Shown: in pieces, positions 1 through 55,294 of the stretch | How the letters are laid out: the number at the start of each line of letters is the position of its first letter | Numbering within the stretch: position 1 is the stretch's first letter | Source: Candidatus Gastranaerophilales bacterium | GTDB lineage: Bacteria > Cyanobacteriota > Vampirovibrionia > Gastranaerophilales > Gastranaerophilaceae | Direction: 5' to 3' | DNA: 55,294 nucleotides | Assembly (NCBI GenBank): GCA_944324375.1 | Contig: CALUWB010000003.1 | Coordinates: forward strand, 1 to 55,294 | Position numbers and translations under genes: made by a program | The notes under the pieces: generated by a model | What the model was told of the DNA's origin: nothing | What the model saw: only the letters and a program-made list of their open reading frames with translations | The model's database searches: none

Positions 1-725
1 CAATAATGGTTGTACATCTTTATGGACAAGCTGTACAAATGGAAAAAATTTGGGAACTTGCAAAAAAATATAATCTAAAAGTTATTGAAGATTCTGCCCA
101 AGCTCATGGTGCTGGAATAAATGTTGGAAATGAAATAAAAAGAGTTGGCAATCTATCTGATGCATCAGGTTTTTCATTCTACCCTGGCAAAAATCTAGGA
201 TGTATGGGAGATGGTGGAGCTGTTACTACCAATGATGATGAATTAGCTCAAAAAATCAAAGCTATTGCTAATTATGGAAGTGATAGAAAATATCACCATA
301 TTTATAAAGGAGTAAATTCTCGTCTTGATGAAATCCAAGCTGTAGTATTGGATGTAAAACTAAAATATTTAGATAAAGATAACCAAAGACGTAGAGAAAT
401 TTCTCAATATTATAGAGAAAATATTAAGAATGAAAAAATAATCTTACCTGAAACATACAACGAAGATTCTCATGTCTGGCATGTATTTGTTGTAAGAACA
501 CAAGAGAGAGACAGATTTCAACAATATCTATTAGATAATGGAATCCAGACTATTATCCATTATCCAACACCGCCACATAAACAGGAATGTTACAAAGAAT
601 GGAATAATATGTCTTTTCCTATAACAGAAGAAATACATAAAACTATAATTAGTTTACCAATCTCTCCTGTTATGACTGATGAAGAAGTTAAAAAAGTTGT
701 TGAGGTAGTAAATGAATATATTTAA
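1..725 (+). CDS. DegT/DnrJ/EryC1-family PLP sugar aminotransferase (5' truncated)
   Basis: C-terminal part of a PLP-dependent aminotransferase that makes amino sugars on nucleotide-sugar precursors for surface polysaccharide. The frame is open through the left edge, so the ATG at position 6 is internal: the residues VVHLYGQ are the family motif that normally follows the N-terminal half. In the visible part, [11 protein letters not shown] carries the Asp that binds the PLP pyridine nitrogen, and SFYPGKNLG carries the Schiff-base Lys (about residue 62 counted from position 6). The C-terminal small domain with [15 protein letters not shown] is complete. The stop overlaps the next gene by 14 bp, so the two are probably co-transcribed. 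Family is sure; the sugar substrate cannot be told. Confidence 0.93.
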
Positions 726-1509
726 TAATAAAAAATTTGATTTAATATGTAGTATTGGAGAAGATTGTGCTTGTTCTATGTATCTTAATAAATTTAAGCT
801 ACGAAATGCATCTTACCCTTTTGATTGGCTAACAAAATCTAATTTTGATACAAGAATAAGTCTTATACTTAATGATTTCCAACATTTTTGTAACAAAGAA
901 AATTTTCAAAAACTTGAAAATATAAGAGGAGAAATAGCTGATTGTAAAAATATTGAATATGAAAATAAAAAAACAGGTTTTTATTTCTATCACGATTTTG
1001 ATGCAAATTTAGATTTTAATGATGCATATGAAATTGTTAAAAAAAGATATGAAAGACGTATTAATAGGTTTTATAAACATATTAATAATTCTAAAAATAT
1101 ACTATTTGTATTTTGGGGACGTTCTGATTTTATAGATAATGAAAAATTAAAAGTATATCATCAACAACTAAAAAATAAATTTCGAAATCAAAATATTTAT
1201 TTGTTGATTCTAGAAAATACACCAAACCAAAATAATTTTATATATGATAATATATCTGAAAATATTTTAAAAATAAAATATGATATGACATCTTATGATA
1301 TAAATAAACCTCAAAATGCTTGTGCTGGAAATGTTTTACTAAATGACCAAATATTTAAACAACTAAAACTCAAAAAATCTATATCAACATATTTAAGAAA
1401 TATTTGTTTTTATTTATTGGTCAAATTCCCATCGATGTTTATACCTAAAAAACAAACTAGACGCAATTTTAGAGAAAAAATGAAATTATTAATATTTAAA
1501 GAAGATTAA
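712..1509 (+). CDS. DUF1796-type putative cysteine peptidase-like protein
   Basis: A 265-aa protein starting [20 protein letters not shown] and continuing with a YPFDWL stretch. This matches my memory of the DUF1796 family, described as papain-like putative cysteine peptidases and often found inside capsule and glycan clusters. Cys residues near 17-19 and the downstream FDW are the visible conserved points. Their catalytic role is not proven, and the family may instead act in glycan modification. It overlaps the aminotransferase by 14 bp and is followed after 2 bp by a glycosyltransferase, so it is an operon member. The coding sequence is extremely A-rich (Asn/Lys/Ile), as in the next three genes, which suits an exchangeable polysaccharide block. 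Confidence 0.7.
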
Positions 1510-1511
1510 TT

Positions 1512-3020
1512 ATGAACAAAGAAGAGAAAATTATACAAAAACAACAAATTTATTTTGAAAAGTTATTAAATAAAATCGACAAAACAAAAAATATTGAAGA
1601 AAAAATAAACCTCGCGATTATTGCATCTGATTATGCAACATATAATCATACAGGGTATTATTATTCAACTAAACTTGAAAAATTATTTATTGATTATGCT
1701 AAATCTATTAAAGATGAATTAAAAAATAACTATAAACCAAATACTTTTTTGCATGTTTTAACCAAAGCCTTTACAGGTGGCGGACATACTAGAGTTGTTG
1801 AAAAATGGATTGAACAATCTCCTAATAATCAAACTCACTCTGTTATATGTATTAATCAAGAAAAAAATCAAATACCTGAAAAATTAAAAAATGCTATTAA
1901 AGAAAAAAATGGCGAATTAATTTTATTAAATAAAGATAATTTAAAAGATAGAGCCATTGAATTAAGAAAAATTGCAAGCGAATATGAATATGTTATTCTT
2001 CATACCCATATGGAAGACCCAACAGCTCTTGTGGCATTTGGATCAGAAGATTTTAAAAGACCTATTATATTCTATAACCATGCAGATCACATGTTTTGGT
2101 TAGGCAAAAGTGTCACAGATAAATTAGCTACATTGAGAGAACATGCTGACACTTTAACAATACCCAAAAGGAATATAAAAGATTCTTTTATGCTTGGTGT
2201 TCCTATTGAATCAAAAACTAGAGAAATTGTTGATAAAAAAATTGCAAAAGAAAAACTCAAGCTTGATACAAATAAAAAACTTATTGTATCTGCAGGAAAT
2301 CCTCATAAATACACTCCAATGTGTGGAAAATCTTTTGTAGATTACTTATTAAATATAATAAAAGAAAATGATAATATTCAAATTATTATAATAGGACCTA
2401 ATCCAAAAGAGAAACTTTGGAAACTAGCTTATAAAAAATCTAATGGGATAATAAAAGCCATAGGACAAGTCGATTACAATAACGGTTATTTTGATTATAT
2501 GAATGCAGCTGATTTAGTAATAGATTCTTGGCCTATGGGAGGCGGAACTGTTATGATTGATGCATTATCATGCAACACTCCTGTCTTAGCATTTAAAAAT
2601 CCTATTGGACAATTTGATTATTTAGCTAAATCGCAAGCATATTGCAAAACCGAAGATGAATTGTATCAAAAAATAAAACTCGTATTAAATAATGAAAATT
2701 TTTGCAACAATTTAGTTAATGAAGTTAAAACAAATCTTAAGCAAGATCATTCTGTAGAAAATTGGGGTAAAAAGCTAGAAAAATTAATCGAAATTACTCC
2801 CAAAACTCATACAGTAAAAGATGTTTCACAAGAAAAAGAAAACAAAGAAATTGACGAGGCTGCAATTTGTCTAAATTATATATATAACAAAGGGTTCAAA
2901 AAAAATAATAAATTAAAAGTTTTTAAATACCATATGTTATATTATATAAATAAATTTATTTTTAATAATAAAAAAGAGACTTATAGATATTTAAAAAAAT
3001 ACCATATGTTTAATATTTAA
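1512..3020 (+). CDS. GT-B-like glycosyltransferase of a surface-glycan cluster
   Basis: 502 aa. An N-terminal helical region (about residues 1-80) precedes a Rossmann-like start, LHVLTKAFTGGGHTRVVEKW, which resembles the GGH(x)R acceptor loop of GT4 enzymes. The C-terminal half has an nGNP-type strand (IVSAGNPHKYTP) and ADLVIDSWPMGGGTVMIDAL, which resembles the nucleotide-sugar-binding segment of GT4/GT41 enzymes. There is no signal peptide, so it should be cytoplasmic. The last 70 residues are basic and aromatic and may lie at the membrane. Context (DegT aminotransferase, two GT2 enzymes, UDP-glucose dehydrogenase) supports a role in capsule or O-antigen assembly. Donor and acceptor are unknown. 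Confidence 0.75.
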   Translation: MNKEEKIIQKQQIYFEKLLNKIDKTKNIEEKINLAIIASDYATYNHTGYYYSTKLEKLFIDYAKSIKDELKNNYKPNTFLHVLTKAFTGGGHTRVVEKWIEQSPNNQTHSVICINQEKNQIPEKLKNAIKEKNGELILLNKDNLKDRAIELRKIASEYEYVILHTHMEDPTALVAFGSEDFKRPIIFYNHADHMFWLGKSVTDKLATLREHADTLTIPKRNIKDSFMLGVPIESKTREIVDKKIAKEKLKLDTNKKLIVSAGNPHKYTPMCGKSFVDYLLNIIKENDNIQIIIIGPNPKEKLWKLAYKKSNGIIKAIGQVDYNNGYFDYMNAADLVIDSWPMGGGTVMIDALSCNTPVLAFKNPIGQFDYLAKSQAYCKTEDELYQKIKLVLNNENFCNNLVNEVKTNLKQDHSVENWGKKLEKLIEITPKTHTVKDVSQEKENKEIDEAAICLNYIYNKGFKKNNKLKVFKYHMLYYINKFIFNNKKETYRYLKKYHMFNI

Positions 3021-3075
3021 CCGATTTCTTTTTATATGATAAAATTAAAATATTATAAAATTTAAGGATAAATAA

Positions 3076-3960
3076 ATGTCAAAAAAATTAATCTCAGTTG
3101 TAATGAGTGTATACAACACAAAAGAGAGCTATTTAAGAGAAGCCATAGAAAGCATTCTTAATCAAACCTATACAAATTTTGAATTCATTATTATTAATGA
3201 TGGTTCTACAAATAATGCAGAAGAAGTCATTCTATCATATCAAGATGATAGAATAAAATACTACAAACAAGAAAACAAAGGAATTTCTGCATCTAGAAAT
3301 TTTGGGACAAATGTTTCGAATGGTGAATATATTGCTGTAATGGATTCTGATGACATTGCTGTTCCTGAAAGATTTGAAAAAGAAATAACCTTTTTAGAAA
3401 ATAATCCAGAATATTCTCTTGTTGGTTCTTGGTTCAAAGTTTTTCCTAGAAATGAAATTGCTAAAATGATTGAAAAACCAAGATTATTAGATTTTTTCAA
3501 TAAATGTTGGATTATACATTCTTCTGTTATGTTTAGAAAAAAAGATTTTGTTGAAAATAATCTTTTCTATAATGAAAATCTAAACTGCGCAATTGATTAT
3601 GATTTATGGTGCAGAGCTATTAAAAAACTTAAATTCTATAACATACAAGAAATACTAATCAACTATAGAGTAGAAGGACAAGGAATTGCTACTAAAAAAC
3701 GAGATGAAAGAATAAAAAATACAATCCGTATACAACAAAATATTCTTGATAGTTTAACATCTGATAAAAAATTACAACAAAGAATTATAAAAGGGATATG
3801 TTCTAAACAAAAAATTGGAAAAAACCTTAAAGAACAAATTTTCTCTGTCAAAAATTCATTAGAATTTGATAAAAAATACAAAATTATCACAATATTGGGA
3901 ATAGAAATTAGGTTCTTAAATAAAATTTATAAAAATCTTGAAAGAGGTCAAAATGTCTAA
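3076..3960 (+). CDS. GT2-family glycosyltransferase
   Basis: 294 aa with a classic GT-A fold: SVVMSVYNTKESYLREAIES at the N-terminus, IIINDGSTNN binding the nucleotide sugar, a GISASRNFG loop, and the metal-binding DSDD at about residue 91. It probably transfers an activated sugar onto a growing lipid-linked or surface glycan in the cytoplasm. AAGGATAAATAA-ATG gives a Shine-Dalgarno site 6-7 nt before the start. The 3' end overlaps the next GT2 gene by 8 bp. A 55-bp gap precedes it, with an AT-rich stretch that could hold a weak promoter. Confidence 0.9.
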   Translation: MSKKLISVVMSVYNTKESYLREAIESILNQTYTNFEFIIINDGSTNNAEEVILSYQDDRIKYYKQENKGISASRNFGTNVSNGEYIAVMDSDDIAVPERFEKEITFLENNPEYSLVGSWFKVFPRNEIAKMIEKPRLLDFFNKCWIIHSSVMFRKKDFVENNLFYNENLNCAIDYDLWCRAIKKLKFYNIQEILINYRVEGQGIATKKRDERIKNTIRIQQNILDSLTSDKKLQQRIIKGICSKQKIGKNLKEQIFSVKNSLEFDKKYKIITILGIEIRFLNKIYKNLERGQNV

Positions 3961-4837
3961 AATTTCTGTTATCATTCCAGTATACAATGCTTTAGAAGAT
4001 TTAAAAGTCTTAGTTGAAAGCTTAAAAAATAATTTTAATTTTTCTTTAGGAAAAATTATTTTAATTAATGATTGTTCTAAAAAAGAAACTACTGATTACT
4101 TAATTAATTTAAATAAAGAAAATCCTCAATTTAATATTTGTCATAATGAACAAAATCTTGGTTTTATAAAAACATGCAATAAAGGAATGAAAATTGCAAA
4201 AGGAGAAATTATTGTACTTCTCAATTCTGATACTCAAATTCCAAAATTATTTGCAGAAAAAATTATTGATTGTTTTAATGCCAACACTAAAATCGGAATT
4301 GCTTCTCCAATTAGTTCTTGTTCTGATGCTTATTTTATACCTTTAGAAAAAGGGTATTCTTTAGAAAATATAAATAATAGATTAGATAATAAACATAAAA
4401 TATCATATCCTGATATTCTTGCTGCTGAAGGCTTCTGTTTCTGCATTAGAAAACAAGTAATTGAACAAATTGGATATTTAGATGAAATTTATGGAAAAGG
4501 ATACCACGAAGAAATTGACTTTGCATTAAGAGCAACTACTTACGGATGGAAAAATGTTTTAATTGACAATCTTTATGTATATCATGCAAGACAAGCTTCT
4601 TTTGGAAGTGAAGAACGAAAAAAATTAATTCAACAAAATAATAAAATTTTTAATGAAAGATGGGAAGAATATGTTGACAAAAGAAAAAAAGATTTGAAAA
4701 ATCCTATTCCTAAAATTTATAAAGACATATTCCCAATAAAAAGTTTTTTTGAAAACATTTTTAGCATAAAGAAAATACAAAATTCTATCATTATAAGATT
4801 TTTATTTATTAAAATCTCAAAAAAAATAAAAAACTAA
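3953..4837 (+). CDS. GT2-family glycosyltransferase (rhamnosyltransferase-like)
   Basis: 294 aa from the ATG at 3953. This start is preferred over an upstream in-frame codon at 3938 because it has AGAGG five nt upstream and begins directly with the GT2 strand SKISVIIPVYNALEDLKVLV. Visible motifs are ILINDCSKKET, LNSDTQIP (DxD-like) and a GYLDEIYGKGYHEEIDFALR segment typical of GT2 enzymes that add deoxyhexoses. No membrane segment is evident. It overlaps the upstream GT2 gene by 8 bp, which suggests translational coupling. The specificity is inferred by analogy only. Confidence 0.88.
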   Translation: MSKISVIIPVYNALEDLKVLVESLKNNFNFSLGKIILINDCSKKETTDYLINLNKENPQFNICHNEQNLGFIKTCNKGMKIAKGEIIVLLNSDTQIPKLFAEKIIDCFNANTKIGIASPISSCSDAYFIPLEKGYSLENINNRLDNKHKISYPDILAAEGFCFCIRKQVIEQIGYLDEIYGKGYHEEIDFALRATTYGWKNVLIDNLYVYHARQASFGSEERKKLIQQNNKIFNERWEEYVDKRKKDLKNPIPKIYKDIFPIKSFFENIFSIKKIQNSIIIRFLFIKISKKIKN

Positions 4838-4865
4838 TTTAACAACAAATAAGAAGGAAAAAGAA

Positions 4866-6167
4866 ATGCAAATAACAGTAGTAGGAACAGGATATGTAGG
4901 TTTGGTAGCGGGGGCTTGCTTCGCTGATATGGGTAATGATGTTATCTGTATCGATAACAACCTTGAAAAAATTGAACAACTTAAAAACGGTATAATCCCT
5001 ATATACGAACCGGGACTTGAAGAACTTGTTAAATCTAATGTTATAGAAAATAGGCTTGTTTTCTCATCTGATTTAGATTCAGCAGTCAAAAAATCTCAAG
5101 TTTGTTTCATTGCTGTTGGAACTCCTCAAGGAGAAGATGGTTCTGCTGATTTACAATATGTGTTCAATGTTGCTGAATCTATTGCCAAATCTATGAACGA
5201 ATACAAAGTCATTGTTGATAAATCAACTGTACCTGTTGGAACTGCTGAAAAAGTTGCTGATATTATTAAAGAGAATACCATTTACCCCTTTGATGTTGTC
5301 TCAAATCCAGAGTTCCTAAAACAAGGTAATGCAGTTGATGATTTCCTTCACCCTGACAGAGTCGTTATTGGTTCAGATTCAGACAAAGCTACACAAATTA
5401 TGCAAGATATTTATTCTCCGTTCTTTAGAACAGGAAACCGTGTAATTGTTATGGATGTTAAATCTGCTGAAATGACTAAATACGCTGCAAATTCTTTCCT
5501 TGCAACAAAAATTTCGTTCATGAACGAAATCGCAAACCTTTGCGAAAAAGTTGGTGCAGACGCTGAAATGGTTAGAGTTGGAATGTCCACAGATTCTCGT
5601 ATCGGTAACAAATTCCTATTCCCTGGGCTTGGTTACGGTGGAAGCTGTTTTCCTAAGGATGTTAAAGCTCTTATTAAAACAGGGTTAGAAAATGATTGTG
5701 AAATGAGTATAATCTCATCTGCTGATAAAGTTAACAAAGAACAAAGAAATATTTTTATCGAAAAAATTACAACTCGTTTTGGACAAAATCTTCAAGGCAA
5801 AACTTTTGGAGTGTGGGGGCTTGCATTCAAACCTAAAACGAACGATATGAGAGAAGCTCCTGCTATAACTATAATTAATGCTTTATTAGAAAAAGGTGCA
5901 AAAGTAAAAGCGTTCGATCCTAAAGCTATGGAAACTGCTAAATTTTATTTTGAAGATAAAATAACTTACACAAAAACTGCATATGAGTCATTAGAAGATG
6001 CTGATTGTATGTTATTATTAACAGAGTGGAATGAATTTAGAAGACCTGATTTTGAAAAAATTAAGTCTTTACTAAAAAATCCTGTTATCTTTGACGGTCG
6101 TAACCAATACGATGAAAAAAGACTAAGAGAAAAAGGATTTGAATATTATCAAATAGGAAAAAAATAG
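4866..6167 (+). CDS. ugd: UDP-glucose 6-dehydrogenase
   Basis: 433 aa, the usual length. It oxidises UDP-glucose to UDP-glucuronate in two NAD-dependent steps. The N-terminal Rossmann motif is GTGYVGLVAGACFADMG. The substrate loop VGTPQGEDGSADL, the EFLKQGNAVDDFLHPDR segment and the catalytic-cysteine motif GYGGSCFPKD (Cys about 261) are all present, and the C-terminal domain carries GLAFKPKTNDMREAP. AAGAAGGAAAAAGAA precedes the ATG. It is less A-rich than the upstream glycosyltransferases, like a conserved backbone gene next to an exchangeable block. The next gene starts at the base after its stop codon, so they form one operon. Confidence 0.97.
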   Translation: MQITVVGTGYVGLVAGACFADMGNDVICIDNNLEKIEQLKNGIIPIYEPGLEELVKSNVIENRLVFSSDLDSAVKKSQVCFIAVGTPQGEDGSADLQYVFNVAESIAKSMNEYKVIVDKSTVPVGTAEKVADIIKENTIYPFDVVSNPEFLKQGNAVDDFLHPDRVVIGSDSDKATQIMQDIYSPFFRTGNRVIVMDVKSAEMTKYAANSFLATKISFMNEIANLCEKVGADAEMVRVGMSTDSRIGNKFLFPGLGYGGSCFPKDVKALIKTGLENDCEMSIISSADKVNKEQRNIFIEKITTRFGQNLQGKTFGVWGLAFKPKTNDMREAPAITIINALLEKGAKVKAFDPKAMETAKFYFEDKITYTKTAYESLEDADCMLLLTEWNEFRRPDFEKIKSLLKNPVIFDGRNQYDEKRLREKGFEYYQIGKK

Positions 6168-7043
6168 ATGGATAAAAAAGTTTTATTAACAGGTGTTACA
6201 GGACTTATAGGAAAAGAAATTATTGAGCCATTAAAAAATCTAGGATACAAAATATCGGCATTAACTATTGATGAAAATAATCCTGATAATGGCGTTAATT
6301 GGATTAAGTGTAATCTATTCGATGAAGAATCTGTTAAAAAAGCTTTTGAAACCGTTAAACCAACCCACTTGATGAACTTTGCATGGGCTACAACAGGAGA
6401 TTATTTATCTTCTGATATAAATTTGGAATTTATAAAAGCTGGAATTAATTTATTAAAATATTTCAAACAAAATGGTGGTAAACGCGCAGTTTACGTTGGA
6501 ACATGTTTTGAATACAAATTCAAAGATGAACCATTGAAAGAATATGACACAGTTAATCCTCAAACATTATATGCAACAAGCAAAAATGCACTAAGAGAAA
6601 TAGCAGAATCTTTTTGCAAAACAAATCAAATATCTTTTGGATACGGAAGAATATTTTATGTATATGGCCACGGAGAAAACGAAAAAAGACTTACTGCTCA
6701 TTTAATAAAAACTTTGCAAGAAGATAAAGAAGTAACAATCAATTGTGGAAGATTAATAAAAGATTATATGTACACAAAAGATATTGCAGGTGGCTTTGCA
6801 GCATTCTTAGACAGTAATGTTGAAGGAATTGTTAATATGGCAACAGGTAAAGGAATCTCATTAAGAGATTATTCAACATATATTGCAAAAAAATTAGGCA
6901 AAGAAAAATATTTGATAATCAAAGAAGAAGATACAAACCAACCAGAAATAATTGTAGGTGATAATACTAGATTAACTAAAGAAGTTGGATACAAAATAAA
7001 ATATACATTTGAACAAGCAATTAATGAAATCTTAAATTACTAA
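6168..7043 (+). CDS. NAD-dependent epimerase/dehydratase (extended SDR)
   Basis: 291 aa. The N-terminal TGVTGLIGKEIIEPL is the glycine-rich NAD motif of extended short-chain dehydrogenases. The active site is visible as CFEYKF with the downstream YATSKNAL (YxxxK). GYGRIFYVYGHGENE and the C-terminal VNMATGKGISLRDY suit a nucleotide-sugar epimerase or reductase of the RmlD/GDP-mannose type. It starts on the base after the ugd stop. It ends the polysaccharide cluster and is followed by a bidirectional terminator at 7087. The precise sugar is unknown. Confidence 0.85.
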   Translation: MDKKVLLTGVTGLIGKEIIEPLKNLGYKISALTIDENNPDNGVNWIKCNLFDEESVKKAFETVKPTHLMNFAWATTGDYLSSDINLEFIKAGINLLKYFKQNGGKRAVYVGTCFEYKFKDEPLKEYDTVNPQTLYATSKNALREIAESFCKTNQISFGYGRIFYVYGHGENEKRLTAHLIKTLQEDKEVTINCGRLIKDYMYTKDIAGGFAAFLDSNVEGIVNMATGKGISLRDYSTYIAKKLGKEKYLIIKEEDTNQPEIIVGDNTRLTKEVGYKIKYTFEQAINEILNY

Positions 7044-7085
7044 AATTAAATCATTATAATTTTTGAAATAATTAAACACTAAAAA

Positions 7086-7230
7086 AGGCTTAAATTAACT
7101 TTTAAGCCTTTATTAAATCTTCTCCCCTTTACTCCCAAAATAAATGATTAATAATTCATATTCCATTATAATATATAATCTTTTTCAACTCTCCCCTTGA
7201 GTCTTGTAGCCATCACTCCCTTCCAAGTAC
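7086..7230 (-). ncRNA. candidate minus-strand small RNA with repeated GGGAG motifs
   Basis: A minus-strand promoter, TTGATT (7265-7260), 17 nt, TAATAT (7242-7237), would start an RNA near 7230. That RNA would end at the hairpin 7108-7087 followed by a U-run. The RNA contains several GGGAG/GGGGAG words, one of which stands just before a 15-codon ORF starting MATRLKGR. I do not recognise a family. It could also be a short leader or a decayed gene. Nothing else in this stretch suggests a protein. Confidence 0.35.
7087..7113. terminator. bidirectional rho-independent terminator
   Basis: Stem GGCTTAAA / TTTAAGCC with a 6-nt loop. A T-rich tail follows on the plus strand and a run of six T follows on the minus strand. 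It closes the polysaccharide operon and, in the other direction, the candidate small RNA. Confidence 0.8.
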
Positions 7231-7265
7231 ACTGTTATATTAGGCTAACCACATTGGATAATCAA

Positions 7266-7718
7266 GTAAAGAATTTTGCATGAAAAATTTACAATCTAAC
7301 ATGCCCCATACCATTACTATAACTAAGACTTATTTACATTCTTAATGAACAAATTTTAATGAAATTTGGTTAAAAAATCGAACTTTTTTGGTTGACTTTT
7401 TATTTTTAATAAGAAGCTTAATAAAAATAACACTTGTAAAAATCGATTATAAATTACAACCAAATGTGAAGAAATATTATAACAAATTTTTACCGACATT
7501 AATTAGGCTAAAACCTAATAAATATAAATATTTACCCCCTTTGCAAGTAATTGTTAATATTTATTTAGTAAATTTTTGTTTAACTTTTTTAAAACTTATT
7601 TTTATCAATAAACATGAGCATTTTAACCGATTGTGAACATTGAAAACGTGTAAAAAAATTGTCATGCAAACACTTAATATTTGTTTTTTATCTTTAAATT
7701 TGGTTTAATAATTATACA
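7266..7718. other. non-coding AT-rich stretch upstream of the cobalamin adenosyltransferase
   Basis: No convincing gene. An 82-codon open frame at 7388-7636 starts with GTT/TTG-type codons over a promoter-like TTGACT, has no Shine-Dalgarno site and reads as low-complexity Ile/Lys/Leu/Asn, so it is not called. The end of the stretch (about 7690-7715) is T/A-rich and may hold the promoter for the structured leader that follows, but no clear -35/-10 pair stands out. Confidence 0.5.
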
Positions 7719-7797
7719 GACATCCAAAACATTATTTAAGTTTTGTATAACTAAATGTTGGGAGAGAAAAAATCAATTACATTATTGATAGGATGTC
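7719..7797 (+). ncRNA. structured leader resembling a three-way junction, upstream of cobA/btuR
   Basis: GACATCC (7719-7725) pairs perfectly with GGATGTC (7791-7797). Inside lie two further stems, AAAAC/GTTTT (7726-7730 with 7740-7744) and ATCAAT/ATTGAT (about 7772-7789), with an unpaired G-rich stretch, GTTGGGAGAGAAAA, between them. The result is a compact three-stem junction 65 nt before the GTG start of the cobalamin adenosyltransferase. It lacks the B12-box of cobalamin riboswitches, so if it is a regulatory RNA it is not that class. The fold was worked out by eye. Confidence 0.4.
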
Positions 7798-7861
7798 AAA
7801 ATAGTTGATAAAATTTAAAATTAAAGTAGAAAATGCAGTTAGTATTTCGGAGGGCATATTA

Positions 7862-8395
7862 GTGTTAGAACACGGTTATATTCAAATCTATACAGGAGAT
7901 GGTAAAGGAAAAACTACAGCATCTTTAGGACTAGCACTTCGTGCCTTGGGACACGGTTGGAAAGTTTTAATTATACAATTTACTAAAGGAGATTCAGGAA
8001 CTTCTTATGGAGAAATTGCTTCTTCTTCTAAATTCTTACCTAATCTTGACGTTGTTCAATTTGGGATGGATAGAGTTGTTTATTCACATAATATTTGTAT
8101 GGACGACTATAAAGAAGCAAAAAAAGGATGGGAATTCGCTAAAAATGCTATTAATAGTGGCGAATACCAATTGATTATTCTTGATGAAATCAATATTTGT
8201 GTTTCTCTTGGGATGATTAAAGTAGCTGATGTTAAAGATGCTTTATTAAATAAACCTGAAAATCTTGAAATTGTTTTAACCGGAAGATACGCACACCCTG
8301 AATTACAAGCTTTAGCTCATCTTGTTACTGAGATGAAACCTATCAAACACTATTTTGATATGGGAGTTATGGCTAGACAGGGTATAGAATATTAA
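7862..8395 (+). CDS. cob(I)alamin adenosyltransferase (CobA/CobO type)
   Basis: 177 aa from a GTG start at 7862. GGAGG lies 8 nt upstream, whereas a longer open frame starting at 7805 lacks any ribosome site, so the shorter form is preferred. It transfers the adenosyl group of ATP to cob(I)alamin to make coenzyme B12. The N-terminal GYIQIYTGDGKGKTTASLG holds the P-loop; LIILDEINIC is the Walker B-like strand; VLTGRYAHPEL follows. The C-terminus keeps MKPIKHYFDMGVMARQGIEY, the usual end of this family. A terminator follows. The structured leader upstream may control it. Confidence 0.95.
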   Translation: MLEHGYIQIYTGDGKGKTTASLGLALRALGHGWKVLIIQFTKGDSGTSYGEIASSSKFLPNLDVVQFGMDRVVYSHNICMDDYKEAKKGWEFAKNAINSGEYQLIILDEINICVSLGMIKVADVKDALLNKPENLEIVLTGRYAHPELQALAHLVTEMKPIKHYFDMGVMARQGIEY

Positions 8396-8423
8396 TTTGA
8401 AGAGAGATGATTATTAAATTGTA

Positions 8424-8450
8424 ACGAGTCTTATTAGACTCGTTTTTTTT
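8424..8450 (+). terminator. rho-independent terminator after cobA
   Basis: ACGAGTC / GACTCGT stem with a short ATTA-type loop, followed by eight T. Confidence 0.9.
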
Positions 8451-8493
8451 ATGGATTGATTTTATTAACCTAAAATGATACTATTTTTGTAAT

Positions 8494-9150
8494 ATGGCCA
8501 ATGATTTAATTAATGATAAATCCGAAGTTAAATTCGCGAAACTTCTTTTTAATAAAGGTACAGATGATGCTCTTAGCTTCAACTGTCTTATTAAAGATAT
8601 TAAACAAGAATATGTTAACTTCGTTGGAATGTCTGATTACACAGATCAAGTATCTCTTGGTGCCCCAGTAAATATTAAAATTTACTCAACAAATGGTGTG
8701 GTTGCTGCTGAAGCTACTCTATTAAAAGTATTTAAGTATGGAAATACTCCTATTTATACTACCACATACCCTACACCATACGAACATACTCAAAAAAGAG
8801 CTTATTATAGAGCTGATATGCATTTGCCTGTTACTCTTCTGGTTGTGTTACCTAACGGAAGTACAAAACAAATTAATGCTACTACTAAAAATATTTCGGG
8901 AAGAGGAATGTGTTTTATTTCGCTTGAACCAACTTTTCCTGAATATTTCTCCATTACAGTCAATGTTAGATTTAAACAAAAATTTATTGTTACTACTGCT
9001 GATTTTATTTATACTAATCCGGTTAAATATAAAGATGCTATTCTATATATTCACGCATTTAAATTCACTGGGATAGAACCTGAAGATATTAATTTTATTG
9101 TTAAAGAATGCTTCTTATTCCAAATTGAAAGAAAAAAATTACAATCGTAA
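8494..9150 (+). CDS. PilZ-domain protein, possible c-di-GMP receptor
   Basis: 218 aa. A YcgR-N-like half (residues 1-95) precedes a PilZ domain. The cyclic-di-GMP signature is visible as KRAYYRADM (RxxxR type, about residues 101-107) and NISGRGMCF (N/DxSxxG, about residues 134-142). No membrane segment. It lies upstream of a MotA/TolQ-like and MotB/OmpA-like pair in the same orientation, so it may control that motor complex as YcgR controls flagella; this is inference. A TACTAT hexamer at 8479-8484, nine nt from the ATG, suggests a nearly leaderless mRNA. Confidence 0.85.
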   Translation: MANDLINDKSEVKFAKLLFNKGTDDALSFNCLIKDIKQEYVNFVGMSDYTDQVSLGAPVNIKIYSTNGVVAAEATLLKVFKYGNTPIYTTTYPTPYEHTQKRAYYRADMHLPVTLLVVLPNGSTKQINATTKNISGRGMCFISLEPTFPEYFSITVNVRFKQKFIVTTADFIYTNPVKYKDAILYIHAFKFTGIEPEDINFIVKECFLFQIERKKLQS

Positions 9151-9216
9151 ATATTTTTTTGACTTTATTAAAAAAATAACTAAAATATATAATGTAGATA
9201 GTGAAGGTTAAATTAA

Positions 9217-9477
9217 ATGAAAATGTTAGAGAGATTAAAAGACTTGGAACAACAGTATGTGTTCCTCAGATGGGTTACTGGGAACGAATACGGCAAAATT
9301 GAATACGTTGGTGAAGACTTTATTGAATTCGCAATCATTGATGTAGATTCGATGGAATACAGAGAAACTATTCTATTAAATTCTCAACTTGTATTAGAAC
9401 TTACATTCGGTGGTGCTGATGTTGCTAGAATTCTTGCAGAAAGATCATCACAATTACCATCTATTGGCGAAAACTAA
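9217..9477 (+). CDS. small conserved-looking protein of unknown function
   Basis: 86 aa, not recognised. A short amphipathic helix (MLERLKDLEQQYVFLRW) is followed by what looks like a small beta barrel (GKIEYVGEDFIEFAIIDVDSMEYRETILLNSQLVLELTFGG) and a short tail. The strand pattern resembles LSM/SH3-like folds, but that is a visual impression. An AAGG site precedes the ATG. It lies between the PilZ gene and the MotA-like gene and may belong to that group. Confidence 0.7.
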   Translation: MKMLERLKDLEQQYVFLRWVTGNEYGKIEYVGEDFIEFAIIDVDSMEYRETILLNSQLVLELTFGGADVARILAERSSQLPSIGEN

Positions 9478-9572
9478 TTGATTTATATTTACCCCACCAT
9501 TTAGATGAATATATTTACCTCGATGGTTTAAATCTATTATATTATGATATAATCTATTCAGAGGTAAATTTC

Positions 9573-10478
9573 ATGGATATAATGCATCTTTTAAAAGACC
9601 CACCTATTCAAATTATTTTGACCGTGTTTTCATCTAGCTTGATTTACACCATCAAAAGTTATTCAATGCTGGGAAAAGAACTTAAAAAATTGAATACTTC
9701 AATTCAACCCTTTGAAAAAGGGAATATATCATATAAGTTTGAAGAATTTAAGCATGCTATGTCTTCAAGTAAATTAGCTGCTAAACCGTGGGAAGATTTT
9801 AAAAATACTCTTGTTTTCTCTGAAAACATAGCTTATCAAGATAGTGAAACTGAAGAATTAGATTATGATTCGGTATCTGATTCTATGTCCGATATTCAAA
9901 CTACTAGTGATGCGTTAGATTTCTTTAATGAAGATACTCTTGCTTTTGCTCATTATAATAAACATATTATTGCATTAGCACCAACTCTGCTTACAGGATT
10001 TGGACCGTTATTTACATTCATTATGATTGGGACTGCATTCGGAATGTTAGACTTCTCTAGCACTCAAGCGCTTACTAAATCTATTGCAGGTTTCGTTGGA
10101 ACCATGCAAGTTGCAGCTATGTGTTCCGTTTTTGCTGTTGCTTCTGCTCTTATTTTTATGAGTGTTGATAAATTCTGGTTCTCTAAATCTATTATTCCTG
10201 CTATTGCAAAAGTTCAAGGAAAAATTACTGATTTATTCTCTACTATTTCTAGTGAAAAGTTCTTAGTAGATTTACTGAAAACAACTAAAACTCAATCACA
10301 CGAAAATGTTGTTTTATTAAGAACTCTACCTTCTACTTTTGCTGGAACTATTAAAAAAGATTTGACTAATATTGTTGTTCCTTACTTAGACAGTATGATT
10401 TTTGGAATAAACAATCTTAATAAAACTATGGAGAAAAAATCTGCCGGTGGTGATGATGATTTAGGTGGATTGTTCTAA
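9573..10478 (+). CDS. MotA/TolQ/ExbB-type proton-channel protein
   Basis: 301 aa. One N-terminal membrane segment (about residues 10-30) is followed by a cytoplasmic region of ~100 residues, then two long membrane segments (about 131-160 and 167-205) and a cytoplasmic tail. This is the TolQ/ExbB/MotA topology. The segment LAPTLLTGFGPLFTFIMIGTAF has the Gly/Thr/Pro content of the ion-channel helix. A promoter with TATAAT at 9547-9552 and an AGAGG site precede the start. With the next gene it would form a proton-driven stator. It is too short for ZorA of the Zorya defence system, which has a long cytoplasmic tail. Confidence 0.82.
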   Translation: MDIMHLLKDPPIQIILTVFSSSLIYTIKSYSMLGKELKKLNTSIQPFEKGNISYKFEEFKHAMSSSKLAAKPWEDFKNTLVFSENIAYQDSETEELDYDSVSDSMSDIQTTSDALDFFNEDTLAFAHYNKHIIALAPTLLTGFGPLFTFIMIGTAFGMLDFSSTQALTKSIAGFVGTMQVAAMCSVFAVASALIFMSVDKFWFSKSIIPAIAKVQGKITDLFSTISSEKFLVDLLKTTKTQSHENVVLLRTLPSTFAGTIKKDLTNIVVPYLDSMIFGINNLNKTMEKKSAGGDDDLGGLF

Positions 10479-10490
10479 TAAGGGTTTTGT

Positions 10491-11246
10491 ATGGCTAGAA
10501 AAAAACAAGCAGAAGCAGAAGAAAATATTTTTTGGGTAACAATGTCTGACTTGTTCCTTGGTATGTTCATGGTTTTTGCAACATTATTCTTTGCTTTTGT
10601 TACGAACACTGGACAAGGGAGTGGAGCGCAAGAAGCTACTACGGAAATGGTTCAAGAAGTTGTTCAAGAAATGGAAAAACAAAATATTAAAGTTAAACTA
10701 ATTGATGAAAATAAACCTGAAAAAACTGATTCTAAAGAAAATGTTCACGTTGAAATGGATCCAGTTACAGGTTTAGTTAGAATTTCTGATTTAGAATTAT
10801 TTGATTTAAACAGTTCCCAACTTACACCTAAAGGTAAAGCTTTCTTAAATAAATTTATTCCTGTATATTTTGATTCAATTTATAAAAAAGAATTAGCACA
10901 ATATATTTCTGCTGTTGTTATTCAAGGACATACAGATTCTACTAACTTTAGAGGAAACTATTCTACAGAACAGCAATATATGAAAAATATGAATCTTTCT
11001 ATGAATCGTGCTTATAATGTTGCTAATTTTATTTTTGCTAAATGTTCTAATAAGCCTTATCAAAAAGACTTAACAACTACAATTAAAGTTGAAGGTGCAA
11101 GTTCTTCTAGACCAATTATTATAAACGGAGTTGAAGATAAAACTAAAAGTAGGAGAGTTGAATTAAGAATTATGCTGAAAAAACCTGCTGGGGATGTTTT
11201 ATCTGAATTTTTAACTGTTGGAGCTAACTATGAAAACGTTCGATAA
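10491..11246 (+). CDS. MotB/OmpA-type stator partner, peptidoglycan-binding
   Basis: 251 aa. A single N-terminal membrane helix, [20 protein letters not shown], carries Asp20, the position of the proton-carrying Asp in MotB, TolR and ZorB. A linker rich in Glu/Lys follows, then an OmpA C-terminal domain: [27 protein letters not shown] (about residues 143-152), [13 protein letters not shown] and KSRRVELRI. It should sit in the inner membrane and bind peptidoglycan. It follows the MotA-like gene after 12 bp. No flagellar genes are nearby, so its output is unknown. Confidence 0.86.
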
Positions 11247-12597
11247 AGAATTAATATTAGAAACTATTAATATGATTAAGTTACACAATCTGGACATCAG
11301 AACTGTAACTATGGCAATTTCTCTTAGAGATTGTATGGATAGAGATATAAACAAAGTTTGTGAACGTATAAGAGAAAAAATTATGCGTCACGCAAAAAAC
11401 TTAATCAAATATGCAAATGAAATTGAAAATGACTACTCTATTCCAATTGTTAATAAAAGAATTGCTGTAACACCGATTTCTATTATTGGGGAATCGTGTG
11501 ATAGCTACGATTACGTTAAAATAGCGAAAACTTTAGACGATGTTGCAAATACTATTGGAGTTGATTTTATCGGTGGATATTCTGCTCTTGTAGAAAAAGG
11601 CTGGACAAGAGGTGATTTAGCACTTATTGATTCAATTCCTGAAGCATTAGCAAATACAAGTAAGCTTTGTTCATCTGTTAATGTTGCATCATCTAAAGCT
11701 GGGATTAATATGGACGCTGTTCTTAAAGTTTCTGAAATTATTAAAGATGCTGCATTATTAACAAAAGATTCTGATGGGATTGGCGCTGCTAAATTCGTTG
11801 CTTTCTGTAACTCTGTAAACGATAACCCATTTATGGCTGGTGCTTTTTGTGGTTACACAGAACCTGAATGTGCTTTAAATGTTGGGGTATCAGGCCCTGG
11901 AGTTGTTAGAGCTGCAATTGAAAGTTTACCTAAAGATGCTAATTTCTCTGTATTAGCTAATACAATAAAACAAACAGCATACAAAATAACATCTACAGGA
12001 GAACTCGTTGGACGTCAATTAGCTAAAAAACTCAATGTTCCTTTTGGTGTAATTGATTTATCTTTAGCACCAACTCCTGCTCCTGGTGATAGCGTTGCTG
12101 GGATTTTCCAAGCAATGGGACTTGAACATGCCGGAGCTCACGGAACTACAGCTGCACTTGCTATGTTAAATGATGCTGTTAAAAAAGGTGGGATTATGGC
12201 AAGCTCTTATGTTGGAGGGCTATCAGGTGCGTTTATTCCTGTATCAGAAGATGCTGGCATGATTGAAGCGGCAACAAAAGGAGTGCTAACTTTTGACAAA
12301 CTTGAAGCTATGACATCTGTTTGCTCTGTTGGGCTTGATATGATTGCAATCCCTGGAGATACTCCTTCTACTACAATTGCAGGTATTATTGCTGATGAAA
12401 TGGCAATTGGTATGATTAACAAGAAAACAACTGCTGTTCGTGTTATCCCTGCTGTTGGAAAAACTGTTGGAGATTCTGTTGTATATGGTGGACTTTTAGG
12501 TGAAGCACCTATTATGAAAGTTAACTCTTTATCTTCTGCTGATTTTGTAAACAGAGCCGGAAGAATCCCTGCACCGTTACACAGCTTAAACAACTAG
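11230..12597 (+). CDS. PFL-family (UPF0210/DUF711) protein
   Basis: 455 aa from the ATG at 11230, chosen because GGAG lies just upstream and family members begin with this segment; an in-frame TTG at 11218 is less likely. It matches the UPF0210 family: [67 protein letters not shown] and a [21 protein letters not shown] block. Members resemble formate-lyase-like TIM barrels, but the reaction is not established as far as I know. Its start overlaps the MotB-like gene by 17 bp. The ACT-domain partner (UPF0237) that often accompanies it is not in this window. Confidence 0.88.
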
Positions 12598-12617
12598 GGG
12601 GTAAATATAGGGGGGGG
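12597..12617 (+). repeat. G-run repeat word GGGGTAAATATA
   Basis: Five G, TAAATATA, then eight consecutive G, starting on the stop codon of the PFL gene. The same GGGGTAAATA word recurs at 15767-15810, 42111-42120 and 52241-52252, always between genes. The rest of the gap to 12743 shows no gene or clear hairpin. Confidence 0.6.
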
Positions 12618-12743
12618 AAAATAAAATTGGATTAAATTCTGTCTACCCAACCAAAGTAGTGGTAAAGGTATAAAAGAAAGGGCTAAATTTCTTCCTACCA
12701 GTTGAATTAATGGTTAATTCTGTTTAGTAATCAAGGATTAAAA

Positions 12744-13340
12744 ATGAATTATATTTTTTATTTTTTAATAGTTATATCAATAATCGCAGGAGCCGTTAAC
12801 GGGAAACTTCCTGATGTTGTTAATTCAATTCTTACAGGCGCTGAATTGTCTGTTAAAGTTGCTTTTTCTCTTATTGGAATTATGGCATTTTGGCTTGGAA
12901 TGATGAGAATTGCAGAAAAAGCAGGACTCGTTAATATTATTGCTAAATGTATTAAACCTATTACTAAATGGTTATTCAAAGATATTCCACAAGATTCACC
13001 AGCTTTAGGAAATGTTGCATTAAGTTTTTCTGCAAATGCTCTAGGGCTTGCAAATGCAGCAACTCCTATTGGACTAAAAGTTATGGAAGAATTACAACAA
13101 GAAAACAAAAACAAAGAATCAGCATCTGATGCGATGTGTATGTTTCTTGGAATGTGTACTGCAGGTTTTCAATTAGTTCCTGCAACTGTTATTGCAATCC
13201 TTGTTGGAGCAGGAGCAAAAAATCCGACAGAAATTATTGCTCCAACAATGATAGTTACATCTATTGCATTTATTTCTGCTATCATAGTTGCAAAAATATT
13301 TAGCAAAATCTGGAAAAAACAGGAGGTCATAAATGATTAA
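12744..13340 (+). CDS. spmA: SpmA-like membrane protein (nucleoside recognition domain)
   Basis: 198 aa and strongly hydrophobic, with about five membrane segments. The pattern AGAVNGKLPDVVNSILTGAE, WLGMMRIAEKAGLV and SANALGLANAATPIGLKVME is the SpmA spore-maturation family (Gate domain). In Bacillus it affects spore-core dehydration. Non-sporulating bacteria also carry it, and its transport substrate is not known. No sporulation genes are seen here. Its 3' end overlaps spmB by 8 bp and the order spmA-spmB is the usual one. Confidence 0.9.
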   Translation: MNYIFYFLIVISIIAGAVNGKLPDVVNSILTGAELSVKVAFSLIGIMAFWLGMMRIAEKAGLVNIIAKCIKPITKWLFKDIPQDSPALGNVALSFSANALGLANAATPIGLKVMEELQQENKNKESASDAMCMFLGMCTAGFQLVPATVIAILVGAGAKNPTEIIAPTMIVTSIAFISAIIVAKIFSKIWKKQEVIND

Positions 13341-13869
13341 TCTAATTTCATTATGGGCTATTCCTGCAATACTTTTTATAATTCTAACTTTAGGACTCAT
13401 TAAAAAAATTCCTATCTATGAAGAATTTACAGAAGGAGCAAAAGACGGGTTCAAAGTCGCTGTAAATATTATCCCATATCTTGTTGCAATTATAGTTGGA
13501 GTATCAATGCTTAGAGCATCAGGCGTGATAGATTCATTAGGGCATCTTCTTGGACCATTGTTAGAAAAATTTATGATACCTGTTGAAACATTACCTGTAA
13601 TGATTGTCCGTTCATTATCAGGAGCAGCAACTTTAGGTTTATTCTCCGACATAGCACATCATTTCGGCCCTGACAGTTATGCTGCGAAACTAGCCGCAGT
13701 TATTGTTGGCAGTTCCGAAACGACGTTCTATGTTCTTGCTGTTTATTTTGGATCTGTAGGTATAAAGAAGGTTAGATATGCAATGTTAACAGGGATTATT
13801 GCTGACTTTATAGGAATTGTTGCAGCAATAATGGTTTGTTCATATTTTTTTCATCCCAGCATTGGGTAA
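13333..13869 (+). CDS. spmB: SpmB-like membrane protein (nucleoside recognition domain)
   Basis: 178 aa with the usual length and pattern of SpmB: an N-terminal membrane segment, EFTEGAKDGFKVAVNIIPYL, a central LGPLLEKFMIPVETLPVMIV, and GSSETTFYVLAVYFGSVGIK near the end. GGAGG lies 5-6 nt before the ATG. It is the membrane partner of SpmA. Its last 62 bp overlap the C-terminal coding end of the convergent zinc-ribbon gene, so the two mRNAs share an antisense stretch. Confidence 0.9.
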   Translation: MINLISLWAIPAILFIILTLGLIKKIPIYEEFTEGAKDGFKVAVNIIPYLVAIIVGVSMLRASGVIDSLGHLLGPLLEKFMIPVETLPVMIVRSLSGAATLGLFSDIAHHFGPDSYAAKLAAVIVGSSETTFYVLAVYFGSVGIKKVRYAMLTGIIADFIGIVAAIMVCSYFFHPSIG

Positions 13870-14182
13870 ATTCTCTAACATTTGAGTTATTAACTACTTT
13901 TTTAACCAATACTGCATAATTTATATCAACAAAATTTATTTTAGGTAATTTTTCTACTATATATTCATTACCTCCACAGTTATGACAGAAATTTGCCTCC
14001 GGCATAATTTCACCATTTTTTATGATAGCTTTTTCTTTTATACCACAGCATGCACATCTTACAATATACCATTCGTTTTCTATCAATTCTCCACAATCTG
14101 GACAATAACTAAACTCTGCCTGAACAGATACATGCTCATGCTGGCATGTGTGACATCTTCTAAACAAATCCATTAAAAACAT
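13808..14182 (-). CDS. double zinc-ribbon protein of unknown function
   Basis: 124 aa from the ATG at 14182, chosen because GAGGTG lies 6 nt upstream; a longer frame to 14233 has no site. Four CxxC pairs (CHTC, CPDC, CACC, CHNC) spread over the first 80 residues should bind two zinc ions as two ribbons. The rest is a mixed alpha/beta tail ending in a Trp-containing segment. No membrane segment. It is convergent with and overlaps spmB by 62 bp. It may bind nucleic acid or act as a metal-binding adaptor; neither is shown. Confidence 0.75.
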   Translation of the reverse strand: MFLMDLFRRCHTCQHEHVSVQAEFSYCPDCGELIENEWYIVRCACCGIKEKAIIKNGEIMPEANFCHNCGGNEYIVEKLPKINFVDINYAVLVKKVVNNSNVREFTQCWDEKNMNKPLLLQQFL

Positions 14183-14272
14183 ATACACCTCAATTCTACA
14201 TATTTGTTTTAATGATTGTTTTTGAAAAGTCAAAAATTAAAAAAGAAAGATTAACAATTTGTAATAAAAAAA

Positions 14273-14500
14273 CTAAAGCTTTAATTTTCTTCCAATAATG
14301 CTAAATTTTTCTTTAGTTTTAATAATATATTCTTCTAACATTTCAAGAATACAAGACAATTCTACTTTATTATCAGCCCACCAATCATTGTTATACGAAT
14401 GAGCAAAGAAACTAATCCCATGCCTGATATTAAAAATCCTACCCTCATGCTCTGAAAGCTCTAATTTCATATCTTCATCAATATAAGTTCTTGTTTCCAT
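14273..14500 (-). CDS. small unknown protein divergent from an HTH regulator
   Basis: 75 aa from the ATG at 14500, which has AAGGAG 7 nt upstream. The sequence (METRTYIDEDMKLELSEHEG, then a hydrophobic middle and a basic end) is not recognised. It is transcribed away from an HTH gene across a shared 120-bp region holding two related 20-bp palindromes, the usual layout of an autoregulated pair. A toxin-antitoxin or phage-type switch is possible but unproven. Confidence 0.65.
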   Translation of the reverse strand: METRTYIDEDMKLELSEHEGRIFNIRHGISFFAHSYNNDWWADNKVELSCILEMLEEYIIKTKEKFSIIGRKLKL

Positions 14501-14519
14501 TTTTATACTCCTTAATATA

Positions 14520-14613
14520 ATTAGCAAATATATGCTAATTATAGAATATTTTTACTAGAATTGTCAATATAAAATTAGCATATTTCTACTAATAATAGAA
14601 AATATAGTATAAT
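14520..14613. promoter_or_regulatory. two palindromic operators between divergent small genes
   Basis: ATTAGCAAATATATGCTAAT (14520-14539) and ATTAGCATATTTCTACTAAT (14574-14593) are 20-bp palindromes with the same ATTAGCA half-site. The first would cover the minus-strand gene's transcription start; the second lies just upstream of the -10 TATAAT (14608-14613) of the plus-strand HTH gene. They are likely binding sites of that HTH protein. Confidence 0.7.
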
Positions 14614-14621
14614 TTTTGATA

Positions 14622-14828
14622 ATGGATACTATTAATGAAGTAAAAATGTTAGCTGCTAAAAAAGGGATTACAATGACAAGTATTGCCAAATATTTGTCAG
14701 AAAAAAGTGGCAAAAAATATACAATAGATGGTTTATCAAAAAAATTGAGAGCTGATACCATCAGATACTCCGAGATGAAGCTAATCGCAGAGGCTTTAGA
14801 CTACGAATTGATTTTTAAAGAAAAATAG
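14622..14828 (+). CDS. small HTH transcriptional regulator (phage-repressor-like)
   Basis: 68 aa, almost wholly one helix-turn-helix domain: MLAAKKGITMTSIAKYLSEK, then GLSKKLRADTIRYSEMKLIAEALDYEL, resembling small LLM/XRE phage-type regulators. TATAAT ends 8 nt before the ATG, so the mRNA is almost leaderless and there is no Shine-Dalgarno site. Very likely controls itself and the divergent 75-aa gene through the palindromes at 14520-14593. The three-cassette peptide array begins 5 bp after it. Confidence 0.8.
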   Translation: MDTINEVKMLAAKKGITMTSIAKYLSEKSGKKYTIDGLSKKLRADTIRYSEMKLIAEALDYELIFKEK

Positions 14829-14832
14829 ATAA

Positions 14833-14940
14833 TTGGAAATATATTAAAATTATAGTAAGATGTTTTTAGGGTAGTACCTCATTACCTCCGTCTGCACACG
14901 CTTTTTACTAAGAAAACGGCAGAGAAAGGAGGTGAGAAAC
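14833..14940 (+). promoter_or_regulatory. cassette 1: promoter and Shine-Dalgarno-masking leader
   Basis: TTGGAA (14833-14838), 17 nt, TAAGAT (14856-14861). The RNA would start near the box TTTTAGGGTA (14864-14873). In the leader ACCTCC (14884-14889) plus TCTGC (14891-14895) can pair with GCAGA (14919-14923) plus GGAGGT (14928-14933), hiding the ribosome site of the peptide. The loop contains CACACG, shared with cassettes 2, 5 and 6. Confidence 0.7.
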
Positions 14941-15039
14941 ATGAAGTTAAGTTTTATACCACTTGTCAATTTTTTAATTGATAAGTATAAAACAAAAGCT
15001 CCAGTAGTTGAGATACTGGAACTTTTAATTAAAACATAA
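14941..15039 (+). CDS. cassette 1 peptide, 32 aa, putative type I toxin
   Basis: ATG with GGAGGTGA 7 nt upstream. The peptide starts MKLSFIPLVNFLID, has a basic middle (KYKTKAP) and an amphipathic end (EILELLIK). Its closest relative is the peptide of cassette 2 345 bp away: same length, the same MKL start, K-Y-K-x-K-A-P and E-L-L-E/L-E-L core. It is an amphipathic rather than an obvious membrane-spanning peptide. Function is inferred from the cassette layout only. Confidence 0.65.
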   Translation: MKLSFIPLVNFLIDKYKTKAPVVEILELLIKT

Positions 15040-15098
15040 CTTTTAGGGTACTAAGTCAAGCTCTAAGGAAGCTGTATTTCTTTAGGGCTTGCCCCTAT
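15040..15098 (-). ncRNA. cassette 1: predicted antisense RNA
   Basis: Minus-strand promoter TTGATT (15132-15127), 16 nt, TATAAT (15110-15105), starting near 15098. The RNA would run back through the 14-bp hairpin (15057-15070 with 15078-15091) and the second TTTTAGGGTA box (15041-15050). Its complement of that box can also pair with the identical 10-nt box in the sense leader. The 3' end is not determinable by eye. Confidence 0.55.
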
Positions 15099-15104
15099 GT
15101 TTTT
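15041..15104 (+). terminator. cassette 1: 3' box and strong hairpin terminator
   Basis: CAAGCTCTAAGGAA pairs over 14 bp (two G-U) with TTCTTTAGGGCTTG, enclosed by AGGG/CCCCT, and is followed by TTTTT at 15100-15104. Confidence 0.8.
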
Positions 15105-15177
15105 ATTATAATTCATTTCTGCAAGAAATCAATAGCAAGTATCAACTTTAGTATCAAAATAAATACACATATACCAA

Positions 15178-15285
15178 TTGTAAATATATTAAAAATATAG
15201 TAAGATATTTTTAGGGTAGTACCTTATTACCTCCGTCTGCACACGCTTTTTACTAAGGAAACGGCAGAGAAAGGAGGTGAGAAAC
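15178..15285 (+). promoter_or_regulatory. cassette 2: promoter and Shine-Dalgarno-masking leader
   Basis: TTGTAA (15178-15183), 17 nt, TAAGAT (15201-15206), then box TTTTAGGGTA (15209-15218). The leader is nearly identical to cassette 1, including ACCTCC/GGAGGT and TCTGC/GCAGA pairing and the CACACG loop. Confidence 0.7.
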
Positions 15286-15384
15286 ATGAAGTTAGCTTTG
15301 AATTTATTTCTTGATTTATTTGTTAAGAAATACAAGAAAAAAGCTCCAGAGCTGGAACTCTTGGAACTTTTTTTAAATAGCTAA
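15286..15384 (+). CDS. cassette 2 peptide, 32 aa, putative type I toxin
   Basis: ATG with GGAGGTGA 7 nt upstream. Starts MKLALNLFLDLF, then VKKYKKKAP and ELELLELFL. It is clearly a duplicate of the cassette 1 peptide, yet the flanking leader and terminator DNA are better conserved than the peptide, so the RNA parts appear to be under strong constraint. Confidence 0.65.
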   Translation: MKLALNLFLDLFVKKYKKKAPELELLELFLNS

Positions 15385-15442
15385 TTATAGGGTACTAAGT
15401 CAAGCTCTAAGGAAGTTGAGTTTCTTTAGGGCTTGCCCCTAT
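15385..15442 (-). ncRNA. cassette 2: predicted antisense RNA
   Basis: Promoter TTGATT (15476-15471), 16 nt, TATAAT (15454-15449). The predicted start is near 15442, and the RNA crosses the hairpin 15401-15435 and the second AGGGTA box (15389-15394). Confidence 0.55.
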
Positions 15443-15448
15443 GTTTTT
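15385..15448 (+). terminator. cassette 2: 3' box and hairpin terminator
   Basis: Same 14-bp stem as cassette 1 (15401-15414 with 15422-15435), followed by five T (15444-15448). Confidence 0.8.
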
Positions 15449-15544
15449 ATTATAATTCATTTCTACAAGAAATCAATAGGAACAATAATTCTAATTTTAT
15501 AAATATTAATATATTTACATTTATATCCCAATGTGAGATAATTA

Positions 15545-15620
15545 TTCAATACAAAAATAGAGTACAGGCTAAAGATTTTTGATTATTTTTTCGCTGAATT
15601 TTAAAAGAAAGGAGGTTGAA
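15545..15620 (+). promoter_or_regulatory. cassette 3: leader with a hairpin around the ribosome site
   Basis: Box AGAGTACAGGCTAAAG (15559-15574) takes the place of the AGGGTA box. TTTTTCGCTGA near 15588-15598 can pair with TCAGCGAAAAA inside the reading frame (about 15634-15644), enclosing the Shine-Dalgarno site GGAGG and the TTG start in the loop. The upstream -35/-10 is not clear. Confidence 0.5.
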
Positions 15621-15692
15621 TTGATAGTCAAAATCAGCGAAAAAGAACTACTACTTGTATTTGTAATAGTTCTTGCTCTCAAATCCCTTTAA
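15621..15692 (+). CDS. cassette 3 peptide, 23 aa, putative membrane toxin
   Basis: TTG start with AAAGGAGGTTGAA upstream. The peptide begins MIVKISEKELL and continues with a 10-residue Val/Leu/Ile/Phe run ending ALKSL, one short membrane helix with a basic end. It aligns with the cassette 4 peptide 26 kb away (I-S/T-E-K-x-L, hydrophobic core, short tail). The weak TTG start fits tight control of a toxic product. Confidence 0.6.
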   Translation: MIVKISEKELLLVFVIVLALKSL

Positions 15693-15694
15693 TT

Positions 15695-15732
15695 AGGGTA
15701 CGGGTTAGGGTGTTAGCGCCACCCTTGCCTGT
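15695..15732 (-). ncRNA. cassette 3: predicted antisense RNA
   Basis: Promoter TTGTAA (15766-15761), 16 nt, TAAAAT (15744-15739). The RNA would begin near 15732 and include the complement of the box AGGGTACGGGTTAGGG (15695-15710). That box differs from the leader box only by A/G and C/T changes, so most positions could still pair with the antisense RNA, several as G-U. Confidence 0.5.
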
Positions 15733-15766
15733 ATTCTTATTTTAACTTATTTTTTATTTTTTACAA

Positions 15767-15810
15767 GGGGTAAATGCAAGGGGGTAGGGGTAAATATGGG
15801 TAAATATGGG
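15767..15810 (+). repeat. five G-tracts separated by TAAATAT (possible G-quadruplex)
   Basis: GGGG, GGGGG, GGGG, GGG and GGG separated by 2-9 nt, mostly TAAATAT spacers. It lies between the cassette array and the promoter of def, and belongs with the GGGGTAAATA word seen elsewhere. A related AGGGGTAGGGATAAATT lies at about 15880-15897. The remainder to 16014 holds the def promoter (TATAAT at 15979-15984). Confidence 0.6.
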
Positions 15811-16014
15811 TTGTGTTGATTTTCTGTCTACTAGTTAAATAGAAGAGAGAAAATTGTTCTGCGAACCGTATAGAAATATTAGGGGTAGGGATAAATTTAA
15901 TTTAGTTTAGATTCTGATTACATGTTAGATATAAATAATTATCTTATAGGTTGAATTTAAGCTTTAAGTATAGTACCGTATAATAAGTAGAAAATAGTTA
16001 TGAGGGAAGTCTGA

Positions 16015-16587
16015 ATGTCTGTTAGAAAAATTGTTCAATACGGTACTCCATCTCTTAGAGAACCATCAAAAGAAGTTCATAAAGTTTCATCTAAAATAAA
16101 AACTCTTATTAAAGATATGCTTGATACAATGTATGTTAATAATGGAGTTGGGCTTGCTGCCCCTCAAGTTGGAGAAAATTTAAGACTTTTCGTTATAGAT
16201 GTTTCAACAAATGATGAACCTCTTAACCCTATGGTTTTCATTAACCCTAAAATAATAAAAAAATCAGGATTAATGAAAGGTGATGAAGGTTGTTTAAGTT
16301 TTCCTCAAGCATATACTGAAGTTTGGAGATACAAAAAAGTTACTGTTAAAGCGCAAGATAAAAACGGACGTCCTTTCATCTTAGAAGCTGACGGAAACCT
16401 TCTTGCAAAAGCTATTCAACATGAATTTGACCATTTAGACGGTATTTTATTTGTTGATCACGCAACTAACAGATTTGCTGCAGATGAAGAACTTGCTAAA
16501 CATAATCTTCCTCCTGTTGAAGTGGATAAAATGATTGAAATTCCTGAAGGATTAGAAGAAGAAGCTGAAGCTGAGGATAAAGAATAG
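16015..16587 (+). CDS. def: peptide deformylase
   Basis: 190 aa. It removes the formyl group from nascent proteins. All three metal-site motifs are present: GVGLAAPQVG (near residue 43), EGCLSFP (near 91, with the Cys ligand) and QHEFDHLDG (near 135, with the two His ligands and catalytic Glu). The C-terminal tail is acidic. TATAAT at 15979-15984 gives a promoter and TGAGGGAAG a weak ribosome site. It forms a tight def-fmt pair: fmt starts on the next base after the stop. Confidence 0.97.
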   Translation: MSVRKIVQYGTPSLREPSKEVHKVSSKIKTLIKDMLDTMYVNNGVGLAAPQVGENLRLFVIDVSTNDEPLNPMVFINPKIIKKSGLMKGDEGCLSFPQAYTEVWRYKKVTVKAQDKNGRPFILEADGNLLAKAIQHEFDHLDGILFVDHATNRFAADEELAKHNLPPVEVDKMIEIPEGLEEEAEAEDKE

Positions 16588-17535
16588 ATGATTAATATTG
16601 TTTTTTTCGGAACTCCTGATATTGGGCTTAAGTCTTTAGATTATTTATTCAAATCAGATAAAATTAATGTTCAAGCAGTTGTTACACAACCTGACAAACC
16701 TTCTGGCAGAGGACATAAAATTACTATGTCACCTATCAAAAGATATGCGCTAGAAAATGATATTCCTGTTTTTCAACCAAAATCTATCAGAAAAGAACCG
16801 GATATTATGGATGCTTTAAGAAAATTAGAGCCTGATTTCTTTGTAACTTTTGCATTCGGACAGATTTTATCACAAGAAGTTTTGGATATTCCGAAATATG
16901 AAACAATAAATCTACACGCATCACTTTTACCTAAATACAGAGGTGCTAACCCTATCCAAAGAGTAATTATTGACGGAGAAAAAGAAACAGGTATTTGTAC
17001 TATGATTACTGAATTAGGACTTGATTGTGGTGATGTTTGTATAAAAAAGCCTATCCCTATTCCTGATAATATGACTTGCGAAGATTTATATAATCAAATT
17101 TCAGAAGACTCTCCTAAATTAATAGAGGAAACATTAATAGGAATTGTTGAAAATTCACTCTGCCCAACTCCTCAATGCGAAGATGGTGTTTGTATGGCAA
17201 ATAAATTAAACAAAGAAGAATGTAAAATTGATTGGAGCAAATCTGCAAGAGATATTCATAACTTAGTTCGTGGGGTTTATCGTTGTCCTTCTGCATTTTT
17301 CTCTTTAAATAATAAATTAGTAAAAGTTTTAACAACAGAAGTTGTAGAACCTAGACAAGAAGCTTCATTCTATGCAGATTTTATACCTGGAACAGTTGTT
17401 GGAAAACTTAAAGACGGAATCGAAGTTTTAACAGGTGATGGAATTATAAAACTTATAACAGTTAAACCTGAAGGTAAAGGAGAAATGAGAGCTGTTGATT
17501 GGTTCCATGGAGTTCAAGGAGTTAAAAATTTATGA
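16588..17535 (+). CDS. fmt: methionyl-tRNA formyltransferase
   Basis: 315 aa, usual length. It formylates initiator Met-tRNA. NIVFFGTPDIGLKSLDYL starts the formyltransferase domain; VVTQPDKPSGRG, the active-site segment INLHASLLPKYRGANPIQ and ELGLDCGDV are all present; the C-terminal domain has NKLNKEECKIDWSKSARDIH and YRCPSAFF. Coupled to def (no gap) and overlapping aroH by 4 bp. Confidence 0.97.
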   Translation: MINIVFFGTPDIGLKSLDYLFKSDKINVQAVVTQPDKPSGRGHKITMSPIKRYALENDIPVFQPKSIRKEPDIMDALRKLEPDFFVTFAFGQILSQEVLDIPKYETINLHASLLPKYRGANPIQRVIIDGEKETGICTMITELGLDCGDVCIKKPIPIPDNMTCEDLYNQISEDSPKLIEETLIGIVENSLCPTPQCEDGVCMANKLNKEECKIDWSKSARDIHNLVRGVYRCPSAFFSLNNKLVKVLTTEVVEPRQEASFYADFIPGTVVGKLKDGIEVLTGDGIIKLITVKPEGKGEMRAVDWFHGVQGVKNL

Positions 17536-17882
17536 TTACAAAAGGGATAAGAGGTGCTATTACAGTTGAAAATAACACCAAAGAAGATATTAAATCAGCA
17601 ACTATTGAACTTTTAGAAAAATTAATCAAGGAAAATAACATAAAAAAAGAAAATATTTCTCATGCGATTTTCACATTAACAAGTGATTTGAATGCTGAAT
17701 TTCCTGCAAAATTTGCTCGTTTAGATTTTGGATGGGACAATATTGCAATGATGTGTTTTCATGAACTTGATGTTTCAAATTCTTTAGAAAAATGCTTAAG
17801 AGTTCTTGTTGTTGTAAATGTAGAAGATAATTTTGAACCTAAATTTATTTACCTCAAAGGTGCTGAAAAGCTTAGAAAGTAA
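17532..17882 (+). CDS. aroH: chorismate mutase, AroH type
   Basis: 116 aa, the usual size of the Bacillus AroH fold. It converts chorismate to prephenate. GIRGAITVENNTKEDIKSAT, FTLTSDLNAEFPAKFARL and the C-terminal CLRVLVVVNV (with the active-site Arg in CLRV) match the family. It starts 4 bp inside fmt, so it is translated from the def-fmt mRNA. Peptide cassette 6 lies convergent to its 3' end, and that cassette's antisense promoter starts 2 bp after the aroH stop. Confidence 0.93.
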   Translation: MITKGIRGAITVENNTKEDIKSATIELLEKLIKENNIKKENISHAIFTLTSDLNAEFPAKFARLDFGWDNIAMMCFHELDVSNSLEKCLRVLVVVNVEDNFEPKFIYLKGAEKLRK

Positions 17883-17919
17883 GGTTGACAAATACTGGAA
17901 AATCGGAAATAATAAAAAT

Positions 17920-17972
17920 ATAGGGAAACGGCTTCAAGAATTGCCGTTCTTGAAACCGTTCTTCGCTCCCTA
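17920..17972 (+). ncRNA. cassette 6: predicted antisense RNA
   Basis: Plus-strand promoter TTGACA (17885-17890), 17 nt, AATAAT (17908-17913), with a perfect consensus -35. The RNA would begin near 17920 and cover the long hairpin AACGGCTTCAAGAA / TTCTTGAAACCGTT nested in TATAGGGA/TCCCTATA, which is also the terminator of the minus-strand peptide mRNA. Confidence 0.55.
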
Positions 17973-18044
17973 TATGAACATCGAAATCAAATTTAAAATG
18001 TATCCTACGACTCTTAGGGTACATTTTATTTTTTCTCTATTCAT
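17970..18044 (-). CDS. cassette 6 peptide, 24 aa, putative type I toxin
   Basis: ATG at 18044 with AAAGGGGGTGATGCA upstream. It starts MNREKIKCTLRVV and ends in a hydrophobic LNLISMFI. It resembles the cassette 5 peptide (M-R/N-R-E-x-I-K start, hydrophobic rest, same 24-aa length). The middle of its coding DNA is itself an inverted repeat (TGTACCCTA ... TAGGATACA), so the mRNA can fold inside the frame. This is the only cassette of the six in minus orientation. Confidence 0.6.
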   Translation of the reverse strand: MNREKIKCTLRVVGYILNLISMFI

Positions 18045-18135
18045 TGCATCACCCCCTTTCATCCTTATTCTTCGCTATTCGTGTGTTGAGGGAGTAATAA
18101 AGAGCTTACCCTTTAATTTTTATTTTATCATATTA
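18045..18135 (-). promoter_or_regulatory. cassette 6: leader with AGGGTAAGCTC box and anti-Shine-Dalgarno
   Basis: AGGGTAAGCTC (18112-18102) is the same box as in cassette 4. ACTCCCT (about 18095-18089) can pair with AGGGGGT of the ribosome site (about 18057-18051) with one G-U. The CAACACACG loop matches the other cassettes. A TAAAAT at 18127-18122 is a possible -10; the -35 is weak. Confidence 0.55.
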
Positions 18136-18195
18136 TATCTATTTTAAATATATTTTCTGCTTATATATATACTTATTTTTTGATATAATACTTGT

Positions 18196-18591
18196 ATGAA
18201 AATACTTATTGTTGATGATATGGTAGCTTGGAGAGAGTTCCATAAAAATATTTTAGAAGAACTTTTTATCGAATTGGATAAAACTGATTATTCTATTGAT
18301 TTAGCAAACTATGCCAGAGAAGGTTTAGATAAAATTTACGAAAATTCTGCAAATCCTTATGATTTAATAATTACAGATTTGCAAATGGAAGATGAATTCG
18401 CACCTAAATACGCAGGAGAATGGCTTGTTGAACAAATCCAAAACATGCCGGCATATAGAAAAAGTAGAATTATAATTTCATCAGGAACATTTAATATAAA
18501 AACTATTGCAGAAAATTATAATGTGGAATATATGCCTAAAAGAATTGCTTGTAGTGATATAAACTGTTATAAAGAATTTTTGAAAGGATAA
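18196..18591 (+). CDS. stand-alone response-regulator receiver domain
   Basis: 131 aa, a single CheY-like domain: KILIVDDMVAWREFH with the acidic pair, a phospho-acceptor Asp in DLIITDLQMEDEF (about residue 60), RIIISSGTF (conserved Ser) and EYMPKRI (conserved Lys). There is no output domain, so it acts by protein contact or within a phosphorelay. The cognate kinase is not adjacent; a soluble histidine kinase lies at 25979. TATAAT (18184-18189) ends 6 nt before the ATG, so the mRNA should be leaderless. anmK follows after one base. Confidence 0.9.
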   Translation: MKILIVDDMVAWREFHKNILEELFIELDKTDYSIDLANYAREGLDKIYENSANPYDLIITDLQMEDEFAPKYAGEWLVEQIQNMPAYRKSRIIISSGTFNIKTIAENYNVEYMPKRIACSDINCYKEFLKG

Positions 18592-18592
18592 T

Positions 18593-19714
18593 ATGGAAGA
18601 AAAAGAACCTAAAAAAATTATAGGTCTTATGTCTGGAACATCTTGTGATTCTATAGACGCAGGTTTATGTATCGTACACCCTGATTTATCTTGTGAACTT
18701 ATTCAAGGAATTAATTACAAATATCCACCACATATACAAGCAAAAATTTTCCAAGCATTCTCTCAAGAAATATCTTTAAAAGAATTATGTCAGCTTAATT
18801 TTGCAATAGGAGAATGTTTCGCTGAAGCTGCAAATGTACTTATTGCAGAACATGGAAAACCTGATTTGATATCAAGTCACGGACAAACTGTTTATCATTT
18901 CCCTTATGATGAAAAAATTGATAACATCAACTTAAAAAGCACATTACAAATTGGAGATAGTTCAGTAATTGCTGCAAAAACAGGTTGCTTAACGGTATCA
19001 AATTTTAGAGAAGCAGACATCGCTCACGGGGGACAAGGTGCTCCTTTGGTTTGTTTTGCTGACCGTCAATGGTTTAAAAATGCTGCTGTTCAAAATATAG
19101 GTGGTATTTCAAATGTAACTGTAGTATCTGATGATTGTCTACCGTTTGGATTTGATACAGGTTGTGGAAATATTATGATTGATTATTGCGTTAAAAAATT
19201 CTTTAATCAACCTTATGACAAAGATGGAGAAATTGCTAAAAGTGGTACAATATCTGAAAGTTGGCTAAACTGCCTTTTAGAAGATGAATATTATTTTATC
19301 TCACCTCCTAAGACAACAGGTAGAGAATATTTTTCTCCTAAATACATCGAAAATATTTTAAAATTGGCACCAGAAGCTCCTGAAGATATTATTGCAACAT
19401 TAACTGCGCTTACTGCCAAAACTATAGCTCAAGCGTATGAAAGATTTGTTTATCCTAACGCTCATATTAATGAAGTTATAATTGGTGGTGGTGGGGCTTA
19501 TAATAAATATATGATGAAACTTTTAAGAAGTTATATTCCTAAACATATCGAACTTAAAACTCATGAAGATTATGGAATTTCTAATAATTTTAAAGAAGTT
19601 ATGGCATTTGCACTATTGGGTTATTGTAATTATTACAGAATCACTAACAACGTTCCATCATGTACAGGTGCTGACAAATCTGTTGTATTAGGCAAAATTT
19701 CTTATCCTAACTAA
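18593..19714 (+). CDS. anmK: anhydro-N-acetylmuramic acid kinase
   Basis: 373 aa. It phosphorylates 1,6-anhydroMurNAc in cell-wall recycling. IIGLMSGTSCDSIDAGLC is the ATP-binding N-terminus; LISSHGQTVYHFP, READIAHGGQGAPLVCFADR, NIGGISNVTVV and GFDTGCGNIMID are family hallmarks, as is the late VIIGGGGAYNKYMM. It is cytoplasmic and starts one base after the response regulator's stop. A lytic transglycosylase that could supply its substrate is encoded at 38598. Confidence 0.95.
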   Translation: MEEKEPKKIIGLMSGTSCDSIDAGLCIVHPDLSCELIQGINYKYPPHIQAKIFQAFSQEISLKELCQLNFAIGECFAEAANVLIAEHGKPDLISSHGQTVYHFPYDEKIDNINLKSTLQIGDSSVIAAKTGCLTVSNFREADIAHGGQGAPLVCFADRQWFKNAAVQNIGGISNVTVVSDDCLPFGFDTGCGNIMIDYCVKKFFNQPYDKDGEIAKSGTISESWLNCLLEDEYYFISPPKTTGREYFSPKYIENILKLAPEAPEDIIATLTALTAKTIAQAYERFVYPNAHINEVIIGGGGAYNKYMMKLLRSYIPKHIELKTHEDYGISNNFKEVMAFALLGYCNYYRITNNVPSCTGADKSVVLGKISYPN

Positions 19715-19769
19715 TTTTTTAGTGATATAATTTAAACAGGGATACATAGTGAATGAAGGTATAAATATT

Positions 19770-20228
19770 ATGGGAATTAAGCCTTGGAATGAATATTTTA
19801 TGGATTTAGCTAAAACTTGTGCAACTCGCTCAAATTGTATTAGGGCACATGTCGGAGCAGTTATTGTTGGACAGGATAAAAAAATTAAAGCTACAGGCTA
19901 CAACGGTACACCTTCTGGAGTCGAATCTTGCTATGAAAGAGGCGAATGTTTTAGAATTAAAAATAATATCCCATCAGGAACAAGATACGAAACTTGTCGT
20001 TCAATCCATGCTGAACAAAACGCTATTATTCAAGCAGGGCAAGATAGATGCATGGGTGCTTCTATGTATATATATGGACACAATTTTATTTGTATCCTTT
20101 GTAAAAGATTTATTGTTCAAGCAGGTATAAAAGAAGTTTTCCTTAAAAAAGACGATAACTCTGAAATTATCAGAGTTACTGTCGATGATATTAAAAGAGA
20201 GCTTGAAGAACAAGCTGAACTTGTTTAA
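19770..20228 (+). CDS. dCMP deaminase-like cytidine/deoxycytidylate deaminase
   Basis: 152 aa from the ATG at 19770; a GTG at 19749 is an alternative, but the protein start MGIKPWNEYFMDLA is the family's normal N-terminus. Zinc-site residues are seen in SIHAEQNAI (His and proton-shuttle Glu) and CILCKRFIVQAG (two Cys ligands). The usual Pro before the first Cys is replaced by Ile. Family members convert dCMP to dUMP for thymidylate synthesis. It is convergent with the CHAP gene; the stops are one base apart. Confidence 0.9.
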   Translation: MGIKPWNEYFMDLAKTCATRSNCIRAHVGAVIVGQDKKIKATGYNGTPSGVESCYERGECFRIKNNIPSGTRYETCRSIHAEQNAIIQAGQDRCMGASMYIYGHNFICILCKRFIVQAGIKEVFLKKDDNSEIIRVTVDDIKRELEEQAELV

Positions 20229-21230
20229 TTATTTAATAATCTCTTGTGTATCAATATAACCAGCATAACCAAATGATGCTAGATTTTCTGCTGTATAGGT
20301 TTTTCTAATCAATCCATCACGTTTATTTACTTCTTTAAAATCGCCGATGTATTGAGCTCCTCTTATACCATCTTTTGAATTCTTAACAAGATCTCGCTCA
20401 AAATTTTCGCCTGTTAAAAACTCATTCGCATTCCCTTCTATTACGGTTATTGTCCCATCTTCATTTACGGACTCTAAAATACCAATATGACTAGAGTTTT
20501 TTTGTTTTAATTCTCCATTTGGAAGCTCTGCAACATATGATGATTTCCAAATAATAAAATTGCCTTCTTGCATTTCGCCAAATTGATTTTTTATTTGAGC
20601 TTCACGTTGCTTGCGTTCCCATAAATAATTTGATTCTGTTGCTTTATTTGTTTTTATCGGACGGTAATACCCTTTATTTTTTGCCCAATCTATATATTGT
20701 TGAACTTGGAATTTGTGACCACCAATATTCATGCCTGCTTCTTCTGAAAGATGACTAACTGCGTGCGCACACCATTCATGATTAATATTTCCATAGGTTC
20801 CAATAAAATGCATTTGTGTTTTTGCACGCTCATCAGCAGATAGTATTGAATACTCTGATGCACTTACTTCTTGGTAACCTAAATGACTTTGAGCTATTTT
20901 TAATAAATTTGTTTTATGTGGAAATTCATATAACAATGATTTTGTTTTATCTTCAAATGGATTTTTTTCTTCTCCTATTTGGGGTATTGTTATTGGAACT
21001 TTTTGAGATTCAACTCCATCTGAAACAGTATCCGGTTGCTTTGTAAAACCATATTTAAAATCATAATCATAATTACTAAATGAAAAATATGGAATTGTAT
21101 CAGATTTGTTCGCAAAGTAACCATCAAAAACAGGAGAATCAAATGACTTTGATACTTTTAAATTTGCTTTATTATCTTGTATATTATTATCTCTATTAGG
21201 TATATATGTAGAATTATAATATGTACTCAT
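20229..21230 (-). CDS. CHAP-domain cell-wall amidase/peptidase
   Basis: 333 aa. Residues 1-110 are polar, low-complexity and rich in Asn/Asp/Ser. A CHAP-type domain follows: LLKIAQSHLGYQE, NHEWCAHAVSHLSEEAGM (catalytic Cys), NFIIWKSS, SSHIGILESVNEDGTITVIE (catalytic His) and GNANEFLTG (Asn/Asp). It should cut peptidoglycan peptide bonds. No signal peptide is visible, so export must use another route or the start is misplaced. AGGGG lies 6 nt before the ATG. Confidence 0.8.
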   Translation of the reverse strand: MSTYYNSTYIPNRDNNIQDNKANLKVSKSFDSPVFDGYFANKSDTIPYFSFSNYDYDFKYGFTKQPDTVSDGVESQKVPITIPQIGEEKNPFEDKTKSLLYEFPHKTNLLKIAQSHLGYQEVSASEYSILSADERAKTQMHFIGTYGNINHEWCAHAVSHLSEEAGMNIGGHKFQVQQYIDWAKNKGYYRPIKTNKATESNYLWERKQREAQIKNQFGEMQEGNFIIWKSSYVAELPNGELKQKNSSHIGILESVNEDGTITVIEGNANEFLTGENFERDLVKNSKDGIRGAQYIGDFKEVNKRDGLIRKTYTAENLASFGYAGYIDTQEIIK

Positions 21231-21371
21231 AATAATCCCCTGTATTATTATTAAGTATTTTTTTTATTTAAAATTGATTAATTCTCTAAAAAAGTTTAAC
21301 AATTTTAATAAAATTATATTTTAAGGAAAATATGTTAAAAATTTTTAATAAATTAGAATTATTATATTAAT

Positions 21372-21590
21372 ATGAATAAAGTTTATCATATTACAGAAAG
21401 AGAATTTGAAGTCCTTAAATTATTAATTCAAGGATATTCTAATCCTCAAATTGCTCAAAAACTTAATATTACAGTACATACTGTTAAAGCACATATTTCA
21501 TCTATATATGAAAAAACAGGAGTAAATTCTAGAGTAAATCTTACAGTATTAGCCTGTTCTTATGGCGTAAATAACAATTTAACTGCATAA
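21372..21590 (+). CDS. small LuxR/GerE-type HTH regulator
   Basis: 72 aa, almost only a LuxR-type DNA-binding domain: ITEREFEVLKLLIQGYSNPQ, IAQKLNITVHTVKAHISSIY and NSRVNLTVLA. There is no receiver or ligand domain, as in GerE. TATTAT (21360-21365) ends 6 nt before the ATG and there is no ribosome site, so the mRNA is probably leaderless. Confidence 0.9.
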   Translation: MNKVYHITEREFEVLKLLIQGYSNPQIAQKLNITVHTVKAHISSIYEKTGVNSRVNLTVLACSYGVNNNLTA

Positions 21591-21631
21591 TTTTATATTT
21601 TGTTTTAGTTAAATTAGAGTATAATATATTT

Positions 21632-21979
21632 ATGCTTCCTGAAAACTATAGATTAAAAAATAAGTATGCTTTTTCAGCAACATATAAAATACAAAATTCC
21701 TTTTATAAAAATGGAATAATAATGTTTGTTGGGAAAAAATCTGAAAACATAATATCACCTAAAATTGGTTTTGTTGTTAGTAAAAAAACACATAAAAGAG
21801 CTGTAAAAAGAAATCGTTTGAAAAGATTGATGAGAGAATCTGTTAGATTAATCATCAAAGATAATTTTGATTTTAAAAATACTCAATCAATTATATTTGT
21901 TGGGAAATCTCAAGCATTAGGAAAATCTTTTGACGAAATTAACAACTCCATTAAATTATTATTAAAGGAGATAAACTAA
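21632..21979 (+). CDS. rnpA: ribonuclease P protein component
   Basis: 115 aa. The protein subunit that helps RNase P bind pre-tRNA. KIGFVVSKKTHKRAVKRNRLKRLMRESVR is the family RNR signature region (given here as key positions: KxxKRAVKRNRxKRxxRE). The usual neighbours rpmH and yidC/yidD are absent; it stands alone with a hypothetical gene. TATAAT (21620-21625) ends 6 nt before the ATG, pointing to a leaderless mRNA. Confidence 0.94.
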   Translation: MLPENYRLKNKYAFSATYKIQNSFYKNGIIMFVGKKSENIISPKIGFVVSKKTHKRAVKRNRLKRLMRESVRLIIKDNFDFKNTQSIIFVGKSQALGKSFDEINNSIKLLLKEIN

Positions 21980-22569
21980 TGCCAATGATTGAAAGGGCGA
22001 CTCCTCCTAATATAAGAGTCAATGATGAAACTAAATTGTATCCTAGATACCCTTCAGGATTATTAGAAAATCAAAGCACATTATATCGTTATGGTTATTC
22101 TGATTGCAAACATCCTATATTAAGAATTGTTGATTACATAACAGATTACAACGGGCATTATCTAAAGCCTGGCATGTATGAATTAGCTCTCAGTGATGAT
22201 AAAGAATTTTTATTAATAATTCAATCAGGAGAACTTATGGCAGTTATACCTGTATTCAAACTTGCTGAAAATCAAGCTCAAGTTGAAAAATACAAAAAAG
22301 AACGAGATATGAATACAGGTAAAATCAAATACAAACCTGAAAAGACACGTTTTCAAGAAAGATTGCAAAAAACACTACAAAGAAAATATGCAGAAGATGC
22401 TATCACACCTGAACCTGAAGAATATGTATACCAAAATGCGACAATAGAATACATCCCTGAAGGAGGATACTATCTTGTGACTTATGAAAACGGAATGTAT
22501 AGAGCTTGGGGCGCAATTAAAACCCGTTCAGGACTTGGCAAAAATCCTCCTAGTGATATTAGAAATTAA
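21979..22569 (+). CDS. hypothetical protein coupled to rnpA
   Basis: 196 aa, not recognised. Soluble; contains ILRIVDYITDYNGHYLKPGM and a long basic/acidic helical segment (EKYKKERDMNTGKIKYKPEK) before a beta-rich C-terminus (ATIEYIPEGGYYLVTYENGM). Its ATG overlaps the rnpA stop by one base (TAATG) behind a GGAG site, so it is translated from the rnpA mRNA. Confidence 0.75.
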   Translation: MPMIERATPPNIRVNDETKLYPRYPSGLLENQSTLYRYGYSDCKHPILRIVDYITDYNGHYLKPGMYELALSDDKEFLLIIQSGELMAVIPVFKLAENQAQVEKYKKERDMNTGKIKYKPEKTRFQERLQKTLQRKYAEDAITPEPEEYVYQNATIEYIPEGGYYLVTYENGMYRAWGAIKTRSGLGKNPPSDIRN

Positions 22570-22685
22570 CAACAATAAATGAACAGAAGTTTGGCGATAA
22601 CAACTGTATATTGCAAACTTAACAATACTCCATAAGCCAAACAAGAATTTAAACATAACATGATTACGTGCATAGCACAAAAAAA

Positions 22686-22702
22686 AAGACCCAAAATGGG
22701 TC
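22686..22702 (-). terminator. rho-independent terminator of the 51-aa gene
   Basis: AGACCC / GGGTCT stem with an ATTTT loop, followed on the minus strand by a run of T. The gap 22570-22685 holds nothing else recognisable. Confidence 0.85.
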
Positions 22703-22778
22703 TGAAAATTAAGTTAGTGGGAATTAAGTTGAGTTAAGTTAAGTTATATCTGTCCTTTAACCCAAACACAACTCCTGT

Positions 22779-22934
22779 CTACAGATTAAATTTTGTTCGA
22801 TTGTTTAATGCCAATATTCTCATCTCTTCAAATAAAATACTGCTTTGATCTGTTGGCTCTGCATCAAGCTTTTTAAATTCTTCAGATATTTCATTTGCTT
22901 TTGCATTAATATCATAGATGTTCAATACTGCCAT
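22779..22934 (-). CDS. 51-aa hypothetical protein
   Basis: ATG at 22934 with GCAGGTGAGAGCA upstream. The product (start MAVLNIYDINAKANEISEEF) is polar and helical, with a heptad-like LNIYDI/ISEEFKKL/ILFEEMRIL pattern that suggests a small coiled coil. It has its own promoter element and a good terminator. It is not homologous to anything I can name. Confidence 0.6.
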   Translation of the reverse strand: MAVLNIYDINAKANEISEEFKKLDAEPTDQSSILFEEMRILALNNRTKFNL

Positions 22935-23001
22935 TGCTCTCACCTGCGATTCTTCTTAGTGTCTCTCTCTTAATATCTCTTGTGTTTATTTAATGCTTAC
23001 T

Positions 23002-23030
23002 TATATATAAAGTATATACTCATCTCTCAA
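23002..23030 (-). promoter_or_regulatory. promoter with shared 20-bp element TATATATAAAGTATATACTC
   Basis: Minus-strand TTGAGA (23030-23025), 17 nt, TATATA (23007-23002). The 20 bp at 23002-23021 are identical to 46421-46440, upstream of a candidate minus-strand sRNA, and contain the palindrome AGTATATACT (23011-23020). A shared regulator is likely. Confidence 0.55.
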
Positions 23031-23197
23031 TTTCACGAGTTCAATTTTTTGTAATAATTGTTTACAAAAAGCCCAAAACTAATAATAGCAATGGACTTTT
23101 TATAAATAATTTTTCTGAATAGTCAAGTATCAAATATGGAAATTGAACCTACAACTAGCAACATGACAGATTGTACTTTGTATGTTAATATTTAACT

Positions 23198-23617
23198 ATG
23201 AATAATAAACTGGATTTGAGCAATATTAAAAATGCTATAGCAACTTTTGAAGAAGCAATTAATTATTATAATACTGATGTTGAACAACCAATAAAAAACA
23301 TGTATGCTGATTCTTGTATTCAAAGATTTGAGTATACTTATGAATTATCTTGGAAAATTATGAAAAAATATCTAAAGTTATTTTTTAACAAAACTGAACA
23401 AGAACTCACTATCAAAAATATTTTTAGATATATGGAAGGTTATGGTCTAATTAAAGATTGGACAAAATGGGTTGAATATAATGATGCAAGAAACAATACA
23501 TCACATGAATACAACCTTAATAAAGCTCAATTTGTATTAACCGTTTTACAAACATTCTTAGATGATGTTAAAAATTTTATTATTTGTTTGGAGAAGTCAA
23601 TTAATGAAAACGATTAA
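23198..23617 (+). CDS. HepT-like HEPN toxin (HI0074 family)
   Basis: 139 aa, all helical. The HEPN ribonuclease motif RX4HXY is exact: ARNNTSHEY with Arg98, His103 and Tyr105. It contains the family segment IQRFEYTYELSWKIMKKYL. In known HepT/MntA pairs the nucleotidyltransferase adds AMP to the Tyr of this motif and so silences the RNase. Here the partner gene overlaps by 14 bp. Likely a complete, active-looking module. Confidence 0.85.
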   Translation: MNNKLDLSNIKNAIATFEEAINYYNTDVEQPIKNMYADSCIQRFEYTYELSWKIMKKYLKLFFNKTEQELTIKNIFRYMEGYGLIKDWTKWVEYNDARNNTSHEYNLNKAQFVLTVLQTFLDDVKNFIICLEKSINEND

Positions 23618-23903
23618 AGGAATAACTCCTGAACAACAAAAAGAAGTAGAAAATATTATTGCTCCTTACACAAATAATTATTCGTTTTATTATTATGGTT
23701 CTCGTGTTAAAGGAAATTTTTCCAACTTATCTGATTTAGATATTCTTATCGAAGGTGACATTACCCCTCAAATATTATCAGAACTTAGATATAAATTTGA
23801 AGAATCTATAAAACTACCTTTTATAGTAAATATCTCATTAAAAAATTCAATGGATGAACATTTTTATAACCTTATTAAAGATGATTTGGTTAAAATAAAA
23901 TAA
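23604..23903 (+). CDS. MntA-like minimal nucleotidyltransferase antitoxin
   Basis: 99 aa from the ATG at 23604, behind GGAG. The nucleotidyltransferase core YGSRVKGNFSNLSDLDIL holds Gly32-Ser33 and the metal-binding Asp44/Asp46. Family knowledge: MntA AMPylates the HEPN partner. It overlaps the HEPN gene by 14 bp, the standard layout. Confidence 0.87.
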   Translation: MKTIKGITPEQQKEVENIIAPYTNNYSFYYYGSRVKGNFSNLSDLDILIEGDITPQILSELRYKFEESIKLPFIVNISLKNSMDEHFYNLIKDDLVKIK

Positions 23904-23988
23904 TAAATAAAACAAGTAAAAATATTAATTTATCATCTTAATCATATTTTTAAACTTTATGGAGCAATAATATTGAATTTTATTAAAT

Positions 23989-24015
23989 GGTGGGCACGCA
24001 TTCGCTTTGCCCACC
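23989..24015. repeat. palindrome GGTGGGCA ... TGCCCACC
   Basis: 8-bp perfect arms around an 11-nt loop. This is the type of GC-rich palindrome scattered between genes in many genomes (REP/MITE-like); it stands out strongly from the AT-rich surroundings. Confidence 0.75.
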
Positions 24016-24021
24016 CTACTT

Positions 24022-24103
24022 AGAATAATTTGTTGGGTTGTACCCAACCTACAACTTAGTAATTAACAAGAATAATTTGTTGGGTTACACCCAACCTACA
24101 ACT
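24022..24103. repeat. two 35-bp direct copies of a GTTGGGT/ACCCAAC palindrome
   Basis: Copies at 24022-24056 and 24069-24103 begin AGAATAATTTG and end ACAACT; each carries GTTGGGT-3nt-ACCCAAC. They differ only in the loop bases. REP-like elements with the same GTTGGGT/ACCCAAC core are common in cyanobacteria and other bacteria, which I state from memory. They lie directly upstream of the small peptide gene at 24121 and could affect its expression. Confidence 0.75.
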
Positions 24104-24120
24104 CTAGAAAGGGGGCTTAT

Positions 24121-24198
24121 ATGGATAATTTCAATTTAGCATTATTTTTAATCTTTTTGATTTTATACATATTAAAAAACGGCTCTTATTTGAAATAA
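24121..24198 (+). CDS. 25-aa hydrophobic peptide, Fst-like putative type I toxin
   Basis: ATG with AAAGGGGG 5 nt upstream. The peptide starts MDNFNLALFLIFLILYILK and ends with a short polar tail (NGSYLK): a single membrane helix with charged C-terminus, the Fst/Ldr pattern. Its stop codon lies inside the hairpin that terminates a convergent minus-strand RNA. No sequence similarity to cassettes 1-6, only the same layout. The sense promoter is not evident among the palindromes upstream. Confidence 0.65.
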   Translation: MDNFNLALFLIFLILYILKNGSYLK

Positions 24199-24252
24199 GA
24201 ACCGTCAAACCTCTCAGAGCTATAGACAGTCTAGCAAACTGTCACCCTGTAT
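24174..24252 (-). ncRNA. antisense RNA convergent with the 25-aa peptide gene
   Basis: Promoter with consensus TTGACA (24285-24280) and a -10 of TAAATA (24264-24259) or AATAAT (24262-24257). The RNA of ~75 nt has a GACAGT/ACTGTC hairpin, a CTCT/AGAG hairpin and a terminator hairpin (24205-24179) followed by six U. The terminator overlaps the last codons of the peptide gene. The words GTTTGCTAGAC and TAGCTCT are also in the ncRNA at 45.7 kb. Confidence 0.6.
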
Positions 24253-24377
24253 ATTTATTATTTACTATGTTTCTAAATTTGTCAATCCCGTGACTATTTT
24301 AAAGATTCAATTAGAAATAATAAAATATAACAAAATTATCAAAATGTGATGATTTTTATAATTTAGTTATAAAATTC

Positions 24378-25262
24378 TTATTTTACCCCAACTAAATCAT
24401 GCATAATGATGTTTCTGATATAACTGTAATAAGGATTATTTCCATATTTTTCGATTCTGTTTAATAAATCAGGCGCAGAAATAAAGCCTTGGTTATATGC
24501 TATTTCTTCTAAGCAAGAAATTTTTGCACCAGTATTTAATTCCATAGAATTTACAAAGTTACTTGCCTGCAACATTGAATCATGAGTTCCTGTATCTAAC
24601 CAAGCAAACCCACGACCTAGAATTTCGACATTTAACATTCCACGTTCTAAGTACATTTTGTTCAAATCTGTAATTTCTAATTCACCTCTATCTGACGGCA
24701 TTAATTGTTTTGCAAAATCACATACATTTGAATCATAGAAATACAAACCTGTTACTGCATAACTTGATTTTGGAGTTTTTGGTTTTTCTTCTAATGAAAT
24801 AGCTTTTTTATTTTTATCAAATTCTATTACACCAAATCTTTCAGGATCTTTTACTAAATATCCGAATACTGTTGCACCGTGGTTTGATGTTATTGCTTCC
24901 TTCATCATTGTTGAGAAGCCGTGTCCGTGGAATATGTTATCTCCAAGTATCAACGCAACATCTTCACCGTTAATAAAATCTTCTGCAATAATAAACGCAT
25001 CTGCTATACCATTTTGAATATATTGAATTTTATATGATAACTTGATGCCAAATTGAGAACCATCACCTAATACTTTTACAAAATTATCATAATCTGTTTC
25101 ATTGGTAATAATTAAAATATCTCTTATCCCTGCTAACATCAAAGTTGATAAGGGATAATAAATCATTGGCTTATCATATATTGGTAATAATATTTTGGAA
25201 ATAGGTTGTGATGCTGGATATAATCTTGTGCCAGCTCCTGCTGCTAAAATGATACCTTTCAT
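24378..25262 (-). CDS. rmlA: glucose-1-phosphate thymidylyltransferase
   Basis: 294 aa, usual length. It makes dTDP-glucose, the first step to dTDP-rhamnose. The N-terminal MKGIILAAGAGTRLYPASQP and SKILLPIYDKPMIYYPLSTL hold the nucleotide-binding signature and catalytic Lys; ILGDNIFHGHGF, EEKPKTPKSSYAVTGLYFYD and GFAWLDTGTHDSMLQ are family hallmarks. rmlB, rmlC and rmlD are not adjacent. AGGAGTTATTTAA upstream gives the ribosome site. 24253-24377 between this gene and the antisense RNA holds that RNA's promoter only. Confidence 0.96.
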   Translation of the reverse strand: MKGIILAAGAGTRLYPASQPISKILLPIYDKPMIYYPLSTLMLAGIRDILIITNETDYDNFVKVLGDGSQFGIKLSYKIQYIQNGIADAFIIAEDFINGEDVALILGDNIFHGHGFSTMMKEAITSNHGATVFGYLVKDPERFGVIEFDKNKKAISLEEKPKTPKSSYAVTGLYFYDSNVCDFAKQLMPSDRGELEITDLNKMYLERGMLNVEILGRGFAWLDTGTHDSMLQASNFVNSMELNTGAKISCLEEIAYNQGFISAPDLLNRIEKYGNNPYYSYIRNIIMHDLVGVK

Positions 25263-25365
25263 TTAAATAACTCCTTAATATAAATTGATAAACAATATTA
25301 TAACATTAATTATACTGTCCTGTAAATTGTTTAAGAAATTTATTCATTGTATAATAAATAATGCT

Positions 25366-25926
25366 ATGAAAAATATTTACACAAAAGTACACGATTTTTG
25401 GTTCCAAATCCCTGAAAAAATTAGGTTTGTTTTTATTGGAGGATTTAATTCTCTTGTATCATTTGTGATGTTTGTTTTTCTTATTCACTTTTTTGCTCAA
25501 TTTTTTGTAGATGATACAACAAGATTATATAATTATATTAGAATACACCATATCCCTGTATTAGAACATATTTCTTTTATACAATTTATTAGACAGTTTT
25601 CTCTTGCTCTAGCTTGGTTGTTATCTTCTTTTGTATCCTTTACTACACAAAGATTGTTAGTTTTTAGAGCTAAAGGACAAGCATCTATTCTAAAACAATA
25701 CATAAAATGTTTATATACTTGGTTTATCGGATATTTAATTAATGCTATTACTTTAGAAATTTTTGCTTATATTTTTGAAAAAATAGATTTGTTCCCTACT
25801 GTGATAGAAACAGACATAGCACAAGCATTTGCACTTGTATTTTCTGCAATTTCCACATATGTTTTATTCAAATATTTTGCATTTAGGAAGAAAAAACAAC
25901 ATAATTCTAATAATGAAATTATTTAA
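25366..25926 (+). CDS. GtrA-like membrane protein
   Basis: 186 aa from the ATG at 25366. A longer frame from 25285 would run through a promoter: TTGTTT, 17 nt, TATAAT (25350-25355) ends 10 nt before this ATG, so the shorter start is chosen and the mRNA is nearly leaderless. Four membrane segments: FVFIGGFNSLVSFVMFVFLI, a second around residues 75-95 before FTTQRLLVFR, a third at WFIGYLINAITLEIFAYIF and a fourth at AFALVFSAISTYVLFKYFAF. GtrA proteins are proposed to move lipid-linked sugars across the membrane. Confidence 0.83.
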   Translation: MKNIYTKVHDFWFQIPEKIRFVFIGGFNSLVSFVMFVFLIHFFAQFFVDDTTRLYNYIRIHHIPVLEHISFIQFIRQFSLALAWLLSSFVSFTTQRLLVFRAKGQASILKQYIKCLYTWFIGYLINAITLEIFAYIFEKIDLFPTVIETDIAQAFALVFSAISTYVLFKYFAFRKKKQHNSNNEII

Positions 25927-25978
25927 ATTTTGTTTACAATTTGAAATCAAGAAAATGCTTTGTTACAATTAATTTATT

Positions 25979-27250
25979 ATGATGAAATTATCTAGCGAAG
26001 AAGTTTTGAGAGTTATACCGTCTTTTTTTGAAACAAATCTAAATTCTGATGTTTCAGCTAAGACTGTATTTGATAGATTAAACCAAATTTTTGATTTTGA
26101 ACAAGCATATATTTATTATCTTAATCCTGCTGGAGCTCAATTAAAATTTTCAGCAAATAATGATAATGAATTTATTATTGATAAAATTTTTGAACTTACT
26201 CCTAAAGTTATAGAAAAAATGTACAATGATGAAGGGTATTTATTAGATAATAATTCTGAAATTATTAAATCTTTAAAAATACTAGATTGTAAATCATTTA
26301 TGCTACAAAAATTAGGTATTGGTTCTACCGTTTTCGGGTTTATTATTCTTGCAAAAAAAGAAAATAAATTCTATAACGAAATTGATTTGAATGTTCTTAA
26401 ATCTTGTACATTAATTATGTCATATTTAATTAAAGATTTAGAGCTATCAAATGTGTTTAAAATTCAACTTAAAGCTTTAAAAGATGGAATCGTTGAAAAA
26501 AATGAAGCGTTAAAAGTTATAAAAGAACAAAATGAAAAAATATTAGAAGCTGACAAAGCTAAAAATGAATTTTTAGCAAACGTATCTCACGAATTGAGAA
26601 CTCCATTAAATGCAATTTTAGGATTTTCTGAAATCCTATCAACTAATCTATACGGAGTCTTAAATCCTAAACAAGCTGAATACATACAAGATATTAGAGT
26701 TTCAGGAATTCATCTTTTGAGTATGATTAACGAAATTCTTGATATATCTAAAATTGAAGCTAAAGCAGTCAAATTAGTTCGTTCTACATTCTATATCTCT
26801 AGAGCATTAGACGAAGTTGTTAATATTTTAGAACCTTTGGCGATTAAAAAATCTATCAAGCTAAACAAAATTCTTGATACTGATTTTGAAGTTTATGCAG
26901 ATTATCAAAAAATTCAACAAATTCTTTATAATCTTGTTAATAACGCCATTAAATTTAGTCCTGAAAATGGACAAGTTGATATTGAAGGAACTATTGAAGA
27001 TAAAATTTTCTCAATTAAAGTCCACGACAATGGAATTGGAATTGATAAAAAATACCACGGAAAAATATTTGCTAAATTTGTTCAATTAGATAGTGCATAT
27101 ACTAAAAAAGAAAGCTCAACAGGACTTGGTCTTACAATTACAAAAGAATTAGTTGAACTTCACGGAGGAAAAATTTCATTAAAAAGTGAAGTAAATAATG
27201 GATCTACTTTTATTATTGATATCCCACTTATCCAAGAACCTAATCAATAA
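25979..27250 (+). CDS. soluble sensor histidine kinase
   Basis: 423 aa without membrane segments. Residues 1-160 look like a GAF-type sensor (IGSTVFGFIILAKKENKFYN). A coiled linker leads to the HisKA box KNEFLANVSHELRTPLNAIL (phospho-His about 204), then the HATPase with NLVNNAIKFS (N box), DNGIGIDKKY (G1) and STGLGLTITK (G2). No receiver domain is fused; a lone receiver lies at 18196. TTGAAA, 17 nt, TACAAT (25964-25969) ends 9 nt before the ATG, so the mRNA is nearly leaderless. Confidence 0.93.
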   Translation: MMKLSSEEVLRVIPSFFETNLNSDVSAKTVFDRLNQIFDFEQAYIYYLNPAGAQLKFSANNDNEFIIDKIFELTPKVIEKMYNDEGYLLDNNSEIIKSLKILDCKSFMLQKLGIGSTVFGFIILAKKENKFYNEIDLNVLKSCTLIMSYLIKDLELSNVFKIQLKALKDGIVEKNEALKVIKEQNEKILEADKAKNEFLANVSHELRTPLNAILGFSEILSTNLYGVLNPKQAEYIQDIRVSGIHLLSMINEILDISKIEAKAVKLVRSTFYISRALDEVVNILEPLAIKKSIKLNKILDTDFEVYADYQKIQQILYNLVNNAIKFSPENGQVDIEGTIEDKIFSIKVHDNGIGIDKKYHGKIFAKFVQLDSAYTKKESSTGLGLTITKELVELHGGKISLKSEVNNGSTFIIDIPLIQEPNQ

Positions 27251-27252
27251 TA

Positions 27253-28494
27253 TTAGCTATCTATCATAGCTGCAATATCTTTACGGTATTTTTTGCCTTC
27301 AAAATTAATAAATTCTAATTCTTCGTATAACCCTAATTTAGCTCTTGATAATGTTTTAGCTGATTTTGTTACAACTAAGACTCTATCACCTTGGGTTTCA
27401 TATTCCAAATATGCATTACGTTTTGTATTTATATGCGCAACAACGGTATCATCTTGTAATTCATCTAATCCTTCTATAATAGAATTTTTATATTTTCCAC
27501 AAGACAATACTCCTGATACTGCAAATTCATCTTTTAATGGAATACTATCATAATCATCTGAGAATGATCCAATACTACATGCTTCCATTAATTTATAAAT
27601 ATCATAATCCAATAATGACAATATACATTGAGCATCATGATTTCTTAAAAATGTATTGCATTCAATTATAGATATTGTATCTTCTTTTGTAAGAATTCCA
27701 TCAATACCTATGATTCCTAAATAAGGAGTTCCTTGTTGTTCTAAATAATCAACCAAAGGATAAGCAATTTCTGATACTAAATAAGCAATATGATCATCCG
27801 TTAATTTTAAGCAAGGTGAATACGCTCCCATTCCTGAAGTTAATACTCCTCCATCGCCTTCTAAAGCATATTTGTAATCTACCACTGAACCAATTGGAAG
27901 AACTTTATATCCATCAGTCATTACATATAAAGAAAAACTTGTTCCATAAACATATTCTTCTATTATAACTTTTTCTTCTCCTGAAAAGAAACAATCTTCA
28001 ATAAATGCCTTAGCTATTGTCTCTGTAGGACAAATCATAACTGAATTTGATAGTTTGTGTTTATCTGTTTTTATAACAACAGGCATTTGACAATTTTTTA
28101 AATAATCAAAAGCTAATTGCTTTTTCTCAAAAATACCAAATCTTGGAGTTGGTATTTTGAGCTTATACATTAATTTTTTACCAATAGACTTACTTATTGC
28201 AAAATTTGCTGCAGATGCTGTTGGTGCAAATATCCTTAAATTATTAATCTCAAAAAGTCTTGTAATATCAGATTCTATTGCTATTTCTGAAGAACAAATT
28301 GTAAATGAAATATCATTTTCTAACGCAAAATCTACCAATTCTGCAACGTTATTTTCTCTTATATCTACAACTGTTGCAAACTCTGATATTGCATCATTAC
28401 CTGGGGCAACAAATACATTAAATTGTTCTGATAAAATTTTTGCTAAGGAATATTCTTTTGCTGAATTCCCAATAATTAATATATTTTTTTCCAT
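27253..28494 (-). CDS. PurD-like ATP-grasp protein (phosphoribosylamine-glycine ligase-like)
   Basis: 413 aa from the ATG at 28494. The domain order is that of GAR synthetase: NILIIGNSAKEYSLAKIL (N-domain), an ATP-grasp core (PVVIKTDKHKLSNSV, EEYVYGTSFSLYVM, GDGGVLTSGMGAYSPC) and a C-terminal beta domain. The GGMGAYSP signature is kept except for Ser in place of the first Gly. Oddly, the usual E-x-N-x-R-F-G-D-P-E strand is replaced by IECNTFLRNHDAQCIL, so phosphate-binding residues differ. It may be a diverged PurD or a paralogue with another amine substrate. No other pur gene is near. Confidence 0.75.
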   Translation of the reverse strand: MEKNILIIGNSAKEYSLAKILSEQFNVFVAPGNDAISEFATVVDIRENNVAELVDFALENDISFTICSSEIAIESDITRLFEINNLRIFAPTASAANFAISKSIGKKLMYKLKIPTPRFGIFEKKQLAFDYLKNCQMPVVIKTDKHKLSNSVMICPTETIAKAFIEDCFFSGEEKVIIEEYVYGTSFSLYVMTDGYKVLPIGSVVDYKYALEGDGGVLTSGMGAYSPCLKLTDDHIAYLVSEIAYPLVDYLEQQGTPYLGIIGIDGILTKEDTISIIECNTFLRNHDAQCILSLLDYDIYKLMEACSIGSFSDDYDSIPLKDEFAVSGVLSCGKYKNSIIEGLDELQDDTVVAHINTKRNAYLEYETQGDRVLVVTKSAKTLSRAKLGLYEELEFINFEGKKYRKDIAAMIDS

Positions 28495-28591
28495 AACCAA
28501 ATATTAGCATAAAACTTACACCTCGTAAACAGGAGTTGACTTTATTTTTTCATGTTATAATCTCTTTGACACTAAAAGAAAGGAGAACTTT

Positions 28592-29791
28592 ATGTGGGAA
28601 AAAGACGTAGATATTAATCAAGTTCGTGAAATTAGAACAAGAACTCTTGTTTATTTTGGTTGTGGTGCAATCGAAAAAATAGAAGATATTGCAAAAGACT
28701 TAAAATCTAAAGGTATAGACAAGCTTGTTGTTATGTCAGGACGCAACGCATATAAATCTACTGGAGCTTGGGACTATGTTGAAAAAGCTCTTAAAAATAA
28801 TGGTATTGGATATATTAATTATGATAAAGTAACTCCAAACCCTACTACTCAAGCAATTGATGAAGCTGCTCAAATGGCTAAAGAATTTGGAGCTAAAGCA
28901 GTTATTACTATTGGTGGAGGTTCTCCAACTGATGCTGGTAAATCTGTTGCTATTTTACTTAAATACCCAGATAAAAATGCTGCTGACATTTATGAATTCA
29001 AGTTCTCTCCAGAAGAAGCAGCACCTATCGTGGCTATAAATCTTACTCACGGTACTGGTTCTGAAACTAACAGATTTGCAGTTGCTACAATTTTAGAAAA
29101 AAATTACAAACCTGCAATTGCTTATGATTGTATTTATCCAACTTATGCTATTGATGATCCTAAGTTGATGGCTAAATTGTCTCCTAAACAAACAAGATAT
29201 GTTTCAATTGATGCTGTTAACCACGTTGTTGAAGCTGCTACATCTAAAGTTGCTTCTCCTTATTCTATTTCTTTAGCGAGAGAAGTTATTGAACTTGTGG
29301 GAAAATATTTACCTAAAGCTATTGAGAACGCTGATGATTTAGAAGCTAGATATTTCTTATGCTACGCTGCAATGATGGCTGGTGTTGCGTTTGATAATGG
29401 TTTATTACATTATACTCACGCTCTTGAACATCCATTAAGTGCTCTTAAACCTGATTTCTCTCACGGTTTAGGGTTAGCTATTCTATTACCTGCTGTTATT
29501 AGAAATATTTATGCTGCTAAAGCTGATACTTTAGCTTATATCTTAGAACCTATCGTTCCAGGATTAAAAGCTGATGCTGCTGATACTGAAAAAGCTGCAA
29601 CAGGTGTTTATGAATGGCTAAAATCTGTTGATGTGCCTAACAAGCTTAAAGATGAAGGTTTCTCTGAAGCTGATGTTGATACATTAACTAATCTTGCATT
29701 CACTACACCTTCTCTTGATGGGTTACTTTCTATTGCACCTACTAATGCTGATAAAAAAGCTGTTGAAAATATTTATCGTGAATCTCTATAA
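28592..29791 (+). CDS. iron-containing alcohol dehydrogenase
   Basis: 399 aa. Group III ADH fold: N-terminal Rossmann half with GGGSPTDAGKSVAIL for NAD(P) binding and THGTGSETNRFAVATI, then a helical half with the metal ligands in IDAVNHVVEAA and HYTHALEHPLSALKPDFSHG. It reduces or oxidises a small alcohol/aldehyde; the substrate is unknown. A promoter-like TTGACT/TATAAT (28536-28561, short spacing) and AAAGGAG precede it. Its transcription terminator lies inside the convergent TPR gene, which overlaps its 3' end by 19 bp. Confidence 0.93.
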   Translation: MWEKDVDINQVREIRTRTLVYFGCGAIEKIEDIAKDLKSKGIDKLVVMSGRNAYKSTGAWDYVEKALKNNGIGYINYDKVTPNPTTQAIDEAAQMAKEFGAKAVITIGGGSPTDAGKSVAILLKYPDKNAADIYEFKFSPEEAAPIVAINLTHGTGSETNRFAVATILEKNYKPAIAYDCIYPTYAIDDPKLMAKLSPKQTRYVSIDAVNHVVEAATSKVASPYSISLAREVIELVGKYLPKAIENADDLEARYFLCYAAMMAGVAFDNGLLHYTHALEHPLSALKPDFSHGLGLAILLPAVIRNIYAAKADTLAYILEPIVPGLKADAADTEKAATGVYEWLKSVDVPNKLKDEGFSEADVDTLTNLAFTTPSLDGLLSIAPTNADKKAVENIYRESL

Positions 29792-31167
29792 GAATTTATA
29801 CTTGATCCGATATTTAATATTTGATGTGCAAAAAATTCAATATATGATGAACAGTCCAGACTAAGTTTGGACTGTTTTATTTCTATATTTGTTTTATCAA
29901 ATAATTTACCATTATATACGCACCATTTTTTTGATGAAACTTTGTATAAATATATTTCTACTGATATATTTGGTATCTCTGATTCTCGATATTTGTTAAA
30001 TACTTTTGGTATTATACGAATATCAGAAATATGGTCATTTGGTAATAAACTATTACTTGAATCTATAATTTGTTTTTTATATGTTTCTATTTCTTCATTA
30101 TTTAACTTATATACAACTTCTATTGTTAAATTATTTATTGGCATCTTAGAAATATTATCTATCCTTAACTTTAATAATATTTTATATTTATTACCCACTT
30201 TATATAAAGACTTGTCTATTATTTGGCAATTAACATCTTTATTCGTTACTATATACATGTATACATAATCTAATAATGTTTTTGCTCGGAAACTATATAG
30301 TTTTGATTTTGTATAATCACCTTCATACTCATAATACTGAGATAATTTCATCAACAAATCATAATAAGCAGTATAATCTATTTTGGTTGGATATTCTTTA
30401 AATAATGTACTGAAATACTTATAAGACAATTCCATATCTGTATTTGAAGTTATTAATGCTAACTTATACCTTACAATAAAATCATTAGGAGTAGCTTTTT
30501 CTGCTATTTTTAAAAATGCGATTGCTTCTTCAAGCCTATTTGTATTAAATGCAATATCTGCTAAATTTACAGCTGATTCTGATATTCGTTTATTTAAACT
30601 TGATAAGTATTTTAATGGTATACTTGATAATTTTATCCAATAATATTTTGATTTCTCATATTTCTTTAATGCATAATAATATTGATGATTTTTATAATAA
30701 GAATCCCCCATCTTACGATATAAATATGACTGATACTTTATTAATACAGAACTAGACTTTTGAGGAAATACATCTATTATTTCTTGAGCTTCATCAAATC
30801 TTAAACGTTCAATATAAAATGATGCAAGCTCATACAATGGACGATAAATATTATCTGGAGCTTTTGCTACTGCTTTTTTGTAATAATATTCTGCTTTATC
30901 AAATTCTTTAATTACATTATACAAATATCCTAAATGCATATCTATTCGATAATCATCAGGATAATTCATCTCTAAATTGATGTTTTGCTCAATTACAGTA
31001 TTTCTAATATATTCATTTAAAACCTTTTCATTATATTTTGATGATGAATTGTTTATGACATCATATTGAGCATAATAAATTATGCCACCTGAAAAAATAC
31101 AGGCAGCTAATATTGTCCAGAGTATCGTACTAATATATGACCAAATATTTATCTTATATTTATTCAT
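29773..31167 (-). CDS. membrane-anchored TPR protein
   Basis: 464 aa. One N-terminal membrane segment (YISTILWTILAACIFSGG), then about five TPR-like repeats (for example DYRIDMHLGYLYNVIKEFDK, PLYELASFYIERLRFDEAQ, VNLADIAFNTNRLEEAIAF) and a beta-rich C-terminal domain from about residue 320. It should face the periplasm as a scaffold. It overlaps mgtC by 8 bp upstream and the alcohol dehydrogenase by 19 bp downstream. No specific function can be given. Confidence 0.8.
   Translation of the reverse strand: MNKYKINIWSYISTILWTILAACIFSGGIIYYAQYDVINNSSSKYNEKVLNEYIRNTVIEQNINLEMNYPDDYRIDMHLGYLYNVIKEFDKAEYYYKKAVAKAPDNIYRPLYELASFYIERLRFDEAQEIIDVFPQKSSSVLIKYQSYLYRKMGDSYYKNHQYYYALKKYEKSKYYWIKLSSIPLKYLSSLNKRISESAVNLADIAFNTNRLEEAIAFLKIAEKATPNDFIVRYKLALITSNTDMELSYKYFSTLFKEYPTKIDYTAYYDLLMKLSQYYEYEGDYTKSKLYSFRAKTLLDYVYMYIVTNKDVNCQIIDKSLYKVGNKYKILLKLRIDNISKMPINNLTIEVVYKLNNEEIETYKKQIIDSSNSLLPNDHISDIRIIPKVFNKYRESEIPNISVEIYLYKVSSKKWCVYNGKLFDKTNIEIKQSKLSLDCSSYIEFFAHQILNIGSSINSYRDSR
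29851..29879 (+). terminator. terminator of the alcohol dehydrogenase inside the convergent gene
   Basis: ACAGTCCA pairs with TGGACTGT across an 8-9 nt loop, followed by TTTTATTT on the plus strand. It lies within the last codons of the minus-strand TPR gene. Confidence 0.7.
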
Positions 31168-31882
31168 TTACACCTTGTATTGATATAGAATCTACTCCTG
31201 CAAGTTTTTCTATCTTTTTGTATAAAGATTGTACAGGTTTTTTAGATACAATTTCTACTGTCATACTTACTTTTATTTTATCTGGATTTTCAAATAGTTT
31301 TTGTATCTTTAGAGCATCTACTTTTTTAAAGTTTTCTGTCATAAAGTCTTTTATATTATCTACTTCTTCTTGTTGGCAGAATAGTGTAACTTTCATTCTT
31401 CTTATATTCTTTGATGAATTACTTAAAACTTTTCTTTCAAAAACTCTTATTAGAGTTAAAACTAAAACTGATGCAAGAGTTGATAAAGTTGCTATACCAT
31501 ACATTCCACTACCACAAGCCATACCTATACTTGCAGCCATCCATAATGTTGCAGCTGTTGTTAAACCAAATACTGTAGGCCCGTTTCTCAAAACTGTTCC
31601 TGCACCAATAAAACCAATCCCTGTTACAATTTGAGCTGCAACACGAGCTGTATCTCTTATACCATTTGGATGATATTCGGGAACGTCTCCAGAAAACATT
31701 GGAAAACCATAAATTGATATTAATGTAAATACACAAGCCCCTAAACACACTAATATATGCGTTCTTAAACCTGCATATTTATTTGTTATTTCCCGTTCAA
31801 ATCCTAATATAAATCCTAAAGCAATTGCTGATAGAATTCTTATACCAAACTCTATATCCATAGGTCCAATTATATTTTCCAT
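31160..31882 (-). CDS. MgtC/SapB-family membrane protein
   Basis: 240 aa. The N-terminal four-helix membrane part has the MgtC signature: IRILSAIALGFILGFERE, AGLRTHILVCLGACVFTLIS, VAAQIVTGIGFIGAGTVLR and LTTAATLWMAASIGMACG. The C-terminal ~90 residues form a soluble ACT-like domain. In pathogens MgtC adjusts ATP synthase and Mg adaptation; family members elsewhere are less studied. GGAG lies 6 nt before the ATG. Overlaps the TPR gene by 8 bp. Confidence 0.93.
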   Translation of the reverse strand: MENIIGPMDIEFGIRILSAIALGFILGFEREITNKYAGLRTHILVCLGACVFTLISIYGFPMFSGDVPEYHPNGIRDTARVAAQIVTGIGFIGAGTVLRNGPTVFGLTTAATLWMAASIGMACGSGMYGIATLSTLASVLVLTLIRVFERKVLSNSSKNIRRMKVTLFCQQEEVDNIKDFMTENFKKVDALKIQKLFENPDKIKVSMTVEIVSKKPVQSLYKKIEKLAGVDSISIQGVNE

Positions 31883-31903
31883 ACTATTCTCCGAATCTGT
31901 CTT

Positions 31904-32962
31904 TTACTCTCTTATTTTTCCTTTTGGATCTAATATATCTCTTATTGTATCACCTATTAGATTAAATGATAATACTGCAACAAAAATTAAAAATCCCGGT
32001 GTCAGAAGCCAAGGTCTATATAATATATTAATGTATTCTTGGGCTTCTTTCAACATGTTTCCCCAACTTGCATCAGGTTGTTGGATACCTAAACCCAAAA
32101 AACTCAAACCTGATTCTGCCAATATATATGATGGAACTGATAAGGTCATTGCAATTATTACATAACTCGTTGTTTGAGGGAGAATATGTTTCAAGATTAT
32201 TCTTAAATTTGATGCTCCAATAGTCTTTGCTGCTGATACAAACTCTTCGTTTTTTATAGATAAAACCATACCTCTTACAACTCTTGCAAAACCTGACCAA
32301 CCAATCAATGCTAGAATTACAACAATTAATGTAAACCGTTGTGTGCTTGTCATATTCGACGGTAATATTGCTGCAAGTATTATTAACAAATAAAAACTTG
32401 GTATTGCCATAACTGCTTCTGCAAAACGCATCATTATATTATCAACCAAGCCTCCGAAATAACCTGATATACCACCATATATTAAACCTATTGGAAACAA
32501 GATAAATAATGACAAAAATCCAATTGTTAAAGAAATTCTACCTCCAAATAGCAATCTTGAAAAAACATCACGACCATTTATATCTGTTCCTAACAAATAT
32601 AATCTTCCTGTTTTTTCAACTCCAAATAAATGAATATTTGTCTTTATCAATCCTAAAAACTTATATTCTTCACCTCTATTTAATGGTTTTATATAATACT
32701 TATGAGATTTATCTAACGTATAAACAGCCTGATATAATTCAGGAACAAACTCTCGTTTATAATTATAAGTATATGGTCTTGAAAATTTCCCGTTTTCATC
32801 TATTACAAATATTTTAGATGGTGGGGCATAAGATTGGTTTCTGTCTGAAAAATCTTTTGAATAAGGTGCAATAAAATCTGCAAACAATATCATAAGATAC
32901 ATTACAGCCAAAATTATAAATGCAACACTAGCATATTTATCTTTCATTATTTCTTTAATCAT
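31904..32962 (-). CDS. peptide/nickel ABC transporter permease, DppC/OppC type
   Basis: 352 aa. One N-terminal membrane helix, a ~100-residue periplasmic insert, then the five-helix permease core with the coupling-helix motif EFVSAAKTIGASNLRIILKH. AESGLSFLGLGIQQPDASWG near the end is a DppC hallmark. Start overlaps the DppB-type permease stop by 4 bp (ATGA). Third gene of a binding protein-permease-permease operon. Confidence 0.93.
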   Translation of the reverse strand: MIKEIMKDKYASVAFIILAVMYLMILFADFIAPYSKDFSDRNQSYAPPSKIFVIDENGKFSRPYTYNYKREFVPELYQAVYTLDKSHKYYIKPLNRGEEYKFLGLIKTNIHLFGVEKTGRLYLLGTDINGRDVFSRLLFGGRISLTIGFLSLFILFPIGLIYGGISGYFGGLVDNIMMRFAEAVMAIPSFYLLIILAAILPSNMTSTQRFTLIVVILALIGWSGFARVVRGMVLSIKNEEFVSAAKTIGASNLRIILKHILPQTTSYVIIAMTLSVPSYILAESGLSFLGLGIQQPDASWGNMLKEAQEYINILYRPWLLTPGFLIFVAVLSFNLIGDTIRDILDPKGKIRE

Positions 32963-33933
32963 TTACCCATCCCCCTTATTCTAGGATCGGTAATAATCAA
33001 TAAAATATCAGCAAGTAAATTACCTAATACCAACATTATTGAACCCATCATTAATGATGCCATAACCAAATTTATATCCGATTTCATAACAGCTTCCAAT
33101 ATCAAACGTCCCAACCCTGGATATTGGAATACATACTCAGTTAACGCAGCACCACTCAATAATCCTGCGAATTCAAAACCTAATAAGGTAATCAAAGGAT
33201 TTAAGGCATTTCTAAGCGCATGTTTAAATATAACTTGGAACTCTGATAATCCCTTTGCTCTTGCAAATTTAATGTATTCAGAATCCATTACATCCAACAT
33301 ATTTGCTCGCATTTGACGCTGCAAACCTGATAAAGATATTGTAAACAATACTGTTACAGGCAATACCAAATGTTTAGATAAATCTAATATTTTACCTCCT
33401 AAAGACATCTCATCAAAATCAAAACTCGTTAAGCCACCAACAGGAAACCAAGATGTTTTCACGGCAAAAATCAATAACAATATTGCAAAGAAAAATGACG
33501 GAATTGCCATTCCAATACTGGATAAAACTGTTAATAATCTATCAAATTGACTTTTATGAAAAACTGCACCTAAAATCCCCAAAGGTACACCAACCAACCA
33601 AGTCATAAATATTACAATACTTGTAAGAAGTAATGTATTAGGTATTCTTTCTTTCAATTTATCAGCAACTCTTTCGCCTGATGATGTTACTCCTAAATCA
33701 CCTCTTACAAAAGATGATGCCCATTTCCCATATTGTACAGGTATTGGTTTATCCAAGCCCAATCTTTGAGTTTCTTTTTGTAATGTCTCTTGAGATATTG
33801 ATGGATTTAACCTTAATTCTGCCAAAGGATCTATTGGACTTAATCTTATTATGAAAAAGCTGATTATTGATACAATAAACAATAACGGTAATGTTTGAAT
33901 TATTCGTTTTAAAATATATTTTATAATATTCAC
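32959..33933 (-). CDS. peptide/nickel ABC transporter permease, DppB/OppB type
   Basis: 324 aa starting at a GTG whose G is the last base of the upstream TAG stop, so translation is coupled. Six membrane helices; coupling helix EYIKFARAKGLSEFQVIFKH followed by ALRNALNPLITLLG; ALTEYVFQYPGLGRLILEAV is a DppB hallmark. Confidence 0.94.
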   Translation of the reverse strand: MNIIKYILKRIIQTLPLLFIVSIISFFIIRLSPIDPLAELRLNPSISQETLQKETQRLGLDKPIPVQYGKWASSFVRGDLGVTSSGERVADKLKERIPNTLLLTSIVIFMTWLVGVPLGILGAVFHKSQFDRLLTVLSSIGMAIPSFFFAILLLIFAVKTSWFPVGGLTSFDFDEMSLGGKILDLSKHLVLPVTVLFTISLSGLQRQMRANMLDVMDSEYIKFARAKGLSEFQVIFKHALRNALNPLITLLGFEFAGLLSGAALTEYVFQYPGLGRLILEAVMKSDINLVMASLMMGSIMLVLGNLLADILLIITDPRIRGMGK

Positions 33934-35783
33934 TATTTAGCCTTTTCTATAAAAATTTCTTCTATATTATACAATACCCCTGAAAGTGTCGAAGGATATG
34001 TATTTTTAAACTTACGCCTTATTGCGACAACTCGAGTTGGAGAATACAAATAAATTATTGGACGTTCATCATAAATTATTTGTTGATATTTATCATAATA
34101 AACTTTTCTTTCCTCAAAACTCAACTTTAATGCTGCTTGTTCAAATATGTTATCTAATTCTTTTTCCCAACTTAACCTGTCATCAACAGAATACCCAACT
34201 GGACGCTGATTAAATAAATGTAATGGTCCATTTGATGCCCATACATTTTTTCCATTATGTGGTTCTAATGGAGAACCTGTAAGACCCATTATAGACATAT
34301 CCCAATCATATGTATTGGTTAATTTGTTAACTAAAGTATTGAATTCTACAGGTTTAAAATTAACGCTTATTCCTAAATCTGCCAAATCCTGTTTTATCAT
34401 AACACCAATTGATTCACGCTCAGTGTTTCCTGCATTTGTATATAAATCAAACTCAACTTTGTTTCCGTTTTTATCATACAAAAACCCATTTTTACCATAG
34501 TAAAAACCACTTTGTTTTAATAGTTCTTTTGCGTATGATAAATCTCTATTGTGACCTTTTATTGATTTATTCAAATAAATTCCGTTTAAACTTTCTGAAG
34601 TGAACAATGGCTCTGCTAAACCATAAGCAATATTTGTTACTAAACTTTTTCTATCTATCGCATAATCTATTGCTTCTCTAAAATTCTTATCAGCAAACCA
34701 TTTTTGCTTGATTGGGTTTACATAATATTTGCCCTTATCATCTTTTCGATTATTCAAATTAATCGCAAGAAACATTGTACCTGTATCTGCACCAAGATTA
34801 TAAATATAATAATCAGAATTTGCCTCTTTTGCTTTATATCTTGCAACTGTTGCGCCTCTAAGAGTTATAGTATCTATTTCTTTACCTTCAAATTTCAAAA
34901 TTTCATTGTTTAAATCACCAACAATTAAATAAACAATTTGGTTTAAATAAGGCAATTTTTTATTGTCTAAATTTATTTCATAATAATTTGGGTTTCTATC
35001 AAATACTACACGCTGTGCAGGAACATATTTTTTCAAATGGAATGCCCCAGAATATACAATATCTTTAGGATTAATTGTTGTTGCTAAAATTCTATCAAAT
35101 GATTTTTCCCAATTTGGAATAGATGTAAAATAATGTTTTGGAGCAATTGGATTTGACAATATTCTTAAAAACGGTGCAAATGGTTTTGGAACTGTAAACA
35201 CAACAGTATAATTATCTACTTTTTCTATTTTTGGCAATTGACCATCAATTATTATACTATCCCTTACCGAAGTATTACCTAATCCTGCAAATACAATATC
35301 CTTCCAAGTAAAGATTACATCATCTGCTGTTATTGGTTTCCCATCAGACCATTCTATCCCATGTCTTAAATGAATTATATATTTATTTCCCTTAACATCA
35401 ATTGATTTAGCTAATTTAGGTACAACTTCACCAGTTACAGGATTCAGGCTAACTAACCCGTCATACATCATATTTGCCATTTGTGATGATGTTGCATCTT
35501 TTGCAGTAAAAGGGTTGAACGTCTTTGGACCCTCGCCAATAGTTGAAGCAATTAATCTTCCACCATAATAACCCACAGGTAACTGTGATTGTATATAATC
35601 AACCCCATTTATTGTAACTGTTTTAGGATTTGGAAATATTTTATTGAGAGGATATTTATTTAATTGAACTTCTTTAACAACAGGTATTTCTGATTGAGAA
35701 ATATTTGTATCTCTTCTCAAACATGCCGGCATGCAAGCTGTTATAATCCCTATTAAAATAATTAAGTAAATCACTCTCTTCAT
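33933..35783 (-). CDS. peptide ABC transporter substrate-binding lipoprotein (SBP_bac_5)
   Basis: 616 aa from the ATG at 35783; an upstream start at 35819 would place 12 residues in front of the signal peptide. The signal peptide ends in a lipobox IITAC, so the mature protein is a lipoprotein. SBP_bac_5 features: GPKTFNPFTAKDATSSQMAN, VTGEVVPKLAKSIDV, HLRHGIEWSDGKPITADDVI, FREAIDYAIDRKSLV. At 616 aa it is at the large end of the family. Its operon contains two permeases but no ATPase genes, so it must borrow OppD/OppF-type ATPases encoded elsewhere. Confidence 0.93.
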   Translation of the reverse strand: MKRVIYLIILIGIITACMPACLRRDTNISQSEIPVVKEVQLNKYPLNKIFPNPKTVTINGVDYIQSQLPVGYYGGRLIASTIGEGPKTFNPFTAKDATSSQMANMMYDGLVSLNPVTGEVVPKLAKSIDVKGNKYIIHLRHGIEWSDGKPITADDVIFTWKDIVFAGLGNTSVRDSIIIDGQLPKIEKVDNYTVVFTVPKPFAPFLRILSNPIAPKHYFTSIPNWEKSFDRILATTINPKDIVYSGAFHLKKYVPAQRVVFDRNPNYYEINLDNKKLPYLNQIVYLIVGDLNNEILKFEGKEIDTITLRGATVARYKAKEANSDYYIYNLGADTGTMFLAINLNNRKDDKGKYYVNPIKQKWFADKNFREAIDYAIDRKSLVTNIAYGLAEPLFTSESLNGIYLNKSIKGHNRDLSYAKELLKQSGFYYGKNGFLYDKNGNKVEFDLYTNAGNTERESIGVMIKQDLADLGISVNFKPVEFNTLVNKLTNTYDWDMSIMGLTGSPLEPHNGKNVWASNGPLHLFNQRPVGYSVDDRLSWEKELDNIFEQAALKLSFEERKVYYDKYQQIIYDERPIIYLYSPTRVVAIRRKFKNTYPSTLSGVLYNIEEIFIEKAK

Positions 35784-35819
35784 AGTAAATAGGATATCAT
35801 ATTTTAAAGTATTTGGCAT

Positions 35820-36165
35820 AGTACAACTAAACTAGGGATATGTATTAACTAAATTATAGTAAATATTATTACTCATCCCGTTGCAGAATATTTTTTAAAG
35901 TTGTATAATATGTAGGTGGTAAAGATATATTATTCCTGTCCGTTTAATAATATTTTTATTACAAATCGAACATTATTAAGAAATGTAAAGCACAATTTAT
36001 GTTGTAAATCCTTGAAAATCAAGGCTTTACAAAAAATAAGTGTAACAAACACATTAATGAGTAGCAAAAAATAATTTTTACATGGTTTTAAACTAATTGC
36101 GGAAGGATATGCTTATATAAACAGAGACACATCACTGGGCAATAACGCAATGAGAGGTAACTCAA
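35820..36165 (+). promoter_or_regulatory. promoter and long leader of the 140-aa gene
   Basis: TTGCAG, 17 nt, TATAAT lies at about 35882-35910. It would give a leader of ~250 nt before the ATG at 36166. Within it TGTAAAGC (35984-35991) and GCTTTACA (36024-36031) form a closing stem around a CCTTG/CAAGG hairpin, without a U-run. GAGAGG lies just before the ATG. No reading frame of note. Whether the leader regulates anything is open. Confidence 0.45.
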
Positions 36166-36588
36166 ATGGTAGACAATAGAGCCGCTGGCTTCTACGGTAT
36201 ATCAGGCGCTTTAAATTTTAAAAGTGGTGATATCTCAGGAACGGCAGCAAAGACAAATGAAGAAAAAGCAGGATCAGACGCTGAGTATATGCAAAATGAT
36301 AAACAAAATGGCGCTAATAAATCTGCTGAAAAATTTACTGATAAAAGTGCTCAATTAAATGCTACTCTCAGTTCTCTTGCTATGCTTAATGTTTCTTCTA
36401 TTATAAGCTCTAAACTTCCTAAGCTTAAACAATCTACACAAAGATTTAAAGAATTAATTGATGAAACTGAAGAATTAATCGTCACATTAAATGAAGAACA
36501 CGAAAAAAATAAAAAGAATCCATTTAAACAAGAAAATCCGTTCTCTAAACAAGAAGATGATGACGAAGAAGATGATGAATATTACTAA
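36166..36588 (+). CDS. hypothetical 140-aa acidic-tailed protein
   Basis: Not recognised. Residues 1-65 are polar and Gly/Ala/Asn/Lys-rich; a short hydrophobic-helical middle (SAQLNATLSSLAMLNVSSII) is followed by a helical segment (STQRFKELIDETEELIVTLN) and a low-complexity Lys/Asn/Gln then Asp/Glu tail. It has a strong promoter, a long leader and its own terminator, so it is an independent, probably well expressed gene. Confidence 0.65.
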   Translation: MVDNRAAGFYGISGALNFKSGDISGTAAKTNEEKAGSDAEYMQNDKQNGANKSAEKFTDKSAQLNATLSSLAMLNVSSIISSKLPKLKQSTQRFKELIDETEELIVTLNEEHEKNKKNPFKQENPFSKQEDDDEEDDEYY

Positions 36589-36590
36589 AA

Positions 36591-36618
36591 AGAACTTGAA
36601 AATTTCAAGTTCTTTTTT
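36591..36618 (+). terminator. rho-independent terminator
   Basis: AGAACTTGAA / TTCAAGTTCT stem with a 3-nt loop, then TTTTTT. Confidence 0.9.
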
Positions 36619-36686
36619 ATAAAACAATAACTGTTATTACCTATTTTTGTTTTATGTATAATTATTATACAAAGTGAGGTTAAAGT

Positions 36687-37688
36687 ATGAAACAAAAAAT
36701 TGTGTCAGGAATGCGTCCTACAGGAAAACTACATTTAGGTCATTACTTAGGTGTTATTGATAACTGGGTTAAATTACAAAATGACTATGATTGTTATTTC
36801 TTTATCGCTGACTGGCATGCACTCACTACTAAATATGATAAAACAGAGAACATGATTGAAGATGTTAGAAATGTTGCTATGGATTGGCTTGCATCTGGTA
36901 TAGATCCTGAAAAATCAACAATCTATGTTCAATCTCTTGTTCCTGAAACAGCAGAATTACATATATATTTAAGTATGATTACACCTCAAAATTGGGTTGA
37001 ACGTGATCCGACATTAAAAGATATGGCTAAAATTCTTAAATCTAAAGAAGGAATCGGAACTCAAGTTAATTATGGATTAATGGGATATCCTGTTCTTATG
37101 ACTGCTGATATTCTTACATTTAATGCAGAATTTGTTCCTGTTGGAATTGACCAGGTTGCACACGTTGAATTAACTCGTGATATAGCTAGAAGGTTCAATC
37201 ATATTTATCAAACAGAATTCTTTAACGAACCACAACCTAAACTTAATAACTGCTCATTAATTTGTGGTCTTGACGGGAACAAAATGGGTAAATCATTTAA
37301 TAATGATATTAAAATTTCTGATACAGAAGAAATTACTGCTAAAAAAGTTATGACTGCAATTACCGACAGAAGTCGTATCAGAAAAGATGATTTAGGACAC
37401 CCTGATGAATGTGAAGTTACATATAAATATTGGAAAATATTTGGCTCAGAAGATGAAATTGAAACTATAAGAGAAGAATGCGAAAAAGGCCTTAGAGGTT
37501 GTGCTCAATGTAAACGTGAATTAGGTGCAAAAATTAACGCACGTTTTGCAGAAATTAGAGAAAAACGTGCATATTATGAAGCTCATCCGGAAATCGTTGA
37601 TAAGATATTAAAAGAAGGTTCTGAAAAAGCAAGAGTTGAAGCACAAAAAGTTCTTAAAGAAGTACGTTCTATTATAAAAATGTACTAA
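36687..37688 (+). CDS. trpS: tryptophanyl-tRNA synthetase
   Basis: 333 aa, usual length. Charges tRNA-Trp. Class I motifs: GMRPTGKLHLGHYLG (HIGH region) and GLDGNKMGKSFNND (KMSKS region, here KMGKS). GAGGTTAAAGT precedes the ATG. It stands as a single gene, followed after a 50-bp gap by an exported protein. Confidence 0.97.
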   Translation: MKQKIVSGMRPTGKLHLGHYLGVIDNWVKLQNDYDCYFFIADWHALTTKYDKTENMIEDVRNVAMDWLASGIDPEKSTIYVQSLVPETAELHIYLSMITPQNWVERDPTLKDMAKILKSKEGIGTQVNYGLMGYPVLMTADILTFNAEFVPVGIDQVAHVELTRDIARRFNHIYQTEFFNEPQPKLNNCSLICGLDGNKMGKSFNNDIKISDTEEITAKKVMTAITDRSRIRKDDLGHPDECEVTYKYWKIFGSEDEIETIREECEKGLRGCAQCKRELGAKINARFAEIREKRAYYEAHPEIVDKILKEGSEKARVEAQKVLKEVRSIIKMY

Positions 37689-37738
37689 TATGCTTGAAAC
37701 AACACAAAAATAATTGTAAAATACTAAAAGAGGTATTA

Positions 37739-38428
37739 ATGAGAAAGATTTTACTTATTTTTTTAGTATATGCATTTACAGCTTGTTCTGTTTTAGCAGA
37801 AGATATGAAAGTTATGGCAATAAACGATTTTTCTACTGCCGTACCTAAAGAAATTCAAGTAAAAGTTATTGAATCAGTTTCTTTAGACAAAGATGTACTT
37901 ATCCCTATGGGCTCAACCGTTACAGGTATGATGATTGATGTTATTCCTGCTAAAAGACTTAAACGTGATGCAACTTTTTCTTTTATGCCTACTTATTTTA
38001 CAACTCCTCAACATGAAAGATATAAATTTAATAAAAAATATGTAGGTAAATTTTCTCCAAATATAGAAATTGATAAAGGAGAATTAGCAAAAAATGCTGC
38101 TTTAACTGTTGGTGATTTTTTTGTACAAGGACTTAGCACCGGTTTTTATGCTGTACAAGGTGCTGTAAAAGATGAAAAAGGGAATAAATTCTTTTCTGCT
38201 GTAAACAACGTTTATAAAAACTCTTTCTTTTCATACGTTGAAAAAGGTGGAGATGTTTATGTTAAAGCTGAGTCTTTATTCTGTTTTAAATTCAAAAAAC
38301 CTGAAGATGACGAAAATTCTGATAACTCAACTCCTGCAATTATAAAAATGGAAGAACCGAAAATTGAAGACCAAATTCCGGGATTGAATGATGATTCTTT
38401 ACCTGCAACTCCACAGCCTCAGTTTTAA
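37739..38428 (+). CDS. exported protein of unknown function
   Basis: 229 aa from the ATG at 37739, with AAAGAGG upstream; the longer frame from 37694 would put 15 residues ahead of the signal peptide. The signal peptide reads MRKILLIFLVYAFTACSVLA and may be cut after VLA or lipidated at its Cys. The mature part has a beta-rich core (STAVPKEIQVKVIESVSLDK, VLIPMGSTVTGMMIDVIPAK) and a low-complexity acidic/Pro C-terminus. The core resembles SH3-like barrels of envelope proteins, but that is only an impression. Confidence 0.75.
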   Translation: MRKILLIFLVYAFTACSVLAEDMKVMAINDFSTAVPKEIQVKVIESVSLDKDVLIPMGSTVTGMMIDVIPAKRLKRDATFSFMPTYFTTPQHERYKFNKKYVGKFSPNIEIDKGELAKNAALTVGDFFVQGLSTGFYAVQGAVKDEKGNKFFSAVNNVYKNSFFSYVEKGGDVYVKAESLFCFKFKKPEDDENSDNSTPAIIKMEEPKIEDQIPGLNDDSLPATPQPQF

Positions 38429-38597
38429 TAGTCGGATATGATAAAACTAGCTTGTCAGGTAGTATTACATAATTTTTTATAAGCTTATGTTTATTTTTTG
38501 TCATACTCCATGCTAAAATATTGTCAGTCGTATTTTATTCACATAATTTCTTTAAATATGGCAATATTGGAATTAATAGCATTTGAGATAAAATCTT

Positions 38598-40508
38598 ATG
38601 ACAAAAGAAAAAATATTTTTAATAATATTATTAGCTATAGCTTGTTTATTTTCTGCAATAACTATAAATAACAAATTATCTGAGAAATCAGATATGAGAA
38701 TTTATTCAAATGCGATTAAATTCTATCAAGATGAAAATTATCAAGATGCTTATTATAATTTTGCAAGAATATCTAATTTTTCAATATTAAAACCTGCTGC
38801 TCTTTTTAGAGAAGCAAGATGTGCTACAAATATCGGAGATACTCAATCTGCAATTAGAAATTATTCAATACTTTTAAAAAGATTTCCTAATTGCCAACTT
38901 TATCCTGTAAGCGAATATAATTTAGCCGTTCTATTATTCGATAGACAAGATTATTTCATTGCAAAAAGACATTTTAAACACCTAATTAGAAAATATCCTA
39001 AAACTGAAGTTGCTATTGCATCAAAATATTATCTTGGACTTATTGAAAAAAATCCAAAATTACTTTTTGAATATTTAGAACTTTCACCTAAAGGCTTGTT
39101 ATCACAAAATGCAATAGATACTTTAATTAAATGGAATACTAAATTTTCTAACCCTGATAATTTAACTATTGCAAAATCATATCTTTCAAGAGATAAATTC
39201 AATGAAGCACTTGAATATTATCAGAAAACATCTCTCCCTGATAGTTGGGCAGGATATGCCAAAACTTTATACAAACTAGGGAAATATAATGAAGCAAAAA
39301 ATATAACAACTAAAGGAATATCTATATATTCTTCACGAGTTAATAAAAAAGAAATTTATGAAAATATAGACTGTTTTGTATCACTTTCAGATTCAAAACT
39401 TAATACTATAAAATACCTATATTCACTTAATCCCAAATCACAAGGTGCAGATTATTTAATGTTTCTTATGGCAAAATATGCCCCAGTATCTCAAACCCCT
39501 CAAATGTATGAAAAATTATATTATGCTTTCCCTGATGGACAATTTTCAGCAGAAGCATTATACAAAACTTTCTATTCAAAAATTAACCAAAGAAAATACG
39601 ATGAAGCCCTTAAACTTGGCAGAATTCATCTAGCAAAATATGGAAACACAAATTCAGCCCCTGCTGTTATGTATTGGATGGCAAAAATTTATGAAAAACG
39701 GCATATGGACGATATGGCAAAAAGCTATTACAAAGGAGTATTATCAAAATATCCTGACAGCTATTATGCAATGAGAGCTAATTCTAAACTTCATAATGGT
39801 CAAAAAATGCTTGAAGATAGAAAACTTGAGGTTAAACCTGTAGTATTTCCTATAAAAAATAAATCAGAAGCAAACCTTGCAATTAAACTTGCTAAATTAA
39901 AAGATTATGATTTTGTACAAGAATTATACAAAGATGATGACTTTGTTCAAAGCTGGATTGAATATGAAAAAGGGAACTATACGCATTCAGCATTCTTAGC
40001 TCGCGAAGCAATGGATGAACTTGAGGAAAAGCCTAATTTCAAAGATTCAAGATGGAGATTAGTTTATCCAATACATTATTATAATTATGTACAAAAATAT
40101 GCAAATAAAGAAAATCCAATTATAATTTTATCAATTATAAAAGAAGAAAGTCATTTCAACCCAAATGCAACAAGTTGTGTAGGAGCATTAGGATTAATGC
40201 AACTAATGCCTGCAACAGCTGATGAAATTGCAAAAGCGTATGGATTATCAAACAATTTATATAACCCTGAAAATAATATCCATCTAGGCAGCTTATATTA
40301 TGCAAAAATGCGTCGTTCTTTAAATGATAAAGATATGTCAGCAATAATGGCATACAATGGAGGCTGGGCAGCTGTTACAAGATGGAAAAACAGACTTAAT
40401 TATACAGATATGGACGACTTTGTAGAAAAAATCCCATACCCTGAAACTCAAACTTACCTCAAAAAAGTCCTAAGAAGCTACTGGAACTATTCAAATATTT
40501 ATCAATAA
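38598..40508 (+). CDS. lytic transglycosylase with TPR-like superhelix (Slt type)
   Basis: 636 aa. An N-terminal membrane or signal segment (IFLIILLAIACLFSA), ~400 residues of TPR-like helices, and a C-terminal SLT domain: SIIKEESHFNPNATS (catalytic Glu about 517), GALGLMQLMPATADEIA and AYNGGWAAVTRW. It cleaves peptidoglycan to 1,6-anhydroMurNAc products, which would feed AnmK (18593). The gap 38429-38597 upstream holds a weak ATAAGCTTAT hairpin with a T-run and a TAAAAT hexamer 3 nt before the ATG. Confidence 0.93.
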   Translation: MTKEKIFLIILLAIACLFSAITINNKLSEKSDMRIYSNAIKFYQDENYQDAYYNFARISNFSILKPAALFREARCATNIGDTQSAIRNYSILLKRFPNCQLYPVSEYNLAVLLFDRQDYFIAKRHFKHLIRKYPKTEVAIASKYYLGLIEKNPKLLFEYLELSPKGLLSQNAIDTLIKWNTKFSNPDNLTIAKSYLSRDKFNEALEYYQKTSLPDSWAGYAKTLYKLGKYNEAKNITTKGISIYSSRVNKKEIYENIDCFVSLSDSKLNTIKYLYSLNPKSQGADYLMFLMAKYAPVSQTPQMYEKLYYAFPDGQFSAEALYKTFYSKINQRKYDEALKLGRIHLAKYGNTNSAPAVMYWMAKIYEKRHMDDMAKSYYKGVLSKYPDSYYAMRANSKLHNGQKMLEDRKLEVKPVVFPIKNKSEANLAIKLAKLKDYDFVQELYKDDDFVQSWIEYEKGNYTHSAFLAREAMDELEEKPNFKDSRWRLVYPIHYYNYVQKYANKENPIIILSIIKEESHFNPNATSCVGALGLMQLMPATADEIAKAYGLSNNLYNPENNIHLGSLYYAKMRRSLNDKDMSAIMAYNGGWAAVTRWKNRLNYTDMDDFVEKIPYPETQTYLKKVLRSYWNYSNIYQ

Positions 40509-40573
40509 ATATTAAATTTTAATATATATGCTACAATAAAATAAAATATTTATTATTTATATTTAGAGGAAAA

Positions 40574-41299
40574 ATGAAATACTATATTTTTACAGATGAA
40601 AGTAATACTAATCAAGCAAGATTCATGTTGATTGGAGGAATATGGGTTGATGAACAAACATTAAAAAAAGTTAATGAAGAATGTGAAATATATAAAAAAA
40701 CAATAGGTTGGAAAAGTGATACTAAATTTAATTGGAAAAATATATCTAACAAAGCATTGAATAATTATATAGGTTTTATTAATATATTCTTTAAATATAA
40801 CCTCCAATTTAATTGCATCGTTATTGATTCAAAAGAAATAGATTTAAAATATAATCAATACAATGATTATGAATTAGGATTTTATATTTTTTATTATATG
40901 CTTTTACAAGAAAATTCTGTTGAAAATATAGATTATTATATTCTAATGGATAGAATGACAATTAGAAGAAAAAATATATTAGAAAAAATAAAATATTGGC
41001 TAAAAACTCCATATATGGGGAAATCTAAACCTAAAGAAATAATTAATGTTAAAACTATAGAATTCGTTGACTCAAAACAATATAATCTTATTCAAATGAC
41101 AGATTTATTATTAGGAGCTATAGGCTCACATTACAATCATAGACATTTAAAGCCTAACATTGCACAACATAAAAAAGATTTTGCTCAATATATTGCCAAA
41201 TATCTTGGTAAAAATGATTTAATATTTAATACAGATAAATCTGGACATAAAAATATAAATATTTGGTTATTTAAAGACCCTTCAAAAACAAAAATATAA
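40574..41299 (+). CDS. DUF3800-family protein
   Basis: 241 aa. The N-terminal YYIFTDESNTNQARFMLIGG with TDES and the later DYYILMDRM and LIQMTDLLLGAIGSHYNHRH match DUF3800, a family of suspected metal-dependent nucleases with an RNase H-like fold, frequent near mobile and defence genes. AGAGGAAAA-ATG is the ribosome site. It stands directly before peptide cassettes 4 and 5. Confidence 0.8.
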   Translation: MKYYIFTDESNTNQARFMLIGGIWVDEQTLKKVNEECEIYKKTIGWKSDTKFNWKNISNKALNNYIGFINIFFKYNLQFNCIVIDSKEIDLKYNQYNDYELGFYIFYYMLLQENSVENIDYYILMDRMTIRRKNILEKIKYWLKTPYMGKSKPKEIINVKTIEFVDSKQYNLIQMTDLLLGAIGSHYNHRHLKPNIAQHKKDFAQYIAKYLGKNDLIFNTDKSGHKNINIWLFKDPSKTKI

Positions 41300-41454
41300 C
41301 GCCCCTATACCTACACATCCCTTGATTTCAAGGACCTTAGATAATCCAAGGCTTTCAGTATAAAAGCGTTATATATATATTATTACTTATTTAAAAAGTA
41401 AATTCAATCCTAAATCTATATGATTTTACACAACTTCATGAAGATATATTACAA
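41300..41454 (+). other. possible relic or structured 3' region upstream of cassette 4
   Basis: Contains TAACGC ... GCGTTA (about 41297-41373) closing a 60-nt loop and a CCTTG/CAAGG hairpin. TTTCAGTATAAAAGCGTTAT here resembles the start of the cassette 4 coding DNA (TTTCAGTATAACTGAAAAAG then CGTTAT), so a decayed or rearranged cassette copy is possible. No gene. Confidence 0.3.
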
Positions 41455-41560
41455 TTGATAAATAGCAGAAATTATATTAAAATATATCTAGGGTAAGCTC
41501 CGTATGCCTCCACCCACACAGACTTGTTAAGAGAAATTGGCGGGAAAGGGGGTGATAATC
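41455..41560 (+). promoter_or_regulatory. cassette 4: promoter and leader
   Basis: TTGATA (41455-41460), 17 nt, TAAAAT (41478-41483), then the box CTAGGGTAAGCTC (from 41489), the same as cassette 6. CACCC within CCTCCACCC (41507-41515) can pair with GGGTG of the ribosome site GGGGGTG (41548-41554). CACACAG loop present. Confidence 0.7.
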
Positions 41561-41632
41561 TTGGATTTCAGTATAACTGAAAAAGCGTTATGGCTTATCT
41601 TATTGATAATCATAACGCTTAGACTAAGATAG
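41561..41632 (+). CDS. cassette 4 peptide, 23 aa, putative membrane toxin
   Basis: TTG start, AAAGGGGGTGA upstream. Starts MDFSITEKALWLILL and ends with Ile-rich then LRLR: a membrane helix with a basic end. It aligns with the cassette 3 peptide. The coding DNA itself contains a perfect 10-bp inverted repeat, AAGCGTTATG / CATAACGCTT, so the mRNA can fold over most of the frame. Confidence 0.6.
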   Translation: MDFSITEKALWLILLIIITLRLR

Positions 41633-41682
41633 GGAGTTAAGAAAGCTTATAAGAGATGCACCTCTTATGAGCTTTTCCCTAT
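41632..41682 (-). ncRNA. cassette 4: predicted antisense RNA
   Basis: Promoter TTGAAA (41716-41711), 16 nt, TATAAT (41694-41689), start near 41682. It crosses the terminator hairpin AAGCTTATAAGAG / CCTCTTATGAGCTT enclosed by ATAGGGA/TCCCTAT. Confidence 0.55.
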
Positions 41683-41780
41683 AAATATATTATAGTATAT
41701 TTCTCACTTTTTTCAAGATTATATCTTATTAATTATATGATTAATAATTAAGTATTTATAAAATTTTGCCCTTATTATAA

Positions 41781-41885
41781 TTGATAAATAACAGAAATTA
41801 TATTAAAATACATCTAGGGTAGTACCTTTTGCCTCCACCCACACACGAATTTTACTAAGAAATCGGTGGAAAGGGGGTGATTAAA
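41781..41885 (+). promoter_or_regulatory. cassette 5: promoter and leader
   Basis: TTGATA (41781-41786), 17 nt, TAAAAT (41804-41809), box TAGGGTAGTACC from 41815. CCTCCACC (41832-41839) pairs with GGTGG and, after two bulged A, AGG of the ribosome-site region. CACACACG loop. The promoter and start of the leader are nearly identical to cassette 4, showing recent duplication. Confidence 0.7.
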
Positions 41886-41960
41886 TTGAGAAGAGAAATA
41901 ATAAAAGCTGCCATAATTGCAGTTATAGCAGCTCTTAAAATTCTATTAAACTTCTTATAG
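41886..41960 (+). CDS. cassette 5 peptide, 24 aa, putative membrane-active toxin
   Basis: TTG start behind AAAGGGGGTGATTAAA. Starts MRREIIKAAIIAVIAAL and ends KILLNFL: a basic N-terminus and an Ala/Ile/Leu amphipathic helix. It resembles the cassette 6 peptide. The TAG stop is the first three bases of the downstream TAGGGTACTAAG box. Confidence 0.6.
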   Translation: MRREIIKAAIIAVIAALKILLNFL

Positions 41961-42010
41961 GGTACTAAGTGAAGTCCTTTAGTAGCTACTTACTAGGGAC
42001 TTCCCCCTAT
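41958..42010 (-). ncRNA. cassette 5: predicted antisense RNA
   Basis: Promoter TTGAAA (42044-42039), 16 nt, TATAAT (42022-42017), start near 42010. It covers the hairpin GAAGTCC ... GGACTTC and the TAGGGTACTAAG box. The promoter DNA matches that of cassette 4 almost base for base. Confidence 0.55.
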
Positions 42011-42082
42011 AAATATATTATAGTATATTTCTCACTTTTTTCAAGATAAAAACATTTTACTCGTTTGTTAACTTAATCGATA

Positions 42083-42109
42083 GATTGCTTCGCCCTGCTC
42101 GCAATGACG
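42083..42109. repeat. dispersed palindromic repeat (ATTGC...GCAAT type)
   Basis: GATTGCTTCGCCCTGCTCGC followed by AATGACG. ATTGC/GCAAT arms around a GC-richer middle. This word, in variants, is a common intergenic repeat in many bacterial genomes as far as I recall. It is followed by GGGGTAAATG (42111-42120). Confidence 0.6.
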
Positions 42110-42129
42110 AGGGGTAAATGTTATTGTAC

Positions 42130-42174
42130 CATTATGAGAAATAAAAATTTTTGTTGTTCAGAAGTAATCTAATC
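42130..42174. repeat. dispersed palindromic repeat, copy A
   Basis: ATTATGAGAAATAAAAATTT ... TTCAGAAGTAATCT. It matches 52260-52304 at most positions. The arms (ATTAC/GTAAT, GGAA/TTCC, ATAAAA/TTTTAT in copy B) form one long hairpin; copy A is more decayed. Similarity seems to extend weakly into the nitroreductase 3' end. Confidence 0.6.
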
Positions 42175-42213
42175 CTCATTAGAAGTCTACCTTCTGTATT
42201 CTTGGTCAATTAA

Positions 42214-42756
42214 TCACTTGGTCACTGTTATATACTTATTCCAAATAATATTATCGCTGTTCCATTTTTCAATAACAGGAGAATCTCCATCAGCATAACC
42301 AATTGGAATAACACATAATGGCATTATACCGTCCGGCATGTTTAAAACCTTACGAGCTGTTTCTGCTCTATCCATTTTAGGATAACAAGCAGTCCAAACA
42401 GCACCAAGTCCTAAAGAATGAGCTGATAACAAAATATTTTCAACTGCTGCTGAGCAATCCTGTACCCAAAACGTTTGTGCTGTTAAGTCCTCTTTATCTC
42501 TTATATCTCCACAAACAACTATACATAAAGGAGCATTGAACAACATCTTTGCATAAGGAAGCCCTTCTGCTAATTCATCTAATAATTTTCTATCATCTAC
42601 CGCAAAAAACTTCCAAGGCTGACGATTTCTTGCAGATGGTGCAGCCATGCCAGCACGCAAAATCAATTCAATTTTATCTTTTTCAATTGGTTTATTAATA
42701 AACTTTCGAACACTTTTTCTTGTGAAAATTGATTCTATAACCTTATTAGTTTCCAT
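42214..42756 (-). CDS. nitroreductase-family FMN oxidoreductase
   Basis: 180 aa. RKSVRKFINKPIEKDKIELI and AGMAAPSARNRQPWKF are the N-terminal FMN-binding signature; QDCSAAVENILLSAHSLGLG and the C-terminal VIPIGYADG follow. It reduces nitro groups or quinone-like substrates with NAD(P)H; the true substrate is unknown. The final residues TVTK and the stop lie in DNA resembling the intergenic repeat next to 52.3 kb, so the C-terminus may come from a repeat insertion. Confidence 0.92.
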   Translation of the reverse strand: METNKVIESIFTRKSVRKFINKPIEKDKIELILRAGMAAPSARNRQPWKFFAVDDRKLLDELAEGLPYAKMLFNAPLCIVVCGDIRDKEDLTAQTFWVQDCSAAVENILLSAHSLGLGAVWTACYPKMDRAETARKVLNMPDGIMPLCVIPIGYADGDSPVIEKWNSDNIIWNKYITVTK

Positions 42757-42841
42757 TTAAAAACTATCTCCCCATCTTTGAATAATACATACATAGTTAC
42801 AACATGCCAACATTTTTACATTTCTTAACCATATTTAAAAT

Positions 42842-42921
42842 CATGGAAAACCATGCCCCAAGCATGATTGCATGATTTAAAACATGTCAAATCATGTCAT
42901 GGTGTGCAATTACATGGTTTT
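42842..42921. repeat. cluster of CATG palindromes
   Basis: Eight CATG words in about 75 bp. CATGG-AAAA-CCATG (42842-42855) is a tight hairpin, and AAAACCATG (42847-42855) also pairs with CATGGTTTT (42913-42921). It precedes the promoter of the next gene. Confidence 0.6.
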
Positions 42922-42994
42922 AAAAGGCTTATATTTAGTAATAATAAGTGTTTTAAGTACATTTATTTTTTTGTAATAAACATTTACAAACGGG

Positions 42995-43071
42995 TTGTAA
43001 AAGATTACTTAACCTATATAATAAAAGAGTGGGTTGGGGAAAACCCAATGGGGATAGGTTCTTCGGAACCT
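42995..43071 (+). promoter_or_regulatory. promoter and double-hairpin leader
   Basis: TTGTAA (42995-43000), 16 nt, TATAAT (43017-43022). The leader holds GGGTT/AACCC (43031-43046) and AGGTTC-TTCG-GAACCT (43056-43071), the latter a stable C(UUCG)G tetraloop. It leads to the Cys-rich small gene. Confidence 0.6.
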
Positions 43072-43111
43072 TAATATGGTTGGATATCACAAATTTATTT
43101 TGGAGGATAAG

Positions 43112-43330
43112 TTGTTTAGAAGTAGAGATATGGGGAGAGCTATAGCTGTTAGAAGATGGACACCTACAGCTTTAGAATGTTATAAAAGAGGATGCAACTG
43201 CGAAGGTTGCTTTTATAGTGATTTCTTCAAAGGAACTTCTCAAAAATGCCAAATGAAGGCTTCTGTTCTTGAATTAGTAAGAGTTATTGGAACTCCAGAT
43301 GTAGAAATTCCACAAATTATTGCAGACTAA
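43112..43330 (+). CDS. small Cys-rich protein of unknown function
   Basis: 72 aa from a TTG at 43112, chosen because GGAGG stands 5 nt upstream; the ATG at 43076 has no site. Sequence: basic start (MFRSRDMGRAIAVRRWTPTA), then CYKRGCNCEGCFY and a later Cys (QKCQM), five cysteines in all, with a helical end (SVLELVRVIGTP). The cysteines could bind a metal. Not recognised with certainty. Confidence 0.65.
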   Translation: MFRSRDMGRAIAVRRWTPTALECYKRGCNCEGCFYSDFFKGTSQKCQMKASVLELVRVIGTPDVEIPQIIAD

Positions 43331-43392
43331 TGGGTTTAAAAATAAGATAGTATGGTGTATAATAAAAAATGTACACATTATTGGAGGCATAC

Positions 43393-43782
43393 ATGCATAT
43401 ACACGTTAATGGTAAAAACATTGAAATCACAGATGCTATCAAAGCTTATGTTAAAGAAAAATTAGGCAAAGTAGTTAATCACTACGATCAAATCCAAGGC
43501 ATCAAAGTTATTTTAACAGTAATCAAAAACCCTTCAGCATCTGGCAAACACGTTGCAGAAGTTAAATGTACTTTAAGTAGTGGAACAGTTGTTCACGTAG
43601 AAGAGTCTGCTGAATCTATGTATGCTAGTATTGATTTAATTGCTGATAAACTTGATAGACAAGTAAAAAAAGTTAAAAATAAATCTTTATATGCAGATAA
43701 AAACACTATCAGAAATACTGAAGTTGAAGTTGTCGAAGTTGACGACGAAGATGAAATTGAAGAAGTTAAAGCTATAGACTAG
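43393..43782 (+). CDS. hpf: ribosome hibernation-promoting factor, short form
   Basis: 129 aa from the ATG at 43393 with GGAGG 5 nt upstream. It binds the 30S decoding region in resting cells. MHIHVNGKNIEITDAIKAYV, the basic strand SGKHVAEVKCTLSSG and ESMYASIDLIADKLDRQVKK are the RaiA/HPF domain. It lacks the C-terminal dimerisation domain of long HPF and ends instead in an acidic tail. A terminator follows. Confidence 0.93.
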   Translation: MHIHVNGKNIEITDAIKAYVKEKLGKVVNHYDQIQGIKVILTVIKNPSASGKHVAEVKCTLSSGTVVHVEESAESMYASIDLIADKLDRQVKKVKNKSLYADKNTIRNTEVEVVEVDDEDEIEEVKAID

Positions 43783-43804
43783 TCAGTATTTAAAAAAAAT
43801 TCGA

Positions 43805-43836
43805 AAAGACCGATTTTTCAATCGGTCTTTTTTTGT
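43805..43836 (+). terminator. rho-independent terminator of hpf
   Basis: AAAGACCGAT / ATCGGTCTTT stem followed by a T-run. Confidence 0.92.
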
Positions 43837-43872
43837 ATTGAAATCATCTTAAAAAATATAAATAATCAATAT

Positions 43873-44880
43873 ATGGCAACAATTAAAAAATTAAATTACT
43901 TTAATCGTTCAAAAATTAGAAAAATGGTTCAGTTTTTGAACGTTACAAGAAACAATGATTTTATGAATATGCTATCAATTAGCCCCTTTGGAGCATTACA
44001 TAATATGTTGCCATTAAAGTACAAATTCCTTGATGAAACTTTTATTATTTCAGAAGGAAATGACGAAGATTTTGGTATGATTACTGTTTCTCCAAGATTT
44101 GGAAATTACTATAAACTAATCATTTCTCAATTATTCTTTTCTGAAAAGTCATACGATTTAGCTCAACAACTTATAAATTTTGTTGTATCACATTATGGAG
44201 CAAATGGAGCAAATGCTTTCTTTGTTACTATAAATCAAGTTTATAGCGATTTAATCAGATTATTTATTTCTCAATGTGGATTTAGACAATGTTCCTCTAT
44301 ACAAATTTGGGAAATTAACAAAATATCTTTTAAGAAATCTACAACAATCAAATATAGAAGATTAAGAGATTCTGATCTAAAAGAATTATCTGAAATTTAT
44401 AATGACTCTTTAATGACACATTTTAAACCAACATTAGAGCGTTCTGATAAAGAATTTTCTGAATCAATTTGCCACGGTTTAACATATTCATCAGAATACA
44501 GATATGTAATTGAAGATGCTTCATCTGATAGAGTTTTAGGTTATTTCTTAATATCAACAGATGACAACGAAAACTTCTTAGTTGATTTTAATTACTCAGA
44601 CGGTTACGCAATAGACCTTGATGGAATAATGTATTATGCGACAAGAGAAATACTTAAACGAGTTAGAAGATTCAAATTATATGTGAAAATAAAAAATTAC
44701 CTAAAAACAGGAGAAGCACAACAACGATATGCAGAAGATAACCATTTTTCTTGTATCCAAACAAAACTAATGCTAGTAAAAGATTTCTATCGAGTAATAA
44801 AACAAGAATCTCCACTAAAAGAGCTAAAAGAATTTATTATGATAGGCGATCTCAACCACGACAAAAGACTAGAAGTTTAA
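43873..44880 (+). CDS. GNAT-like hypothetical protein
   Basis: 335 aa. Two similar alpha/beta halves: residues 60-150 (IISEGNDEDFGMITVSPRFG, LFISQCGFRQ) and 160-330 (IKYRRLRDSDLKELSEIYND, YRYVIEDASSDRVLGYFLIS, YAEDNHFSCIQTKLMLVKDF). The second has the strand order of a GNAT acetyltransferase, and both contain the helix preceding 'GFR'-type ends. The acetyl-CoA P-loop (RxxGxG/A) is not evident, so it may be inactive or structural. The 3' end overlaps the next, convergent gene by 12 bp. Confidence 0.65.
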   Translation: MATIKKLNYFNRSKIRKMVQFLNVTRNNDFMNMLSISPFGALHNMLPLKYKFLDETFIISEGNDEDFGMITVSPRFGNYYKLIISQLFFSEKSYDLAQQLINFVVSHYGANGANAFFVTINQVYSDLIRLFISQCGFRQCSSIQIWEINKISFKKSTTIKYRRLRDSDLKELSEIYNDSLMTHFKPTLERSDKEFSESICHGLTYSSEYRYVIEDASSDRVLGYFLISTDDNENFLVDFNYSDGYAIDLDGIMYYATREILKRVRRFKLYVKIKNYLKTGEAQQRYAEDNHFSCIQTKLMLVKDFYRVIKQESPLKELKEFIMIGDLNHDKRLEV

Positions 44881-45675
44881 CCTAAGTTGAGTATCTAAAT
44901 CATATTTATCAGTATGTCTATAACCTAACTCCTGTTTCAAAGCATACATTTGTCGCAAAATTGTCCAAGGAGAAGGTAAATCTTTAGGTTCATATCCATT
45001 ATATAATGCAATTTCATCGCACAAATCCATTAATACCCTATGTTTATTATAATAATATTCCATCTCATCATCTCTTTTTACATCAATTTCCAATAAATCA
45101 GGTCGTAGCTCACTTATAGATTGTAATATAGTTTTAATTGACGGCTTTAAACCATATTGTGGAAGTTCTTTTATCCCTGCAATATTACGTCCCATATAAT
45201 ATTCATATTTTTGTAAAACATTAAGATAATCATTTTTATTTTTTTCATAATCTTTGAAGTTATAATGAGCAATATCGTTCCTCAATTCACATAATATTTT
45301 TTTAGAATCAATTAATATACCAAATTTTTCCGGAATATTTGAATAAAAATTTTCTGTTATCTCAGATTGTTGAAACTCTTTACAATTTAAAATTAAAACT
45401 AAAATATCAGATAAATAAAATAAATTTATTATGTTAATAAATTTTTTATCATTTTTAAGTTGTGGGTTATTCAAAATTGCTAATATAGCATTTCCTGATT
45501 TTCTATTATATCTCTCCAATCTATCCTTATTACAGAAAAATCGTCTAAAAGTATTTATTGCATCATCTTTATAATAAGAAAGTACAGATGAAATTAATTT
45601 TTGTTTCATCACCATTTCTAAGCGCATTAATCTACAATATATTTTTGAGAATTCAAAATAATATTTTTCAATCAT
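44869..45675 (-). CDS. HEPN-like protein (RX4H), possible abortive-infection or toxin RNase
   Basis: 268 aa, helical. CELRNDIAHYNF contains Arg132-x4-His137, the HEPN ribonuclease motif, within a helix as in Abi-type proteins. The N-terminal region has helices around YCRLMRLEMVMKQKL. The C-terminus (YEPKDLPSPWTILRQMYALK) is not recognised. TATAAT (45688-45683) ends 7 nt before the ATG, so its own mRNA is leaderless. Directly upstream lies a ~100-nt RNA with a strong promoter and terminator. This is the layout of HEPN toxins kept in check by an RNA; the link is inference. Confidence 0.6.
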   Translation of the reverse strand: MIEKYYFEFSKIYCRLMRLEMVMKQKLISSVLSYYKDDAINTFRRFFCNKDRLERYNRKSGNAILAILNNPQLKNDKKFINIINLFYLSDILVLILNCKEFQQSEITENFYSNIPEKFGILIDSKKILCELRNDIAHYNFKDYEKNKNDYLNVLQKYEYYMGRNIAGIKELPQYGLKPSIKTILQSISELRPDLLEIDVKRDDEMEYYYNKHRVLMDLCDEIALYNGYEPKDLPSPWTILRQMYALKQELGYRHTDKYDLDTQLRLNF

Positions 45676-45701
45676 ATTTGGGATTATAACATAAAATATA
45701 T

Positions 45702-45803
45702 TAAAAAGTGCATATCACAAAATGTGACATGCACTTACTTGCTTCTGTACTATGGGAGTTTGTCTAGCAAACTTAAGCCCAATCTCTATTAGAGCTAGAG
45801 TAC
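45702..45803 (-). ncRNA. structured small RNA upstream of the HEPN-like gene
   Basis: Promoter TTGAAA (45838-45833), 17 nt, TATAAT (45815-45810). Hairpins: CTCT-AAT-AGAG, GTTTG-CTAGA-CAAAC, and a terminator with a 12-13 bp stem (45736-45723 with 45719-45707) followed by five U. ~100 nt. GTTTGCTAGAC and TAGCTCT are shared with the antisense RNA at 24.2 kb. Could be an RNA antitoxin, an attenuator of the downstream gene, or an independent sRNA. Confidence 0.6.
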
Positions 45804-45940
45804 ATTTATATTATAAACTATTATCAAGGCATTTTCAAGACTATATAACTAATCTTATTTTTGTGAATTAAATTCTTTATTTAAATGAAAACAACAAAAT
45901 CAACTTTACATGTATAATACAAAATTATAAAATAAAGAAT

Positions 45941-46159
45941 ATGAGAGATAACAGACTTGATAAATTATCTGCAAATATTAGAGCAGAAAGAAACAGGAAA
46001 AAAATATCACAAGAAGAACTAAGCGAAAAAATTGGACTTTCTACTCGTTCAATAAGTGCTATAGAAAATGGTTGGCAAACCCCATCTGCATTCGCTATTT
46101 TTGATATCGCAAATGCACTTAATATTGATATTAATGAATTATTTAAAAATATTGATTAA
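45941..46159 (+). CDS. small XRE-family HTH regulator
   Basis: 72 aa, a single Cro/CI-type domain: IRAERNRKKISQEELSEKIG, LSTRSISAIENGWQTPSAF, DIANALNIDINELF. TATAAT lies at about 45913-45918, so unlike many neighbours it has a leader of ~20 nt. Possible regulator of the HEPN/RNA locus that it faces divergently; inference from position. Confidence 0.85.
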   Translation: MRDNRLDKLSANIRAERNRKKISQEELSEKIGLSTRSISAIENGWQTPSAFAIFDIANALNIDINELFKNID

Positions 46160-46264
46160 ATTACTCCATACAAGAACAATTATAGTCATACTGAACTTGT
46201 TAAAATAAGTGGATTACTTTAAGTCTAACTTACCAAATCCATGTACCTATTCCCAATGTTTTAT

Positions 46265-46277
46265 ACTCCTCCTTCGG
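46265..46277. other. CCTCC-TTC-GGAGG hairpin
   Basis: A compact UUCG-type hairpin that contains a Shine-Dalgarno-like GGAGG on either strand. No reading frame follows on the plus strand; its role is unknown. The rest of 46160-46320 is non-coding. Confidence 0.4.
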
Positions 46278-46313
46278 AGGATAACTCTATATTTATCCCT
46301 CCCTACCCATTTA

Positions 46314-46412
46314 AACATAAAAAAAACTCCTCGTTAGAAACAATGAGGAGTAAAACTAGAATTAGGAAGGGAATTAGGGTATATAAAAAATCTTTTTTAT
46401 TAAGCTCTCTTT
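46314..46412 (-). ncRNA. candidate minus-strand small RNA
   Basis: The upstream element TATATATAAAGTATATACTC (46421-46440, plus-strand reading) is identical to the promoter of the 51-aa gene at 22.9 kb. The transcript would end at the hairpin CTCCTC.TT / AATGAGGAG (46350-46327) followed by eight U. No reading frame of note within. Start position approximate. Confidence 0.45.
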
Positions 46413-46499
46413 TAATTACATATATATAAAGTATATACTCGAACCTTAATTTCAAAGGTTTGATTTTTCGTTACAAAAGTTAATATTTTATGAAATAAT

Positions 46500-46528
46500 A
46501 GGTAGAACCCTACCTTTTATGGTATGAT
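46500..46528 (+). promoter_or_regulatory. promoter with MarR-type palindromic operator
   Basis: AGGTAG-AACC-CTACCT (46500-46515) lies just upstream of the -10 TATGAT (46523-46528), in the -35/-10 spacer of the following MarR gene. A typical autorepressor site. Confidence 0.7.
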
Positions 46529-46534
46529 TTTTAT

Positions 46535-46969
46535 ATGAAAGAAGAGAATAGTTGTAGTTATTTTATTAGGAACATTGCGCATACTATTAAATGTATGCAG
46601 GATAAGTGTTTAGTCCATTATGGACTTACTAATCAACAGGCTAGATTATTAGGTGAAATTACAAGATTATCCGGTAAGAAAAAAGTTTTTGGACGTCGTG
46701 ATTTAGAAAAATTATTGAACTTAAAAGGTCCTTCTGTTACAAGTCTTTTACACGGGTTGGAGAAAAAGGGACTTATTGAAACAGAATGTAGTGATAAAGA
46801 TGCAAGAAGAAAAGTTTTGAAACCAACTGATGAAGGGAAAAAACTTATTAAGCATATGGATTTAGTATTTGAGGCAACAGAAAATCAACTAACCGATAGA
46901 TTAACTCCTGAAGAGATAGATAAATTTAAAGAGTACCTAGAAGTAGCATTCGAAAATATGAATGAATAA
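46535..46969 (+). CDS. MarR-family transcriptional regulator
   Basis: 144 aa winged-helix: LTNQQARLLGEITRLSGKKK, FGRRDLEKLLNLKGPSVTSL (recognition helix), LEKKGLIETECSDKDARRKV (wing) and a C-terminal dimerisation helix. The -10 ends 6 nt before the ATG, so the mRNA is leaderless. No effector or target gene is evident; the operator overlapping its own promoter argues for autoregulation. Confidence 0.92.
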   Translation: MKEENSCSYFIRNIAHTIKCMQDKCLVHYGLTNQQARLLGEITRLSGKKKVFGRRDLEKLLNLKGPSVTSLLHGLEKKGLIETECSDKDARRKVLKPTDEGKKLIKHMDLVFEATENQLTDRLTPEEIDKFKEYLEVAFENMNE

Positions 46970-46971
46970 GT

Positions 46972-47184
46972 TTATCTTAATAGCGTGTTTAAATCAATTT
47001 CTAAAACATCACATATATTTACTATTACAGTGATACTTGGATTAACTTTTTGATTTTCTATCATATTAAAATATTTTTGTGTAATACCACTTTTCATAGC
47101 TATTTCTGATTGAGAATACTTTTTTCGAGCCCTTTCAATTCTAATATTTTCTGCTATTTTGGATAGAATTTCGTTCTTATTCAT
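46972..47184 (-). CDS. small XRE-family HTH regulator
   Basis: 70 aa Cro/CI-type domain: IRIERARKKYSQSEIAMKSG, ITQKYFNMIENQKVNPSITV, NICDVLEIDLNTLL. TAATAT (47196-47191) ends 6 nt before the ATG, so it is leaderless. Convergent with the MarR gene, stops 2 bp apart. Confidence 0.88.
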   Translation of the reverse strand: MNKNEILSKIAENIRIERARKKYSQSEIAMKSGITQKYFNMIENQKVNPSITVIVNICDVLEIDLNTLLR

Positions 47185-47279
47185 ATGAACATATTAAATA
47201 AATTTGAAAAAGAATAAAATCCATGATAGTATAATAAAATAGAACTATAGTACATAAAATAATTATTATATTTACACAT

Positions 47280-47777
47280 ATGAATTTTTTAATAAAAAAG
47301 AATATACAAAAAGTTATATCACTTAAACGTAAACAAGATCACATTGTATTTACTTTTATGGGGTTAAAGCTTAAATTTAAAGCTCCAAGTATTAATAGAT
47401 TAGAAACTTGTTGCTGTATTGAAAATTTAGAAAGACATATCGAAAATGGAACATATTTCCCACATCCAGTTGGAATATGTATATGCCCTGATGCAGTTAT
47501 CGGTAAAAATTGTCAAATATTTCAAAATGTCACCATTGGAATGGGAAAACATAATCCAGAACTTAAAACATCTGCACCAATTATCGGAAATAAAGTTGTT
47601 ATTTGGGCAAATTCTGTAGTCGCTGGAGGAATAAAAATAGGTGATAATGCTGTAATTGGAGCAAATTCATTAGTAATAAGAGATGTTCCAGCCAACACAG
47701 TTGTCGCAGGAAACCCAGCAAGAATAATTCGACAAACAGAAAAAAGAGATTATATTGAACGAAATGCCATATACTAA
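47280..47777 (+). CDS. serine acetyltransferase-like hexapeptide transferase
   Basis: 165 aa. Left-handed beta-helix repeats: ICPDAVIGKNCQIFQNVTIG, then APIIGNKVVIWANSVVAGGIKIGDNAVIGANSLV (positions 96-130) and VPANTVVAGNPARIIR. CysE-like, but shorter at the N-terminus than true CysE, closer to acetyltransferases of polysaccharide clusters. The N-terminal QDHIVFTFMGLKLKFKAP resembles segments in glycosyltransferase-linked proteins. TATATT ends 7 nt before the ATG. Confidence 0.82.
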   Translation: MNFLIKKNIQKVISLKRKQDHIVFTFMGLKLKFKAPSINRLETCCCIENLERHIENGTYFPHPVGICICPDAVIGKNCQIFQNVTIGMGKHNPELKTSAPIIGNKVVIWANSVVAGGIKIGDNAVIGANSLVIRDVPANTVVAGNPARIIRQTEKRDYIERNAIY

Positions 47778-47860
47778 TTAACAATATAAGTATTCTAAAA
47801 ATTACATTATTAATTAATTTACCCAAGTAAGAATTTATTATATAATACATAATATTAAAA

Positions 47861-50800
47861 ATGATTAAAAAATATCTTAAATATATAATTCTTTTTTTAA
47901 TATTGTATTTAGTATGGGCAATTGGTTTACCACAATTGTTCAAGGTTAATATTGGAAATATTGAAAGTATTATCGAAAAACAATCAGGATATAAGGTTGA
48001 TTTAGTTGAACCTGTTTTAAACACTTGGTTCCCACCTCATTTAAAAATTAAAGCTGAAAGAGTTGAAGTTTTAAATAAGGATAAATCTAAAGCATTATTT
48101 ATTGAAAATCCTTATTTAAACATAAAAATTCTACCTTTATTAATTGGCAGATGTCATATAAGAATGGTTGAGGCATCTAATATTGAATCTAATTTTGTTT
48201 TGGCAGGAAATCAATTATATTTAGGAGATTATCTAATTGATTTTGCAAAACAAAATAATATTAATGCCAAAGTCGACAGGATTAAGATTGGAAAATATAA
48301 AATTTCTTTATTTGATAAGAATTCAAACATGCCGGCAAAACTAATTGGGCAGAATCTTTATTACAAAGAAACAAGAAATTATATAATATCAAGTTCAGAA
48401 AATAATTTAGTTTTAGGTAATAACACTTCAAATGCTAATTTTGATATAAAAATCCCTAAACACAGATTTATTAAAGGAGCTAAAGTTAATCTTAATATTG
48501 ATAATTTGAGAATAAAATCTTTTGAAAATTTGATAAAGTTATTCTTAAAAGATGAAATTCTAGCAATTGATGGGGTAATAAATATCAAATCCGATAATTC
48601 AAATTTAGATGCGATATTTGATAATCTTCGTATAATTACAAAAGATAAAGGGAAAACTATTATTTTTCCTAAAAAATTTGTAATAGATACTGATTTCTTA
48701 CTAAAATCGAATGATTTAATAATACATTCATGCAAAGCATATGGTGGAAATATTCATAGCGAAGTATCAGGAGAAATAAGAAAATTTACTACATTAAAAC
48801 CAATATTTAATTTACACATCAAAATGGATAAATCTGATGTTAGAGAAATTGCGAATATGTTACCTCCTGTTGTTGTTCCAACATTCAATGTTTATAGATT
48901 AAAAATGTATCCTTTTTATGGTTTTGCCAAAGCTGATATGAAAGTAAAAGGTGCTTTCCCTGAACCAACTATGGATGGATACGTTGATATATCTGAAGCA
49001 TATTTAATAAAACCAATTCCAAACGCTAAAAAAGCAAATATAAACATCAATTTTATAGAAAAACATATGGAATTAGATGTTGTTGTTCCTGCAGGGAATA
49101 ACCAAACAGTTTATGTTACAGGAAGAATAAATGATTATGGTGATTATAGAGCTGATTTAAGAATAAGAAGTTCAAAATCTGTTGATTTAGCAACTGCTGA
49201 ATTTGTCCTAAATCCTTTACACGAAGTTTTAAGATTCTTGATAGGTCCTGTTCCTATTATGCAAGTAACAGGTAAAGGGAATATTAATATAAGAGTTATA
49301 GGTTCTAAAAAAAATCCTCATATTTGGGGTGATTTTAATTTCATGAATGCTAATGCATCTTTTAATGATGTAAAACATTTAGTTTTAAAAAATGCGACAG
49401 GTAAATTAAGTTTCAACGATAGAACTGCTCATTTCGTAAACAATACAGGGACTGTTAACAATCAACCATTCAAAGTTGATGGGGTTTGTTCATTATTTGG
49501 AGATATAGATTTTAATGTAATCGGAAACAATCAGCCATTAAATGTTTTACTTGCAACAATAAAAGACTCTCCTATGCTTGAACCAATTAGAACAATCGTG
49601 CCTGATATTAAAAATGCAAAAGGTAACATTGATTTGAAACTTAATCTTACAGGAAAACTTCCTGATATAAATTATATTAAACTGAATGAAAATCTTTTTG
49701 CCAAAGGTGAAATTAGATTAAAAGATAATTCAATGTTATTGAATGGACTCCCTATAAAAAGGGTTAGAGGACTTATTAAATTCAACAATCTTGATTTAGA
49801 AGTTAATCTTAACAACATATTAGATGATTTTTCAAAAATTAATATCACAGGAGAAATAAAAAAAGGAATTGCTAACATTGTTGCAAGTTCTAATAGAATG
49901 AATCTAAGAGAATTTACAAAAGATATATTTAATGAACTTGATGACTGTTATGTACAATTTAATGCAGAATATCAAGGAAGAATAGACAAAATTGAACTTG
50001 ATAAAATTAAATGCAAAGGACACGTTATTAAAAATAATAAGCCTATTAAAAATATAAAAATTTTAACTGGGGATTTAGAATTAAATAATTCAAGACTTAA
50101 ATTAAAAAATGTATATGGTTTTGTTAAACATAATCCTTTTAATGTTAATCTAACTGTTAACAATATTTCAGAAGATTTAAGAAAAATTAAAATTGATTCT
50201 GATTTGAATATAAAGAATTTTGATTTATCTAGTTTGAATTATTTTACATCATCAAGTCTTATACCAAAAGAAATTAAATTAGAATTAAGAAAATTAAAAA
50301 TATTAACAGGTAATAGTGATATTACTGCAAAAATAAGAAATAATCGGGTTAACGCAAATTTAGATTTAAAAAACATTAACGCAATTTATATTTACAAAAA
50401 ACCTATCCCAATAAGGCTTATTCATGGGCAAATAGTTATAAAAAATAATAGAATATTTATCAACAAAATGAATTATTTGGTTGATGAGATGCCTGTACTC
50501 ATTTATGGTAATATCAGTCAAGTGTTATCAAATCCAAGACTTAATATTCATATTAATTCTAAACTCTCTCAAAAAACATTTGATAAATATTGGAATGAAG
50601 ATAATATATACCCAATAAAAGTGAAAGGTGATATTTTATTAGGTTCATTAATTACCGGAACATTAGATAAAATAAATACAAGACTTGATTTGAAATTAGA
50701 AGAAAATTCAAATATTTATTATATGGGAGCAACAGTTGGAGATATAGAAAATCCTATTACAGTAAATACTGATTTTGATATCATAGGTAAAAATTTAATT

Positions 50801-52234
50801 AGGTTAAACAAATTCCAATATAGTAAATTACTTTCATCACAAAATAACAGACAATATTTGTTCCCTCTATTAACTGTTAAGGGTGGAATAACCTATTATA
50901 ATAATAATTTTTATAAATTTGATAATCTCACAATAAAAACACAAGCTCCTACAGATGCAAGAATTTTCAACGTTGTATTTAGAAAACCTACTATTAAACA
51001 TGGTCAATTCACATCTGATTTAAGAATTAATGGAAAATCTACATCTCCAAAAATTCTTGGTGATTTAGTAATTAATGGTATGGATATGCCATTTTTAAAC
51101 ACAAATATAAAAGATTTATCCCTACATTTTAATGACAATGACATCTACATCCAATCAAAAGGAGAAGTAATGTCAAATAATGTTGTAATGAATGCTGTTG
51201 TTAAAAACAAATTTGCATCAGAATATATAATTAAAAAAGCAGATATTGCACTTAAACATCTTGATATGAATTCATTAATTACTGAATTAAAACAATTGGA
51301 ATTAAGAACTTTTAATGAAAATCAACCAAAAGTTAACACAGGATATAATCCTAATGTAATGAATTCCCTTATTATAAATAACTTAACTGTTAAAGCAGAT
51401 AGTGTAGTAATCAAAAATATCAAAGCAAATAATCTTAAAGCAGAATGTTCATTAAATGAAAAAATGCAATTTGCAGTAAAAAAATTCAGTTTTGATATTG
51501 CTGATGGAGAAGTAACAGGAGGAATAAATCTTAATTTATTAAATAATATATTAAGATTAAAAATAAATGCAGATAGCGTAAATGCAAATGATATCTTAAC
51601 TGCTGTTTTTGATGTTCCAAACCAAATTTTCGGTAAACTTACAGGAACTATTGAAATTATGACAAATGTTTCTAATGATATAACAAGTAAAGAAACATTA
51701 TCAGGGAAGGCAACATTTACAGTAAAAGATGGTAGAATGCCGAAACTTGGTTCATTAGAATATTTATTAAAAGCTGGTAACACTTTAAAAAGTGGGATTA
51801 CAGGAATTACAATGAATAGTATTATTGACCTTATTACCCCACTTAAAACAGGTGAATTCTCTAGCATAAACGGTAATATGATAATTAAGCAAGGTATAGT
51901 AGAAAATATCGAAATTAATTCTATTAGCAAAGATTTGAATTTGTTTATTAAAGGTAAATACAATTTAGTAACAGAAATTGCTGATATGAAGGTATTAGGT
52001 CAATTATCAAGAAAAGTTTCAACAATTTTCGGAACAGTTGGAAATATTTCTATTAATTCAATTTTCAATAAAATTCCGGGGGTAAATTTGGATGAGAATA
52101 GTCAATTGATAAATGAATTAAACAGAATACCAGGGATAGAATTATCAAACAAAGCATATAGAAAATTTGTTGTAGAAATCTATGGCGACCCTAATTCAGA
52201 TAACAACGTTAAGAGCTTCAAATGGATTAACTAG
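47861..52234 (+). CDS. large AsmA/TamB-like envelope protein
   Basis: 1457 aa. One N-terminal membrane helix (YLKYIILFLILYLVWAIG), then a long series of repeated beta-strand units rich in Asn/Ile/Lys, and a C-terminal AsmA-like module: GKATFTVKDGRMPKLGSLEY, EFSSINGNMIIKQGIVENIE, DMKVLGQLSRKVSTIFGTVG. This is the YhdP/TamB/AsmA type, thought to form a hydrophobic groove spanning the periplasm for phospholipid transport. It therefore implies an outer membrane. It stands alone with a promoter (TATAAT about 14 nt before the ATG). The repeat-rich sequence has few Cys. Confidence 0.85.
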   Translation: MIKKYLKYIILFLILYLVWAIGLPQLFKVNIGNIESIIEKQSGYKVDLVEPVLNTWFPPHLKIKAERVEVLNKDKSKALFIENPYLNIKILPLLIGRCHIRMVEASNIESNFVLAGNQLYLGDYLIDFAKQNNINAKVDRIKIGKYKISLFDKNSNMPAKLIGQNLYYKETRNYIISSSENNLVLGNNTSNANFDIKIPKHRFIKGAKVNLNIDNLRIKSFENLIKLFLKDEILAIDGVINIKSDNSNLDAIFDNLRIITKDKGKTIIFPKKFVIDTDFLLKSNDLIIHSCKAYGGNIHSEVSGEIRKFTTLKPIFNLHIKMDKSDVREIANMLPPVVVPTFNVYRLKMYPFYGFAKADMKVKGAFPEPTMDGYVDISEAYLIKPIPNAKKANININFIEKHMELDVVVPAGNNQTVYVTGRINDYGDYRADLRIRSSKSVDLATAEFVLNPLHEVLRFLIGPVPIMQVTGKGNINIRVIGSKKNPHIWGDFNFMNANASFNDVKHLVLKNATGKLSFNDRTAHFVNNTGTVNNQPFKVDGVCSLFGDIDFNVIGNNQPLNVLLATIKDSPMLEPIRTIVPDIKNAKGNIDLKLNLTGKLPDINYIKLNENLFAKGEIRLKDNSMLLNGLPIKRVRGLIKFNNLDLEVNLNNILDDFSKINITGEIKKGIANIVASSNRMNLREFTKDIFNELDDCYVQFNAEYQGRIDKIELDKIKCKGHVIKNNKPIKNIKILTGDLELNNSRLKLKNVYGFVKHNPFNVNLTVNNISEDLRKIKIDSDLNIKNFDLSSLNYFTSSSLIPKEIKLELRKLKILTGNSDITAKIRNNRVNANLDLKNINAIYIYKKPIPIRLIHGQIVIKNNRIFINKMNYLVDEMPVLIYGNISQVLSNPRLNIHINSKLSQKTFDKYWNEDNIYPIKVKGDILLGSLITGTLDKINTRLDLKLEENSNIYYMGATVGDIENPITVNTDFDIIGKNLIRLNKFQYSKLLSSQNNRQYLFPLLTVKGGITYYNNNFYKFDNLTIKTQAPTDARIFNVVFRKPTIKHGQFTSDLRINGKSTSPKILGDLVINGMDMPFLNTNIKDLSLHFNDNDIYIQSKGEVMSNNVVMNAVVKNKFASEYIIKKADIALKHLDMNSLITELKQLELRTFNENQPKVNTGYNPNVMNSLIINNLTVKADSVVIKNIKANNLKAECSLNEKMQFAVKKFSFDIADGEVTGGINLNLLNNILRLKINADSVNANDILTAVFDVPNQIFGKLTGTIEIMTNVSNDITSKETLSGKATFTVKDGRMPKLGSLEYLLKAGNTLKSGITGITMNSIIDLITPLKTGEFSSINGNMIIKQGIVENIEINSISKDLNLFIKGKYNLVTEIADMKVLGQLSRKVSTIFGTVGNISINSIFNKIPGVNLDENSQLINELNRIPGIELSNKAYRKFVVEIYGDPNSDNNVKSFKWIN

Positions 52235-52240
52235 AGGTTA

Positions 52241-52304
52241 GGGGTAAATATAATTAAGTCATTACGAGGAATAAAAGTTTTTATTGTTCCGAAGTAATCT
52301 GATA
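52241..52304. repeat. GGGGTAAATA word plus dispersed palindromic repeat, copy B
   Basis: GGGGTAAATATA (52241-52252) starts 6 bp after the stop codon. Then 52260-52304, CATTACGAGGAATAAAAG followed by TTTTTATTGTTCCGAAGTAA, folds into one long hairpin and matches copy A at 42130-42174. The gap to 52444 otherwise holds the agcS promoter (TATAAT 52403-52408). Confidence 0.65.
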
Positions 52305-52444
52305 TAATTAGGGTTTTATTTTTCGACTTCTTTGTCACTTTTTCACTTAGTCACCTAGCCCTTAACATATAAAGATTTGGTTAAGGTTTTTCATGTTTCT
52401 GATATAATTGAATAGTTAACGAGAAAAGAGAAGAAAGCGAGAAG

Positions 52445-53953
52445 ATGAAAAAACTATTATTTATTTTATCAGTACTACTTTTAAACGTTCAACAAGTTTT
52501 TGCTATGAACGTTGACCAATTTATGGATGAAAAACTTGCACCTATATCAGATGCAATTGCAGATTTAATATTTTTCCCTATTCCGATATGTGGTTCAAAA
52601 GTACCTGCAATTATTTTTTGGATACTTATTGCAGGAATATTTTTCACCATATACTTCAAAGGTGTAGCTGTATGGGGATTAAAGTCAGCTATCGATATTG
52701 TTATGAAGCCTGCTGAAAAACATCATAGCAATTTTGGTGAAGTATCTTCATTCCAAGCATTAGCTACTGCTTTATCAGGTACAATTGGTATTGGTAGTAT
52801 TGCAGGTGTTGCGATTTCCATTTCAATAGGTGGACCTGGAGCTGCATTCTGGATCTTCTTTGGCGCAATCTTAGGAATGTCTATTAAATTTATCGAAGCG
52901 ACATTAGCTGTTAAATATAGAAAATTTAACCTTGATGGTTCTGTATCAGGAGGACCGATGCATTATATTGCACACGGTCTAACAAGAAAAAAATTACGTT
53001 GGTTAGGACAACCCCTATCTGTAATATTTGCAATACTCTGTATTGGTGGTGGTATAACTGGTGGAAACATGATTCAAATCAACCAATCAGCTCACCAATT
53101 AGTATTTATTACAGGTGGTGCAAATAGTTTCTTACACGGATATACTTGGATATTTGGATTAATCGTTGCTATATTAATCGGTTTAGTTATTGTAGGTGGT
53201 ATAAAGAGCATAGCTAAAATTACATCAGTCCTTGTTCCTACAATGTGTATTATGTACATTGTGTCAGGTTTTATTGTTATATTTGCTAATTTAACAAATA
53301 TTCCTAGTGCTATAATGTTAATCTTAAAAGAAGCATTCCACCCAACAGCTGTTGCAGGTGGAGTATTCGGAACTATCATTATTGGTCTAAGAAGATCTGT
53401 TCAATCAAACGAAGCTGGAACTGGTGCTGCTGCAATTGTTTATGCAACTGCGCAAACTAAAGAACCTGTTTCTCAAGGTTTTGTTGCTTTATTAGAAACG
53501 TTATTAACTGGTTTCTTATGCTTGTTCACATCTTTTGCAATTGTGTTCTCTGGAGCTTGCACTGCTGCTACAAAAGAAATTTCAGGAATTGAACTTGCAT
53601 CTAACGCATTCCAATCTGTTATTCCGTTCTTCCCATATATTTTATCAATTATCGCAATTATGTTTGCTTTATCTACATTGATTTCTTGGGCATACTATGG
53701 ACAAAAAGCTTGGACTTTCTTATTAGGTGAAGGTAAGAAAAGAGTTTTAACTTTCAATATTTTATATTGTGTATTTATAGTTATCGGTTCTGCTATGAAT
53801 GTTCGCTCAGTTATCGAAATCACTGACGCTATGATGATGGCAATGTCTATTCCAAACATTATTACATTGTATCTTCTAGCTCCTGAAATCAAAAAAGATA
53901 TGAAAGCATACTGCGAAGCACATAATATCAGAATAGGAAAATGGAAAGTTTAA
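52445..53953 (+). CDS. sodium:alanine/glycine symporter (AgcS family)
   Basis: 502 aa. An N-terminal signal-like segment, then about ten membrane helices. AgcS hallmarks: QALATALSGTIGIGSIAGVA, GGPGAAFWIFFGAILGMSIKF, LAVKYRKFNLDGSVSGGPMH, RSVQSNEAGTGAAAIVYATA. It imports small amino acids with Na+. GAGAAAAGAGAAGAAAGCGAGAAG upstream gives a purine-rich ribosome site. Confidence 0.94.
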   Translation: MKKLLFILSVLLLNVQQVFAMNVDQFMDEKLAPISDAIADLIFFPIPICGSKVPAIIFWILIAGIFFTIYFKGVAVWGLKSAIDIVMKPAEKHHSNFGEVSSFQALATALSGTIGIGSIAGVAISISIGGPGAAFWIFFGAILGMSIKFIEATLAVKYRKFNLDGSVSGGPMHYIAHGLTRKKLRWLGQPLSVIFAILCIGGGITGGNMIQINQSAHQLVFITGGANSFLHGYTWIFGLIVAILIGLVIVGGIKSIAKITSVLVPTMCIMYIVSGFIVIFANLTNIPSAIMLILKEAFHPTAVAGGVFGTIIIGLRRSVQSNEAGTGAAAIVYATAQTKEPVSQGFVALLETLLTGFLCLFTSFAIVFSGACTAATKEISGIELASNAFQSVIPFFPYILSIIAIMFALSTLISWAYYGQKAWTFLLGEGKKRVLTFNILYCVFIVIGSAMNVRSVIEITDAMMMAMSIPNIITLYLLAPEIKKDMKAYCEAHNIRIGKWKV

Positions 53954-53963
53954 ATTTAAATAT

Positions 53964-55294
53964 ATGAAAGAACATATTAAAAAATTACTTACTCAAAAAG
54001 AAAATTATCATCTAGAATTTAAAAAAGCATCTTTTGCTATTCCAGATGATGTTTACGAAACAGTATGTGCTTTTTTAAATTCTGATGGTGGAGAAATACT
54101 ACTTGGTGTAAATGATGATGGAAATATTGAAGGTATTATTGAAAATGAAGTCGAAAATATGAAAAATAACTTCATTACAACTATTAATAATGGAACTAAA
54201 ATTTCTCCTAGCATCGTTTGTAATATTAAAGATATTAAAATAAATGATAAAATAATTTTATATATTCCAATAGAACGTAGTTCTCAAGTTCATCGATGTA
54301 ATAACAAAATATTTATTAGACAAGAATCTTTGGATTTAAACAAAACTAATGATAATGAAACAATTACTAGATTATACTTAAATAAAAGTATAGCATTTTC
54401 TGAAAATACAATATACCCAGGAATAAAATATGAGGATTTGAGAGAAGATTTAATCGAAAAAGCTAAACAAATTGCTATTAAAAGAAATCCTAGTCATATA
54501 TGGAAAGATTTAGATTATAAAAGCATTCTTAAAAAATCTTCTTTATATATAAAAGATTATACAACTCAAAAAGAAGGCTATACCCTTGCTGCTGTTTTAC
54601 TATTTGGAAGTGAAGATTTAATACAAAGCATATTACCTTCATATAGAATAGACTTAATAAAACGAACAACTGGTAATTCTAGGTATGATGATAGAATTGA
54701 TTTAAGAAAAAACTTAATTGAATCATATGATGAAATACTTGATTTTATTAATAAATATCTGCCAAATCCTTTCTTTCTTGAAGGATCTTCAAGAATTAAT
54801 TTGAGAGATATTATTTTCCGTGAAATTGTTGCCAATATGCTAGTTCATAAAGAATATTTAGGAAAAGAACCAACAAGATTAATAATAGAAAAAGATAGAA
54901 TTATTACAGAAAATAGTAATAGACCACATTTTAAAAGGATAATAAATGTTGAAAAATTAACTCCTTATCCTAAAAATCCTAACATTTCTAAAATATTTAG
55001 ACAATTAGGAAGAGTTGAAGAATTAGGTTCTGGTGTCGAAAATTTATTAAAATATTCAAAAGCATATTTTGGTTATATGCCATCTATTGAAGATGGCGAT
55101 ATTTTTAAATTTAATGTAGAACATAATTTTTTCTCTATTGTGAAAATTAATAAAAATAAAAAAACTACTAAACAGAAAATAAAAAAATTAGATTTATTTT
55201 CTGAAACAAACACCCCTCAAGCTGAAACGAATACCCCCCAAGCTAAAACAAACACCCCTCAACCTGAAACACAAAAACCACAAACAAAAAAAAA
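53964..55294 (+). CDS. AlbA_2/Schlafen-type putative DNA-binding/regulatory protein (3' truncated)
   Basis: At least 443 codons; open through the right edge, so no stop is seen. Residues 1-110 form the AlbA_2 domain: KENYHLEFKKASFAIPDDV, CAFLNSDGGEILLGVNDDG (GGxxxxGV motif). Residues 120-400 hold a RecG-C/HATPase-like part with the LxxIIFREIVANMLVHKEY helix and RQLGRVEELGSGVENLLKY, as in divergent AAA-4 'ATP-binding' regulators. From about residue 405 a Lys-rich linker leads to heptapeptide repeats. Such proteins are often near defence or mobile loci. No ribosome site; starts 10 bp after agcS. Confidence 0.82.
   Translation, partial: MKEHIKKLLTQKENYHLEFKKASFAIPDDVYETVCAFLNSDGGEILLGVNDDGNIEGIIENEVENMKNNFITTINNGTKISPSIVCNIKDIKINDKIILYIPIERSSQVHRCNNKIFIRQESLDLNKTNDNETITRLYLNKSIAFSENTIYPGIKYEDLREDLIEKAKQIAIKRNPSHIWKDLDYKSILKKSSLYIKDYTTQKEGYTLAAVLLFGSEDLIQSILPSYRIDLIKRTTGNSRYDDRIDLRKNLIESYDEILDFINKYLPNPFFLEGSSRINLRDIIFREIVANMLVHKEYLGKEPTRLIIEKDRIITENSNRPHFKRIINVEKLTPYPKNPNISKIFRQLGRVEELGSGVENLLKYSKAYFGYMPSIEDGDIFKFNVEHNFFSIVKINKNKKTTKQKIKKLDLFSETNTPQAETNTPQAKTNTPQPETQKPQTKK
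55203..55265 (+). repeat. three tandem 21-bp repeats encoding ETNTPQA
   Basis: Units at 55203-55223, 55224-55244 and 55245-55265 share GAAACAAACACCCCTCAAGC with few changes; a fourth, decayed unit follows. They encode a Thr/Pro/Gln linker in the AlbA_2 gene and are prone to slippage. Confidence 0.85.

Follow-up and report, generated by a model that had tools for sequence, protein, structure and literature searches.

The par/Fst system of the Enterococcus plasmid pAD1 (RNA I/RNA II), which belongs to the Fst/Ldr family, consists of an mRNA of ~230 nt encoding a peptide of ~33 aa and an antisense RNA from a convergent promoter; a leader stem-loop hides the Shine–Dalgarno (SD) sequence, the 5′ end is sequestered in a helix, and the two RNAs have one common bidirectional terminator and overlap outside the coding region (PMC7472228). 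In TxpA/RatA and BsrG/SR4 of Bacillus subtilis, the convergent antisense RNA overlaps the 3′ end of the toxin mRNA by ~75 and 120 nt, respectively, and SR4 tightens the masking of the bsrG SD from a distance (PMC4147584). The AapA/IsoA systems of Helicobacter pylori are multicopy and chromosomal, and their full-length mRNAs are silenced by a 5′–3′ long-distance interaction, with SD-masking hairpins located upstream (PMC6733600). Before a 2025 study of Microcystis, the known type I systems all came from three phyla, Proteobacteria, Firmicutes, and Tenericutes; that study used de novo prediction on a single genome to describe type I-like loci, including msoT1/msoA1, several of which have the antisense RNA over the coding sequence and 3′ UTR (PMC12390103). 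For the Ca. Gastranaerophilales, which NCBI places in Ca. Melainabacteria, the open-access literature searched contained no link between Gastranaerophilales or Melainabacteria and type I systems, although an earlier description elsewhere is possible; one paper on these lineages mentions a HigB/HigA module.

The window analyzed here is a 55,294-nt stretch of a Ca. Gastranaerophilales genome (contig CALUWB010000003.1). Two units with one common anatomy, C1 (positions 14833–15132) and C2 (15178–15476), occur exactly where the original prediction placed them. They are direct repeats 344–345 bp apart, and their identity is 81% across a stretch of 209 nt and 79% across one of 151 nt; Tandem Repeats Finder reported no repeat. 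The description of the pair as near-identical holds for the leader and the 3′ module and was dropped at the peptide level, where only 13 of 32 residues are identical (DNA ~80%).

C1 begins with a weak putative sense promoter, TTGGAA-17-TAAGAT (14834–14862, forward strand). The corresponding element of C2 reads TTGTAA-17-TAAGAT, and both were below the threshold of an independent scan, so that, although the elements are present and −10 elements recur in the family, the sense promoter is the weakest part of the predicted layout. At the 5′ end, box 1 (AGGGTA) and the adjoining GTACC (14868–14878) are predicted to pair with the 3′ CCCTA and with GGTAC of box 2, respectively. The leader hairpin (14884–14933) pairs the anti-SD ACCTCC (14884–14889) with the SD GGAGGT (14928–14933), as the same elements do in the fold of C2, and exposes in its loop the hexamer ACTAAG (14907–14912), which hexamer matching and accessibility mark as the predicted target of the antisense RNA. 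A strong SD precedes the 32-aa ORF (14941–15039; MKLSFIPLVNFLIDKYKTKAPVVEILELLIKT), and just 3′ of its stop codon lie box 2 (AGGGTA) and a second ACTAAG (15045–15055), which form part of a stem-loop, AGGG...CCCTAT (15045–15098), recovered by folding and by the covariance model; this would be both the terminator side of the sense RNA and the 5′ hairpin of the antisense RNA. On the reverse strand, the independent scan found a TTGATT-16-TATAAT promoter at 15132–15105, from which an RNA extending from ~15098 to 14984 is predicted. It would end at a terminator within the ORF (14983–15027), composed of a hairpin (15027–14993) and a T-tract and found both by the terminator scan and in the antisense fold.

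The same elements are present in C2: the leader (15213–15278) with box 1 at 15213–15218, the loop hexamer ACTAAG at 15252–15257, and the SD GGAGGT at 15273–15278; a 32-aa ORF (15286–15384; MKLALNLFLDLFVKKYKKKAPELELLELFLNS); box 2, the hexamer ACTAAG (15394–15399), and the 3′ stem-loop (15389–15441); and, on the reverse strand, a TTGATT-16-TATAAT promoter (15476–15449), a predicted RNA at ~15442–15330, and a terminator within the ORF (15329–15362; hairpin 15362–15339). The convergent promoters, hidden SD, 32-aa ORFs, second boxes, and 3′ hairpins had all been predicted; the antisense terminators with T-tracts inside both ORFs had not, and the region contains five terminator-like sites when 0.4 are expected. 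The boxes themselves are enriched: the window contains 12 copies of TAGGGTA where 4.4 are expected, a number attained by none of 100 shuffled sequences. Upstream of C1, a 28-nt inverted repeat (14516–14597; 82% complementary) lies between two divergent small ORFs; the ORF from ~14622 beside it looks like a small DNA-binding protein, and the repeat is possibly an operator adjoining the cassette array.

Six cassettes had been proposed for the window, and five were matched by our covariance model, these being all of the matches in this genome. In addition to C1 and C2, they are C4 (41488–41694, forward; 23-aa ORF with a TTG start at 41561–41632; repeated hexamer GTTAAG), C5 (41814–42022, forward; 24-aa ORF with a TTG start at 41886–41960; repeated hexamer ACTAAG), and C6 (17908–18112, reverse; 24-aa ORF at 18044–17970; repeated hexamer GCGAAG). 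The sixth, C3, proposed at 15490–15770, did not match the 3′-module model and has neither box 1 nor a masking leader; its sense promoter (15514–15542), TTG-start ORF (15621–15692), and reverse-strand antisense promoter (15766–15739) span 15514–15766, and it looks like a degenerate or divergent unit.

Like par/Fst, the cassettes have convergent promoters, a predicted mRNA and peptide of similar size, an SD-hiding leader stem-loop, and a 5′ end sequestered in a helix, these last two being predicted here, with co-variation (PMC7472228). In both, repeats shared by the two RNAs let an antisense RNA made from the 3′ side reach the leader; in the cassettes these are the hexamer and AGGG, and they co-vary. 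Unlike par/Fst, each cassette has its own antisense terminator within the ORF and a sense hairpin near the antisense start. No Pfam match to the Fst peptide was obtained at E-values up to 10, and the PXXXG(C) motif, which marks Fst-type peptides together with a charged C-terminal tail, is absent from the listed peptides. Therefore, by the features tested, a common bidirectional terminator and an Fst peptide, the cassettes fail as members of par/Fst. The overlap at the 3′ end resembles that of TxpA/RatA and BsrG/SR4, with the predicted antisense RNA here contained entirely in the 3′ portion of the sense RNA. Neither of those systems is known to us to have a leader repeat that corresponds to its antisense RNA. 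TxpA has 59 aa, compared with 21–32 aa for the peptides here (PMC4147584), and no significant match to the TxpA or BsrG toxins was found in Pfam, NCBIfam, PHROGs, or PADLOC. With AapA/IsoA, the cassettes share multicopy modules, SD-masking hairpins, and 5′–3′ closure (predicted in five of five folds, and co-varying). The antisense layout of AapA/IsoA differs from that of the cassettes, as do the phylum and the sequence, and the same four libraries contained no family match for an AapA-type peptide. The SD of AapA3 is trapped directly by the long-distance contact, whereas that of the cassettes is hidden by the local leader hairpin (PMC6733600). The Microcystis msoT1/msoA1 locus comes from the nearest studied phylum and has no evident relation to the cassettes in sequence or RNA architecture. 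The best explanation is a family that would work like par/Fst or BsrG/SR4 with an AapA-like 5′–3′ lock, and that combines elements documented for par/Fst, for BsrG/SR4 and TxpA/RatA, and for AapA.

A covariance-model search of related genomes had been suggested with the original prediction. Because the quality of the first leader alignments near the SD did not suffice for a leader model, the 70-nt 3′ module alone was modeled (model R1, alignment A7) and searched in whole genomes; the leader, ORF, and internal terminator of the matches are thus independent findings. In the host family (Gastranaerophilaceae), R1 matched 65 of the 146 genomes, which represent 24 of its 41 genera. The matches extended to 91 of 241 genomes in the order Gastranaerophilales, with one match outside the family, and to 60 of 292 genomes across the phylum, where all of the matches listed were in the host family. 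Up to seven cassettes occurred per genome. After the exclusion of 17 of 125 matches, which were reverse-strand hits of the palindromic model, ~100 homologous cassettes were parsed, and 100 of 108 distinct cassettes yielded an intact ORF of 18–32 aa ending at box 2; one of these ORFs (L132) is spurious and was omitted from most counts (hence 99). No ORF was obtained by the parsing rules in L100, L121–L123, L128, or L154, although the 3′ module was retained; L154 has ATA at the expected start codon, and L128 is cut by the end of the fetched sequence. The single match in another family of the order (G164; L189, 150–400) is a complete cassette with an apparent CTG start codon, possibly reflecting transfer, contamination, or decay. 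In agreement with the original statement that no such family was known, searches of Pfam, NCBIfam, PHROGs, and PADLOC gave no significant hit for the peptides, and no Rfam family reached the gathering threshold for the cassette RNA.

The predicted RNA contacts are supported across the family. The mean unpaired probability of the SD was 0.19, compared with 0.40 when the upstream sequence was shuffled. The hexamer located one base after the AGGG of box 2 recurs in the leader loop, ~30–37 nt 5′ of the start codon, and the antisense RNA carries its complement; the variants include ACTAAG, GTTAAG, ATGAAG, ACGAAG, GTGAAG, ACAAAG, GCAAAG, GCGAAG, GTTATG, GTTACG, and ACGCAG, and matched variants recur over several peptide sets. 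When G-U pairs were allowed, the leader hexamer formed six of six pairs with its own antisense RNA in 92 of 99 cassettes, compared with 31% (maximum 47%) in 2,000 permutations; because the cassettes are related by descent, the permutations exaggerate how many events were independent. Among 262 close pairs of cassettes with different hexamers, mismatches averaged 0.31 against the cassette's own leader and 1.55 against that of its partner, and the match was exact in 71% and 2% of cases, respectively. Transition mismatches between leader and antisense occurred 16 times in the direction that keeps a G-U pair and 5 times in the opposite direction, a bias that fits RNA pairing rather than a common protein site. 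Both hexamers are predicted to be accessible, with unpaired probabilities of 0.85 in the leader (average 0.48) and 0.81 in the antisense RNA (average 0.33). In the five folded cassettes of the window, two contacts were predicted, one joining the 5′ AGGG to the 3′ CCCT and the other joining box 2 to the bases that follow box 1; the latter co-varies in the family (5.37 of 6 pairs, compared with 4.94 and at most 5.12 in permutations), with variants such as AGTACC/GGTAC, AGCTCC/GGAGT, AGTTCC/GGAAC, and GCACC/GGTGC. The 3′ stem contained 247 double-changed cells, compared with 71 in shuffled alignments, a count that includes the 17 reverse-strand matches. We rejected the idea that this hairpin serves mainly the antisense RNA, as the sense form is the more stable in 98 of 99 cassettes (G-U pairs, 219 vs 64). 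We also rejected the hexamer as a private lock between paralogues (20 of 88 within-genome pairs identical, 15.1 expected); paralogues in one genome often carry the same hexamers, and cross-regulation in trans is therefore possible.

The type I toxin–antitoxin-like layout with a 3′-side antisense RNA is thus supported by ~100 homologues and by the promoters, terminators, and leader co-variation, and we consider it likely, judging from sequence, that each cassette is a module of this kind. The anatomy, its conservation and co-variation, and the coding and terminator constraints described below are features of the sequences themselves; we infer the two transcripts, their stabilities, the toxicity of the peptide, and the trigger of its release. 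A weak promoter would produce an mRNA of ~200–250 nt for a 21–32-aa peptide that is hydrophobic in most families and probably acts on membranes. This mRNA would be locked at birth, as the leader hairpin masks the SD and, once the mRNA is complete, the 3′ module is bound by its 5′ end (AGGGTA.GTACC). Past the 3′ end, a strong consensus promoter would direct an antisense RNA of ~110–130 nt, which would cross the 3′ stem-loop and end at the terminator within the peptide codons. Its exposed anti-hexamer (e.g., CUUAGU, followed by ACCCU) may pair with the leader-loop hexamer and box 1, and the antisense RNA may next pair with its perfect complement in box 2, the 3′ UTR, and the ORF, so that the mRNA would stay silent or go to RNase III. 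Once antisense transcription stopped, the longer-lived mRNA could unlock and the peptide be made.

The peptides fall into approximately six sets: A (KEKAPELELLELFL, 32 aa; C1 and C2), B (MTKEIIKTVITVIITVL...), C (DKIIMLLLA...), D (ITEKALWLILLIIIAL; C4 and probably C3), E (IIKALVILELLAKLILA), and F (REIIKKVLATLG...; C6). At 21–32 aa, the ORFs are within the 60-aa limit of type I toxins. The mean GRAVY is 1.56 (0.62 in family A), and 85% of the distinct peptides contain a segment of 15 aa that exceeds 1.6 on the Kyte–Doolittle scale; the family A peptides of C1 and C2 are amphipathic and not plainly transmembrane. The short, cationic nature of the peptides as a whole (mean net charge +1.7), together with the tandem copies and the gut habitat, would also suit peptides under antisense control that are secreted or displayed on the surface, resembling leaderless bacteriocins or serving as signals, and that act on neighbors and not on the producing cell. 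We regard this explanation as unlikely, because no export, immunity, or processing gene was recognized in the flanks of the def locus, and because a tight lock combined with an antisense RNA is the signature of self-endangering peptides.

Returning to the toxin–antitoxin-like reading, the antisense promoter is near consensus (TTGACA in 70 and [AT]ATAAT in 95 of 99 cassettes). Sense promoters across the family are weak and follow no regular pattern. An antisense hairpin with a T-tract in or across the ORF, with dG ≤ −10, was found in all 99 cassettes, compared with 24% of synonymous shuffles; at dG −13, the values were 94% and 11%. The antisense fold of the ORF had a mean z of −3.0 relative to synonymous shuffles. 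These results indicate selection on the ORF for the terminator in addition to that for the encoded peptide, and by inspection recurring lysine-rich motifs (IIK, EKA, and KEKAP) derive from the same bases that form the antisense T-tract. The formation of the terminator by ORF nucleotides and the encoding of the conserved IIK or EKA by T-tract-making sequence would fit a structured regulatory or decoy RNA in which the ORF arises incidentally from the palindrome of the antisense terminator. The strong SD, the frame intact in nearly all distinct cassettes, and the mostly closed other sense frame make this very improbable, as does the bias of substitutions toward synonymous and hydropathy-conserving changes. 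An absence of codon-level constraint had been named beforehand as a result that would refute the prediction, and constraint was found: in the orthologues of C1, C2, C4, and C5, all ORF differences are synonymous and the flanks vary, and when close relatives within the 24-aa set were compared in pairs, codon differences of a single base were synonymous in 46% of cases (26% expected), with a mean hydropathy change of 1.8 (3.2 expected). The pN/pS ratio is only moderately low (0.40–0.84), partly because the terminator holds synonymous sites.

We tentatively propose, with not quite an even chance of being right, that a single RNA chassis, passed on by descent, bears six or more peptide sets without evident mutual similarity, that the antitoxin terminator consists of toxin-coding nucleotides, that the RNA circuit and not the peptide is the conserved unit of a toxin–antitoxin superfamily, and that the hydrophobic peptides are partly dictated by the terminator palindrome. 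The family would be large and natively multicopy in an uncultured gut lineage, and one covariance model detects it where current libraries lack it. The overlap of code and terminator and the co-varying leader hexamer make the RNA–RNA recognition testable by compensatory mutation.

C1–C3 lie upstream of def (16015), and within the genus this locus holds no cassette in two genomes (G002 and G003), one in two (G005 and G007), two in one (G001), two plus C3 in the window, and three in G004, indicating that units come and go whole. The 0 to 3 copies at def and up to seven per genome, with the C2–C3 interval missing as a block in two species, might suggest mainly a mobile or repetitive element spreading as a ~345-bp unit, with the peptide and antisense RNA secondary. 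This is not exclusive of the toxin–antitoxin-like reading, but as the principal explanation it has very little probability: no transposase or target-site signature was seen, viral contigs (three patterns) and phage and plasmid records contained no cassette match as searched, and the codons, terminator, and RNA pairing are under selection. That the cassettes are a cis-acting leader or attenuator of def, as the upstream position of C1–C3 might suggest, is extremely improbable, since each unit is ended by its own hairpin, the relatives G002 and G003 have def without cassettes, which lie elsewhere, and C6 is directed away from def.

Several repeats accompany the cassettes. The window has a block at 15487–15933 containing C3 and G-rich repeats (AAGGGGTAAATGCAAGGGGGTAGGGG), which G001, G005, and G007 lack in the interval that separates their cassettes from def. 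A CGCAATGACG-type palindromic repeat, which looks like a dispersed repeat, is found beside cassettes in two different genomes, at 42080–42115 of the window and at the start of L189. In L036, two copies of a ~90-bp element (AAAACAACGGG..CTCCCCTCTCCTCGAAC..CGGCAGAGTCC), at 1250–1345 and 1810–1900, lie on either side of a cassette.

Follow-up and report, generated by a model that had tools for sequence, protein, structure and literature searches.

Before a first proposal from Microcystis in 2025, type I toxin-antitoxin systems were known only from Proteobacteria, Firmicutes and Tenericutes (PMC12390103), a narrow range behind which a bias of search is suspected. In B. subtilis, the pairs bsrG/SR4 and txpA/RatA overlap at their 3' ends by 100-140 bp and the duplex leads to cleavage by RNase III; moreover, bsrG has a sequestered ribosome-binding site (RBS), and SR4 adds RBS sequestration to the effect of the duplex (PMC6562991). 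In Helicobacter pylori, aapA/IsoA combines a peptide of ~30 aa, present in several chromosomal copies, with an antisense RNA of ~80 nt, and the aapA mRNA is closed by a long-distance interaction between its 5' and 3' ends (PMC6733600). The E. coli system tisB/IstR-1 pairs a 29-aa amphipathic membrane toxin, whose leader folds into an inhibitory structure, with an antisense RNA (PMC8309996), and msoT1/msoA1 of Microcystis aeruginosa is the candidate type I system put forward in 2025 for Cyanobacteriota (PMC12390103).

Herein we analyse a stretch of 55,294 nt from a Candidatus Gastranaerophilales bacterium (the whole stretch is called the window), in which positions 17885-18127 very probably form a type I toxin-antitoxin module on the chromosome, belonging to a family with further copies in Candidatus Gastranaerophilales. 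The minus strand bears a compact unit (18112-17908) made up of a 5' box, a hairpin masking the RBS, a 24-aa ORF, a 3' box and a terminator. In fact, the initial annotation had placed here a sixth, inverted cassette between aroH and a response regulator, and its parts are all found: the box AGGGTAAGCTC at 18112-18102 (-), which it had likened to that of its cassette 4 and which recurs exactly only once in the window, at 41490-41500 (+), the CACACG loop at 18085-18080 (-), the ribosome site AGGGGGTGAT at 18057-18048 (-), and the ORF of the 24-aa peptide MNREKIKCTLRVVGYILNLISMFI with its stop codon at 18044-17970 (-). Its nested terminator hairpin is also present, but as two hairpins, one per strand (17961-17926 on the minus strand and 17994-18028 on the plus strand), where 0.3 terminator-like hairpins are expected by chance. 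The features of the locus are as follows.

17885..17913, plus strand: predicted antisense promoter TTGACA, 17 nt, AATAAT (TTGACA 17885-17890, AATAAT 17908-17913)
17908..17969, minus strand: intrinsic terminator of the peptide mRNA, a predicted fold with inner stem 17961-17926, outer GGGA/TCCC and a T-rich tail
17920..18036, plus strand: predicted antisense RNA (antitoxin) of about 115 nt, its ends placed from promoter and terminator
17964..17974, minus strand: 3' box TATAGGGAGCG, overlapping the stop codon, with predicted pairing to the 5' box region
17970..18044, minus strand: 24-aa peptide MNREKIKCTLRVVGYILNLISMFI, its frame supported by conservation and codon-position bias; a putative membrane-acting toxin
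17994..18036, plus strand: intrinsic terminator of the antisense RNA, within the peptide ORF (stem 17994-18028, then the T run TTTTTTCT)
18048..18098, minus strand: leader hairpin masking the RBS, ACTCCC facing GGGGGT, with a conserved CACA loop segment, from covariation
18049..18056, minus strand: ribosome-binding site GGGGGTGA, GGRGGTGA family-wide
18102..18112, minus strand: 5' box AGGGTAAGCTC, GGGT nearly invariant, pairing with the 3' box
18122..18127, minus strand: putative -10 of the peptide mRNA, TAAAAT, as cassettes of the family keep TAnnAT a few bases before the box

The 5' box is the probable 5' end of the peptide mRNA. For its promoter, TATAAT at 18132-18137 (-) is an alternative -10, and no good -35 is found at the locus; in the family, a sense -10 of at least 5/6 occurs in 56 of 66 copies vs 35 in shuffles, a moderate support.

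The cassette family was traced by a covariance model of the 5' leader, which was built from five window cassettes and recovers all five with E <= 1.4e-14, as members by construction. The four on the plus strand are delimited by local alignment at 14868-15110, 15213-15455, 41490-41690 and 41816-42020, and all five, the inverted one included, are unambiguous (leader model E <= 2.2e-11), so that the minus-strand unit is supported as a genuine inverted member of the family, as first interpreted. Beside the cassettes at 41.5-42.0 kb, a 180-aa ORF at 42214-42756 (-) matches nitroreductase (PF00881). A divergent sixth candidate at about 15540-15745 (+), with the peptide MIVKISEKELLLVFVIVLALKSL, has a cassette-like layout by eye: an antisense hairpin AGAACTA..TAGTTCT is followed by a T run, and the antisense promoter, TTGTAA-16-TAAAAT, is weak; it is undetected by the leader model and is without the AGGG/CACA leader. 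The refined model adds one more copy in the same genome (G000), at C65:2957-3038 (L143), which reads MNRYQIKSAIKVLITLLKLIDCLL, and five of the six model-detected copies of this genome are thus on the window's contig.

In the home family of Candidatus Gastranaerophilales, the leader model matches 99 of 288 genomes and 23 of 41 genera, with several divergent copies per genome and a patchy presence. In the order and phylum samples, all matches listed are in the home family but one, a strong match near a contig edge of a 66%-complete genome (G050:C49:139-217), which may be due to contamination or horizontal transfer. A pattern scan of viral contigs gave one match, judged to be chance by its model score (E 0.32); in phage DNA only one match of 25 nt was found, and in plasmid DNA none. 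Altogether 118 distinct copies were collected, 112 of them with a usable ORF, and 66 non-redundant ones were kept.

On the plus strand, the initial annotation had noted a perfect TTGACA-17-AATAAT promoter 2 bp after aroH. The promoter does lie on this strand, 2 bp after the aroH stop, but it scores 11/12 since its -10 is AATAAT. Its purpose, and the hairpin within the ORF as a plus-strand terminator, are new to the present analysis: some 115 nt separate the promoter from the terminator, both antisense to the peptide mRNA, and the evidence makes the promoter one that would drive an antisense RNA ending within the peptide gene. Within 140 nt after the stop, on the antisense strand, a promoter of at least 10/12 is found in 64 of the 66 non-redundant copies vs 2.5 in dinucleotide shuffles, and one of at least 11/12 in 55 vs 0.2; on the sense strand, only 9 of 66 reach 10/12 over this stretch. 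Moreover, a hairpin-plus-T terminator of <= -9 kcal/mol in the ORF region is carried on the antisense strand by 65 of 66 copies, whereas synonymous recoding of the ORFs with the codon usage of the cassette family leaves 8.7 on average and 15 at most; the sole copy without it is a broken one. Since the 3' features were unused in collecting the copies, these tests are independent of the copy search. The codons therefore carry two messages, the peptide on one strand and the terminator on the other. Across the family the predicted antisense RNA has a median length of 112 nt (IQR 110-116), starting at a median of 51 nt beyond the stop codon and ending about 14 nt into the ORF. At the level of sequence, this amounts to an antisense gene that has a promoter of its own and whose RNA would be complementary to the putative toxin mRNA.

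The mRNA itself appears to be folded in two ways. The RBS hairpin covaries among 107 distinct sequences (for example, ACCACC faces GGUGGU in some copies and ACCUCC faces GGAGGU in others), with 118 two-sided changes where shuffles give 43 +/- 5 and slid controls 14-29, in an alignment fitted to the structure, which favours the hairpin; and the 5' box region is predicted to pair with the 3' box, at this locus by the duplex AGCTCTTTATT/TATAGGGAGCG of -10.8 kcal/mol, the copies' own 5'-3' pairs being stabler than permuted ones (-10.98 vs -8.98 +/- 0.27 kcal/mol, 0/10000), where both statistics ignore relatedness and so overstate the significance, the matched variants being visible by eye. In fact several alternative matched pairs of ends occur among the copies. 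The leader CACA (18085-18082 (-) here) is nearly invariant, with 64-66 of 66 copies per column; as it is needed neither for pairing nor for the antisense RNA, its conservation counts against the toxin-antitoxin model, and a contact with a protein or the ribosome is possible.

The mechanism that we propose is read from elements, conservation and an excess over controls that are all established in the sequences. The minus strand would give an mRNA of about 200 nt encoding the 24-aa cationic amphipathic peptide, repressed in cis by the hairpin over the RBS and by pairing between its 5' end and the bases immediately past the stop codon. In trans, the strong convergent plus-strand promoter would give an antisense RNA of about 115 nt, starting in the 3' end of the mRNA and stopping at the terminator encoded within the ORF, and the long duplex of the two RNAs would block translation and expose the mRNA to double-strand-specific decay. 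Once the mRNA is released, the peptide would be toxic, and 3' trimming may have a role in the activation.

Is the reading frame real? The initial annotation let its proposal depend in part on the conservation of the 24-aa frame, and the frame is conserved: two congeners carry the identical peptide, and it can still be recognised in other genera, for example as MKRLIIKDALSVVGHLLQILSIFI. If the frame were accidental, in a family of structured non-coding RNAs or in a small mobile repeat, the strongly conserved RNA structures and the several related copies per genome would be accounted for; yet the start codon stands 2-7 nt after GGRGGTGA in nearly all copies, a fixed spacing from a consensus RBS, the peptides (21-32 aa) fall into families recognisable across genera, and in 31 independent close pairs of the cassette family the differences by codon position are 105/50/131 (p = 1.6e-8), which makes this explanation very improbable. 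The same pairs have a pN/pS of 0.49, and with the codon-position bias the frame therefore appears to be translated under moderate constraint. That the ORF is a leader peptide or attenuator for a downstream gene is scarcely credible: a short ORF followed by a terminator-like hairpin speaks for it, but attenuation needs neither an antisense promoter nor an antisense terminator within the ORF, and because aroH, which comes next after the ORF, runs in the opposite direction and converges on it, no gene is left to attenuate and the reading was rejected.

Harder to set aside is that the peptide is useful rather than toxic, a small membrane peptide that regulates a membrane protein, or one that is amphipathic and secreted, in either case with its level tuned by an antisense RNA. 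The anatomy described above is equally expected from such a non-toxic peptide and is no proof of toxicity, and the peptides are amphipathic and conserved across genera. The modest pN/pS counts against the toxin-antitoxin reading. However, multiple divergent copies per genome with a patchy presence fit a toxin better, and so do three layers of repression and the loss of the start codon or the frame in otherwise intact copies. For example, in the congener G003 one extra base in the run of A that follows the start breaks the frame (L017 4570-4890) with the RNA parts intact, and in L030, L126 and similar copies ATA replaces the ATG start with the RNA parts kept; an assembly error is possible for single cases, and the G003 frameshift was also counted against the toxin-antitoxin reading, but start loss or frameshift with intact RNA parts fits what is expected of a toxin gene. 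We consequently hold the useful-peptide explanation to be unlikely, with some weight left to it, and return to the toxin-antitoxin module as the preferred one.

The peptides of the family are small and hydrophobic (mean GRAVY 1.4), as is expected of the short peptides of type I systems, and mostly cationic, and the one at this locus is cationic and amphipathic, a putative membrane-acting toxin, whose hydrophobic moment was compared with that of TisB. The family's peptides fall into several classes: MKRxIIKxALxVxGHxLQIISLFI and relatives, which include the copy at this locus, MKFCITEKALWLILLIIIALxxxK, MxLGFxxxLDFLIxxYKEKAPELELLELFLxS, and a further class, MIDKIIMLLLALVALIVASKV. We lean, with moderate confidence, to a modular type I superfamily in which one RNA chassis (5' box, CACA hairpin, 3' box and antisense promoter) is loaded with several dissimilar small membrane peptides, with the antitoxin terminator in the toxin codons, and which is confined to one non-photosynthetic gut family of Cyanobacteriota.

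The surroundings of the locus vary among relatives. Pfam bears out aroH as a type I chorismate mutase (PF07736, E 1.8e-40) and the gene on the other side as a response-regulator receiver (PF00072), and close relatives of aroH occur in records that are Candidatus Gastranaerophilales assemblies. When the regions downstream of aroH are compared, as the initial annotation proposed, they carry this cassette, carry a different one, or are without it. Within the genus, aroH is followed in the window by the inverted cassette, in G002 by the inverted cassette plus another, in G003 by a 365-aa gene (L017 3383-4480 (-)) and then both cassettes, and in L021 by a different cassette, while in G005 the second cassette alone is found. 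The 11-bp GGTTGACAAAT after aroH recurs in G003 as the -35 region of the displaced cassette and repeats at both edges of the 365-aa gene there; this suggests short-repeat recombination, with deletion or insertion, for that gene, and the window junction could have arisen from recombination between such repeats.

As for novelty, Rfam gave no real match for the cassette at gathering or lax thresholds, and the peptides have no match in Pfam, NCBIfam or PDB. The literature covered, with T1TAdb and subscription papers outside its scope, holds no relevant paper on toxin-antitoxin systems in Melainabacteria, Vampirovibrionia or Gastranaerophilales. The kind, a type I toxin-antitoxin system, is known, and the family, the host class and the chassis appear to be new. 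If the modular reading is true, no earlier type I system would be on record for the class, and these uncultured bacteria would have a major hidden family of small-peptide genes. The family is large in the gut Gastranaerophilales, and gene finders easily miss its loci. Moreover, the leader model together with the antisense promoter and the in-ORF antisense terminator makes a signature for searching other lineages, and the dual-coding constraint, toxin codons on one strand and antitoxin terminator on the other, offers a clean computational test for such systems.

Compared with the known systems, the locus shares features with several of them. No sequence relationship to tisB/IstR-1 was found, nor to bsrG/SR4, txpA/RatA or bsrE/SR5 by Rfam, Pfam and NCBIfam, searches whose power is limited by the shortness of the peptides. 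In size and amphipathicity the peptide is like membrane toxins such as TisB (PMC8309996), but IstR-1 has a standby site as its target, and its gene does not run across the ORF. As in aapA/IsoA, the ends of the toxin mRNA would pair 5' to 3'; however, IsoA starts inside the ORF and masks the RBS, whereas the predicted antisense RNA here starts downstream of the stop codon, and the RBS is sequestered in aapA3 by the long-distance interaction and here by a local hairpin. The study of msoT1/msoA1 predicted toxins of 39-81 aa with one or two transmembrane helices in a photosynthetic host, and described no shared RNA chassis (PMC12390103). In layout the locus has the 3'-end overlap of the B. subtilis systems: like bsrG/SR4, txpA/RatA and bsrE/SR5, the locus combines a small, here putative, membrane peptide with an antisense RNA on the 3' part of its mRNA (PMC6562991), and as in the first two the antisense overlap is convergent, with 110-116 nt predicted here vs about 100-140 bp there. 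What sets the present family apart from them is that the shared box, the CACA leader and the end-to-end pairing recur in every peptide class.
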